DNA of 47,299 bases from Bacteroidetes bacterium GWF2_29_10 (GTDB taxonomy: Bacteria > Bacteroidota > Bacteroidia > Bacteroidales > GWE2-29-8), in the NCBI GenBank assembly GCA_001768555.1, contig MEOD01000108.1, positions 1 through 47,299 of the forward strand. The letters are read 5' to 3'. The number at the start of each line of letters is the position of its first letter. Position 1 is the first letter of the stretch. Below are positions 1 through 47,299 of the stretch, one piece after another. The position numbers and the translations under genes were made by a program. The notes beneath the pieces are model-generated. The model ran no database searches. It was not told the DNA's origin and saw only the letters and a program-made list of their open reading frames with translations.

Positions 1-314
1 CACCCAAAAAGGTGTCGCAAAAATTATAAATTATTGATTTACTGAAATTTGCAAAAGAAGAAAAAATCAAGCGACAAAGTCAGGATATAAATTTGTTTTT
101 TTCTAAAATATTTCAAAAAACATAAAAGCTCTATATTTATTTTTTTTTCTGAAAACATCTTAATTTAAGTAATTTTTTTTTGAAATTACGCCTTGTAAAG
201 GTTTCAAATCTTCTTTTTCATGTTTTTATGTGTAAAATTAATAAAAAAGCTATTTCTTAAATTTTTTTCGACCTTTTTGAAGGAGGTAAAAAAAAATTAG
301 AATAAATTTTCAGG
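1..314. other. AT-rich non-coding stretch 3' of rnr
   Basis: No convincing gene was found in this stretch. It is strongly AT-rich with several A and T runs. The window edge holds a small inverted repeat, CACC at 1-4 and GGTG at 11-14. A weak CCTT/AAGG hairpin near 270-283 lies just downstream of rnr on the minus strand, but no T-run follows it on that strand, so I do not call a terminator. Confidence 0.5.
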
Positions 315-2489
315 TTACACACTTAGTGAGATACTACTCTTATGTGCAAATATAAAATCTAATTGTCGTTTTGCTATGTCAGCTTTTACTATTTCTATTT
401 TTACATTATCTCCTAACTTATAAATATTCCCATGTTTTTGCCCCACAACTCTGTAGTTCTCATCATCAAGGTAATACACATCATCATTCATTGTTCTTAA
501 GCTAATCATACCTTCACATTTATTCTCTGTTATTTCAACCCATATTCCCCATTTTGAAATACCTGAAACAACTCCATCAAATTCAAACCCAACTTTGTCT
601 TTCATAAATTCAACTTGCTTATATTTGATTGACTCTCTTTCTGCTTCTGATGCTCTTTTTTCCATATCTGATGCTTGTTCGCATTTCGGTTCCAAATCTT
701 TTTCACTTTCCAAAACTTGTTTATTTAAATACTTGTACAATATCCTATGAACCATTAAGTCTGGATAACGCCTTATTGGTGATGTAAAGTGAGTGTAAAA
801 ATCGAAGTTTAATCCATAATGACCTATATTTTTTGAAGAATAGTAAGCTTTTGGCATTGTTCGTATTGCTAAAGTTTCTATCATATTCTCTTCGCCTTTT
901 CCTTTTACATCTATCATCAAACTATTTAATGATTGCGCTATAGCTTTCTTCCCTACTCCTATTTTCATATTGTAACCCAATTTATTTACAAACTTTGTAA
1001 ATACATTTAGTTTATCTTGATTTGGTGTGTCATGTATTCTATAAACAAAAGGATTTTTTTTCGCTCCCTTAGGAGTTTTCCCTACAATAGTTGCAACCTT
1101 CTTATTAGCCATTAGCATAAATTCTTCTATTAGTTTATTTGCATCTTTCATTTCTTTAAAATAAACTCCTATTGGTGTACCTTTTTCATCCAGATTAAAT
1201 TTCACTTCTACTTTATTGAAATCAATTGAGCCATTTTTCATCCTTTCTGCTCTCATTTTCTTAGCCAAATCATTCAATATCCCAATCTCTTTATTATATT
1301 CGCCTTCATTTGTTTCTATTATTTCTTGCACTTCTTCATAAGAAAAGCGCCTATCTGAATTAATAATAGTTTTGCCAAACCATTCATTGACAATTTTTGC
1401 CTTTGCATCCATTTCAAAAACCGCACTAAATGTTAACCTATCTTTGTTTGGAACGAGTGAACAAATATTATTTGAAAGTCTTTCTGGCAACATTGGAATA
1501 ACTCTATCTACTAAATAAACCGACGTCCCTCTTTTTAATGCTTCATTATCTAAAAGTGTATTAGGTTTTACATAATGTGACACGTCTGCAATGTGAACAC
1601 CAACTTCATAATTTCCATTTTCAAGAAATCTTATAGATAAAGCATCATCAAAATCTTTAGCATCCTGTGGATCTATCGTGACTGTTAATATATTCCGAAA
1701 ATCATGCCTTTTCTCTATCTCCTCATCCAATATTTTTAAACTTATTTTATTTGAGGCATCAATTACTTCTTGAGGAAAGTTATATGGCAAACCATAATCT
1801 TCAATTATAGCATTTATCTCTACTTCATTTGTGCCTGGCGTACCTAATATTCTTATTATTTCTCCAAAAGGATTTTTAGCATTTGACGGCCATTCTGTTA
1901 GCTTTGCAATAACCTTTTCTCCGTTTTTCGCACCATTTGTGGAATCTATAGGAATGAAAATGTCTACAGGCATAGAATTATTATCTGGAACAACAAAAGC
2001 ATAATTCTTATACATTTGGACATTACCCACAAATTGGTCTTTTTTGCGTTTTAACACTTCAACTATTTTCCCTTCTAACTTTCTCCCTTTCCTTATTGGA
2101 AATAAGGCCACCTTCACACTATCTCCATCTAAAGCCCTATTTGTATTATTTGCTGAAATGAAAATATCTTCCGAATCTTTATTTGTTATTATATAAGCTT
2201 TTCCTGTTGATTTCATATCAACTATACCTTCAATAAAAGAATCAGGTTGATCTACTTTCTTTGCTAAAGTTTGGTTAAACTGAAATTTACCCTTATATAT
2301 TTCTTTTAATACCTTTTGCGAGGTTAATTCATAAAGCTTTAGATTTACTAAAAGCTTTGTTGCGTTATCATTTATGCCTAATTTTGTTGCTACTTGTTTA
2401 AAATTTAAAGCCTTTGGTGTTTTTGAAAACAAATTAATAATATCAGTTATTAATTTATCGTTTTGTGTAGTTTCTTTTTTATTAGCCAT
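315..2489 (-). CDS. rnr: Ribonuclease R (RNB-family 3'-5' exoribonuclease)
   Basis: This is a processive, hydrolytic 3'-5' exoribonuclease of the RNase II/R family that degrades structured RNA in the cytoplasm. The 724-residue product has the full RNase R layout: an N-terminal winged-helix-like segment (about 15-65), two OB/cold-shock segments (about 80-220), the RNB catalytic domain (about 255-590) and a C-terminal S1 domain (about 635-720). The RNB metal-binding motif DPQDAKDFDDALS is intact, as are the RNB motifs HIADVSHYV and HFTSPIRRYPDL. The ATG start gives a normal N-terminus (MANKKETTQ) and the length fits the family. It is transcribed away from the glycosyltransferase gene and appears to stand alone. 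Confidence 0.95.
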   Translation of the reverse strand: MANKKETTQNDKLITDIINLFSKTPKALNFKQVATKLGINDNATKLLVNLKLYELTSQKVLKEIYKGKFQFNQTLAKKVDQPDSFIEGIVDMKSTGKAYIITNKDSEDIFISANNTNRALDGDSVKVALFPIRKGRKLEGKIVEVLKRKKDQFVGNVQMYKNYAFVVPDNNSMPVDIFIPIDSTNGAKNGEKVIAKLTEWPSNAKNPFGEIIRILGTPGTNEVEINAIIEDYGLPYNFPQEVIDASNKISLKILDEEIEKRHDFRNILTVTIDPQDAKDFDDALSIRFLENGNYEVGVHIADVSHYVKPNTLLDNEALKRGTSVYLVDRVIPMLPERLSNNICSLVPNKDRLTFSAVFEMDAKAKIVNEWFGKTIINSDRRFSYEEVQEIIETNEGEYNKEIGILNDLAKKMRAERMKNGSIDFNKVEVKFNLDEKGTPIGVYFKEMKDANKLIEEFMLMANKKVATIVGKTPKGAKKNPFVYRIHDTPNQDKLNVFTKFVNKLGYNMKIGVGKKAIAQSLNSLMIDVKGKGEENMIETLAIRTMPKAYYSSKNIGHYGLNFDFYTHFTSPIRRYPDLMVHRILYKYLNKQVLESEKDLEPKCEQASDMEKRASEAERESIKYKQVEFMKDKVGFEFDGVVSGISKWGIWVEITENKCEGMISLRTMNDDVYYLDDENYRVVGQKHGNIYKLGDNVKIEIVKADIAKRQLDFIFAHKSSISLSV

Positions 2490-2690
2490 GATTAAAATCT
2501 TTGGATGAATTATTTAAATTGATTGCAAATATTTAATTGCAATGATACAAAAATACGATAAATAATGATAATATCTTTTAATTATTTATCAATATCATTA
2601 CATATACAAATATCTCATTCCTAATTTCAGCCTCAATTAACAATAATGAAAATAAACATTCTAAAAAATGTTAATTTTTGCTAATTTTTG

Positions 2691-2698
2691 TATTTTTG
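2691..2698 (+). promoter_or_regulatory. Bacteroidota-type -7 box for the glycosyltransferase gene
   Basis: TATTTTTG matches the Bacteroidota -7 consensus TAnnTTTG and lies 23 nt before the ATG at 2722. Poly-T/TTTTG motifs are repeated just upstream, but no -33 TTTG sits at the usual distance, so support is moderate. Confidence 0.4.
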
Positions 2699-2721
2699 CA
2701 AAATATAAATGTTAAAAATCA

Positions 2722-3639
2722 ATGATTTTAGAGGCTTTAAAGTGGAGAATAGTATATCTTAAATTGTCGAAATTTTATTTTTATTGGTTTTTTAGACAAT
2801 TGTTTGATTGCAGTAAAAATGAACAAGTAAATAGCATTAGCGTTGTTGTTACTGGACGAAACGATAATTATGGAGGAGAGTTTGCCAAACGTTTACAGAC
2901 TACATTAGATTGGAATTTGAGTAAACTGCCTAATCCAGAATTGATTTATGTGGAATGGAATAGAATAAAAGATGTAGCAAGTGATTGCGAATGGATAAGT
3001 CAACGTTATAAAAATTCAAAATGTTATGTTATTGGAGAAGATATTCACGAATCAATTGCAACAAATCCTAAAATAAAAATGCTAGAATATCATGCAAAGA
3101 ATGTTGGTATTAGAAAGGCAAAGAACGAATGGATTCTTCTTATTAACGCTGATGTTTTTTTAGGATTGGATATTGCTAAAAATATAAAAATGCTGAATAA
3201 GAATACTATTTATGGTTCGCATTACAAAAATATTGAATGGGATGGCAACCCTATTAACGAGAAGCATGTTAATGACAAATCACTTATTAAAGCTTTTTTT
3301 GCTACGAATAAGTATTTGGAGAGTGTTGTTGGTAATTTTATTTTAACACATAAAAACAATTGGCTTAATGCTACGGGATATGATGAAAGTTTAACTATGG
3401 TTAGACTTGGTGTTGATACAAATGGCTTGAAGCAATTGCTTTATACTGGTTTAAAGACAATGGTTCTTGGACATCATTATCATCTTGATCATAAGGAATC
3501 TGCATTATATGGAAAAAATGATACTCATGGGGAACATGATTTTGATAATATTCCCTATAAAAATCCGGAAAGTTGGGGAATGACAAATTATAAAGAAGTA
3601 AGTATAGGAAATAATATATGGGAATTAAAAAAAATTTAG
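2722..3639 (+). CDS. GT-A type (GT2-like) glycosyltransferase
   Basis: Probably a sugar transferase with a GT-A fold, acting in glycan or polysaccharide synthesis at the cytoplasmic membrane. The N-terminus (about 1-30) is aromatic and basic and could attach peripherally to the membrane. It is followed by SVVVTGRNDNYGGEF (about 40-55), a typical first strand of family 2 glycosyltransferases. INADVFLG near residue 140 sits where the DxD-like metal and nucleotide-sugar motif is expected. A late GHHYHLDH cluster may hold further metal ligands. The stop lies inside the start of the epimerase gene (22-bp overlap), which implies translational coupling. Donor and acceptor cannot be told from sequence. 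Confidence 0.7.
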   Translation: MILEALKWRIVYLKLSKFYFYWFFRQLFDCSKNEQVNSISVVVTGRNDNYGGEFAKRLQTTLDWNLSKLPNPELIYVEWNRIKDVASDCEWISQRYKNSKCYVIGEDIHESIATNPKIKMLEYHAKNVGIRKAKNEWILLINADVFLGLDIAKNIKMLNKNTIYGSHYKNIEWDGNPINEKHVNDKSLIKAFFATNKYLESVVGNFILTHKNNWLNATGYDESLTMVRLGVDTNGLKQLLYTGLKTMVLGHHYHLDHKESALYGKNDTHGEHDFDNIPYKNPESWGMTNYKEVSIGNNIWELKKI

Positions 3640-4418
3640 TACTAGGAGGCTCTGGAACTATTGGTTCTGCATTATGCCGAAAACTTTTAGAGGTTGGAGA
3701 AGAAGTTATTAATTTGGATATAAAAGTCGGATATGATTTAAGAAATTATAACCTTTCTAAGTATTCTGATGTTGATTATGTGTGGTTTTTTGCGTGGGAA
3801 GTTGGAGGAGCAAGGTTTCTTTATGATTCCAAGTATCAATTACAAATGCTAGTCAATAATACTTTGTTATGTGAAAATATATTTAGCTTTCTAGATAGAA
3901 GTAAAGTACCTTTTATGTTTGCTTCATCACAATTAATAAGTCCAGAAATGGCTTATGGGACAACAAAATTATTGGGAGAGAAATGGACACAGTTATTAAA
4001 TGGTAAAATTGTTCGTTTTTGGAATGTTTATAGTTGGGAAGAACCAGCTTTGAAATCTCATTTTATTCCGGATATTGTATATAAAGGATTAAAGAATTCT
4101 AAGATAGAGCTAATGACAAGTGGAGAAGAGGAGCGCCAACTTGTGTATGTGGATGATTGCATTAATAATTTATTAAAAGCACGAACTTTAAAGGAAAATA
4201 ACATTCATATTACTAATGGTAATTGGATAAAGATTGCCGATTTGGCTAATATGATTGGTAAAAAACTTGGCATTGAAGTTATATTGGGTGATAAAAAAGG
4301 TTATGATTGCAAAATAGATCCAAATGAAACTTATAAGCTATTTGAATTTAATACATCAGTAGAACAAGGTCTTGATATTATAATCAATAAAGCTAAAGAA
4401 TATCTTGTTATAAAATAG
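3618..4418 (+). CDS. NAD-dependent epimerase/dehydratase (SDR family)
   Basis: An extended short-chain dehydrogenase/reductase that probably modifies a nucleotide sugar. The N-terminal Rossmann motif is LVLGGSGTIGSALC (GxxGxxG, residues about 8-20). YGTTK near residue 115 provides the catalytic YxxxK. RQLVYVDDCINNLL near residue 170 is the usual conserved VxDxxxA region of these enzymes. At 266 residues it is somewhat shorter than typical UDP-sugar epimerases (about 310), so the C-terminal substrate domain is reduced. The start overlaps the end of the glycosyltransferase gene, suggesting the two make and transfer one sugar. The exact reaction is not assignable. Confidence 0.8.
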   Translation: MGIKKNLVLGGSGTIGSALCRKLLEVGEEVINLDIKVGYDLRNYNLSKYSDVDYVWFFAWEVGGARFLYDSKYQLQMLVNNTLLCENIFSFLDRSKVPFMFASSQLISPEMAYGTTKLLGEKWTQLLNGKIVRFWNVYSWEEPALKSHFIPDIVYKGLKNSKIELMTSGEEERQLVYVDDCINNLLKARTLKENNIHITNGNWIKIADLANMIGKKLGIEVILGDKKGYDCKIDPNETYKLFEFNTSVEQGLDIIINKAKEYLVIK

Positions 4419-4703
4419 ATTTACAAAAAAATAGAATTATAACAAAAACAGTAAAATTATTTCAGGATTACGTGAATTAAAAACAAAGTGAAAAACAAAC
4501 TTTTTTTAATGTTTTCAAGAAGCATAAAATTATTAATGCTTATATCACATTAGTATATAGAAAAAAAACATTAGGAATAAATATCGGGGTATTAATTAAA
4601 ATGATACATATTGTTGAACATTTTCGTTTTTACATTGTATTTAAAAAGTTAAAATGGTATATTTTTTGATTAGCAAATTAATGTTAATTAAAAAAAAATT
4701 ACT

Positions 4704-5696
4704 ATGTCAGAAATTAATATTAAAGAATTAAACGATAGGATACAAGTAGAAAGTGCCTTCGTTGATATGATTACTATGGAAATGAACAAAGTAATTGTTG
4801 GTCAGAAGTATATGGTAGAAAGATTACTTATAGGTCTTCTGTCTGATGGGCATATATTACTTGAAGGAGTGCCAGGTTTGGCAAAGACTTTAGCAATAAA
4901 AACATTAGCACAAACTATTGATGCTAAATTTAGCAGAATCCAGTTTACTCCAGATTTATTGCCAGCGGATTTAATAGGGACGCAAATTTACAGCCAAAAA
5001 AATGAAGAATTTTTAGTAAAGAAAGGTCCTATTTTTGCTAATTTTATATTAGCAGATGAAATTAACCGAGCTCCAGCAAAGGTGCAATCTGCATTATTAG
5101 AGGCAATGCAAGAACGTCAAATCACTATAGGAGATAAAACATTTGCATTGGATAAACCTTTTTTGGTATTAGCAACACAAAATCCAATTGAGCAAGAAGG
5201 AACATACCCATTACCAGAGGCTCAAGTAGATAGATTTATGTTGAAAGTAGTAATCTCTTATCCTACAAAAGAAGACGAGAGATTAATCATCCAACAAAAT
5301 ATTAAAAATACTTTTCCAGAGGCAACCCAAATACTCAAACCAGAGGATATATTGAAAGCAAAAAATATAGTAAGGGAAGTATATATGGACGAAAAGATTG
5401 AGAAATATATAACCGATATTGTATTTGCTACACGTTTTCCTGAAGAGTATAAGTTAGGCAAATTAAAAAACTTTATAAATTATGGCTGCTCGCCTCGAGC
5501 TAGTATTAATTTGGCATTAGCGGCAAAAGCTTTTGCTTTTATAAAGAGAAGGGGTTATGTTATTCCAGAAGATATTAGGGCTATAAGTTTGGATGTTATG
5601 AGGCATAGGATTGGTTTGACATATGAAGCTGAAGCCGAAAATATTACAACAGAGGAAATCGTTAATGAAATATTAAATACAGTGGAAGTTCCTTAA
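4704..5696 (+). CDS. MoxR-family AAA+ ATPase
   Basis: A MoxR-type AAA+ ATPase, thought to act as a chaperone for assembly or activation of VWA-domain protein complexes such as the Bat proteins encoded next to it. Walker A is GVPGLAKT (residues 55-62) and Walker B is FILADEINRAP (about 113-123). LLEAMQERQITIG and the sensor LATQNPIEQEGTYPLPEAQ are characteristic of MoxR. The C-terminal lid domain is present and the 330-residue length is normal. It is the first gene of a seven-gene co-directional run to 12972. The 285-bp upstream gap probably contains its promoter, although I found no exact -33/-7 pair there. Confidence 0.93.
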   Translation: MSEINIKELNDRIQVESAFVDMITMEMNKVIVGQKYMVERLLIGLLSDGHILLEGVPGLAKTLAIKTLAQTIDAKFSRIQFTPDLLPADLIGTQIYSQKNEEFLVKKGPIFANFILADEINRAPAKVQSALLEAMQERQITIGDKTFALDKPFLVLATQNPIEQEGTYPLPEAQVDRFMLKVVISYPTKEDERLIIQQNIKNTFPEATQILKPEDILKAKNIVREVYMDEKIEKYITDIVFATRFPEEYKLGKLKNFINYGCSPRASINLALAAKAFAFIKRRGYVIPEDIRAISLDVMRHRIGLTYEAEAENITTEEIVNEILNTVEVP

Positions 5697-5711
5697 TAAA
5701 TTAATAAGATT

Positions 5712-6587
5712 ATGTTTGCTTCTGAAATAATAAAAAAAGTAAGACAAATAGAAATTAGGTCTCGAATTTTATCAAACCAAATTTTTGCAGGAGAATATCA
5801 CACTGCATTTAAAGGTAAGGGTATGTCATTCGCAGAAGTAAGGGAGTATATGGTTGGTGATGATATCCGTAATATAGATTGGAATGTAACGGCAAGGTTT
5901 AATCACCCATATATAAAGGTTTATGAGGAAGAACGAGAGCTAACAATGATGCTTATAATAGATGTAAGTGCATCACTTAGTTTTGGTAGTACTAATTTGT
6001 TTAAAAAAGATTTAATTACAGAGATTGCGGCAGTGTTAGCTTTTTCAGCAATAAAGAATAATGATAAGGTTGGTGTTATTTTATTTTCTGATAAAATAGA
6101 GAAGTTTATTCCGCCAAAGAAAGGGAAAACACATATTCTTAGAATTATTAAAGAGTTGCTTGATTTTGAGCCAACGAATAAAAAAACAAATATAACGGAA
6201 GCTCTCAAATATTTCAATAATGTTATTAGAAAGAAATCAATATCATTTATTTTGTCAGATTTTATGGATGATAATTTTGAAAATGCTCTCAAAATAGCAA
6301 ATCACAAGCATGATTTAATTTTAATTAAAACAATAGATCCTTTAGAAATTAGTTTACCAAAAGGAGGATTGCTTTATATAAATGATTTGGAAAATGATGG
6401 AAAACTATGGATTGATACATCTGATGCTAGTTTTATAACTCGCTATAATGAAATAGCGAATAAGAGATCATTTAAACAAAACGAACTTTTTAACAAACAT
6501 GGCATTGACAATTTAACAATAAACACTACTGAAGATTATATAAAGCCATTGCAAAAACTATTTAAAAAGAGAGGTTCGAGAATTTAG
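5712..6587 (+). CDS. DUF58 domain protein (VWA-like, MoxR/Bat cluster)
   Basis: A DUF58 family protein, normally encoded right after MoxR in Bacteroidota Bat operons; its biochemical role is not established. The family signature GDDIRNIDWNVTARF appears near residues 49-63, followed by a VWA-like fold starting at MLIIDVSASL, a near-complete MIDAS motif (DxSxS). At 291 residues it matches the compact form without N-terminal membrane helices, so it is probably cytosolic. It begins 15 bp after moxR, with 2 bp to the next gene. It is likely a MoxR client or partner. Confidence 0.9.
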   Translation: MFASEIIKKVRQIEIRSRILSNQIFAGEYHTAFKGKGMSFAEVREYMVGDDIRNIDWNVTARFNHPYIKVYEEERELTMMLIIDVSASLSFGSTNLFKKDLITEIAAVLAFSAIKNNDKVGVILFSDKIEKFIPPKKGKTHILRIIKELLDFEPTNKKTNITEALKYFNNVIRKKSISFILSDFMDDNFENALKIANHKHDLILIKTIDPLEISLPKGGLLYINDLENDGKLWIDTSDASFITRYNEIANKRSFKQNELFNKHGIDNLTINTTEDYIKPLQKLFKKRGSRI

Positions 6588-6589
6588 TT

Positions 6590-7546
6590 ATGAAACATTT
6601 AATTAGTTTATTCTTATTTATAATAAGTTTATTCTTATTTGGACAAGAAAACGAAGTACATGTAAATGCTAGAATAAATAAAACAGAAATTACGGTTGGA
6701 GATGAAGTTGTTTTAAATATATCTATTGCAACTAAAAATACACGCAATATTCGTTTTCCTATTTTGAGTGATACTATAACCAATGATTTAGAAATTATTA
6801 CTGTTGGGAAAATAGATACAATAAAAGCTACAGATAAATCTTTGTTTCTAAGTCAAAATATATCTTTTTCCGCTTATGATTCTGGTTATAAAATTATTCC
6901 TCCTATAGCTTTTGATGAAATTATTTCGTCAGATTCTATTTTAAGACATTACACAAACAGTTTGACACTTTATGTTAATATCTTGCCAGTAGATACGACG
7001 CAAGCTATAAAAGATGTTAAACCGCCTTTAGATGTTAAAATTAGTTGGACTGAATATTTGAATACAATTTTAATCATACTGGGAGTAATATTGTTTTTGA
7101 TATTTTTATGGTATGCTTATAAGATTTTTGTAAAAAAGGAAAAGATAAAAATATTTACAAAGCCGAAAGAGCCACCTTATATAATAGCAATAAGAGATTT
7201 AGAAAAATTGCGTAATAGTAAACTTTGGCAAAATAATTTATATAAAGAATATTACTCTCAATTGACAGATATTTTTAGAGTTTATTTGGTTGGCACGTTT
7301 AATATTAATGCGCCAGAGATGACGACAGAAGATATCATAGATAGTTTAGATAAACATAACGATAACAACATAAAGGAAAGCACTTTTGAAATAACATTAT
7401 TATTAAAATTGTCAGATAAAGTAAAATTTGCAAAAGAAATTCCTTTACCAGACGAATGTGATAAATCATTTAAGTCCGTTTATGAATTTGTTTTAAAAAC
7501 AAAACCACAAGAATTAAATAATAGCAAAGAAAATGGAAATAATTAG
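6590..7546 (+). CDS. Membrane-anchored BatD-like accessory protein of the Bat operon
   Basis: A 318-residue protein in the slot between DUF58 and batA that usually holds a short BatD-like/DUF4381-like protein. It has an N-terminal signal peptide (ISLFLFIISLFLFGQ), a beta-rich periplasmic domain (about 20-145, starting VNARINKTEITVGDEV, like the first strand of BatD repeats), one transmembrane helix (about 155-178) and a charged cytoplasmic helical tail (about 185-318). The tail resembles that of BatD, which also ends with a membrane helix and a helical domain. The last 14 bases overlap batA. Its function is unknown; it may scaffold the VWA proteins across the membrane. Confidence 0.7.
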   Translation: MKHLISLFLFIISLFLFGQENEVHVNARINKTEITVGDEVVLNISIATKNTRNIRFPILSDTITNDLEIITVGKIDTIKATDKSLFLSQNISFSAYDSGYKIIPPIAFDEIISSDSILRHYTNSLTLYVNILPVDTTQAIKDVKPPLDVKISWTEYLNTILIILGVILFLIFLWYAYKIFVKKEKIKIFTKPKEPPYIIAIRDLEKLRNSKLWQNNLYKEYYSQLTDIFRVYLVGTFNINAPEMTTEDIIDSLDKHNDNNIKESTFEITLLLKLSDKVKFAKEIPLPDECDKSFKSVYEFVLKTKPQELNNSKENGNN

Positions 7547-8555
7547 AAGCATATTATATACATTATCTCAAATTACTTTTGCCAATCCGGAGTACTTTTT
7601 ATTTTTACTCCTAGTTCCTTTATTTGTTTATTTTCGTTTTTTTAGAAAAACAAAAAAGCAAGTAGCATTTAACTATCCTGATGTTCAGGAATTGACAAAA
7701 ATAAAAAAGAGTTTTAAAATACGACTTATTCCATCTTTAGATATTTTAAGATACTTGGCAATAGTATTCATTATTATATCATTAGCACGCCCTCAAACAA
7801 AACTTAGCAGAAGTGAAACAGCAATAGAAGGTATAGATATTGTTATAGCTTTAGATATATCATCAAGTATGCTTGCTGAAGATTTTAAACCAAATAGATT
7901 GGAGGCATCAAAAGATGTAGCTACTCAATTTATAGATGGGAGGAATAATGATAGAGTAGGTTTAGTAGTATTCAGTGGAGAAAGTTTTACACAATGTCCA
8001 TTGACTACGGACAAGGTTGTTTTGAAGAATTTATTTTCAGGAATAAAGTGTGGAATGATAGAAGACGGCACTGCAATAGGTTCAGGATTAGCAACAGCAG
8101 TAAGCAGATTAAGAAATTCAAGTGCAAAAAGCAAAGTAATTATTCTACTTACAGATGGAGTTAATAATCGAGGCGTAATAGCTCCTTCAACAGCAGCAGA
8201 AATAGCACGCTCAATGGGAGTAAGAGTTTATACTATTGGTGTTGGTACTTATGGCATGGCTCCTTACCCATTTCAAACCCCATTTGGTATTCAATATCAA
8301 AACGTTGAAGTAGAAATAGACGAAGGAATATTAAAAGAAATCTCGAAAATGACAGGAGGAACTTACTATAGGGCTAACAATAAAAATAAGTTAAAAGAGA
8401 TTTATTCAGAAATAGATAAATTGGAAAAATCCAAAATAGAAGTTACAGAATTTCATCGAAAAAAAGAGTTGTTTTTGACCTTTTTGTTAATAGGTTTTTT
8501 ATTTTTAGTTATAGAAGTAATTTTGAAATACACTTATCTTAAAAAATTACCATAA
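7533..8555 (+). CDS. batA: BatA, VWA-domain membrane protein
   Basis: A Bat (Bacteroides aerotolerance) VWA protein; the cluster was linked to oxidative stress tolerance in Bacteroides. The layout is canonical: an N-terminal membrane helix (about 20-35), a second helix (about 70-86), a VWA domain with intact MIDAS (DISSS at 108-112, a later TDG in LLTDGVNNRG) and a C-terminal membrane helix (about 308-332). The MIDAS should bind a divalent metal and mediate protein contacts on the periplasmic side. The 340-residue length is typical. It overlaps the preceding gene and is followed by the batB fusion after 4 bp, so the products are probably co-translated. Confidence 0.93.
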   Translation: MEIIRSILYTLSQITFANPEYFLFLLLVPLFVYFRFFRKTKKQVAFNYPDVQELTKIKKSFKIRLIPSLDILRYLAIVFIIISLARPQTKLSRSETAIEGIDIVIALDISSSMLAEDFKPNRLEASKDVATQFIDGRNNDRVGLVVFSGESFTQCPLTTDKVVLKNLFSGIKCGMIEDGTAIGSGLATAVSRLRNSSAKSKVIILLTDGVNNRGVIAPSTAAEIARSMGVRVYTIGVGTYGMAPYPFQTPFGIQYQNVEVEIDEGILKEISKMTGGTYYRANNKNKLKEIYSEIDKLEKSKIEVTEFHRKKELFLTFLLIGFLFLVIEVILKYTYLKKLP

Positions 8556-8559
8556 AATT

Positions 8560-10335
8560 ATGAATATATTTAAATTTGGACATATTAATTTAGTCTATCT
8601 GTTTATACTAATTCCTATATTGGTTTTAATATATTTTTTATATTTAAGATGGAAAAAATCAATTATAAATAAAATGGGGAATCCCCAACTTATAAAGAAA
8701 TTATATCCTGAATTTTCTGTAATAAAACAATATATTAAGTTTTCTCTGTTGATGTTAAGTTTTATATTCTTAATAATAAGTTTAATGGCTCCTCAGTTTG
8801 GCTCTAAAATAGAAAAACAAAAACGAAAAGGTAGCGATATAATTATAGCTTTAGATGTTTCAAATAGTATGTTAGCTGAGGATATCATGCCAAGTAGACT
8901 TGAAAGGGCTAAACAAATTATTGAAAAAATTGTAGATAAATTAGACGGCGATCGTATAGGGATCGTTGTTTTTGGAGGAAAAGCTTATACTCAATTGCCT
9001 ATAACAACAGACTATTATGCTGCAAAACTATTTTTAAACAATATTAATACAGGAATGATTCCTACTCAGGGAACTGCTATAGGAAATGCCATAGAGCATT
9101 CAATGGAATCTTTTGACATGAATAACAAATTAAAAAGTAAGGCTATAGTAATTATTACAGATGGAGAAAATCATGAAGATAATGCTGTAGAAATGGCTAC
9201 TAATGCAGCAAAAGAAGGGATTACAATAAACACCGTAGGAGTTGGGTTAGAAGAAGGAGGACCTATTCCTAGCTATTATAAAGGCAACAAAGCAGGATAC
9301 AAAAAAGATATGGATGGCAATGTTATTGTAACAAAGCTTAACGAACCTATGTTACAAGAAATAGCAAGATCAGGAAATGGTGTTTATGTAAGAATAACTA
9401 ATTCTAATATAGGAACAAATTTATTATTAAATCAAATAGATAAAATGGAAAAAGTTGATTTAGAAAGTAAAATGTATTCCGAATATGATGACAAATATCA
9501 ATATTTTGCTCTTATAGGTTTTTTGTTATTGATAATTGAATATCTTATTAGTGAACGTAAAAGTAAATTATATAAAAAGCTAAACTTATTTAAGCCATAC
9601 GTAATTGCTGGTATAATTATTTTTGCTTATTCTAGTAACAGTTTTGCTCAATCATCAAATAAATTGATTAAAGAAGGGAATAACCTTTATAAAAGCAATA
9701 AATTTAATGATTCAGAGATAAAATATCGTAAATCATTAGAGAAAGATAACAAAAATGCTAGTGCAATGTTTAATCTTGGGGATGCAATGTATAAGCAAAA
9801 AAACTATGATGAGTCTGCGAAAATATTTGAAAGTGTTATAAACAATCAAAATATAGACAAAGATACAAAGGCAAAGGCATACCATAACTTAGGCAACTCA
9901 TTATTGAAAAAAGAAAGTTATAAAGAGGCTTTAGAGTCTTATAAAAATGCTCTTAAAATTAATCCTAATGATAAGGATACAAAATACAATCTTTCTTACA
10001 CATTGCAAAAATTAATTCAGCAACAGCAGCAGCAACAGCAAAAAAATGACAAAAACGATAAAAATGACAAAGACAAGAAAGATGACAAAAACAAATCAAA
10101 TAATGATAAGCAACAAAACGATAACAAACAAGACGACAATAAAAACAAAGATGGAGATAAGAAACAAGACAAAAAAGATGGAGCAAAGGGAAACGATGAC
10201 AAAAATAAAATGTCTAAAGATGATGCAGAAAAGCTATTAAAAGCAATGGAAGCTCAAGAAAAAAATGTTCAGGATAAATTAAATAAAGATAAAATAAAAG
10301 CTCAAGGTAAAGTAAAAATAGAAAAAGATTGGTAA
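8560..10335 (+). CDS. BatB-BatC fusion: VWA membrane domain joined to TPR domain
   Basis: Residues 1-335 are a complete BatB: membrane helices at about 10-28 and 60-77, a VWA domain with MIDAS DVSNS (99-103), a TDGENHED loop and a C-terminal helix near 310-330. The chain continues without a stop into a BatC-type part. That part has a hydrophobic stretch ending NSFAQSS (about 348-368), which looks like a retained BatC signal peptide, then about three TPR repeats (370-485: EGNNLYKSNKFNDS, MFNLGDAMYKQKNY, YHNLGNSLLKKESY). A Gln run and a Lys/Asp/Asn-rich low-complexity tail follow (about 487-555). BatB and BatC are usually separate (about 330 and 240 residues); the 591 residues equal their sum. 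The extra helix would put the TPR part in the periplasm if the VWA part is too. Confidence 0.9.
   Translation: MNIFKFGHINLVYLFILIPILVLIYFLYLRWKKSIINKMGNPQLIKKLYPEFSVIKQYIKFSLLMLSFIFLIISLMAPQFGSKIEKQKRKGSDIIIALDVSNSMLAEDIMPSRLERAKQIIEKIVDKLDGDRIGIVVFGGKAYTQLPITTDYYAAKLFLNNINTGMIPTQGTAIGNAIEHSMESFDMNNKLKSKAIVIITDGENHEDNAVEMATNAAKEGITINTVGVGLEEGGPIPSYYKGNKAGYKKDMDGNVIVTKLNEPMLQEIARSGNGVYVRITNSNIGTNLLLNQIDKMEKVDLESKMYSEYDDKYQYFALIGFLLLIIEYLISERKSKLYKKLNLFKPYVIAGIIIFAYSSNSFAQSSNKLIKEGNNLYKSNKFNDSEIKYRKSLEKDNKNASAMFNLGDAMYKQKNYDESAKIFESVINNQNIDKDTKAKAYHNLGNSLLKKESYKEALESYKNALKINPNDKDTKYNLSYTLQKLIQQQQQQQQKNDKNDKNDKDKKDDKNKSNNDKQQNDNKQDDNKNKDGDKKQDKKDGAKGNDDKNKMSKDDAEKLLKAMEAQEKNVQDKLNKDKIKAQGKVKIEKDW
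10018..10200 (+). repeat. Low-complexity CAG/CAA then Lys/Asp/Asn-rich tract in batBC
   Basis: A run of CAG/CAA codons (about 10018-10040) encodes poly-Gln, followed by repeated GACAAAAACGATAAA-like units encoding Lys, Asp and Asn. The tract gives unstructured charged sequence after the TPR domain. Such simple repeats can change length by replication slippage; BatC proteins often carry similar charged tails. Confidence 0.7.
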
Positions 10336-10336
10336 G

Positions 10337-12154
10337 ATGAAAAAAATATATTTGTTAATATTCGTTTTAATTTCTACTATTAATATTTTTGCTCAAGTAG
10401 AATTTACAGCTACATGCAAGAGCCCAGTTGCACAAGGGGAACAATTCAGACTTGTTTTAACATTAAATGCAAAAGGTTCAGGATTTCAAGCACCCTCAAT
10501 GTCTGATTTTAATGTTTTATCAGGACCTAGTACTTCTTCTAGTTCTAGCATATCAATTGTGAATGGAAATGTATCACAATCTGTTAGTACAACTTACACA
10601 TATATTATTTCAGCAGCAAAAGAAGGTGATTTTAAAATAGGTTCAGCTAGCATAGAAGTAGAAGGTAAAAGATATATTTCAAATCCAATAACAGTTAAGG
10701 TGTTAAAGAGTTCAGCTTATCAACAACAGTATAATTCTCAATCTTCAGGTAGCAATAGGAAAAATAACGAAGCAACAGGAAAAGCAGGGACAAATTTAGT
10801 TGCAATGACAAGCATAAATAGGTCTACGGTTTACCAAGGGGAACCAATTGTTGCAACATCAAAAATATATAGTCGACTTAATCTAGTTGGATTTAATAAT
10901 GTGAAATTTCCTACTTATGATGGTTTTTGGTCAGAAGAATTAAAAATGCCATCAGAAATTACATTAAGAAATGAGCAATTAAATGGAATAAGTTATAAAT
11001 CAGCAGATTTAAAGAAAATGCTTTTATTTCCACAAAAATCAGGAACAATAAAAATAACTCCAATTGAAATAGAATGCGTTGTTCGTGAGGTTGTAAGAGA
11101 TGATGACCCATTTTCTGCCTTTGGCTTTTTCAATAGCCAAAGAAATGTAAAATACAATGTAGTTAGTAATGCCGTTAATATTAACGTATTGCCATTGCCA
11201 GAGCGAAATAAACCTATTGATTTTACAGGAGCTGTTGGTCAATTTAAAATTAAATCAACAATAGATAAGACAAAGGCAAAGACAAATGATGGTATTTCAT
11301 TTAAATTGATTGTATCAGGAAGTGGTAACTTTAAGTTGATAAATAAATTTGATATACAATTTCCAGCTGATATAGAAGTGTATGACCCAAAAGTTTCAGA
11401 AAATGTTTCTACTACAGAAAAAGGCATGAACGGAACAAAAGTGTTTGAATATTTACTTATTCCAAGAAGTGCAGGCAAGTTTACAATTCCTTCTGTAACA
11501 TTTAATTATTTTGATCCACAAAAGAAAGACTATGTTAATATTGCATCAGAAGAATTTGAAATAGAAATAGAAAAAGGGAAAGGTGATGCTTCTGGTTATA
11601 TTAGCTCAATAAACAAAGAAGACTTAAAATATCTAGGTAAAGATATTAGGTATATTAAAACAGCAAATATTACCTTAAAACCAATAAATACACAATTTCT
11701 ATTTTCTACTCAATTTTACATTTTATCAATATTACCTCTATTTTTATTTCTTTTATTTATTATATTACTTAACAAAAAAATAAAAGAAAATAGAGATATT
11801 GCGCTTGTCAAAAACAAACGAGCAACAAAAATTGCAAAAAAACGATTAAAAACAGCAAATAAATTTTTACAAGAAAACAACTCTGCTGAATTTTATAATG
11901 AAGTAAGTAAGGCTTTGGAAGGTTATATAGGAGATAAGTTGAATATTTCTATTTCGGAGTTAAATAAAGATAACATTATAGCAAGTTTATCAAAACGAAA
12001 CGTTCAAGATGAATATATAAATAAATTGATAGAATTACTTAATGAGTGTGAATTTGCAAGATTTGCACCTCAAACTTCAAGCGAAACGTTGCATAATACA
12101 TTTGATAAAGCATCCGAATTAATTATGAATCTTGAACAAAAAATTAAAAGATAA
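10337..12154 (+). CDS. batD: BatD, large periplasmic Bat protein with C-terminal membrane anchor
   Basis: BatD (BatD/oxygen tolerance family). It has a signal peptide (IYLLIFVLISTINIFAQ) followed by consecutive immunoglobulin-like beta domains, seen as repeated starts such as VEFTATCKSPVAQGEQFRL and LVAMTSINRSTVYQGEPI. There is one membrane helix (about 455-475, FYILSILPLFLFLLFIILL) and a helical cytoplasmic tail with KRATKIAKKRL and the conserved-looking YNEVSKALEGYIGDKL segment. The 605-residue length is normal. It starts 2 bp after batBC and ends 8 bp before batE. It probably forms the periplasmic platform for BatA/B/C; its molecular function is not known. Confidence 0.92.
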   Translation: MKKIYLLIFVLISTINIFAQVEFTATCKSPVAQGEQFRLVLTLNAKGSGFQAPSMSDFNVLSGPSTSSSSSISIVNGNVSQSVSTTYTYIISAAKEGDFKIGSASIEVEGKRYISNPITVKVLKSSAYQQQYNSQSSGSNRKNNEATGKAGTNLVAMTSINRSTVYQGEPIVATSKIYSRLNLVGFNNVKFPTYDGFWSEELKMPSEITLRNEQLNGISYKSADLKKMLLFPQKSGTIKITPIEIECVVREVVRDDDPFSAFGFFNSQRNVKYNVVSNAVNINVLPLPERNKPIDFTGAVGQFKIKSTIDKTKAKTNDGISFKLIVSGSGNFKLINKFDIQFPADIEVYDPKVSENVSTTEKGMNGTKVFEYLLIPRSAGKFTIPSVTFNYFDPQKKDYVNIASEEFEIEIEKGKGDASGYISSINKEDLKYLGKDIRYIKTANITLKPINTQFLFSTQFYILSILPLFLFLLFIILLNKKIKENRDIALVKNKRATKIAKKRLKTANKFLQENNSAEFYNEVSKALEGYIGDKLNISISELNKDNIIASLSKRNVQDEYINKLIELLNECEFARFAPQTSSETLHNTFDKASELIMNLEQKIKR

Positions 12155-12162
12155 TTGAGCTT

Positions 12163-12972
12163 ATGGAAAATAATATTAAATATCTAAAAAAAAGCAATAT
12201 CTCTTTAATAATAAATATTAGAAGGATATTAGTAATGATGTTTTTAATAGCTTTTAGCTTAGCTATGTTTTCAAATGACTTAAATGATGATATAAAAAAA
12301 GCAGAAAGCCTTTATAAAAAAGGAAAATACAAAGAAGCAGCAGAAAATTATAAAGCAATATTAAACAAAGGGTATGCATCCCCTGAAATATTATACAACA
12401 CAGGGAATGCTTATTATAAGATGAAAGAATATCCATCTGCAATATTATTTTATGAGAAAGCGAAAAAGTTAGCTCTAAACGATGAAGATATAGATAACAA
12501 TCTGACCATTGCTATGTTACAAACTAAAGACAAGTTTGAAACAATACCTGAAATATTCATAGTTACATGGTTGAAAAACTTTTCTAATTTACTTTCTTAT
12601 GATAATTGGGCTAAGCTATTTATAACATTATTGGTTTCTTTTTTTATATTACTTGCAATATATTTATTAGCAAAAACCAATGCTTTAAAAAAGGTGTTTT
12701 TTTCTGTTTCAATATTAGCATTGACTTTTAGTATAATCTCCATTTTGCTTGCTATATATCAGTTTAATCAAATAAAAAACAATCATTTTGCTATAGTATT
12801 TCAGCCTTCAGTTACAGTTAAAAGTTCTCCTGAAATAAATAGTACTGATTTATTTCTTCTTCACGATGGAACAAAAGTGCAAATACTTGATAAAATAGAA
12901 AATTGGTATAAAGTAAGGATTTCAAATGGTTCTTTAGGTTGGATAGAAGAGGAAGCTATTGAAAAAATATGA
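12163..12972 (+). CDS. batE: BatE, TPR plus SH3-like domain membrane protein
   Basis: The last gene of the Bat operon. A signal-like hydrophobic helix (about 20-38) precedes TPR repeats (about 42-120: KAESLYKKGKYKEA, LYNTGNAYYKMKEY, AILFYEKAKKLA). Two membrane helices follow (about 148-168 and 174-196), and then a bacterial SH3-like domain (about 205-269, PSVTVKSSPEIN...GTKVQILDKIENWYKVRISNGSLGWIEEE). This is the standard BatE architecture. Translation may alternatively begin at an in-frame ATG at 12235, which would give a shorter and more typical signal peptide. Confidence 0.9.
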   Translation: MENNIKYLKKSNISLIINIRRILVMMFLIAFSLAMFSNDLNDDIKKAESLYKKGKYKEAAENYKAILNKGYASPEILYNTGNAYYKMKEYPSAILFYEKAKKLALNDEDIDNNLTIAMLQTKDKFETIPEIFIVTWLKNFSNLLSYDNWAKLFITLLVSFFILLAIYLLAKTNALKKVFFSVSILALTFSIISILLAIYQFNQIKNNHFAIVFQPSVTVKSSPEINSTDLFLLHDGTKVQILDKIENWYKVRISNGSLGWIEEEAIEKI

Positions 12973-13023
12973 GTTTAAAATAAAATTTCTCTTGCAATCT
13001 GGATAAATATTTATTTTTAGAAT

Positions 13024-13050
13024 TGTTTAAAATCATTTAAACATGTTTAT
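13024..13050 (+). terminator. Possible AT-rich terminator after the bat operon
   Basis: An 8-bp perfect stem, TGTTTAAA (13024-13031) and TTTAAACA (13036-13043) with a 4-nt loop, is followed by a T-rich stretch about 50 nt after the batE stop. The stem is almost all A-T, so termination strength is doubtful. Confidence 0.3.
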
Positions 13051-13467
13051 TTTTGTTTGCATTGTTGTTGTTAATTATCAATATTTCAAATTAATAGCGT
13101 TATAAACAATAATATTCATTTAAAATATACTACAAATATTTACCAAAAGGTTGCTCTTTCGTGGCTTTGATGTGTGGTGGGATTATGCATTGTCATAAGC
13201 TTCGCCAGTGGTTATTATAATTTTATCTCTAACGGGATTTGGAATGTTTTCTTCAATAAAGAGTGAGACCGTTGCAATAATCACGATTCAATAATTTTGT
13301 TATTAAATCTCACTAACTTTTTAAATTTTGTTAATGATTTGAGACCATTGCAAGGCAAAACACTAAAAATAATCGAACACACATTTCCATTTAGATAATC
13401 CTGAAATAAGTTTACAGCCTTTTTCCTTAATTCTGTTTTTTTATGTAAACCTATTTTAGGACGAGAC

Positions 13468-13522
13468 ACCTTTATAGTACCTTTTATGTGCCTTTATAGT
13501 ACCTTTCATGTACCTTTCATGT
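13468..13522 (+). repeat. 11-bp tandem array 1 (5 units)
   Basis: Five consecutive 11-bp units are visible: ACCTTTATAGT, ACCTTTTATGT, GCCTTTATAGT, ACCTTTCATGT, ACCTTTCATGT. The period equals about one helical turn. The consensus is related to the reverse complement of array 2 (13585-13639), so the two arrays form a long imperfect inverted repeat with about 62 nt between them. Confidence 0.85.
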
Positions 13523-13584
13523 ACAGTAATAGAATTTTCACACTAAATAACTTGGGTTTAATCAAAATCAATTTTTGATATAGA

Positions 13585-13639
13585 GCACATATAAAGCACA
13601 TATACAGTTCATATAGAGTACATATAAAGCACATATACA
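13585..13639 (-). repeat. 11-bp tandem array 2 (5 units), inverted relative to array 1
   Basis: Five units are visible: GCACATATAAA, GCACATATACA, GTTCATATAGA, GTACATATAAA, GCACATATACA, followed by a partial GTACTTTAAT. The related repeat at 26.7 kb has only one such unit (near GAGCATATATACAG), so this array expanded in one copy or contracted in the other. Confidence 0.85.
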
Positions 13640-13797
13640 GTACTTTAATCCCACCTTTAACTCTGGATAATCAACCTTAAATTCACATTTCATGCTAATA
13701 ATCAAATGATTAACCGTCCAAATTAAATCATATTCACTTTTTTGTTATTTTTAAGCATTCACACCCTTCGCTTTAATTATCAATACATTAACTAAAA

Positions 13798-13817
13798 TAA
13801 CACAATATGATAAAATT
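13798..13817 (+). repeat. 20-bp direct repeat, left copy
   Basis: TAACACAATATGATAAAATT is identical to 14318-14337. The two copies bracket the transposase remnant. They are far longer than the duplications made by known HUH transposases, so the origin is unclear. Confidence 0.7.
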
Positions 13818-13829
13818 GATAATAACGAA

Positions 13830-14251
13830 ATGGTATTGAATGAATATGGGCATATTGCATATAATGAGTGGGTGAAAACATCAGAGATAAGGGATAACGT
13901 TACATTAGGCACATTTGTTATAATGCCAAATCATATACACGGGATTATTATATTGGAAACAAACGGTAGGGGCGTATCGCATACGCCCAAAAATATCACA
14001 AAACAGGATGACGCCGTAACCGACTACAATCAACATCCAAAACCATTGGTTCAATTATACGTGGTTATAAATCAGTGGTAACAAAAATAATAAAATCATT
14101 AAATGTTAATTGTATTGTTTGGCAACGAAATTATTATGAACATATAATTAGAAATGATAATTCGTATTATAAAATTGTGGAATACATAGAAAATAATCCA
14201 GAACGTTGGTATGAAGATAAATTTTATTGTGGTAATAATTATGATATTTAA
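13830..14251 (+). pseudogene. Broken REP-associated tyrosine transposase (RAYT/IS200-like)
   Basis: Degenerate Y1 (HUH) transposase of the RAYT type. The first frame (13830-14081) carries the HUH motif in FVIMPNHIHGIIIL. The second half continues in the -1 frame from about 14040 to the stop at 14249-14251 (IGSIIRGYKSVVTKIIKSL, VWQRNYYEHIIRND, YIENNPERW), all typical of RAYT C-termini. Adding one A to the TCCAAAAC run at 14036-14043 restores one frame. The usual N-terminus (about 60 residues) is missing, so the gene is both truncated and frameshifted. It sits beside its probable hairpin substrates and at the edge of the reverse transcriptase island. Confidence 0.85.
13962..14004 (+). repeat. 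REP-like hairpin repeat inside the transposase remnant
   Basis: A 43-bp segment identical to 14250-14292. Its core GGGCGTATCGCATACGCCC forms an 8-bp stem with a CGC loop, a REP-style palindrome. Here it is read in frame as residues NGRGVSHTPKNI of the transposase remnant. It is far more GC-rich than the surroundings. Confidence 0.85.
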
Positions 14252-14292
14252 CGGTAGGGGCGTATCGCATACGCCCAAAAATATCACAAAAC
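14250..14292 (+). repeat. REP-like hairpin repeat at the transposase 3' end
   Basis: Exact second copy of the 43-bp hairpin element, 288 bp downstream of the first and overlapping the last two bases of the transposase stop codon. RAYT enzymes act on REP palindromes that typically flank their genes, which fits this placement. Confidence 0.85.
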
Positions 14293-14317
14293 TGTTAATA
14301 TTCACTTTCTATTATTT

Positions 14318-14337
14318 TAACACAATATGATAAAATT
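14318..14337 (+). repeat. 20-bp direct repeat, right copy
   Basis: Identical to 13798-13817; see the left copy. The two enclose 500 bp containing the transposase remnant and both hairpins. Confidence 0.7.
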
Positions 14338-14494
14338 AATCATGCTTTATACCTTTTTCTATAAATTCGATTCCCATATAACAACAAATTTAGCAAGCAA
14401 AAAGCGAATAACAAAAACACGTTTTTTTTAATCTACAAAATGATTATTTTAGATTCATATTTTAAATATATATTTTTTGTAATTTAAAAATTTG

Positions 14495-14502
14495 TACATT
14501 TG
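14495..14502 (+). promoter_or_regulatory. -7 box ahead of the reverse transcriptase leader
   Basis: TACATTTG matches TAnnTTTG. A TTTG at 14476-14479 could be the -33 element, though the 15-nt gap is shorter than usual. Transcription from here would start near 14510 and leave a leader of about 200 nt before the reverse transcriptase start. Confidence 0.4.
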
Positions 14503-14504
14503 TA

Positions 14505-14711
14505 AATACTTAAAGTGATAAAAGTATTCAAAATATTAAATTCTCTTTTGATGATTTGTAATATGCTTTTTATATATTTGAATCAAAATAAAATGGGTAT
14601 AACTGTAGCAAGCCACCTAAAAAGACCGGCTTTAAAGGAATTTATTATAGTTATAAACGAGTTAGCGTTCATGCTAAAAAAAAACTACAAATCATAAAGA
14701 AACTACTGATA
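14505..14711 (+). other. Leader upstream of reverse transcriptase: candidate ncRNA or small ORF
   Basis: This stretch lies between the probable promoter and the reverse transcriptase ATG. A 60-codon ORF (14515-14697) starts with a non-ATG codon and has no recognisable domain; its ATG-started part would be about 35 residues from 14593. It contains a hairpin, AAGCC (about 14611-14615) and GGCTT, with a 13-nt loop. Several defence reverse transcriptases (retrons, DRT2, DRT9) use a non-coding RNA encoded next to the RT gene, so a template or structural RNA is as likely here as a peptide. Not decidable from this sequence alone. Confidence 0.35.
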
Positions 14712-16217
14712 ATGAAAAGTATAATTGAATTAAACGAAAATGAAGCAAGACAATTCTTTTTAAAAGAAAAAAATTATGTGAATTTCGACCTTCCTGTTTA
14801 TTTTTCGTTTCAAAATTTATTAAACCTGATAGATGAAAACCTAAAAGAGAAAAAGCTCTCGGATTATAAAAATAATAATCCAAGGGATTTTGATGATATA
14901 AATTATTTCATTTTAAATAATAAGGATGGAAAATATGCTTGGCGTCAATTTCAGTTAATAAATCCTGCAATTTATGTTTCTCTAGTTCATTGTATTACAT
15001 ATAAGGAGAATTGGGAATTAATAAAGAGAAAATTCCGTGACTATCAAATAAATGACAAAATAGAATGCAAAAGTTTGCCTATGGTATCTAAAAGTGAAGG
15101 AAAAACAGATAAAGAATCTCAGATTTTTACTTGGTGGCAAATGATTGAACAGAAATCAATTACTCTTTCGCTTGATTATCATTACATGCTTCAAACAGAT
15201 ATTACTGATTGCTATGGTTCAATTTATACACATTCGATTAGCTGGGCTATACATGGTAAACTTGAAGCTAAAAAAAAGAAAAATAGGACTAAAAATTCTT
15301 TAATTGGTGTCGCAATTGATAATCATTTACAAGACATGAGTTATGGACAAACCAATGGTATTCCTCAGGGAAGTACTCTAATGGATTTAATTGCGGAAAT
15401 AGTTCTTGGATATGTAGATGAATTACTTACAATAAAGATAGTTAAATTGGGTATTTTAGATTACCGAATTCTTCGTTATAGAGATGATTATAGAATCTTC
15501 ACAAATAACCCCTTTAATGCCGCACAAATAACAAAAGCATTATCTGAAATACTTTCCGATATGGGATTAAAACTTAATATTGGTAAAACGGAAGCCTCAG
15601 ATAATGTTATAAAAAGTTCTTTAAAGCCAGATAAACGCTATTGGATTACTAATAGACGAATTGCTGAGAATAAACAAAAATGGTTAATACAATTGTTTTT
15701 ATTGTCTGAACAATTTCCGAATTCAGGGACTTTAGACACTCAAATGAAGTTTTTTTTAGAAGTTTTGAAAAAAAGTAAAAAAGATGATTCAAACATAGAA
15801 TCTTTGATAAGTTTAGTAACAGAGATAGCCTATCGAAATCCAAGAGTTGTTCCAACTTCAATAATGATACTATCGCTTTTAATAGAAAAGATAACAGATA
15901 AAGATAACAAAAAACAAATATTAAAAAAGATACATAGTAAATTTCAACAAATTCCTAATTCGACGTTTTTGAAAATATGGTTACAAAGACTGACTTTTAA
16001 ACTTGATACTTCAATTATTTATGACGAACTCATTTGTCAACTGATTATAAATAATGATATTCAGTTGTGGAATTTTGATTGGTTGAATGATAGTTTTAAA
16101 CAAAAAATTAAAAATAAATCCATCATTGTACAATCAGAAGTACAAACATTAAAAGCTATAGTAACAAATAAAGAAATAGATAATATGATTGTAAATAATG
16201 CATATAATTATGAATAG
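14712..16217 (+). CDS. Abi/UG-type (DRT-like) reverse transcriptase
   Basis: An RNA-directed DNA polymerase of the kind found in anti-phage systems (abortive infection and 'unknown group' RTs). Motifs in order: MLQTDITDCYGSIYTHSIS (about 160-175, catalytic Asp about 163, with the aromatic 'SIYTHSI.WA.HGK' stretch), GIPQGSTLMDLIAE (216-229), and RYRDDYRIF (YxDD at 256-259, second catalytic Asp pair). KLNIGKTE follows as the thumb-side motif. After about residue 300 there is an all-helical C-terminal region of about 200 residues with no recognisable domain, as in several UG/Abi RTs. There is no intron maturase, integrase or protease domain, arguing against group II introns and retrotransposons. 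I cannot assign a DRT subtype. It begins a four-gene co-directional run and is followed after 16 bp by an endonuclease gene. Confidence 0.85.
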   Translation: MKSIIELNENEARQFFLKEKNYVNFDLPVYFSFQNLLNLIDENLKEKKLSDYKNNNPRDFDDINYFILNNKDGKYAWRQFQLINPAIYVSLVHCITYKENWELIKRKFRDYQINDKIECKSLPMVSKSEGKTDKESQIFTWWQMIEQKSITLSLDYHYMLQTDITDCYGSIYTHSISWAIHGKLEAKKKKNRTKNSLIGVAIDNHLQDMSYGQTNGIPQGSTLMDLIAEIVLGYVDELLTIKIVKLGILDYRILRYRDDYRIFTNNPFNAAQITKALSEILSDMGLKLNIGKTEASDNVIKSSLKPDKRYWITNRRIAENKQKWLIQLFLLSEQFPNSGTLDTQMKFFLEVLKKSKKDDSNIESLISLVTEIAYRNPRVVPTSIMILSLLIEKITDKDNKKQILKKIHSKFQQIPNSTFLKIWLQRLTFKLDTSIIYDELICQLIINNDIQLWNFDWLNDSFKQKIKNKSIIVQSEVQTLKAIVTNKEIDNMIVNNAYNYE

Positions 16218-16233
16218 AAAAATAAGATAGGTA

Positions 16234-17138
16234 ATGAATATAGATAAAAAACTATCACCACAAGCAATAATCGCTTTGAAGGAAGCCTTACCTATTATCT
16301 TTTGGAAAAAAGATGATTTGCTAGACTTTATTAAGTTGGTTATTGATAATAAATCAATTGTTGGAACAATTAATTGGAATGTTACAAAAAGAGAAAGCAT
16401 CAAAGAATTGATTGAAAGAATGCTAAACAGACAGGATATTTATAAAAATGACTTAATGAATTTGCTTCTTGCAGTTACGGACTTTGATGATTTTAGCAAC
16501 CTGAAATATTGGGATGAGGATGGGACAAAGACAAAACGAGCAAAAGAAGCTGTCAATAAATTAAGAACTCATACAAAGGGTTATATTCAAATTACTCAAG
16601 AGCAAGAAGAAGCAAGACAACGAAAGATTGAAAACGAAAAAAAAATTAAAATAAATAAATCACTTAGTGAAGAATTGGAAATTTTAAAAAAAAAGTTTAA
16701 TAAGCTTGCTATTACAAAGGATGTCCAAAACGAGGGTTTGAACTTGAAAAATTCCTGTATGATTTATTTTTATTATATGATTTAGAGCCTAAAGGTTCAT
16801 TTAAAAATTATGGAGAACAAATTGATGGTGCCTTCACATTTCAAGGAACTGACTATTTACTTGAAGCAAAATGGAAACAGAAAGTTGGGAGAAGTGATTT
16901 AGCATCGTTTTGTTATAAAGTTGAAACTAAATTTAAAACAGCAGTTGGATTAATGGTGACAATAGATGGAGTGACAAGTGAGGCAATTTCAGCAGATTTT
17001 AAATCAATTATTATTATGGACGTGATTGACATCATTTCTATATTAGATGGTAGAATAAGTTTAACAGACTTGTTGTTTAAGAAAAGGAGAAAAGCAATCG
17101 AAAGTGGAAAAATATATTTGAATGTTAATGAATTGTAA
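16234..17138 (+). pseudogene. Frameshifted PD-(D/E)xK restriction-endonuclease-like protein
   Basis: The first frame (16234-16785) encodes a helical N-terminal region (about 1-130, LSPQAIIALKEALPIIFWKK) and a charged coiled-coil-like linker (about 130-165). The nuclease domain continues in the -1 frame from about 16730 to the stop at 17136-17138. It reads RGFELEKFLYDLF, then EQIDGAFTFQGTDYLLEAKW, the PD-(D/E)xK core (E, then ID, then EAK). Adding one A to the TCCAAAAC run at 16724-16731 gives DVQKRGFELEKF in one frame and a protein of about 300 residues. So either the gene is newly broken or the base is missing from the assembly; a programmed frameshift is less likely because the site is a poor slippery sequence in this phase. 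It starts 16 bp after the reverse transcriptase stop. Confidence 0.8.
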
Positions 17139-17183
17139 AAAGCGAAAACACACAATAAAGTATATAAGTAATAAGAGTTTCAG

Positions 17184-17253
17184 AAGGGATTCAAGTGTTG
17201 TAGCACGCTCAAACTTTAGTGTAGGTGGACAGAGAATTGCCCCGAAATCCCTT
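17184..17253. repeat. Inverted repeat between the two nuclease genes
   Basis: AAGGGATT (17184-17191) and AATCCCTT (17246-17253) form an 8-bp perfect stem enclosing 54 nt. The enclosed sequence has a smaller GTG/CAC hairpin (GTGTTGTAGCAC near 17194). It could be a recombination site, a regulatory RNA structure or an old element end. It argues against the GTG start at 17225 for the next gene. Confidence 0.5.
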
Positions 17254-17302
17254 ACTGTATATAGCCTCAACCATTGTCAGTAATAGTGAGACCCCGAAAG
17301 CA

Positions 17303-18457
17303 ATGAAAGAGCTTTTTGACAACAAGCACAGAATAGATTTAGATCCTTCTCAGCACAACGAGAATACTTTTGACTATTATGATCGTTCAGCTAGGAAAGA
17401 TGTTTCTAATGTCCGAAAGTTATTAAATGAGTGGTTTTTAAACTATCCCGAAACGGAACAATTCGAATTAAAGAGAAGATTCAAAAAAACATTTACAAGT
17501 TCGTTCTATGAACTTTTTATTTATACATTATTTAAACAACAAGGATTTGAAATAACAATTCATCCTGACATTCCGAACACTAATAAGCATCCTGATTTTT
17601 TATTAAGAAAAAATGATTCCGAATTTTATTTAGAAGCTAAAGTAGCAAGAGATAAATCGAAAGCTGAAGAAGCATTAGAAAAAAGAATAAATCAACTTTA
17701 TGATTCACTTGACAAAATAAAGTCACCAAACTTTTTTTTAAAAATAGATGAGTTAATAATAAAAACAACCAATCAGCCTTCAACAAAACAAGTAATAAAT
17801 AAAATTGAAACAGAAGTTGCAAAACATAATTTTGACACATTAACCGAACAACCACAACAGTCTGGCTTTGAGAATATGGTGAAAATCATTCACGATGATG
17901 ATAACTTAAAATTAATTGTTTCATTAATCCCTAAAACTCCTACCGGAGGAACAATTGAAGGAAGGGCAATAAGAATATTTCCTTTAGAATCATTTTGTGG
18001 AGGTTCACAAGAATCTATTAAAGACTCATTCACAAGGAAGGCTAAAAGATATGGAGAACTTGATAAACCTTATTTCATCTGCATTAACGCCATTGGAATA
18101 CTTGGAGAAGGGGATTTTGATGTAGAAAATGCACTTTGGGGTTCACTTGCCTGGACTTGGTCAACAGACCCAAATAATAGAGATGAAAAATGGGGAAGAG
18201 GCAGAGATGGAATCTTTTTAGGAAAAAAAGGAGCAAGATGTAAAAACGTTAGCGGAGTTCTTGTAACAAAGGTGAGAGAGTATAATTTTGCGACTGCGAC
18301 ATATTGGTTTGCCAAACATCCTTTTTCAGACAATGAAGCGAATTTTGAATTATTTGATTTGGCATATTATTTTGTTGAGTCAGGTAAAATCTTAAAATAC
18401 AAAGGGAAAACATTTGGTGAAATCCTAAATATAGAATCAACGTGGTTAAACGACTAA
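17303..18457 (+). CDS. Predicted PD-(D/E)xK-type nuclease, defence-island protein
   Basis: An unrecognised 384-residue protein with a likely nuclease core: HPDFLL (D98) followed by FYLEAKVA (E111 and K113), preceded by a helical ELFIYTLFKQQGFEITIHP segment. This order matches PD-(D/E)xK enzymes. The rest (about 140-384) has no motif I know, but conserved-looking patches are present (GGTIEGRAIRIFP, PYFICINAIG, ALWGSLAW, DGIFLGKKG). An in-frame GTG at 17225 would add 26 residues, but it lies inside an inverted repeat, so I prefer the ATG. It is the third gene of the run and is followed 30 bp later by the HEPN-like gene. Substrate unknown. Confidence 0.65.
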   Translation: MKELFDNKHRIDLDPSQHNENTFDYYDRSARKDVSNVRKLLNEWFLNYPETEQFELKRRFKKTFTSSFYELFIYTLFKQQGFEITIHPDIPNTNKHPDFLLRKNDSEFYLEAKVARDKSKAEEALEKRINQLYDSLDKIKSPNFFLKIDELIIKTTNQPSTKQVINKIETEVAKHNFDTLTEQPQQSGFENMVKIIHDDDNLKLIVSLIPKTPTGGTIEGRAIRIFPLESFCGGSQESIKDSFTRKAKRYGELDKPYFICINAIGILGEGDFDVENALWGSLAWTWSTDPNNRDEKWGRGRDGIFLGKKGARCKNVSGVLVTKVREYNFATATYWFAKHPFSDNEANFELFDLAYYFVESGKILKYKGKTFGEILNIESTWLND

Positions 18458-18487
18458 AAAAGATTTACTCCTAATAATATAAGATTT

Positions 18488-19549
18488 ATGAAAAGAAACA
18501 ACCTTTACGACATTACAATAACCTTTGACAGCAGACAAGAGAAGAAATTATTTTCGGGTGCTATTCCATATTTAGGTAGTGCAACATACACTGACAAACT
18601 TGACATTTACCAAAATGAAATTAAAATAAGTTGTAACAGAACAAGTATAATTGAACTTGATGAAATATTTTATAATCATAATAGTAGTCTTTACAATCAA
18701 ATAATAAAAGCATTAGTTTATTTCTATGCAATTAATTTTTCTTGCCCTGCAATTAAAGAAATCATAGTAACATTAAAAGCACAGTCAGGAACATCGAAAA
18801 CCAAAAAACTTAAATCAACAGAGATAATTCAACCAGTCGCAGGTAAAATAATAAGTAAAGTTCAATTTGATCCTAATAAAATTGATATAATATTTCAAGA
18901 AAACGAAAAAGGAAAGTCACTTCTAATTGCTTTATCCTATTGGTTAAAAGCTATGTCAACTAACGACCCCGTTTTTACCTTTGAAAGACTATGGCGAGGA
19001 TTTAATAGAATATATTCTATTATTGGACAATCTGAGAGTGAAACTGATTGCCATATAGCAATGCGGAAATTTACAATTGCTCACACGAACATTTTAAAAC
19101 ATTCATTGAAAGAAGTTCAAAAATATTCACAACAAACTCTTCGTAATTCTTTTCGGTGGCGAGGTTTAATTTTAAATGATTATCCTACCCAAAGAAAAAC
19201 TCCTCAGTTTAAAGAGTTTATATTAAGATATAAAGATGAAAGGGTTATGAAACTTATTCAAGAAACTTTACCATATAGGCAAGAATATTTAACAAAAGAG
19301 AACTTAATTGTGACAGTAATGGATCATATAAATAAATATTTAGCAACCCCTGTTAAATCTGATGCGGAACTAATTTCATTACTATGTATTAAATATATGT
19401 ACTTCGTTAGAAACAAATCTTTTCACGGTGAAAAAATAGACGGGGCATTTAGATTACTTGAAAATAAGGAAACAAAGGAACTTGAAAAATTAAATTTGAT
19501 ACATTCTAGTTACATTGCGGACCTAATTAATTCAAATGACAAATACTAA
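18488..19549 (+). CDS. Protein with C-terminal HEPN-type RX4H motif
   Basis: An unrecognised 353-residue protein whose C-terminal helical part contains YFVRNKSFHGEK (R308 to H313), the RX4H motif typical of HEPN ribonuclease domains, which often act in toxin and anti-phage systems. The N-terminal half (about 1-150) is mixed alpha/beta without a known motif, and the middle (about 160-290) is helical (LLIALSYWLKAMS, WRGFNRIYSIIG). It is the last gene of the island, 30 bp after the predicted nuclease gene. It could be an effector of the reverse transcriptase system or an independent defence gene. HEPN assignment rests on one motif plus helical context. Confidence 0.6.
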   Translation: MKRNNLYDITITFDSRQEKKLFSGAIPYLGSATYTDKLDIYQNEIKISCNRTSIIELDEIFYNHNSSLYNQIIKALVYFYAINFSCPAIKEIIVTLKAQSGTSKTKKLKSTEIIQPVAGKIISKVQFDPNKIDIIFQENEKGKSLLIALSYWLKAMSTNDPVFTFERLWRGFNRIYSIIGQSESETDCHIAMRKFTIAHTNILKHSLKEVQKYSQQTLRNSFRWRGLILNDYPTQRKTPQFKEFILRYKDERVMKLIQETLPYRQEYLTKENLIVTVMDHINKYLATPVKSDAELISLLCIKYMYFVRNKSFHGEKIDGAFRLLENKETKELEKLNLIHSSYIADLINSNDKY

Positions 19550-20214
19550 AAGACAAACTACTGAAAATAAAAAAGGGGGACAAAATCGCCAATTTTTAAG
19601 CGTCTGTTAGAACACCTTTTTTTTATAACTCGAACCCATTTCAATGCAAAATTTAACGCACACACACTTTTATAACGACTTCTTTCAATTCCTCCACGCA
19701 AATTATTAGTCTTTAGCTATTGATTTTAGTCATAATTCTTTTGCTTTTTTTATAATGAATTCTTTTGCGGAGTCATAATCGTTACTTATTACTCCATCAA
19801 GTATACCTATTCACACGGAAGCGACTGAAAAATTTCAAGATTTATTTCACGAGCAATCTTCAATTATTCATCCACATGATGGCGACGTATTTGATTGTAA
19901 TAATTAAGTGGATTAATAATAACAAATAAGAGCAAACGGGCTAATAAAGAGTATATGTCTCATAAGGGAGTGATACTTATGGGGGCGAAATAAGTAAAAC
20001 TCATGTTATTTGCAATGTAATAAGCTACAAATGTTAGAGGTTTCACTATCTGTGAAATATTAGGGTGGCAGTTTCGTAGTACAGATTTTTATAGAAAAAC
20101 TACATGTACAATTTAGCGAGAAGGGGACTAAAGTACTTTGTCTTTCTTTTTTTTACTCTACGATTAATCAAATAAATATTCCAAAAAAGAATCATAAAAA
20201 TCTACTACAAAATA
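19550..20214. other. Gene debris and non-coding DNA downstream of the island
   Basis: No intact gene. Two short fragments look coding and meet head-on near 19811: a minus-strand tail (about 19730-19811) ending DYDSAKEFIIKKAKEL then a stop, and a plus-strand tail (about 19800-19907) reading TEKFQDLFHEQSSIIHPHD then a stop. I cannot identify either. Small hairpins follow: CATAAG/CTTATG (about 19959-19979) and TTTCAC/GTGAAA (20041-20057). This looks like a junction left by insertion or deletion. Confidence 0.45.
19569..19624 (+). terminator. Possible terminator at the end of the defence island
   Basis: AAAAAAGG (19569-19576) can pair with CCTTTTTT (19615-19622), with a small CGC/GCG hairpin in the loop, ending in an eight-T run 20-75 bp after the HEPN-like gene stop. 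The stem is A-T dominated and the loop is long, so confidence is low. Confidence 0.3.
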
Positions 20215-20246
20215 TTTGTATGATTTATGAAAGTTATCTAATTTTG
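20215..20246 (+). promoter_or_regulatory. Bacteroidota-type promoter of cstA
   Basis: TTTG (20215-20218) and TAATTTTG (20239-20246) match the -33 and -7 consensus with a 20-nt gap, within the normal range. Transcription would start near 20253, leaving a leader of about 88 nt before the cstA ATG. Confidence 0.6.
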
Positions 20247-20340
20247 CATTTGAAATAATACTAAAAAAGCAACTAAAATTTTACAAATCATCAAGATAAA
20301 TGTATTCGTATTGATGTTTGTATTTAATTATTAGGTTATT

Positions 20341-21774
20341 ATGATTACATTTATTTGTTCGATTCTATTACTCATTGCAGGTTATTTTGTATATGGGAAA
20401 ATTACAGAGAAAATATTCGTTATAGATTCACAACGTATTACTCCTGCTTATAGCAAGCAAGATGGGGTTGATTATGTCCCTCTAAAGCCTTTTAATATAT
20501 TTATGATTCAATTTTTAAATATTGCAGGTTTAGGACCTATTTTTGGAGCTATAATGGGTGCTAAATACGGAACTTCTTCATTTTTATGGATTGTTTTTGG
20601 GTGTATTTTTGCAGGAGCTGTTCACGATTATTTTTCTGGAATGATTTCTCTAAGACATAATGGGGAAAGTTTACCTGAAATACATGGTAAATATTTAGGT
20701 AACGGAGTAAAACAATTTATGCGCGTTTTTATGGTTGTGTTAATGATTTTGGTTGGAGTTGTTTTTGTGTTGGGGCCTGCAGGGTTATTAGCAAAACTAA
20801 CCCCTAATTACTTTAATACTATTTTTTGGATTGTCGTAATTTTTGCATATTACATTGTTGCAACATTGCTTCCTATAGATAAGCTTATAGGTAAAATATA
20901 TCCTATTTTTGGATTTTGCTTATTGTTTATGGCATTAGGAATATTGCTTTCCATTTTTATAAATCAACCTTACTTGCCAGAAGTTTGGGAAGGGTTACAA
21001 AACAATTATCCTCAAATAGAAAATAGGCCTTTATTCCCTATGCTTTTTATTTCTATAGCATGCGGAGCAATATCAGGATTTCATGCGACTCAATCTCCTT
21101 TAATGGCTCGTTGTATGACTAATGAAAAACAAGGTCGTCCTATATTTTTTGGAGCAATGATTGCTGAAGGTATAGTTGCGCTAATTTGGGCTGCTGCAGC
21201 TTCTTATTTCTTTCATAGAAATGGAATGGGTGAAAATAATCCTGTTGTAATAATTGATAGCATTACAAAAGAATGGTTGGGTACTATTGGTGCAATATTA
21301 GCTATTTTTGGTGTTATTGCAGCTCCTATTACATCTGGAGATACATCCTTCCGTTCAGCACGATTAATTATTGCTGATTTTTTGCACTATGATCAAAAAC
21401 CTATTCTTAAACGTTTTATAATAGCAATTCCTCTTTTTATTGCAGGAATAGGAATTCTTATATATAGCATTTATGATAAAAATGGCTTTGACACTATTTG
21501 GAGTTATTTTGCTTGGGCAAATCAAGCATTATCTGCTGTAACTCTTTGGGCAATAACTGTATTTTTGTATCATAAAATGAAGTTCTACTTTATAACTATT
21601 ATTCCTGCTCTTTTTATGACAATGGTTACAACAACCTACATTCTTATTGCACCAGAAGGGTTAGGGTTAACTCATATTTTTGCATACATTGGAGGATTTA
21701 TAATTACTTGTATAATATTCTTACTTTTTATATATCATACCATAATTTACACGAAAAACACTCCCCTTAATTGA
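20341..21774 (+). CDS. cstA: CstA-family carbon starvation protein / peptide or pyruvate transporter
   Basis: Polytopic inner-membrane protein of the CstA family, whose members import pyruvate or peptides, classically on carbon limitation. Family features seen: the N-terminal helix GYFVYGKITEKIF, the PLKPFNIFMIQFLNIAGLGP stretch, GCIFAGAVHDYFSGMISLR, and CGAISGFHATQSPLMARCM. About 13 membrane helices can be counted. At 477 residues it is the short form, lacking the long C-terminal part of the 700-residue enterobacterial protein. It stands alone behind its own promoter. Substrate not decidable from sequence. Confidence 0.92.
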   Translation: MITFICSILLLIAGYFVYGKITEKIFVIDSQRITPAYSKQDGVDYVPLKPFNIFMIQFLNIAGLGPIFGAIMGAKYGTSSFLWIVFGCIFAGAVHDYFSGMISLRHNGESLPEIHGKYLGNGVKQFMRVFMVVLMILVGVVFVLGPAGLLAKLTPNYFNTIFWIVVIFAYYIVATLLPIDKLIGKIYPIFGFCLLFMALGILLSIFINQPYLPEVWEGLQNNYPQIENRPLFPMLFISIACGAISGFHATQSPLMARCMTNEKQGRPIFFGAMIAEGIVALIWAAAASYFFHRNGMGENNPVVIIDSITKEWLGTIGAILAIFGVIAAPITSGDTSFRSARLIIADFLHYDQKPILKRFIIAIPLFIAGIGILIYSIYDKNGFDTIWSYFAWANQALSAVTLWAITVFLYHKMKFYFITIIPALFMTMVTTTYILIAPEGLGLTHIFAYIGGFIITCIIFLLFIYHTIIYTKNTPLN

Positions 21775-21854
21775 TTACATCTTTATTATATCATTTTTAA
21801 TATGGTAATGTATATTTAAATTGATAAAAAAAACAAGATTTCAATTAAGTTTTC

Positions 21855-21862
21855 TAATTTTG
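21855..21862 (+). promoter_or_regulatory. -7 box before the M28 peptidase gene
   Basis: TAATTTTG matches TAnnTTTG and lies 36 nt before the GTG start at 21898. No -33 element was found at the proper spacing. Confidence 0.35.
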
Positions 21863-21897
21863 TAAAAAGAAAGTGGTTATTTATTAAAAAGATAAAG

Positions 21898-23340
21898 GTG
21901 AAAGACTTGTTTTATTTACTTGTTATTGCATTATTATTAACAGGTTATAGTTTGAAATCGCAAAATGTTTACGATAAGATTAATGATGAATTTATGAATA
22001 ATTCTCAAGGTTATGGTTTGCTTGAGAAAATGACAAAAGAAATAGGGCATAGATATACTGGTAGCCCAAATGGTATAAAGGCAGAGGAGTTTTGTTATAA
22101 TTATTTCAAACAAATTGGTTTAGATGACGTTTATCATGATGAGTTTATATTTGATGGTTGGGAAAGAGGGAGCTTGTCTTTTAAAATTTTAAGTGGAAAA
22201 GATACCTTAGGTATAAAAGCTTATTCTTATGCAAATGTTACTGAGTTTGCAGATGTTAGTGCGAAATTGATAGATTTAGATAATGGCTTAGAAGATGATT
22301 TTAAGAAAAATGCAAAAAAAATTAAAGGTAATATTGTATTGCTTAATTATGGTGCATATTCTTTTGATAATAAGAAAAAAAATATAGATATTCGACAAAA
22401 GGCATTATTAGCAGTAAAATATAGAGCCAAAGGAGTTGTTTTTATTGATGATAGGCAAAATGGAGCTATATATACAGGTCGGGTTGCAGGTAGAAATAAC
22501 ATATTACCCATACCAGCAATTGCTATTAGTATTGGAGAAGGATTACATATTAGGCAACTGATGAAAGAAAAAAGTATTGTTTCTGGAATTATAAATATGA
22601 CAAATGTAATAGGCATTTTTCCTGCTCGAAATGTAATTGGGGTAATAAAAGGTACAGATTATCCTGATGAGTATATATTGATTGGGGCACATCTGGATAG
22701 TTGGGATGTTTCTACAGGAGCAATGGACAATGGTATTGGCGCAGCTACAGTTTTAGACCTAGCTAATGGTTTGAAAAAGCTAGATTTAAAACCTAAGCGT
22801 AGCATTATGTTTGTTGAATATATGGGAGAAGAAGTTGGGTTATTAGGATCATCACATCTTGTTAAACGTTTAGATTCTTTAGGTATGCTTAATAATATAA
22901 AATGTGTTATGAATCTTGATATTAGTGCTAATTTAAAAGGATGGAATGTTTTTTCTGATACTCTTTGCAGTTATGTAGATTCTGTTGGTAAACTATTTTT
23001 GAAATATGATGATGATTCTACTTATAAAAACATAAACGATATTTATATTGGTTGTGCAAGTGATCATCAGCCATTTTTTGTGGAGGGAATACATTCCATT
23101 CGTCCAAATCGTATTTCTGATGGATGGGCATGTTATCATTCTGATTGTGATTTATTTTATTGGGTTAATAAAAAATCAATGATAAATAGTGCTCGTTACA
23201 CAGCAATGATGCTCTATTCTTTAGCAAATATAGAAACATTTCCTCCAAAAATGACTAGTGAAAAAACAAAAGAATTAGTGTTAAAGTTAGATATCAAACA
23301 ATATCTTAAAGGGTGGGGGCATTGGAAATGGGGAGATTAA
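21898..23340 (+). CDS. Secreted M28-family metallopeptidase (aminopeptidase-like)
   Basis: A zinc peptidase of family M28 with a signal peptide (LFYLLVIALLLTGYSLKSQ), so probably exported. A protease-associated (PA) domain insert occupies about 130-240. Catalytic motifs: GAHLDSWDVSTGAMDNG (about 263-279, first His and bridging Asp), EYMGEEVGLLGS (about 306-317, catalytic Glu pair), a zinc Asp in NLDIS and a late CYHSDCD (zinc His). The 480-residue length fits M28 enzymes of Bacteroidota. The start is GTG; no nearby ATG gives the signal peptide. The bioA start lies within its last codons. Confidence 0.9.
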   Translation: MKDLFYLLVIALLLTGYSLKSQNVYDKINDEFMNNSQGYGLLEKMTKEIGHRYTGSPNGIKAEEFCYNYFKQIGLDDVYHDEFIFDGWERGSLSFKILSGKDTLGIKAYSYANVTEFADVSAKLIDLDNGLEDDFKKNAKKIKGNIVLLNYGAYSFDNKKKNIDIRQKALLAVKYRAKGVVFIDDRQNGAIYTGRVAGRNNILPIPAIAISIGEGLHIRQLMKEKSIVSGIINMTNVIGIFPARNVIGVIKGTDYPDEYILIGAHLDSWDVSTGAMDNGIGAATVLDLANGLKKLDLKPKRSIMFVEYMGEEVGLLGSSHLVKRLDSLGMLNNIKCVMNLDISANLKGWNVFSDTLCSYVDSVGKLFLKYDDDSTYKNINDIYIGCASDHQPFFVEGIHSIRPNRISDGWACYHSDCDLFYWVNKKSMINSARYTAMMLYSLANIETFPPKMTSEKTKELVLKLDIKQYLKGWGHWKWGD

Positions 23341-24626
23341 ACAATTTGAATAATCAACAAAAGGATAGTAAGTTAATTTGGCATCCGTATACTCACTATG
23401 AAAGCTTGCCTAATATAGTTATATCTAAAGGTGAAGGACAATATTTATTTGATGAAAATGGAAACAAATATATTGATGCCATTTCTTCTTGGTGGGTTAG
23501 CATACACGGGCATTGTAACAGGTATATTAATGAAGCTGTTTATAAACAACTCCAAACTTTAGATCACGTTATTTTTGGAGGATTTACACATTATCCTGCA
23601 ATTGAAATATCTGAACGTATATTAAATTTAATTCCTTTTCATAATAAGGTTTTCTTTTCTGACAATGGCTCCACTGCGGTCGAGGTTGCTGTGAAAATGG
23701 CAATACAACATTTCCATAATCAAGGAATAAAAAAGAACAAAATAATAGCGTTTAAGGACTCTTATCATGGAGATACTTTTGGTTCTATGTCGGTTAGTTC
23801 TCGAAGTATTTTTAACAAAGCTTTTTGGGACTTTCTTTTTGATGTTGAATATATAGACTTGCCTAATGAAAATAACATAAATGAAGTTGTAGAGCACTTT
23901 AAGCAAACAACAATAAATGGAGATGTTGCTGCATTTATATATGAGCCTTTATTGCTTGGTGCAGGGGGGATGAAAATATATAAACCAGAGCATTTAGAGA
24001 TATTGTTACAATTAGCTACATCAGCAAATGTATTAAATATTGCAGATGAAGTAATGACTGGTTTTGGGCGAACAGGAAAGATGTTTGCTTCTGAGTATAT
24101 GATAACCAAACCCGATTTAATATGCTTGTCAAAGGGGCTTTCTGGAGGAATTTTGCCTATGGGAATTACAACTTGTAATAGCAAAGTGTATAGCTCTTTT
24201 GAACAAACCGATAAAACAAAAACATTCTATCATGGACATTCGTTTACAGGCAATCCTATAACATGTGCTGCTGCAATAGCTAGTCTTGATTTGTTTGATA
24301 TAAATAATATTTTAGAAAAAATACAAGACATAAACAATCTACATATTGCATTTGTCCAATCTTTAAGTAAATATAAGCAATATTGTCGTGCTGAAACTAT
24401 TGGAGTGATACTAAGGATAGAATTCATTAACAATGAAAATACCTCTTACTTAAATAATATCAAAGATGTAATTAATGAGTTTTTTATAGAAAGAAAAATA
24501 ATAGTGCGCCCTCTTGGCAACATTTTCTACCTTTTACCTCCTTATTGCATTGAGAAAACGGATTTAGAATATATTTATAAGACAATTGTCGAATTTATTC
24601 AAACCATTTCCTCCAACTGTAAATGA
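23328..24626 (+). CDS. bioA: Adenosylmethionine-8-amino-7-oxononanoate aminotransferase
   Basis: PLP-dependent class III aminotransferase of biotin synthesis, converting KAPA to DAPA with S-adenosylmethionine as amino donor. BioA-specific features: WHPYTHYES at the N-terminus, DAISSWWVSIHGHCN, LDHVIFGGFTHYPA, the SYHGDTFGSMSVS segment, the PLP Asp in IADEVMTGFGRTG, and the Schiff-base Lys in LSKGLSGGILPMG. HGHSFTGNPITCAAA is also typical. The ATG at 23328 overlaps the end of the M28 gene; a GTG at 23313 is an alternative start. The stop overlaps the next ATG (ATGA), so the DnaJ-like gene is coupled. No other bio gene is in the window. Confidence 0.95.
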   Translation: MGRLNNLNNQQKDSKLIWHPYTHYESLPNIVISKGEGQYLFDENGNKYIDAISSWWVSIHGHCNRYINEAVYKQLQTLDHVIFGGFTHYPAIEISERILNLIPFHNKVFFSDNGSTAVEVAVKMAIQHFHNQGIKKNKIIAFKDSYHGDTFGSMSVSSRSIFNKAFWDFLFDVEYIDLPNENNINEVVEHFKQTTINGDVAAFIYEPLLLGAGGMKIYKPEHLEILLQLATSANVLNIADEVMTGFGRTGKMFASEYMITKPDLICLSKGLSGGILPMGITTCNSKVYSSFEQTDKTKTFYHGHSFTGNPITCAAAIASLDLFDINNILEKIQDINNLHIAFVQSLSKYKQYCRAETIGVILRIEFINNENTSYLNNIKDVINEFFIERKIIVRPLGNIFYLLPPYCIEKTDLEYIYKTIVEFIQTISSNCK

Positions 24627-25141
24627 TAGATTATTATAAAATATTAGAAATTGAACCTAATTCGAATGAAATTCAAATAAGAAGAGCTTATTTGAAATTA
24701 GCAAAAAAATATCATCCAGATATAAACAGAAATGATAAGGATGCTAAATTGAAATTTCAGATGATTAATATGGCTTATCAATTTCTAATTAAAAAAGAGA
24801 ATAGGCAAAAATATAACGAAAAAACAAATACTCAGAAAGAGAAAGAGGAGGAGTACTTACGGCGCAAATATGGTGTAAGTAAAGGTCGTTACAATGACAT
24901 AAAAAAAAAGCAAAGAGCTACTAAAAATGACACGAAAGAATATGAGTTTAAAGAACCTTTATCTGATAACTTTTATTTTACTGTAATGTTTATCATTGGG
25001 ATAATTGGCATTGTATTAGGAATAGTTAATTTGTTTATTAATGAGTGGGATGGCATTGATAGTCTAAGTGGATTGACTTTTGGGCTAATGTTTACAGCTA
25101 TTATAGTATTTGGATGGTTTAAATTTAACAATAAAATTTAA
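24623..25141 (+). CDS. Membrane-anchored DnaJ-domain protein
   Basis: The N-terminal J-domain (about 1-65, YYKILEIEPNSNEIQIRRAY) has an intact HPD motif (residues 31-33), which stimulates DnaK ATPase. A charged linker (about 70-110) is followed by two membrane helices (about 118-140 and 148-167), with no Gly/Phe region or zinc domain. It is thus a type III J protein that would recruit DnaK to the inner membrane. Its start overlaps the bioA stop by 4 bp and the next gene begins 8 bp later. The client is unknown. Confidence 0.85.
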   Translation: MIDYYKILEIEPNSNEIQIRRAYLKLAKKYHPDINRNDKDAKLKFQMINMAYQFLIKKENRQKYNEKTNTQKEKEEEYLRRKYGVSKGRYNDIKKKQRATKNDTKEYEFKEPLSDNFYFTVMFIIGIIGIVLGIVNLFINEWDGIDSLSGLTFGLMFTAIIVFGWFKFNNKI

Positions 25142-25149
25142 AAAAATAT

Positions 25150-26421
25150 ATGCAAGCAGTTGTTGAAAATTATTTAAAATATAAAGAACTATCAGCAAAA
25201 TTTCCTAACTTTATTTTTAATTCATATGATTTTGAAATTAAGAATAATGGTTTAGATATTCAATTTGAATTTATTATTGAAGATTTAGTTGTTTTTAATC
25301 CAAAAATTAAAATATCATATTCTAATTCTTTACTTAATACTGATAAGAATATTATAGAAAACTTAGTTTTTAATATTGGAATGATAGAACTTATTAGTTA
25401 TTGGAAAACTACTTGTTCAAAGAATATAATAATAAATAATATCCTCATTAATGAAAAACAAATTAAGTGGTGGAAAAATTTGTATTATAATGGATTAGGT
25501 GAGTTTATTTATCTAAATGGTTTAAGTGAAAAATGCAATATTGAAAACTTATTCAACTTCCAAGTTAGAGGAAATAAAACATTTGACAAATTTAATTACA
25601 AGCATCATAATCGCACATTAGTACCTATTGGAGGTGGAAAAGATTCAGTTGTAACCACAATGATGATGAAAGAAGTGGGTAGGGACATCCAGTTTTTAAT
25701 AATAAATCCTCGCAAAGCTACAATAGATACTGTTATCACTGCCAAATACACAGAAGATGATATTATAACAATAAATAGGCAAATAGATTCTAAACTATTA
25801 GATTTAAATAGCAAAGGTTTTCTTAATGGACACACTCCTTTTTCTGCAATGCTTTCTTTTTATTCAATATTAGTAGCATACCTTTACGGATATACAGATA
25901 TTGCTCTTTCTAATGAAAGTAGCGCTAATGAACCAACAATTCCTAATACTCAAATAAACCATCAATATTCTAAAAGCATAGATTATGAAAACGCTTTCCG
26001 AACATACTGCTCACAATATATATCCCCAGACTTTAACTATTATAGTTTTCTTCGGCAATTAAACGAATTGCAAATAGTACAAAATTTTTCTAAATATCCT
26101 CAATTTTTCGACGTATTTAAAAGTTGCAACGTTGGAAGTAAAAATGATACTTGGTGTTGTAATTGCCCTAAATGTTTGTTTACATACATTATGCTTTCTG
26201 CATTCATTGATGATGAGCAATTAATTAATATATTTGGGGAAAACCTACTCAATAAAGAATCAATGATAGAATATTATGAGCAATTAGCTGGAATAGTTTA
26301 TGTTAAACCATTTGAATGCGTTGGAACAGTTGAAGAAGTTAATATAGCTTTGAACGCTGCAATTAAAATCAGAAAAAATCAAAAACTACCATTAATATTA
26401 GAGCTATATTCTAAAATTTAA
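25150..26421 (+). CDS. murL: Probable MurL-type UDP-MurNAc-L-Ala-L-Glu epimerase
   Basis: A 423-residue protein with an ATP-pyrophosphatase-type P-loop, PIGGGKDSVVT (GGGKDS at 161-166), and the conserved-looking stretches ALSNESSANEPTIPNT, INHQYSKS and CNVGSKNDTWCCNCPKCLF (four Cys near 330-345). This pattern fits MurL, which adenylates and epimerises the terminal L-Glu of UDP-MurNAc-L-Ala-L-Glu to D-Glu for peptidoglycan synthesis, replacing glutamate racemase with MurI/MurD. The assignment is from motif memory, not alignment; another PP-loop enzyme is possible. It is translated closely behind the DnaJ-like gene (8 bp) and followed by a repeat-rich gap. Confidence 0.55.
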   Translation: MQAVVENYLKYKELSAKFPNFIFNSYDFEIKNNGLDIQFEFIIEDLVVFNPKIKISYSNSLLNTDKNIIENLVFNIGMIELISYWKTTCSKNIIINNILINEKQIKWWKNLYYNGLGEFIYLNGLSEKCNIENLFNFQVRGNKTFDKFNYKHHNRTLVPIGGGKDSVVTTMMMKEVGRDIQFLIINPRKATIDTVITAKYTEDDIITINRQIDSKLLDLNSKGFLNGHTPFSAMLSFYSILVAYLYGYTDIALSNESSANEPTIPNTQINHQYSKSIDYENAFRTYCSQYISPDFNYYSFLRQLNELQIVQNFSKYPQFFDVFKSCNVGSKNDTWCCNCPKCLFTYIMLSAFIDDEQLINIFGENLLNKESMIEYYEQLAGIVYVKPFECVGTVEEVNIALNAAIKIRKNQKLPLILELYSKI

Positions 26422-27007
26422 ACCAAAATTCAAAAAAAGAGTATTATTTTAATTGAGACCCTACATTTCTTTCAAATGTTTTTTTTTACGAGCTCATGAG
26501 ATAAATATTAATATTTTTACGTTTCTTGGAAACTCTAAAAAACGTATCGCTCTTCGCTTTGTTTTTGATTCAAATAATTCTGAAATAAGTTTACTGTCTT
26601 TTTTCATAATTCTATTTTTTGTGTAACCCAATTTTAGAACAAGATAGTTTTTTTTGTCAATAATCCTTTTTTAAATAATCAAAATTATTTTTTTTGATAT
26701 AGAGCATATATACAGTACTTTAATCTAACTTTTAACTCTATATAACCAATCTTAAAATTGCATTTTATGCTAATAATCAAACAATTAACCGCTCAAATTA
26801 AACCATGTTTATTTTTTTTGTTATTTCAAAATACGCACAATCTTCGCTTTAATTATCAGCATATTTTTGTTCTCCTCAAAGGTAATAATAATTTGAGTAA
26901 ATATTAAACCTTTCTTTTAAATCGTTTAGGACACTATTTATTTATAAAACATTTATTTACTTTTTTTAGAGAAAAAAATATTTATATGTGTTTTCAAATA
27001 AATATTA
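26422..27007. other. Intergenic region holding the second dispersed-repeat copy
   Basis: No gene was seen. The left end starts with a TTGAGACCC motif (about 26453) like those at 13.27, 13.34 and 17.29 kb. The centre is repeat copy B; the rest is AT-rich with no clear structure. Confidence 0.55.
26570..26870 (+). repeat. Dispersed intergenic repeat, copy B
   Basis: Same order and orientation as 13395-13800, with shared blocks CTGAAATAAGTTTAC, TTTTGATATAGAGCA, ACAGTACTTTAATC, ATGCTAATAATCAAA and CTTCGCTTTAATTATCA. It lacks array 1 and has only one 11-bp unit where copy A has array 2. No transposase remnant follows it. Confidence 0.75.
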
Positions 27008-27015
27008 TATTTTTG
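27008..27015 (+). promoter_or_regulatory. -7 box before the secreted barrel-like protein gene
   Basis: TATTTTTG matches TAnnTTTG, 39 nt before the ATG at 27055. No clear -33 element was found. Confidence 0.35.
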
Positions 27016-27054
27016 TATTAATTAATTTTATAATTATTTAGAGCAAATTACTTT

Positions 27055-27936
27055 ATGAAAGAAATATTTACAATTCTTATAATATTTTTAACTTTTGAAC
27101 AATTGTTTGCTCAAGATTTAATAGTTACAAAAGAAAATGATTCTATAAATTGTAAAATAACTAAAGTAAAAAACAATATAGTATTTTTTATACGCAAGCA
27201 TAATACTAATTTTAATAATAATTTACTTTCGATTAACCAAATTTCTTCAACTAAATACAACTATTATAAAGATGATGCAATCTCAACAGAAAAGATTTCC
27301 TTGTATAACGAATTTTATCCTCATTGGCGTCTTAGTGGAAATAAAGGTTATAATTATCTTATAGGGATTATATCTAATGATGTTTCGTATGAATTTAAGC
27401 AATATGTAAAAGAATTAAAAAAAGGGACTAATTATAGTATTGATTTATCTTATTATATGAAAAATAAATTTGGTGTTGGGTTTCAATATAAATTATTTCA
27501 CACATTTAATGAAATGGATAATATATATATAATTACTTCAACAGGGGCAACAAAGTATGGGAAAATGAGTGATGATATTACTACTGTTTTTATTGGTCCT
27601 TTTTTTACAACACGTTTGTTAAGTATGAATAAACTTAATGCATTTGTTGCAAATATAGGCATCGGTTTTATTAATTATTATGACAAAAAAGTTGTAGTTG
27701 ATAATTATACAATAACAGCGAATACTATCGGATTGTCATTTGGAGTGGGTTACGATGTTGGCCTATCAAAAAACATAGCAGTTGGAATGCAGTTGGCTTT
27801 TACATTAGGAGGATTATCTGAATACCAATTAAAAGATGGTAGTTCAACTCAAACTGTCAAATTGCCATCAGACAGTTATGAAAGCTTAAATCGTATTGAT
27901 TTATCTCTAGGATTAAGGCTAAATTCTTCCAAATAA
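27055..27936 (+). CDS. Exported protein, probable outer-membrane beta-barrel
   Basis: Not assigned to a named family. A signal peptide (IFTILIIFLTFEQLFAQ) is followed by DLIVTKENDSINCKITKVKNNIVFFI, an N-terminal beta motif seen in many Bacteroidota exported proteins of unknown function. The second half (about 125-290) alternates aromatic and glycine-rich strands (FGVGFQYKLFHTF, GLSFGVGYDVG, IAVGMQLAFTLGG) and ends in a strand, IDLSLGLRLNSSK, consistent with a small outer-membrane barrel. It stands alone with its own probable promoter; role unknown. Confidence 0.6.
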   Translation: MKEIFTILIIFLTFEQLFAQDLIVTKENDSINCKITKVKNNIVFFIRKHNTNFNNNLLSINQISSTKYNYYKDDAISTEKISLYNEFYPHWRLSGNKGYNYLIGIISNDVSYEFKQYVKELKKGTNYSIDLSYYMKNKFGVGFQYKLFHTFNEMDNIYIITSTGATKYGKMSDDITTVFIGPFFTTRLLSMNKLNAFVANIGIGFINYYDKKVVVDNYTITANTIGLSFGVGYDVGLSKNIAVGMQLAFTLGGLSEYQLKDGSSTQTVKLPSDSYESLNRIDLSLGLRLNSSK

Positions 27937-28030
27937 TTAAGGTCTGCTGAAAAAAAACAAAAAAACATTGATTGTTAATTATTTTCACAGATTTATAGGG
28001 ATAAGTTTGTAGAGATTTATCACAAAGTAA

Positions 28031-28132
28031 TGAGTTATAACTGAAAATCTGCAATTAGATATAAAACATCTGGAAAGTGGAATCTATTTCATAAAAATAG
28101 AAAACCAAACTTTCAAAATAATTAAAAAATAA
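28031..28132 (+). pseudogene. Remnant of a T9SS C-terminal sorting domain
   Basis: A short open stretch reads VITENLQLDIKHLESGIYFIKIENQTFKIIKK then a stop when its parts are joined; its end is a typical type A T9SS sorting tail (SGIYFIKI...KIIKK). A stop codon begins the stretch at 28031, and upstream sequence has only broken reading frames, so the cargo gene has been lost and only its 3' end survives. Confidence 0.65.
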
Positions 28133-28146
28133 ATAATATTGACACT

Positions 28147-28222
28147 AGGCGAACCTATGTGGATTCGCCGTATACGGTCTCAAAATTATAATTTTTAAAA
28201 CAATAACAGCGCTATTGTTTTA
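28147..28222. repeat. Two hairpins upstream of lplA
   Basis: GGCGAA/TTCGCC (about 28148-28169, 10-nt loop) lies in unusually GC-rich sequence. AAAACAATA (28197-28205) and TATTGTTTT (28213-28221) form a 9-bp stem with a 7-nt loop, terminator-like for the decayed upstream gene. With the T9SS remnant these account for the gap between 27936 and lplA. Confidence 0.45.
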
Positions 28223-28282
28223 AACTATAAAATATAGTTGTGTACAAAAAAATGTAGATTTGTAACACTAAAATTTTATTTA

Positions 28283-29260
28283 ATGAACTATATTATAGTT
28301 TCTAATTTATTAAAACCGTATTTTAATTTTGCTATTGAAGACTTCTATTTGAAAAATATAGATAATGATTCTTTAATTGTAATTATGTATGTGAATGATA
28401 ATTCAATAATAGTTGGCAAGAATCAAAATTATTTAAAAGAAGTTGATTATAAATATATCATTAGCAATAATGTTCCTGTATATAGGCGAGCATCGGGTGG
28501 GGGAACGGTATATCATGATAAAGGAAATTTAAATGTATCTTTTATTTTAAATAGAAGCAATGGCTTTTCAAATCATAAACATTCGTATTTTTCTGAAATT
28601 ATTAATGATTTTTTAATTGCAAATGGCATTCAATCAAACATAGGAAAAAGAAATGAAATACTTGTAGACAATTATAAAATTAGTGGTTGTGCACAATATA
28701 TTTATAAGAATTCAATCTTGCATCATTTGACTTTGTTGTTTGATGCAAACTTGTTAAATGTTTATAATTCTTTAAAAAATAATTCCAATTATTATAATGA
28801 TAATCACACGTGTTCATTTAATAATAAAGTAGTTAATATTAATAATATAAACAATAGCTTTAAGTCTATTGTCGATTTTCAAAATAAATTATTAAAATAT
28901 TTGACAGATAAATTTAGTTTGCACAAGATCCAATTAAATAATGAAAGTAAAGAAATATGGGATATTGCAAGCAATAAATACAATAAGGATGAATGGAACT
29001 TATTTTATAATTCCAATTATTGCTTTTCGAATGAATATTTAGAGGGAAGTAATTTGATAAAAATAGAGATAAAAGTTAAAAAATCATTTATTGACAATTT
29101 TAGTATTACTTTAAATAACAAGATGTATTATATTGAAAATGCGACAAATAAAAGACATATATTTTGCGAGTTGAATAAAATATTAGAAGAGTTTTATAAC
29201 AAAAACATGATTTCTTTTAAATGTATGAATATGGAAAAATTAGTTTTTAAATGTTTTTAA
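28283..29260 (+). CDS. lplA: Lipoate--protein ligase A family protein
   Basis: Attaches lipoate (or octanoate) to lipoyl domains of 2-oxoacid dehydrogenases and/or GcvH. Family motifs: NFAIEDFYL near the N-terminus, IIVGKNQNYLKEVD, PVYRRASGGGTVYHDKGNLNVSFI (the RRxSGGGxVxHDxGN lipoyl-AMP site), KISGCAQYI with the catalytic Lys, and HHLTLLFDANL. A C-terminal accessory domain (about 245-325) is present, as in E. coli LplA. I chose the ATG at 28283; an upstream TTG (28238) would add 15 unlikely residues. It converges with the topoisomerase gene, 45 bp apart. Confidence 0.92.
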   Translation: MNYIIVSNLLKPYFNFAIEDFYLKNIDNDSLIVIMYVNDNSIIVGKNQNYLKEVDYKYIISNNVPVYRRASGGGTVYHDKGNLNVSFILNRSNGFSNHKHSYFSEIINDFLIANGIQSNIGKRNEILVDNYKISGCAQYIYKNSILHHLTLLFDANLLNVYNSLKNNSNYYNDNHTCSFNNKVVNINNINNSFKSIVDFQNKLLKYLTDKFSLHKIQLNNESKEIWDIASNKYNKDEWNLFYNSNYCFSNEYLEGSNLIKIEIKVKKSFIDNFSITLNNKMYYIENATNKRHIFCELNKILEEFYNKNMISFKCMNMEKLVFKCF

Positions 29261-29305
29261 AACAAAAGAATAACTTAATAATTGTTTATAAAAGAGTAGG
29301 GGGGA

Positions 29306-31804
29306 TTATATTATAGTTATTTTTTTTATTTCATATTTGCTAAGTCTTTTTCCTTTAGCTTTAACACCTTTTATTTCTACAAATTCTCTTGCGTTGATTT
29401 GAATGTCAGGATGTGTATTCTTGTTTTTATTATTGAATGTTATTTGAATAATTGGTTCTGATTGTGTTGTAATTAGGTATATCAAATCTTCTGCATCTTT
29501 GTCAATAAATAAAATTTTTCGTTCGGATACTGTTATGTTAAATCTTTTAATGAAGTACTGCTTTTCTGTGTTATTTAAGTATATAGCTGTTATTACCAAT
29601 TCAGGATTGAATTTTTCGATTATGCACATGTCTTCGTCAAAGTGAGTAAGAAGAGATTGTGAATTGTATGTGCAATAGCTCCCAGATTGCATTATTGCTA
29701 GTATTTTATCTTCGTTATTAAATTTTCCTAAATACTTTCCTCTAACTTCTGAATTTAGCCTTTTTGTATTTTCATCAAACCATACTTCTAGTTCTGTTTC
29801 TTTTTGTTGTGTTTTTTCTTTTAAAGCAATTTTATAAATGGGGTGTCGTGTAATAATATTTCCTTGAGAGTTACGACCTTTTATATCAATAGATGAAAAA
29901 TCAAATTCAAATTTTTGCCTTTTTAATTTAGGGTTATATTTTAGAAAAATTGTAACTATTTCTGTTTCGGAATTATTGTTTATAGAAAAATAAAGAAGTT
30001 TTGAATCTTTGTGTTCTTTTATTATCCAGTACTCTTTATCTCTATTAGTTCCGATAACATTAAATCGCTTTGCTCTAATTTTACTGTCTTCTCCATCAAA
30101 ATACATAACATTGTATGTTGTTTTAGAATCGCTTTTATCAAAAATATTTATGTGAATTATTTCTTTTCCTGCATAGTTTTTTGTGCTAACTTTACTAACG
30201 GTAAAAGTTCCATTATTTCTGAATACAATAATGTCATCAATATCTGAACAATCACAAACGTATTCTTCATTTTTTAAAGCTGTTCCAAAGAATCCATCTT
30301 TTTTATTGACGTAAAGTTTTTCATTAGCTAGAACAACTTTAGTCGCTTCTATATTTTCAAAATTGCGTATTTCTGACTTTCGTTCTTTGTTTTTTCCAAA
30401 TTTTATTTTAAGCTTTTTAAAATATTCAATTACGTACTCAATGATGTTTAAAAGAGATTTAGTTGTGTCATTAAGTTCATTTTGAAAATTAGATATTGAT
30501 TGATCTGATTTGAATGCATCAAATTTTGAGATTCTTTTTATTTTTATTTCAGTAAGCCTAATTATATCTTCATCAATTATTTCACGATAAAAATTAATTA
30601 AAAATGGTTGTAGTCCTTCTTTTATAGTTTCTATAATTTGATTAAATGTTTCACATTTTTCAATAAGCAAATATATTCGATTTTCTATAAATATTTTTTC
30701 AAGAGATAATTGTAGTATTTTCTCTTTTAGTTCGTTAATTCTAATGCTTAACTCTATTTTTGTTAGTTCTAAAGTTTGTAATGTTGAATGTTTTAAAGCT
30801 TCAGTTACTGATGTAAATATAGGTTTGTTTTCCTTAATAATACAAGCGTTAGGAGATATGCTTATTTCGCAAGCAGTAAATGCATATAAAGCATCAATTG
30901 TCGTATCAGCAGATATTCCAGGAGCTAATGTTATTACTATTTCTACATTTTCAGCGGTATTATCTTCAATCTTTTTAATTTTAATTTTACCTTTATCATT
31001 AGCAGATAATATAGAGTCTATAAGAGAACTTGTAGTACAGTCAGCAGGTATTTCTGATATAATTAATGTTTTGCTATCTATTGGAGCAATTTTAGCTCTA
31101 ACTCTAATCTTACCACCTCTTTCTCCATCATTATAATTAGTTACATCAATAAGCCCTCCTGTTTGAAAATCTGGATATAATACAAAGGGTTTATCTTTTA
31201 AGAAAGCTATTGAAGCATCAATAAGTTCATTAAAATTATGAGGTAGTATTTTTGAGTTTAAACCAACCGCAATACCTTCAACTCCTAATGCTAATAATAG
31301 AGGAAATTTAACTGGCAAAGTATCAGGTTCTTCATTACGACCATCATAAGAAAGATGATAGGATGTCAGTTTTGGATTAAACAATACTTCTAATGCAAAT
31401 TTAGAAAGGCGAGCTTCTATGTATCTGGATGCAGCAGCTTTATCCCCAGTGTAAATGTTTCCCCAATTACCTTGCATATCAATCAATAAATCCTTTTGTC
31501 CAATTTGCACAATAGATTCATATATAGAAGCATCTCCATGAGGGTGATACTTCATCGTATGACCAATAATATTTGCCACTTTATTATATCGACCATCTTC
31601 TAATTCATACATAGAATGCAGAATTCTTCTTTGCACAGGTTTTAGACCATCATTAATATGAGGTATAGCCCTTTCTAAAATAACATAAGATGCATAATCA
31701 AGAAACCAATTTTCATACATATCAGCAATCCTGTATGATTTTTCTTTTTGTATTTCAGTGCTTATTTTAGTGTTATTATTTTCATTATCTAAGTTATTCT
31801 CCAT
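29306..31804 (-). CDS. parC: DNA topoisomerase IV subunit A (GyrA/ParC family)
   Basis: Type IIA topoisomerase breakage-reunion subunit. N-terminal core: SYVILERAIPHINDGLKPVQRRILHSMYE (about 38-66), KVANIIGHTMKYHPHGDAS and the catalytic Tyr in AAASRYIEARL (about 125-135). The C-terminal half (about 480-832) is beta-rich but lacks the GyrA-box, and it ends with a basic tail (KGVKAKGKRLSKYEIKK). That fits Bacteroidota topoisomerase IV rather than gyrase. The length (832) is usual. Its start overlaps the end of the upstream BatA-N-domain gene by 11 bp, so they are probably co-transcribed. The parE partner is not in the window. Confidence 0.9.
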   Translation of the reverse strand: MENNLDNENNNTKISTEIQKEKSYRIADMYENWFLDYASYVILERAIPHINDGLKPVQRRILHSMYELEDGRYNKVANIIGHTMKYHPHGDASIYESIVQIGQKDLLIDMQGNWGNIYTGDKAAASRYIEARLSKFALEVLFNPKLTSYHLSYDGRNEEPDTLPVKFPLLLALGVEGIAVGLNSKILPHNFNELIDASIAFLKDKPFVLYPDFQTGGLIDVTNYNDGERGGKIRVRAKIAPIDSKTLIISEIPADCTTSSLIDSILSANDKGKIKIKKIEDNTAENVEIVITLAPGISADTTIDALYAFTACEISISPNACIIKENKPIFTSVTEALKHSTLQTLELTKIELSIRINELKEKILQLSLEKIFIENRIYLLIEKCETFNQIIETIKEGLQPFLINFYREIIDEDIIRLTEIKIKRISKFDAFKSDQSISNFQNELNDTTKSLLNIIEYVIEYFKKLKIKFGKNKERKSEIRNFENIEATKVVLANEKLYVNKKDGFFGTALKNEEYVCDCSDIDDIIVFRNNGTFTVSKVSTKNYAGKEIIHINIFDKSDSKTTYNVMYFDGEDSKIRAKRFNVIGTNRDKEYWIIKEHKDSKLLYFSINNNSETEIVTIFLKYNPKLKRQKFEFDFSSIDIKGRNSQGNIITRHPIYKIALKEKTQQKETELEVWFDENTKRLNSEVRGKYLGKFNNEDKILAIMQSGSYCTYNSQSLLTHFDEDMCIIEKFNPELVITAIYLNNTEKQYFIKRFNITVSERKILFIDKDAEDLIYLITTQSEPIIQITFNNKNKNTHPDIQINAREFVEIKGVKAKGKRLSKYEIKKITII

Positions 31805-33851
31805 CTGTTCTTAAAAATCGAATTAAAATTATTTCAAATAAAATAAAAAATGCTGCAAAAACAAGTAATATTCTCCACAAAACGAATCCTTTCTCAATAA
31901 ATTCTATATCTTGCTTTATAGAATTATATTCATTATTTTTTATCCATGTAATGTTTAAGTCGTTTTTATTTTTTATTAAATCTATTTCTTCCTCTGTAAA
32001 TGCTCTCAAATCAGATTCATTTCTATTATAATTAAAAGATAATGATTTAACTGTATTTTTATTATATACTACATTATAATTTCCAGCATCATTAATTTCA
32101 TTATTAGTATATATAATAGTTTGAAATTCATTATTACGTTGCTCTGGAATGAATTCTTTTTTATCTTTAATATTTATTAAGCTAACAATATTGTCGCCAG
32201 TAAGATTAATATTGTTTAGTTCTATTGCATTTTCAACTCCTATATTGTAATATAAAGCATTATTGTTAAGCCCAAATAATGCTGTATTATATATTATTGG
32301 TAAAAACAATGGATGTATTGCTATATCTGAATATTTTGTTTCTATAGGTGTGGTAAACAATATAATGTTAGACGTTTTGTTTTTATAAGAAGAAACAAGA
32401 ATGTCGTTATTTATTAGTTTTATTAAATTATCTGCTTGAGAGTAATTGCTTACTGATAATTTATAATGAAGTTTTGTATTTGGTAAACTAATTTCTTTTT
32501 TTATATTTTCAAATACATCTTTTAATAAATAATTGTCATAGTTTATGTAATTTGATTTTAATTTACTAGTGTCTGAACTTATAAAGAAATCAACGTTAAT
32601 TGCAGATAAAAAACTTTTGTATGATGTGTAATCAATTTCACTTGCAGGAATAATTATAATATTCCCTCCTTTTTCTGTATATTTAACTAATTCTTGATTT
32701 AATCCTGATGATATAGAATATAAAGAATTTAAGACTATCGTTCCTGCATTTCCAAAAATCGAATAGTCTATATTTTTTTCATTAAATTTAATTAAGTTAA
32801 AAGAAGAATCTGCTTCAAATATTTTATTTATAAAAACATTATCTTTAGAGAATATATTTATAATATTGGTTTTAGCCATAACATTAAATGAGATAAACAT
32901 GTCGTCATCAAATGTAATAGGATAGTCAGCTATTGTTAATTTGGCATCATTTATTCCTGTCTTTTTTATAGTAAAAGGCAATTTAATGTCAGTAAATGTG
33001 CTTTGGTTAATATTAAAACTACTTAAAGCTTCTTGCCTATTATTTATAAAAAGTTTTAAAGGTATGTTTTCAAAAGGAAGGTCAGACAAATTTTTAATCC
33101 TTACATTTAAAGTGTTTTGTCTATTAAGATTTAAAGAAGGATATTCCAGCCAACAACTATCAATAAATAAATTGTTTTTGTTTTCAGATTTGATTTGTAT
33201 AAAATAAATCTGTTGAAGGTCGTTATTTTTTATATTTTCTATATCTGTAGTAGTTTTTTGAAAATCAGAAATACAGTAAAGTTTACTTGTTTCTAATTGT
33301 TGATTTTTCAACAATTCAACATGCCTTTTTACAACTTCAGAAATAGAGTGGGGTGTTGATATTAATTCAATATTATCAATTGCATTTATTGCCTCGTTTT
33401 TTGATTTAGATATAAAATCAGAATATGAAAAGTTATTATTCAGTATAATGAAACGATAATTGTCATTATATGCCTTAATAATATCTATAGCTTTGTTTTT
33501 AGACTGATTTAATAAATTCCCATTTATTCCTTTCGCTGACATACTAAATGAATTATCTATATATATGCTTACCAAATTACTTTTTGAAAGATTATTTGCT
33601 ACATTTGTTTTATTTGGTATGTATGGTTGTGAAAAAGCAAATACTATAAATAGAATAGAAAGAATCCGAGATAAAAGAATAAGTAAATTTTTTATTTGCG
33701 AACGTTTCTTCGTCTTATTTTTAACATCTTCTATAAATTTTATATTACTAAAATATACTACCTTATACCTACGTAAATTAAATAAATGAATAATTATTGG
33801 AAGTAGTATTAATGATAATGCCCAAAGTATAGAAGGATATAAAAACTCCAT
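31794..33851 (-). CDS. BatA N-terminal-domain membrane protein (Bacteroidota DUF-type)
   Basis: The N-terminus carries the double-transmembrane BatA-N domain: FLYPSILWALSLILLPIIIH then LRRYKVVYFSNIKF and a second helix (about 55-75, SILFIVFAFSQPYIP). A VWA-like periplasmic region follows (VSIYIDNSFSMSAKG, a partial MIDAS), then a long beta-rich part (about 220-640) and a C-terminal membrane helix (about 655-680). This architecture is widespread in Bacteroidota; its function is unestablished, perhaps glutamine amidotransferase-like or VWA-like complex assembly. The 11-bp overlap with parC suggests coupled expression. Confidence 0.8.
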   Translation of the reverse strand: MEFLYPSILWALSLILLPIIIHLFNLRRYKVVYFSNIKFIEDVKNKTKKRSQIKNLLILLSRILSILFIVFAFSQPYIPNKTNVANNLSKSNLVSIYIDNSFSMSAKGINGNLLNQSKNKAIDIIKAYNDNYRFIILNNNFSYSDFISKSKNEAINAIDNIELISTPHSISEVVKRHVELLKNQQLETSKLYCISDFQKTTTDIENIKNNDLQQIYFIQIKSENKNNLFIDSCWLEYPSLNLNRQNTLNVRIKNLSDLPFENIPLKLFINNRQEALSSFNINQSTFTDIKLPFTIKKTGINDAKLTIADYPITFDDDMFISFNVMAKTNIINIFSKDNVFINKIFEADSSFNLIKFNEKNIDYSIFGNAGTIVLNSLYSISSGLNQELVKYTEKGGNIIIIPASEIDYTSYKSFLSAINVDFFISSDTSKLKSNYINYDNYLLKDVFENIKKEISLPNTKLHYKLSVSNYSQADNLIKLINNDILVSSYKNKTSNIILFTTPIETKYSDIAIHPLFLPIIYNTALFGLNNNALYYNIGVENAIELNNINLTGDNIVSLINIKDKKEFIPEQRNNEFQTIIYTNNEINDAGNYNVVYNKNTVKSLSFNYNRNESDLRAFTEEEIDLIKNKNDLNITWIKNNEYNSIKQDIEFIEKGFVLWRILLVFAAFFILFEIILIRFLRTDGE

Positions 33852-33908
33852 TTATTTTATAACTATATTAATCTCTGAATGATGATTTTCTAAAATATTG
33901 AAAACGTG

Positions 33909-33916
33909 CAAAAATA
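33909..33916 (-). promoter_or_regulatory. -7 box for the BatA-N-domain/parC operon
   Basis: TATTTTTG on the minus strand matches TAnnTTTG, 57 nt upstream of the start codon at 33851. No good -33 element was found. Confidence 0.35.
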
Positions 33917-33986
33917 AAGGTTTTTTTTGATATTATTGCTCTAAATAATTTAAAAAATTATAACAAGAGAAAATATTTCATTGAAA

Positions 33987-35684
33987 TTATTCAACGGTAA
34001 CCTTTATTGCATCTTTAACAGTTATCCTTCTATTATTGTTATAGGATATAACAAAAGCATCAATACCCATGTCTCGTAGCTTCATACAATATTGTTTTGC
34101 TCCTTTATAAGTAGTAAATTCTCCAATAAAATATTTATAAGCACCTCGATATCTTTCTACAAATATTTGATCAGTTACTCCATATTTTTTTACATAATAA
34201 TCTTTTGCTTCTTTCTTAGCAGAAGAGCCTATTTGTACTTTATATAAAACATTATCTGGTTCCAGTTCTACTTGCATATTTTGTTGAGGTTGTATTGAAA
34301 CTCCATCAGGTTGTAGTTTAAATAAACCACTTGGAAGAATTTCTCTATTATCATCAGGCTTGTATGTAACTACAAATGAACCTAATCCTGATTTTTGTTT
34401 AAAATCTTTATTAAATGCTTTTGCATCTTCTAAATCATCAAAACCAACAGAATATTTGTAACTTCCTTCATAATAATCAACTACTAGATTATCTTCTGAA
34501 ATATTGAAATTCTTTATAAAATATTCTCTTTTTTGATCATTGTTTAGAGATGCTATTTGTACTTTGTACTTATATTTTCGGTCAATCTTATTAACATAAG
34601 GTTGTTTTCCTCCATTTTTTTCTAATGATTCTAAATCTTCAATTACTTTTTTGCCATCTTTTCCTCCTTCTTCTGCTAATCTATCAATGTATTCAGGCGA
34701 TAATGAATCCATTTCATTTAAAGCAAATTGAAGACTCAATGTATCTATAACTTTAACTGTATCTGCTAAAAGTAATGGAATGGTGTCAATAGGAAGAATC
34801 TCTGTTTCAGGAATAGTTTTCTTCTTAACAGATGATTTACCTCCTAAATTGAATTTAATTGAAGCAGATGAATATAAAAATCCATCCATCTTACTATTTA
34901 TTAAGCCTGATTTAGAATTATATCCTTTTGTTCCATCAATGTTATCCGAATTTGTAAAATAATAAGATGCTGATAAATTTGTTTCTACAATGTCTGATAA
35001 TTTAAATTTAACCCCGATGCCTATAGGAAATGAAATTGCATTGTTTTTGTATCCAGCAATTGTATCCAAACTAGTTTCATATTTATAATCTCTCTTTATT
35101 ACATTGCCAATTTGCGGATTTTCTAAATCTTGATAATGATCTCTAATTGTTCCATCTGTCCAATAATTATATGCAACTGACTTATCATTCAAAAGGTCGG
35201 TTTTGGAATCAAACATAGTATAACCAATACCAACATAGATATATGGAGCAAAACGAGAGGATTTTTTTATTATAACATTATTGTCAAAATGAAAATAAAT
35301 ATTAAAATCTCCTTGCATTATAGTTGATTGAAAGTTTCTATGTTCTAATTCAACTTGATGATCTTTTGCTGTAACAGTCCCATATAGAAAATTAAGTCCA
35401 ACTCCTATAAAATTCTTTATTCGTTGTTCTACAGAAATATTCGCCGCATAATTAAAACTACTTAATGAACGAATATTTTGTTCTAATGGATGTAAATCAC
35501 CATTAAATGATAAAAAACCAACACCAATTGATATGGATGGTAATCTATATTTGTTGTAATCTTCAACATCTACAGGTTTACCTGTAGAATCTATAGTTTC
35601 AAATTCTTCAGTATTTTGGGAAAAGCTTTTATTACTAAAAACTATTAATAATACTGCTATTATATAAGGTAAATATTTCTTCAT
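33987..35684 (-). CDS. Exported outer-membrane protein with two SPOR domains
   Basis: A signal peptide (YLPYIIAVLLIVFSNKSFSQ) leads into a beta-barrel-like region (about 45-285; SIGVGFLSFNGDLHPLEQ, FIGVGLNFLYGTV, APYIYVGIGYTMF, NLSASYYFTNSDN). A linker (about 290-365) precedes two SPOR-like domains: YKYKVQIASLNNDQKREYF (about 370-440) and VLYKVQIGSSAKKEAKDYYV (about 475-550). SPOR domains bind denuded septal or envelope peptidoglycan, so this looks like an outer-membrane to peptidoglycan linker. It stands alone, with a near-match -7 box (TATCTTTA) just upstream. Confidence 0.8.
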   Translation of the reverse strand: MKKYLPYIIAVLLIVFSNKSFSQNTEEFETIDSTGKPVDVEDYNKYRLPSISIGVGFLSFNGDLHPLEQNIRSLSSFNYAANISVEQRIKNFIGVGLNFLYGTVTAKDHQVELEHRNFQSTIMQGDFNIYFHFDNNVIIKKSSRFAPYIYVGIGYTMFDSKTDLLNDKSVAYNYWTDGTIRDHYQDLENPQIGNVIKRDYKYETSLDTIAGYKNNAISFPIGIGVKFKLSDIVETNLSASYYFTNSDNIDGTKGYNSKSGLINSKMDGFLYSSASIKFNLGGKSSVKKKTIPETEILPIDTIPLLLADTVKVIDTLSLQFALNEMDSLSPEYIDRLAEEGGKDGKKVIEDLESLEKNGGKQPYVNKIDRKYKYKVQIASLNNDQKREYFIKNFNISEDNLVVDYYEGSYKYSVGFDDLEDAKAFNKDFKQKSGLGSFVVTYKPDDNREILPSGLFKLQPDGVSIQPQQNMQVELEPDNVLYKVQIGSSAKKEAKDYYVKKYGVTDQIFVERYRGAYKYFIGEFTTYKGAKQYCMKLRDMGIDAFVISYNNNRRITVKDAIKVTVE

Positions 35685-36017
35685 TATCTATTATAAAATT
35701 GGTGCTAAAGATACATTATTATTTTTATATAATAATTAGTTTTACTTACTCTTTTTTCTGTTTTTTTTAATATTTTACAAAATAGCCTGAAAATAAATAA
35801 CTTACAAATAAACATTTAAAAAAAAATACCATTGTGTATTAATAATATTAATGTTCGTAATTTACATTATGTTAAATAGAATTATTGCTAATAACGTCCA
35901 TTAGAAAATTAAAAAGTTAAGGGTGTTTGAACAATCTGGGATAAAAAAAAGCCAGCAGTGTTTTTGCTGACTTTTTTTTATGAACAATAATATAGCTTTT
36001 ATTATACAGACAACATT
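35685..36017. other. Intergenic region between SPOR and T9SS cargo genes
   Basis: AT-rich sequence with no gene. It contains the terminator at 35943-35979 and a near-match -7 box (TATCTTTA on the minus strand, about 35703-35710) for the SPOR-protein gene. Nothing else was recognised. Confidence 0.5.
35943..35979 (-). terminator. Rho-independent terminator of the T9SS cargo gene
   Basis: On the minus strand AGTCAGCA (35972-35965) pairs with TGCTGGCT (35957-35950), one G-T wobble and a 7-nt loop, followed by an eight-T run (35950-35943). It lies about 40 bp after the stop of the minus-strand gene at 36018. A T-run on the other side makes it possibly bidirectional. Confidence 0.75.
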
Positions 36018-37574
36018 TTATTGTTTAATAAATTTAGTGTAGTTATTGTCTGTTTTTAGAAAATATATTCCATTTTTGAGATTAGAAATGTTTATTATTG
36101 CTTTATTGTTGTTTGTTTTCATTTTTTCAGAATATATTTCTTTTCCTAAGGTGTTATATATTGAATATTTTTGGTTGTTATTATTGCTTTCTATTGTAAT
36201 TGTTTTTGTAGCTGGATTTGGAAATATTTTCATGTCACTTGTGTTTGATGCTAACTCTGATATCAATGTTCCAAGTTGTTTGTAATGTAGAGTCGTTTTA
36301 TATCCATATGCATTCCAAATATTGTTTTCATAATTGTAAGAACATGTTAAGTCAATGTTTGCTTTTTGCCATTGAGAGTTTTTCCATTTTTCATAATTAA
36401 CCATTAAACAATTTCCATAATCATCAAAAGAGTAAGTATATTTTTCACTATTTGTCCAATTGGTGTTTAACCACATTTCTGTAATGGAACTAGCTATATT
36501 GTTATTTGCATCGTAATTTATATTTTGTCTTCCATAATTTACCCAAACGGAATCTGTCCATATTTTGGAAATAAGGTTTATCAATAGGTTATTTTCGTTA
36601 TAAGTGAAAACATTTTGTCCATAATTTACCCAAACGGAATCTGTCCATATTTTGGAGCTAAGATTTATCAATAGGTTATTTTCATTATAAGTGTAAACGT
36701 CTTGTTCGTAATTTAACCACATTGTATCACCCCATAATTCAATTATTAGGTTAGTCATATTGTTGCTTGAGTCAAATGCATAATTATATTTTTCACTGTT
36801 TGTCCAAACAGAATCTGTCCATAATTTAAAAATTAGGGTTCTAGGATTTTTGATTGTATCATAAGTGAATTCTATTTTGTATTTATTTTCCCAAATATTG
36901 TTTGCACATTCTTCATACAATTGACTAGTTTGGTTTCCACTTGCATCATAGGTATATGTCATTTTATAAGAATTGTACCAATTCGAACCTTCCCAGTATT
37001 CTCTAAGTAAAATTGTTTTGTTATTATTAACATCAAAAGAGGATGTTTCTCTTTCAATGTTAGTCCAAGTAGAATTTATCCATTTTTCATACGACCAGCT
37101 AGTTTGTTGCCCATCTGTATTGTATGTCATTGTATGTCTTTCGTTATTTAGCCAAGCATTGTCTGTCCATATTTCCCAAATAGAACTTGTGTTGTTTCCA
37201 TTTGCATCATAGCTATGAGTGCCTTTTTGGTCGTTTTTCCAATAGGAGTTTTCATATATTTCCCATAAAGAGTTTATTTCGTTTCCTTTTGAATCGTACA
37301 CCATAGAGTATCTTGAAGAACCAGATGTTGTATATTCTATTACAGTATCAGGGTAAAATTTGGCAATTATTTCCTTTTCTTGTTTTAGTTTGTTGTTTTT
37401 ATTGTATTGCTTTGTTTGTTTATATTTTTCTTTGAAAGAAATATTCGCTTTTGGTTTTATTTTTTGTTCTATTATTTGTTTTGGTGTTTTTAAAATATCA
37501 TTTACAAATTTGTTTTGACCTGTTATTGTAAAAGCATAAGTTGCAATTAAAATTAAGAGTAATAGTTTTTTCAT
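36018..37574 (-). CDS. Repeat-rich secreted protein with T9SS type A sorting domain
   Basis: A signal peptide (LLLLILIATYAFTITGQ) starts a 518-residue protein made mostly of about ten degenerate repeats of 29-36 residues (pattern W.N.EKYTYSFD..GN.T....E.W.DS.W; about 85-420), resembling Rhs/YD-like beta strands. The last 75 residues form a T9SS type A domain (IFPNPATKTITIESN, YNTLGKEIYSEKM, LKNGIYFLKTDNNYTKFIKQ), so the protein should be exported through the T9SS and kept on the cell surface. Two repeats are 92% identical at DNA level. Ligand unknown. Confidence 0.82.
   Translation of the reverse strand: MKKLLLLILIATYAFTITGQNKFVNDILKTPKQIIEQKIKPKANISFKEKYKQTKQYNKNNKLKQEKEIIAKFYPDTVIEYTTSGSSRYSMVYDSKGNEINSLWEIYENSYWKNDQKGTHSYDANGNNTSSIWEIWTDNAWLNNERHTMTYNTDGQQTSWSYEKWINSTWTNIERETSSFDVNNNKTILLREYWEGSNWYNSYKMTYTYDASGNQTSQLYEECANNIWENKYKIEFTYDTIKNPRTLIFKLWTDSVWTNSEKYNYAFDSSNNMTNLIIELWGDTMWLNYEQDVYTYNENNLLINLSSKIWTDSVWVNYGQNVFTYNENNLLINLISKIWTDSVWVNYGRQNINYDANNNIASSITEMWLNTNWTNSEKYTYSFDDYGNCLMVNYEKWKNSQWQKANIDLTCSYNYENNIWNAYGYKTTLHYKQLGTLISELASNTSDMKIFPNPATKTITIESNNNNQKYSIYNTLGKEIYSEKMKTNNNKAIINISNLKNGIYFLKTDNNYTKFIKQ
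36532..36705 (-). repeat. 87-bp tandem duplication within the T9SS cargo gene
   Basis: Two adjacent 87-bp (29-codon) units, 36532-36618 and 36619-36705, differ at 7 positions by my count, far more alike than the other repeats of the gene. This points to recent duplication or gene conversion. Confidence 0.85.
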
Positions 37575-37602
37575 ATTTTTATTTTTATTAAAATGTTAAG
37601 TG

Positions 37603-37610
37603 CAAAGATA
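37603..37610 (-). promoter_or_regulatory. -7 box for the T9SS cargo gene
   Basis: TATCTTTG on the minus strand matches TAnnTTTG, 28 nt upstream of the start codon at 37574. The usual -33 TTTG is not evident. Confidence 0.4.
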
Positions 37611-37781
37611 ATTAATATAATTAATAGTGAATAATTAATAATTAATATTTTTTGAGTTAAATTGTATATAATTTGGAATTAGTAGCGTGACAAAAATAGA
37701 AAATAATTAATATATGGAGGAATAATGCAAGGTTTATCCCCTACTCTTTTAAGTTAATAATTCTAATTTGTTATTTTATTA

Positions 37782-37815
37782 TTTGAAATTTTTTATTAAA
37801 ATAGTTTTACATTTG
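37782..37815 (+). promoter_or_regulatory. Bacteroidota-type promoter of the WG-repeat gene
   Basis: TTTG (37782-37785) and TACATTTG (37808-37815) with a 22-nt gap match the -33/-7 consensus. The start codon at 37851 is about 30 nt beyond the expected transcription start. Confidence 0.55.
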
Positions 37816-37850
37816 CATAGGATTTTTTTTAAGATATATAATCACAAGGT

Positions 37851-39482
37851 ATGAAAAAGCATTTTATTTTTTATTTTTTATCGGCCGTATTGTCTATAAA
37901 TTGTTTTTCTCAGGATTATTCTTTGATTCCTTACAGGAAGGGAAAGTTATGGGGATATGCAGATAGTACGAAACGGTTGGTGATTCAGCCAAAGTATGTT
38001 TTTTCTGAGTTGTTTATTAATGGTTTTGCTCGAGTAAAGAGTGATTCTGGGTATGGTTTTATAAACAAGAAGGGTTTTGAAATAATTAAGTGTGAGTATG
38101 ATTTGGCATTTGAGTTTAATAATGGTTTTGCAAGGGTAAGCAAGCAGTGGAAATATGGTTTTATAAATAATAGAGGTGTTTTAATTACTGGAATAAAGTA
38201 TGACGAAGCAGATGATTTTAAAGAAGGTATAGCACGTGTTATATTGAATAAAAAGATCGGTTATATTGATACGACAGGAAAAGAGATTGTTTCTTGTATG
38301 TACGATAATATAGATTTGCTAGGTAATTATGAATATTTTAAGGTTTGGATAGGAAATAAAATTGGTTTGCTAGATAGGAATGGTAATGTAATAGTTGATT
38401 GTATTTATGATGTTATTTGGGATTTTAATGAAAATTTTGCTTCTGTTAAGCGAAATAATTTTTATGGATTTATAAATAAAAAAGGTAAAGAGGTTATAAA
38501 TTGTAGGTATGAGTATGCGGAGGATTTTAGAGGAGGGCTTGCAAAAGTAAAGTTTAATAGTCGATATGGTTATATAAACTTGCATGGAGAAGATGTTATA
38601 AAGAGTATATATGATGATGGAGATAGTTTTAGTGAAGGTTTGGCTTTGGTTAAATTGAACGATAAGTATGGTTTTATTAATAACTCTGGGGTTATGGTTG
38701 TTGATAACATTTACGATGATGGAGGTTTTTTTATTAACGGTATTGTAAATGTAAAAAAAGGTAATTTGTGGGGATTAGTAGATAAAAAAGGTAATGTTGT
38801 AGTAGACTTTCAGTACGATAAAATTATTTTAGATAAAAATATGATCACTGTTATAAAGAATAATAAAAGGGGAATTATAGATAAGAGTGGGAAAATACTA
38901 GTTCCTCTTATTTATGATTATGATAGAGGTGATTATACGAATGGAACCTATTTTAACTTTATAAATGGTTATGCAATAGTCAGAAAAAATAACAAATATG
39001 GATTTATTAATGAAAAAGGTGGTGAGATTTGTGATCTTATTTATGATGAGGTTCGTCCATTTAAAAATGGTTTTGCAATAGTTGGTAAGTTGATAACACC
39101 AAAAGAAGTAAAAGAAACAAAGTTTAATTATGGTTTTATAAACAGATCTGGTAAACAAATAGCAGATTGTAAATATTATGCCGCTTATGATTTTATAGAG
39201 AATAGAGCTTTGGTAGGGAACACTTATAGTAACAATAATTTCTTAGATACTAATGGACGAGAGATAAGTAAAGATTTTTATGAATGGGCAGAGGGATTTA
39301 AAAATGGCTTTGCAAAGTTTAAACAAAATAATAAGTATGGTTTTATAGATAAATCAGGAAAGAAAGTAATTTCTGCACAATATGAGAGTGTTGATGATTT
39401 TAAAAAGAACTATGCTATTGTATATTATAATTTTCAGTCATGTTATATAGATAAAAAAGGTCGTCTTTTTTTTGAAGAATAA
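37851..39482 (+). CDS. Exported WG-repeat protein
   Basis: A signal peptide (FIFYFLSAVLSINCFSQ) is followed by some 15 WG-type repeats across the whole chain. Each is about 30-40 residues with a core like KYGFINKKGKEVI.CRYE.A..F..G.A.V (for example KLWGYADSTKRLVI, YGFINKKGFEIIK, NLWGLVDKKGNVVV, KYGFIDKSGKKVIS). WG repeats form beta-propeller-like or beta-roll surfaces of largely unknown role. No sorting domain or anchor is visible, so the protein is probably periplasmic or secreted. It has its own promoter and ends 75 bp before parA. Length is normal for this variable family. Confidence 0.88.
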   Translation: MKKHFIFYFLSAVLSINCFSQDYSLIPYRKGKLWGYADSTKRLVIQPKYVFSELFINGFARVKSDSGYGFINKKGFEIIKCEYDLAFEFNNGFARVSKQWKYGFINNRGVLITGIKYDEADDFKEGIARVILNKKIGYIDTTGKEIVSCMYDNIDLLGNYEYFKVWIGNKIGLLDRNGNVIVDCIYDVIWDFNENFASVKRNNFYGFINKKGKEVINCRYEYAEDFRGGLAKVKFNSRYGYINLHGEDVIKSIYDDGDSFSEGLALVKLNDKYGFINNSGVMVVDNIYDDGGFFINGIVNVKKGNLWGLVDKKGNVVVDFQYDKIILDKNMITVIKNNKRGIIDKSGKILVPLIYDYDRGDYTNGTYFNFINGYAIVRKNNKYGFINEKGGEICDLIYDEVRPFKNGFAIVGKLITPKEVKETKFNYGFINRSGKQIADCKYYAAYDFIENRALVGNTYSNNNFLDTNGREISKDFYEWAEGFKNGFAKFKQNNKYGFIDKSGKKVISAQYESVDDFKKNYAIVYYNFQSCYIDKKGRLFFEE

Positions 39483-39501
39483 AAATAATAAAATAAAAAA
39501 G

Positions 39502-39532
39502 TTTCGCATTTTTATTTAAAATTGTAAATTTG
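39502..39532 (+). promoter_or_regulatory. Promoter of the parAB-dapB-lepB operon
   Basis: TAAATTTG (39525-39532) is a perfect -7 box 25 nt before the parA ATG. TTTC-G at 39502-39506 is an imperfect -33 element about 19 nt upstream. It probably drives all genes to 44639, which are separated by 2-17 bp. Confidence 0.5.
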
Positions 39533-39557
39533 CAAATAGATTTAAGTAAAGATATCA

Positions 39558-40358
39558 ATGGCAAAAATAATTTCAATAGCAAATCAAAAGGGTGGCGTAG
39601 GTAAAACAACTACAGCAATAAATTTAGGGGCAGGCTTAGCGGTACTTGAATATAAAACGTTATTAATAGATGCAGATCCACAAGCAAATGCAACATCAGG
39701 TGTAGGTGTCGATCACAAAACAGTAAAAACAAGTATTTATGAATGTATAATTGATGGAGTAAACCCAAAGGATATAATAATTCATACTAATACACCTAAT
39801 TTAGACTTAATTCCTGCACATATAGATTTGGTTGGTGCAGAAATAGAGATGATTGACCATCAAAATAGGGAAAGAAAAATGAAGTTGGTTTTAGATAAGG
39901 TTAAGGATGATTATGATTTTATAATAATAGATTGTATGCCTTCTTTAGGTTTGGTTACAGTGAATGCTTTAACTGCATCAGATTCTGTAATAATTCCTGT
40001 ACAATGTGAGTATTTTGCATTAGAAGGTTTAGGAAAGTTATTAAACACTATCAAAATAGTTCAAACACGTCTTAATCCACAATTAGAGATAGAGGGAATT
40101 TTGCTAACAATGTATGATATGCGATTAAGGTTATCTAATGATGTGGTTGACCAAGTAAAAACACATTTTCAAAAGATGGTTTTTAATACTATTATTCAAA
40201 GGAATACAAAGTTGGGAGAAGCTCCTAGTTATGGGGAATCAATAATCATGTATGATGCCTCATCAAAAGGTGCAATCAACTATTTGAACCTTGCGAGAGA
40301 AATACTACAAAGAAACAATTTAACTAAATTAAATCATTTACAGAGAGAATCATTATAA
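39558..40358 (+). CDS. parA: Chromosome-partitioning ATPase ParA (Soj)
   Basis: Deviant Walker A ATPase that positions replicated origins with ParB. The N-terminus IISIANQKGGVGKTTTAINLG holds the deviant P-loop KGGVGKTT, LLIDADPQANAT the A' box, and FIIIDCMPSLGLVTVNAL the Walker B. PVQCEYFALEGLGKLLNTI is also conserved. At 266 residues and without an N-terminal DNA-binding domain it is the chromosomal (Soj) type. It begins the operon with parB 14 bp downstream. Confidence 0.96.
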   Translation: MAKIISIANQKGGVGKTTTAINLGAGLAVLEYKTLLIDADPQANATSGVGVDHKTVKTSIYECIIDGVNPKDIIIHTNTPNLDLIPAHIDLVGAEIEMIDHQNRERKMKLVLDKVKDDYDFIIIDCMPSLGLVTVNALTASDSVIIPVQCEYFALEGLGKLLNTIKIVQTRLNPQLEIEGILLTMYDMRLRLSNDVVDQVKTHFQKMVFNTIIQRNTKLGEAPSYGESIIMYDASSKGAINYLNLAREILQRNNLTKLNHLQRESL

Positions 40359-40372
40359 TATTAATTAGTGTT

Positions 40373-41263
40373 ATGGCTCAAAAAAAACAAGGATTAGGAC
40401 GCGGCATTGATTCCGTATTGGGAGGCTCTGCAATGGACGTTCAATATTATGGGAATAAAGATGCGGAACCAGAAAGTATAGTAAAAATAAATTTAGATAA
40501 AATAGAGGCCAATCCATTCCAGCCTCGTGTTGTTTTTGAAGAAAGTGGAATAAATGAGTTAGCAGAATCAATAAAATCGCAAGGTATAATACAACCAATA
40601 ACGGTTCGCAAGATGGGGTACAATCAATACCAAATTGTATCAGGCGAAAGAAGAGTTAGAGCATCTAAGCAAGCAGGTTTAACTGATATTCCTGCGTATA
40701 TCATTATTGCAAGTGATCAGGAAATGTTAGAAAAGGCTTTGGTGGAGAATTTGCAAAGGCGAGATTTAAATCCAATAGAAGTTTCTAATAGTTATAAAAG
40801 GTTAATAGATGAGTGTAAAATTACACAGGAGGAGTTAAGTGTAAAGGTTGGAAAGGAACGCTCTACAATTACAAATTATTTACGTTTGTTAAAATTGCCT
40901 GAAGAAATACAAGATGCAATATCAATGTCTTCGATAACAATGGGACATGCACGTGCAATCATAAATATTGAGGATAAAGAATTGCAATTGCTTTTATTTA
41001 ATGATATTGTTTCAAATAATTTATCGGTAAGAAATGTTGAAGAAGCGGTAAGAAAATTAAATGAGAAAAATAGAGAAGAAAACAAAATAAAAACAAAAAT
41101 AGTGGTCTCCCCTACTCTAACTACTTTTACTAAGACACTTTCTGGTGTGCTTGGAGTCAAAGTTAAGGTTAAAAATGAAGAAAATGGAAAAGGCTCAATT
41201 GTTATTCACTATAATTCGGAAGATGAATTAAATAGAATAATAAGTATTCTCAACAATGAATAG
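40373..41263 (+). CDS. parB: Chromosome-partitioning protein ParB (Spo0J)
   Basis: CTP-dependent parS-binding clamp protein working with ParA. The N-terminal motif QKKQGLGRGIDSVLGG contacts ParA. The ParB/Srx domain has IEANPFQPR and the CTP-binding GERRVRASKQAG box (about 85-97). A helix-turn-helix follows (ITQEELSVKVGKERSTITNYLRLLKLP), and the C-terminal dimerisation domain (about 235-296) includes KVKNEENGKGSIVIHYNS. Standard length (296). I saw no parS (TGTTTCACGTGAAACA) in the window. Confidence 0.96.
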   Translation: MAQKKQGLGRGIDSVLGGSAMDVQYYGNKDAEPESIVKINLDKIEANPFQPRVVFEESGINELAESIKSQGIIQPITVRKMGYNQYQIVSGERRVRASKQAGLTDIPAYIIIASDQEMLEKALVENLQRRDLNPIEVSNSYKRLIDECKITQEELSVKVGKERSTITNYLRLLKLPEEIQDAISMSSITMGHARAIINIEDKELQLLLFNDIVSNNLSVRNVEEAVRKLNEKNREENKIKTKIVVSPTLTTFTKTLSGVLGVKVKVKNEENGKGSIVIHYNSEDELNRIISILNNE

Positions 41264-41266
41264 TAA

Positions 41267-41836
41267 GTGAAGTTATATAAATACATACTATTTTTTTCAT
41301 TAATATGCTTTTTATCTATTAATAACACAATAGCACAAAATGTAATAGACACAACCAAAGCTTTGAATGATACGAAAGATTCCATCATCATTAATACACA
41401 TTCCCCACATAAAGCAACTATTTACTCATTAATAATTCCTGGTGGTGGACAAATTTATAACAAGAAGTATTGGAAGTTGCCTATAATATATGCAGGCTTT
41501 GGAGCTCTTGCTTATTTTATAAGTGTTAATTCAAAAGAATATAATAATTTTAAAACGGCATATAAAAATAGAACAAATAACGTAAATGATAAATATGAGA
41601 ACTATTCTTTAGAAAATCTAAGGCAGTTTAAAAACTATTATAGAGGAAATATAGAGCTAAGCATAATGCTTTCGGGTGTTCTATATTTTCTAAATGTTAT
41701 TGATGCAAATGTTGATGCGCATTTTTTTTACTATGATGTTAGTGAAGACTTGACAATAAATATAAGACCTGAATTGAGAAATTTTTTAGATCAAAATAAC
41801 AAAAATTATTCTTTAACATTAACTTTTAAATTTTAA
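41267..41836 (+). CDS. DUF5683-type exported/membrane protein
   Basis: A 189-residue protein starting at GTG 3 bp after the parB stop. It has a signal peptide (YILFFSLICFLSINNTIAQ) and the motif PHKATIYSLIIPGGGQIYNKKYWKLPIIYAGFGAL, the hallmark of the Bacteroidota DUF5683 family, usually found between parB and dapB. A second hydrophobic segment (about 130-145) suggests a membrane or membrane-associated protein. Function unknown; the genomic position is conserved. Confidence 0.85.
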   Translation: MKLYKYILFFSLICFLSINNTIAQNVIDTTKALNDTKDSIIINTHSPHKATIYSLIIPGGGQIYNKKYWKLPIIYAGFGALAYFISVNSKEYNNFKTAYKNRTNNVNDKYENYSLENLRQFKNYYRGNIELSIMLSGVLYFLNVIDANVDAHFFYYDVSEDLTINIRPELRNFLDQNNKNYSLTLTFKF

Positions 41837-41844
41837 CTTTTACT

Positions 41845-42552
41845 ATGAAAATACTTATTATAGGATATGGCAAAATGGGAAAGGAAGTGGAACAAGAATT
41901 AACAAATAAGCATCATCAAGTACATTCAATTATAAATGAAGAAAGAGATTGGGAAATACTAGATAAACAAGGAATTGATGTTGCAATTGAATTTTCAGAT
42001 AGAGATAATGCTTATATAAATATTTCAAAATGTTTTGATTTAAACATTCCAGTTGTTTCAGGGACTACAGGATGTCAAGAAGATATAGAAAAGTTGATAA
42101 CAATTTGTAGGAATGAAAATAAAACATTTTTGCACTCAAACAATTTTAGTATTGGAATGAACGTTTTTTTTGCTATTAACAAGAAGTTAGCGGAACTAAT
42201 GAAAAGTTTTCCTGAGTATAACGTTTCTATTTTAGAAAAACATCATTTGGATAAAAAGGATTCACCAAGTGGCACTGCAATGTCTTTAGCAGAAACAATA
42301 ATGTATAATTCAAACAAAAAAGATATTATAAATCGTTATACCGAAAGTAAAGAAAGTTTAGGTATAACTTCAATCAGAGAAGGAAAAGTTAGTGGTTATC
42401 ATCAAATTACATATAAAAATGAAATAGATGAAATACAAATAAGCCATAATGCCTTTTCAAGAAAAGGCTTTGCCAAAGGAGCTGTGATGGCTGCTGAATG
42501 GATAGAAAACAAAAAAGGATTTTACACAATAGACTCAATATTCAATTTTTAA
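41845..42552 (+). CDS. dapB: 4-hydroxy-tetrahydrodipicolinate reductase
   Basis: NAD(P)H-dependent reductase of lysine/diaminopimelate synthesis, supplying peptidoglycan precursors. The Rossmann motif is ILIIGYGKMGKEVEQ (GxGxxG, 7-12). IEFSDRDNAYIN and VSGTTGCQEDIE are conserved, and EKHHLDKKDSPSGTAMSLAE (about 132-151) carries the catalytic His and Lys and the GT substrate site. At 235 residues it is the compact Bacteroidota form (E. coli about 273). Starts 8 bp after the DUF5683 gene. Confidence 0.95.
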   Translation: MKILIIGYGKMGKEVEQELTNKHHQVHSIINEERDWEILDKQGIDVAIEFSDRDNAYINISKCFDLNIPVVSGTTGCQEDIEKLITICRNENKTFLHSNNFSIGMNVFFAINKKLAELMKSFPEYNVSILEKHHLDKKDSPSGTAMSLAETIMYNSNKKDIINRYTESKESLGITSIREGKVSGYHQITYKNEIDEIQISHNAFSRKGFAKGAVMAAEWIENKKGFYTIDSIFNF

Positions 42553-42564
42553 ATAAACACTGAT

Positions 42565-44148
42565 ATGAAAATTTTATTTATTTTTTTCCTTATAACATTA
42601 ATACCTATTACAATTGCACTATGGAAATTGTTTGAAAAAGCAGGTGAAAAGAATTGGGCTGCAATTGTTCCATTTTATAATTTTTATATTTGGTTGAAAA
42701 TAATAAAAAAACCTTTATGGTGGTATATTTTCATTATAATGCCATTTATTAATTTGTTTATTATTTGGCTTATGATAGTTGAATTAATCAAATCATTTGA
42801 AAAATATAAAGTAATAGAAGAAAAGCTTGACAATAAGAATAATAACATTAGTAAGAAAAATAATAAGATTGAGTCTGTATGTTTAGAAGAGTATGATTTG
42901 CTTTATCACACATTAGGAATTCTTTTTCCATTTATTTTTCTTCCATATATTGCCTTTGAAGATAGATTTCAATATTCAGATCCATTGCTACGAGGAAAGA
43001 TACGACGTTCGGTTCCTAGGGATTGGTTTGATGCTATTTCTTTTGCAGTTGGAGCTACAATTATTATACGCATGTTTTATATTGAAGCTTATACAATTCC
43101 AACTTCATCAATGGAAAAAAGTTTATTGGTTGGAGATTTCCTTTTTGTAAGTAAAATTTCTTATGGACCACGTGTGCCAATGACACCAATAGCCTTTCCT
43201 TTTACCCACCATACACTCCCTTTTACAAAGTTTACTAAGGCATACTTGGAATTTATAAAGTTACCTTATTATAGATTTAAAGGATTAGAAGAAATAAAAA
43301 GAGGTGATGCGATGGTGTTTAATTATCCAGATGGAGATACCGTAGCCCTTCAAATGCAAGATAGAAGTTACTATGCCTTAGTTAGAGAATATGGAGCAAA
43401 ATTTGTTCATTATAGTTTTGATATAGTAGCTAGGCCTATTGACAAAAGAGAAAATTATATAAAAAGATGTGTTGCTATTGCTGGAGATACTTTAGAAATA
43501 AGGAATAAGCAAATATTTATTGATGGTAAGCCACAAGATAATCCTAGTGAAATGCAATATAAATACATAATAAGGACAACAGGCTCTGGTATTAATCCAA
43601 AGAAAATAGAAGAAATGGATATAACCGATGGTGGACCTACATCCTATCCTGGAGAATATGTTTTTGATATAACAAAAGCAAAAGCTGATATATTAAAACA
43701 AATGTCGAATGTAACAGAAGTTATTCCTATAATGAGAGAAAAAGGTATTTGGGAAAGCCATATATTCCCATACGATTCCACTTACAGATGGAATGAAGAC
43801 AATTATGGTCCTCTTGTTATTCCTAAAGCTGGAACTACAATAGATATTAACACTAAAAATATATCATTGTATCGTAGAATTATTGACGTGTATGAAAATA
43901 ATAATCTCAAAATCAAAGGGAATGATATATACATAAATGGTCAGCTATCTAAAACATACACATTCAAAATGAACTATTATTGGCTTATGGGAGACAATAG
44001 ACATAACTCTGCAGATTCTCGCTATTGGGGATTTGTTCCAGAAGATCACGTCGTTGGGAAAGCTTTATTTATATGGTTATCAATGGATCCTAACAGAAAA
44101 GGCTTTTCTTCAATTCGTTGGAAACGATTATTTAGTTTAGTTAAATAA
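42565..44148 (+). CDS. lepB: Signal peptidase I, long Bacteroidota form
   Basis: Inner-membrane serine/lysine protease that removes signal peptides from exported proteins. An extra N-terminal membrane region (about 1-75, DUF5684-like, GEKNWAAIVPFYNFYIWLKI) and a second helix pair precede the catalytic domain. Box B holds the catalytic Ser (IPTSSMEKSLLVGDFLFVSK), box D the Lys (NYIKRCVAIAGDTLEI) and box E is MGDNRHNSADSRYWGFVP near the C-terminus. A large insertion (about 330-450) separates D and E, as usual in this phylum. 527 residues fit. Co-transcribed with dapB (12-bp gap). Confidence 0.94.
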   Translation: MKILFIFFLITLIPITIALWKLFEKAGEKNWAAIVPFYNFYIWLKIIKKPLWWYIFIIMPFINLFIIWLMIVELIKSFEKYKVIEEKLDNKNNNISKKNNKIESVCLEEYDLLYHTLGILFPFIFLPYIAFEDRFQYSDPLLRGKIRRSVPRDWFDAISFAVGATIIIRMFYIEAYTIPTSSMEKSLLVGDFLFVSKISYGPRVPMTPIAFPFTHHTLPFTKFTKAYLEFIKLPYYRFKGLEEIKRGDAMVFNYPDGDTVALQMQDRSYYALVREYGAKFVHYSFDIVARPIDKRENYIKRCVAIAGDTLEIRNKQIFIDGKPQDNPSEMQYKYIIRTTGSGINPKKIEEMDITDGGPTSYPGEYVFDITKAKADILKQMSNVTEVIPIMREKGIWESHIFPYDSTYRWNEDNYGPLVIPKAGTTIDINTKNISLYRRIIDVYENNNLKIKGNDIYINGQLSKTYTFKMNYYWLMGDNRHNSADSRYWGFVPEDHVVGKALFIWLSMDPNRKGFSSIRWKRLFSLVK

Positions 44149-44150
44149 AT

Positions 44151-44158
44151 AAGGAGGA
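44151..44158 (+). promoter_or_regulatory. Strong Shine-Dalgarno sequence before the 157-aa gene
   Basis: AAGGAGGA with AGGAGG ending 8 nt before the ATG at 44166 is a textbook ribosome-binding site. Other starts I checked in the window have only A-rich leaders, as usual for Bacteroidota, which rarely use Shine-Dalgarno pairing. Confidence 0.7.
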
Positions 44159-44165
44159 ACTATTT

Positions 44166-44639
44166 ATGTCAAATGATTCAATATGTTGTCCACAAATAGA
44201 CCCAACATTATGGGATGATAAACTATTTGAATGGAATGATAAAAAGTTTATAAAAGATAAGGTTTGCACATTCTTTTATATGCCCTTAAATTTTGGTCAA
44301 GTAATGAAAAGGCTTGATGCTAAAATCAAAAAAACAAAAGCAGACATGCCAGATTGGTTGTGTTTGTCTGAACACACCTCAAAATGGAATATGGACATTT
44401 ATCTAGCTGTTGATAAAGAAATAGCAGAAGCAGATAATACAACCATGACGGGAAAATTCTTTAGTAAAGTGTACGAAGGTCCATTTAAAGATACAGGGAA
44501 ATGGAGTAAAGATTTTGAAGTTTTGGCAAAACAAAAAAATTTGAAAATAAAGAGGATGTTTATGTGGTACACAACCTGCCCTAAATGTGCTAAAAAATAT
44601 GGGAAAAATTATGTTGTCATTGTAGCTAACATAGAATAA
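44166..44639 (+). CDS. Conserved protein of unknown function with CxxC motif
   Basis: A 157-residue soluble protein that I do not recognise by name. It has no signal or membrane segment. Features: SICCPQIDPTLWDDKLFEW at the N-terminus, WLCLSEHTSKWNMDIYLAV in the middle, and YTTCPKCAKKYGKNYVV near the C-terminus, with a CPKC pair that could bind a metal. Proteins of this shape are sometimes annotated as hydrolases without proof. It follows lepB by 17 bp and has an unusually strong ribosome-binding site, suggesting efficient translation. It ends 23 bp from the convergent MBOAT gene. Confidence 0.7.
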   Translation: MSNDSICCPQIDPTLWDDKLFEWNDKKFIKDKVCTFFYMPLNFGQVMKRLDAKIKKTKADMPDWLCLSEHTSKWNMDIYLAVDKEIAEADNTTMTGKFFSKVYEGPFKDTGKWSKDFEVLAKQKNLKIKRMFMWYTTCPKCAKKYGKNYVVIVANIE

Positions 44640-44661
44640 GAAAAAAATATCAAGAATTTTA

Positions 44662-46200
44662 TTAAAATTGGAAATAAATGTATGGTAATATCTCTGCTGA
44701 TTTAACTTGAATAACTATCCATATTATTATTGCCAAAATAAAAGCTTGCACTATTGTATTAGTTTTGTTTAATAATTTGATTGTTTTTAGCTCATAATGT
44801 TCGGGGATAAAATGTAAAAAATAACCAAATAAGCAAAGTATAAATACATTTTTATATCCCGAAAGAACATCGTTAATTATTTTATAATCAAAATTATAAG
44901 CTATTTGAGTTATAACATTAAGTGAAGTATTATAATCACTTGCTCTAAAGAATATCCAGCACAAACAAACTATGTGAAATGTAATAATTACTCCAATTGT
45001 TTTTGTGAATATATTTTGCTTAAAGACTATATATCTGTTGAAAATTTTCTCTATAATTAGAACAATTCCATGTATTCCTCCCCATATAACAAATTTCCAT
45101 GATGCACCATGCCATAAGCCCCCAAGTAACATTGTTATTAATAAATTGAAATATTGTCTTATTTTACCTTTTCTGTTACCTCCCATTGATATATATAGAT
45201 AGTCTTTTAACCATGTTGATAATGAAATATGCCATCGCCTCCAAAATTCTGTTATAGAAGAAGATTGATATGGAGAGTTAAAGTTTATTGAAAGGTTAAA
45301 TCCCATTAACAAAGCAATTCCTATTGCCATATCTGAATATCCTGAAAAATCACAATATATTTGTAAAGCATAGGCATAAACAGCCATTAAATTCTCAAAT
45401 CCTGAATATAATAAAGGATTATCAAAAATTCTATCAACAAAGTTTATACTAATATAGTCTGAAATAATAGCTTTTTTTACTAATCCTGAAATAATTAAAA
45501 AAATAGCTCTACTAATTTCAAAATCTTTTATGACAATGTTTTTTCTTATTTGGGGAATAAAATCGCTAGCTCTAACGATTGGCCCTGCAACTAATTGAGG
45601 AAAAAATGAAATGAAAAACAAAAAGTCAAAATAAGAAATAACAGGTATTATTTTTCCTCTATAAATATCTATAGTATAGCTAAGAGATTGAAATATAAAA
45701 AAAGAAATACCTACAGGAAGTATTATTGACAATGTACCTACATCGTTTATTGCAAAATCATTAAATATTTTTATAAAGAAATTTGTGTATTTAAAATAGC
45801 CTAACAATGATAAATTAATAAGCAAACTCAATGTTAAAAACAATCGTTTGTATTTTAATGAAGTTGATTTGTAAATCAAATTTGCTAACAAAAAATCACT
45901 GCTTGCGGTTAAAAAAAGAAGAATAAAATAAATACCACTTGACTTGTAATAAAAGTAGAAAGAAAAGAGTATAATATAGCATATTTGCAGTGTTTTATGT
46001 TTATGTATAATGGTATAAAACAACAAAAAAACACAAAAGATAAATAGAAAAAAACCAGAATTAAAAATGATTGGTTCTTTCGGATTATATAGAAAAATAT
46101 TAAATAAATTATTTTGGTCAATTTTATCAAAAAAAAATAAAATAATTGTTTTTATATTTTCAATAAAACTCTCTATTTCTCCAGAAAAAAAATCTTTCAT
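44662..46200 (-). CDS. MBOAT-family O-acyltransferase (AlgI/DltB-like)
   Basis: Membrane-bound O-acyltransferase, probably transferring acyl groups (commonly acetyl) to an envelope glycan. About 12 membrane helices are present. The signature FWRRWHISLSTWLKDYLYISMGGNRKG (about 305-330) and LGGLWHGASWKFVIWGGIHG with the catalytic His (about 345-365) are typical of AlgI-like proteins. PVGISFFIFQSLSYTIDIYRG is also conserved. 512 residues match. No partner SGNH/AlgJ-type gene is adjacent within the window, so the acceptor is unknown. mltG lies 49 bp upstream. Confidence 0.9.
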   Translation of the reverse strand: MKDFFSGEIESFIENIKTIILFFFDKIDQNNLFNIFLYNPKEPIIFNSGFFLFIFCVFLLFYTIIHKHKTLQICYIILFSFYFYYKSSGIYFILLFLTASSDFLLANLIYKSTSLKYKRLFLTLSLLINLSLLGYFKYTNFFIKIFNDFAINDVGTLSIILPVGISFFIFQSLSYTIDIYRGKIIPVISYFDFLFFISFFPQLVAGPIVRASDFIPQIRKNIVIKDFEISRAIFLIISGLVKKAIISDYISINFVDRIFDNPLLYSGFENLMAVYAYALQIYCDFSGYSDMAIGIALLMGFNLSINFNSPYQSSSITEFWRRWHISLSTWLKDYLYISMGGNRKGKIRQYFNLLITMLLGGLWHGASWKFVIWGGIHGIVLIIEKIFNRYIVFKQNIFTKTIGVIITFHIVCLCWIFFRASDYNTSLNVITQIAYNFDYKIINDVLSGYKNVFILCLFGYFLHFIPEHYELKTIKLLNKTNTIVQAFILAIIIWIVIQVKSAEILPYIYFQF

Positions 46201-46249
46201 TTAGTGTTGTTTTATTTTAATATTTATTCTTTAAGATTCAATTTTCAAT

Positions 46250-47296
46250 TTATTTAATTTTGGCCTTATTTAAAGCTTTTCTATACTTTATTGCGTTAGC
46301 ATTATGCTGAGTTTCATTTTCTGCAAAATTATGATACCCACTAAATTTTTCGTCAGCACAGAAAAAAATATATTTATGATTTTCGTAATTTAATACAGCG
46401 TCAATAACATATTTTTCTGGTATGCAGATTGGACCAGGAGGTAATCCTTTGTATTTATATGTATTGTAAGGAGAATCTATTTCCAAATGCTTATGCAATA
46501 CTCTTCTTAAATCAAACTCTTTTGTTGCAAACACTACAGTAGGATCTGCTTGCAAAAGCATTCCCTTTTTTAATCTATTTATATAAACGCCAGCAATAGT
46601 AGGCATCTCTTTACGCCTATTTGTTTCTTTCGCAACTATGGATGCAATAATACCAACTTGTGCAGGAGATAGATTTATTTTTTTAGATATATTCATTCTT
46701 TCATCATCCCAAAACTTCTCATATTCTTTTATCATATAATTCACGAATTCAAAAGCATTTGTGTTCCAATACATTTCGTATGTATTTGGGATAAATAAGA
46801 GTAAAGCATTTTCTTTGTTTATTCCATATTTGTTGAAATTTATTTTGTTTATTTCTTTTATTAGTGATGTTGAATCGGCTTCTATATATCTTCCTACTTT
46901 TCCTGCTAATTCTTCTTTTAAACGAATATTATTAAAGGTTAAGTTTATTGGTTTTTGTAATCCAGCTCTCAATATATTAACTAAGTGATTATTATTCATT
47001 CCATTTACTATTTCGTAACGACCAGGCTTAACTAATTCGTCATATTTTTTTAGTTTTGACATAATAATAAAACTAAATTTATTATTAATAAAATTGTTTT
47101 TAGTAAGTTCATTTATAACATCTTCATATGAAGATCCTGTTTTAATATATAAATATTCTTTTTTATGATTATTTGTCTTTATATTTGGATATAATGCAAT
47201 ATAGTAAACAAGAGCTGATGCGGATATAATTGCAAAAACAATAAATTTTATTATTTTTACTAAACAAGAAAATCCTTTTTTCTTTTTCTTTGCCAT
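46250..47296 (-). CDS. mltG: Endolytic murein transglycosylase MltG
   Basis: Lytic transglycosylase that cleaves nascent peptidoglycan and terminates glycan strands, anchored in the inner membrane by one helix (about 13-33). The YceG/MltG signature IASIVAKETNRRKEMPTIAGVYINRLKKGMLLQADPTV (about 213-250) includes the catalytic Glu; the later NTYKYKGLPPGPICIP and HKYIFFCADEKFSGYHNFA motifs are also typical. 348 residues are normal. The start codon lies 3 bases from the window end, so the upstream region is not visible. Confidence 0.95.
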   Translation of the reverse strand: MAKKKKKGFSCLVKIIKFIVFAIISASALVYYIALYPNIKTNNHKKEYLYIKTGSSYEDVINELTKNNFINNKFSFIIMSKLKKYDELVKPGRYEIVNGMNNNHLVNILRAGLQKPINLTFNNIRLKEELAGKVGRYIEADSTSLIKEINKINFNKYGINKENALLLFIPNTYEMYWNTNAFEFVNYMIKEYEKFWDDERMNISKKINLSPAQVGIIASIVAKETNRRKEMPTIAGVYINRLKKGMLLQADPTVVFATKEFDLRRVLHKHLEIDSPYNTYKYKGLPPGPICIPEKYVIDAVLNYENHKYIFFCADEKFSGYHNFAENETQHNANAIKYRKALNKAKIK

Positions 47297-47299
47297 AAA

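Follow-up and report, generated by a model that had tools for sequence, protein, structure and literature searches.

Conserved 11-bp Arrays Within Two Dispersed Intergenic Repeat Families of a Bacteroidales Genome as Putative Phased Protein-Binding Sites

Two neighboring tandem arrays on a 47,299-nt stretch of Bacteroidetes bacterium GWF2_29_10 (contig MEOD01000108.1; the whole stretch is called the window below) are internal parts of two different dispersed intergenic repeat families, named here A and B. Both are real 11-bp arrays, and in each family the array, together with the palindrome or palindrome arm beside it, is the best-conserved stretch. From this observed anatomy we infer, and give an even chance, that the repeats have disseminated helically phased, putative protein-binding sites which are kept by constraint. 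The guess of a hairpin and of unstable arrays, made in a preliminary description of the window, is thus replaced by a testable claim, namely that the array is kept and not the mobile ends.

Anatomy of the Locus

The features of the locus are as follows (positions in the window).

13265–13352, plus strand: fragment of another dispersed repeat, with an IS5-type terminal motif twice, GAGACCGTTGCA (13265) and GAGACCATTGCA (13341); exact matches, with dispersed homologues
13400–13460, no strand: imperfect inverted repeat, the terminus-like palindrome of family A, CCTGAAATAAGTTTACA (13400–13416) and TGTAAACCTATTTTAGG (13444–13460)
13470–13524, plus strand: array A, five 11-bp units, CTTTATAGTAC CTTTTATGTGC CTTTATAGTAC CTTTCATGTAC CTTTCATGTAC
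13546–13823, plus strand: central and right part of a family B MITE-like repeat, the left end with its TIR missing
13561–13579, no strand: small palindrome ATCAAAATCAATTTTTGAT immediately 5' of array B, between-copy identity 0.85–0.91
13578–13643, plus strand: array B, six 11-bp units, ATATAGAGCAC ATATAAAGCAC ATATACAGTTC ATATAGAGTAC ATATAAAGCAC ATATACAGTAC
13824–14343, plus strand: insertion into the B repeat, with a broken REP-associated tyrosine transposase gene
14344–14415, plus strand: B repeat resumed past the insertion (the stretch 14341–14415 can be aligned with the right portion of B copies elsewhere)
26568–26858, plus strand: second composite copy, family A palindrome (26568–26644) followed by B repeat (26697–26858)

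Both arrays obtain clear TRF scores (86 for array A and 121 for array B). Five units each had been described initially; this is exact for the first array (13468–13522 in the register used then), whereas the second comprises six. The same description saw the second array as related to the reverse complement of the first, a relation that turns out to be weak. Aligned over their whole length without gaps, the arrays reach 64% identity in the inverted orientation (p = 0.03) and 58% in the direct one (p = 0.13), whereas the unit profiles, compared in all rotations, favor the direct register (p = 0.016 versus p = 0.17 for the inverted one). The direct register runs through an AG(T/C)AC end common to the units of both arrays, which look inverted because GTAC is its own complement.

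The window locus consists of nested remains of mobile elements; that the two arrays are paired is a local matter. Fragments of family A and family B are joined at ~13546, a junction that arose by nested insertion and truncation. The insertion at 13824–14343 is bounded by a near-identical 26-bp direct repeat (13798–13823 and 14318–14343) and contains two identical palindromes, at 13965 and 14253; its transposase gene matches NF047646, below the curated cut-off, in two pieces (E = 4.7e-4 and 5.5e-8) that are collinear but differ in frame. A motif close to GAGACCGTTGCA is described in PMC4596501 as the TIR of ISPg1/ISPg4 (IS5 family) and of MITEs in Porphyromonas gingivalis. The composite copy at 26.7 kb, formerly credited with a single unit, has two B units (ATATAGAGCAT ATATACAGTAC, from 26697) and no A array. 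A further family A palindrome lies in reverse orientation at 4403–4470, where it overlaps the end of the gene at 3618–4418.

Two Dispersed Repeat Families

A search of the own genome, a 2.8-Mb draft in 110 contigs, with the array region gave 53 matches, which form a left set (to ~13547) and a right set (from ~13546), and most copies belong to one set or the other and not to both. Each family has roughly 20–30 dispersed, intergenic copies. Family A combines an array of TTACTTCGCC/CTAAAGTTACC 11-bp units with, after a spacer, the palindrome CCTGAAATAAGTTTACA...TGTAAACCTATTTTAGGAC and array A. In many copies a third array, of CTTTAAAGTAC-like units, lies beyond, and all three arrays have similar 11-mers. 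The palindromic right terminus of family A is clear in several copies, and in several copies of the own genome the repeat stops there, with unique sequence beyond; its left end is indistinct. Family B is MITE-like, about 625–645 bp long, and consists of the TIR CCCARATTGTCCATTAGA, a leader, the palindrome ATCAAAATCAATTTTTGAT, array B, a conserved tail and the opposite TIR. The CCCARATTGTCCATTAGA TIRs form inverted pairs at C2:22819–23463, C14:38085–38710 and C95:20801–21436, and are missing from many copies, that of the window included. A query with the B flank alone returned 32 matches; with elements of about 640 bp, family B is multicopy, dispersed and short.

No long open frame was seen between the genes that flank family B copies. 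The aligned TIR-bearing B copies are flanked by no clear short direct repeat that would be a target-site duplication, and no transposase, as expected of an autonomous partner, was found beside the other TIR matches of the genome, many of which are at contig ends. An exact match to the TIR CCCARATTGTCCATTAGA is absent from 98 relatives, Rfam yielded no family match, the B repeat was not found in plasmids, and the array patterns were not found in viral contigs. Besides the B type (CCCAGATTGTCCATT), similarly built terminal-repeat types occur in the own genome at L114, L127 and L129 (CCCAGATTACGCATT, CCCAGATTCCGCATT and CCCAGATTAGTCATT), and all of them apparently belong to a wider set of related miniature elements.

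The number of units is nearly fixed. Array A has five units in most copies and sometimes six, the sixth often being a degenerate flank, while array B mostly has five or six, with extremes of one and ~13; its outliers are 10 units at C42, ~13 at C83 and one to three in truncated copies. The order of unit variants is moreover common to different copies, and the arrays have therefore been inherited as blocks and are not fast-changing. The earlier suggestion that they are unstable does not agree with this, and the short 26.7-kb copy on which it was founded is one of the few truncated ones.

Conservation of the Arrays

Among B copies, between-copy identity amounts to 0.93 in the array and 0.91 in the preceding palindrome, compared to 0.65–0.81 elsewhere. 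Among A copies, array A reaches 0.925 and the adjoining right palindrome arm 0.885, compared to 0.49–0.78 elsewhere. Because the first query had contained the arrays themselves, copies were re-collected with flank-only queries. For family B, this gave 23 copies with 100 bases upstream, from which the 19 with four or more clean units were chosen. In these 19 copies the array identity is 0.925, with 71% of columns invariant, versus 0.789, 0.745 and 0.749 for the search flank (Mann–Whitney p = 4e-7); the remaining four of the 23 have one to three units, which still mostly agree with the consensus. The identity of the left TIR is 0.56, far below that of the array, and conservation for transposition is therefore unlikely.

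In family A, the array is intact in most flank-found copies with sequence past the palindrome. It has decayed at L272 and at the L284/L295 locus, and about five flank-found copies end at the palindrome without an array; it is therefore not indispensable. Within the B unit, variation is concentrated at positions 6, 9 and 10, where 13 of 18 columns are variable versus 5 of 48 elsewhere (Fisher p = 2e-6).

The preliminary description had also offered a protein on one DNA face, a proposal that is strengthened by an array conservation above that of the flanks and by the position-specific tolerance, with the binder itself being putative. Direct repeats at one-turn spacing, conservation above the flanks and set tolerant positions would be the trace expected of a row of proteins on one face. 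Each array may accordingly represent a cluster of five to six binding sites, one helical turn apart, on which a putative DNA-binding protein (nucleoid-associated or a regulator) would be seated repeatedly on the same face. The repeats would have scattered such clusters across the genome, mainly into gaps upstream of genes or between divergent ones, and purifying selection by the host would hold the unit while the rest of the copy, TIRs included, decays. Were a protein found on the arrays, this would reveal a route for transposable elements to equip bacterial genomes throughout with helically phased binding platforms, and a chromosome-organizing or regulatory protein would be gained for a phylum with few known ones.

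Alternative Explanations

The likeness of the arrays could also be maintained by conversion between copies. Families A and B may, with appreciable probability though short of an even chance, be ordinary MITEs with a functionless internal minisatellite, the likeness between arrays stemming from gene conversion or recent homogenization. Such elements are known in P. gingivalis (BrickBuilt), some turnover is evident from the few expanded (C42, C83) and shrunk arrays, and some A arrays have decayed. Yet conversion or turnover inside one array moves variants without slowing the rate of divergence between copies, and identity falls sharply, from 0.93 to 0.78, at the right edge of the array. The focus of variation on certain unit positions also speaks against a functionless array, although shuffled older variants could contribute to it. 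The arrays might instead be subterminal transposase-binding repeats that serve transposition, in line with their position inside a TIR-bounded element. This is improbable, since the TIRs lag far behind the array in conservation, and the many truncated copies, though immobile, still hold clean arrays.

Still less probable is a role as Rho-utilization-like, C-rich and G-poor stretches for transcription termination: array A on its CTTT strand, like several other 11-mers of related genomes, is rich in pyrimidines, but the B units are not poor in G, and the repeats lie mostly upstream of the neighboring genes. The least credible explanation is that arrays A and B form the two sides of a single long stem, the hairpin or cruciform originally envisaged. 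In its favor, the single-strand fold of the A–B region is moderately better than that of shuffled sequence and no more (z = –1.8 as DNA, –2.2 and –2.5 as RNA). Against it, the units agree better in direct than in inverted register, and the arrays normally occur apart, in separate repeat families. Among the copies read, the window is the sole case of directly adjacent full A and B arrays; L020 has both in opposite orientation with several hundred bases between them, and at L025 an A array is accompanied, ~0.6 kb further on, by a remnant of B with one unit. Since the two arrays belong to separate families, the arrangement as inverted arrays or a hairpin is a local accident, and their separate occurrence largely refutes the hairpin.

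Comparison With Known Systems

BrickBuilt of P. gingivalis, a minisatellite within a MITE with IS5-type TIRs, is the closest precedent (PMC4596501). BrickBuilt (MITEPgRS/MITE464) is described there with ~19 copies and units of 23 and 41 bp that number 1–23, with strong length variation. Common to both systems are the tandem direct repeats in a TIR-bounded, multicopy intergenic element, the order of leader, array and tail, which is also found in B copies, and the IS5 type of TIR, which likewise occurs close to the copy in the window. Judged by description, families A and B differ by their 11-bp units in near-fixed number, and the family B TIR is another sequence. Conservation of the array above the TIR, as found here, is not described for BrickBuilt in the available part of PMC4596501. 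The two families are thus of a like kind, with another unit length, a near-fixed unit number and an array-centered conservation.

The parC site of plasmid R1 offers an analogy for function: it consists of clusters of 11-bp direct repeats that are bound by ParR, for which at least two repeats are required (PMC9426499). Our arrays have in common with it short clusters of 11-bp direct repeats at one-helical-turn spacing, but they are located in mobile repeats at many chromosomal sites. By this analogy the arrays may work like ParR/parC sites. Among the genes that flank the window copy, no ParM or ParR was found.

The BOX elements of Streptococcus pneumoniae have a modular build with an internal repeated unit, which is longer, variable in number and not known to show 11-bp phasing. 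The families described here resemble them as modular dispersed elements that hold an internal repeated unit and are nested with other repeats; clustering and nesting have been reported for BOX elements (PMC10969869). The Correia element of Neisseria is a MITE with a functional IHF site that affects the neighboring operon (PMC10969869). It provides a parallel for a MITE bearing the site of a nucleoid protein, with a single IHF site in place of a phased array.

Wider Distribution

Intergenic tandem arrays were compared in sampled stretches of the own genome, of a genome from another genus of the same family, and of other Bacteroidota outside the family. A base period of 11 was found in 15 of 51 arrays of the two genera (7 of 29 in the own genome and 8 of 22 in the other, mostly with other units) versus 1 of 28 outside the family (Fisher p = 0.007), counts that treat dispersed copies of one array as independent and include one or two marginal calls in the own genome. 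An order-wide enrichment was rejected, as only 1 of 23 arrays in other families of the order has this period (0 of 5 in other orders); in this sample, the enrichment is limited to the family. In the other genus, L150:1330–1584 holds two 11-bp arrays with different units, ~50 bp apart, in a window-like arrangement.

The family A palindrome is widespread in the order, its right arm being present in 34 of the 393 genomes; usually, no 11-bp array follows it. An order-wide link between this palindrome and an 11-bp array was likewise dismissed, as among 37 termini only L053 is clear and L054 weak.

Beyond the order, a query of 2.5 B units against 84,980 genomes matched a Chitinophagaceae MAG. Eight dispersed matches to the array region were found there, four of which are alike in little beyond the array; these arrays have a B-type 11-mer, and their flanks are unrelated. 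Given the possible number of 11-bp arrays in such a collection, the match could be a coincidence. The most extensive version of our proposal is that mobile repeats spread phased arrays of five to six sites for a novel putative protein, that the host retains the arrays as the mobile parts degrade, and that, by the Chitinophagaceae 11-mer, protein and site would be common to several orders; we regard this version as unlikely. In the same MAG (L215–L224), several copies have, behind the ATATAGAGYAC arrays, a second stretch in 11-bp phase with CCTCCGTATTG-like units.

Neighboring Genes

The genes that flank the repeat copies are oriented away from the repeat in most cases, and the repeats are found mostly in gaps upstream of genes or between divergent ones. 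They may affect promoters, but the greater length of upstream gaps could alone explain this bias. Scanned on both sides, the neighbors of the window copy encode TPR/SH3, VWA and BatD proteins and an AbiP2-like reverse transcriptase. A tie between the arrays and this reverse transcriptase, suggested by its proximity, was considered and rejected, as equal arrays are present at dozens of other, unannotated places.

The reverse transcriptase itself (14712–16217) belongs to the AbiP2 group of defense-associated reverse transcriptases (PADLOC, E = 7e-191) and is directly followed by a gene for 183 aa (16234–16785) that belongs to none of the known families. With a weak nearby PADLOC match to PD-T7-5 (17225–18457, E = 2e-11), it perhaps forms a small defense region. 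Further on, a 477-aa gene (20341–21774) partially matches the CstA pyruvate/proton symporter in two stretches, the best of which covers profile positions 40–180 of 701, and is possibly split or truncated. An 87-bp tandem repeat of 2.2 copies with 90% match (36531–36719) lies inside the minus-strand gene at 36018–37574.
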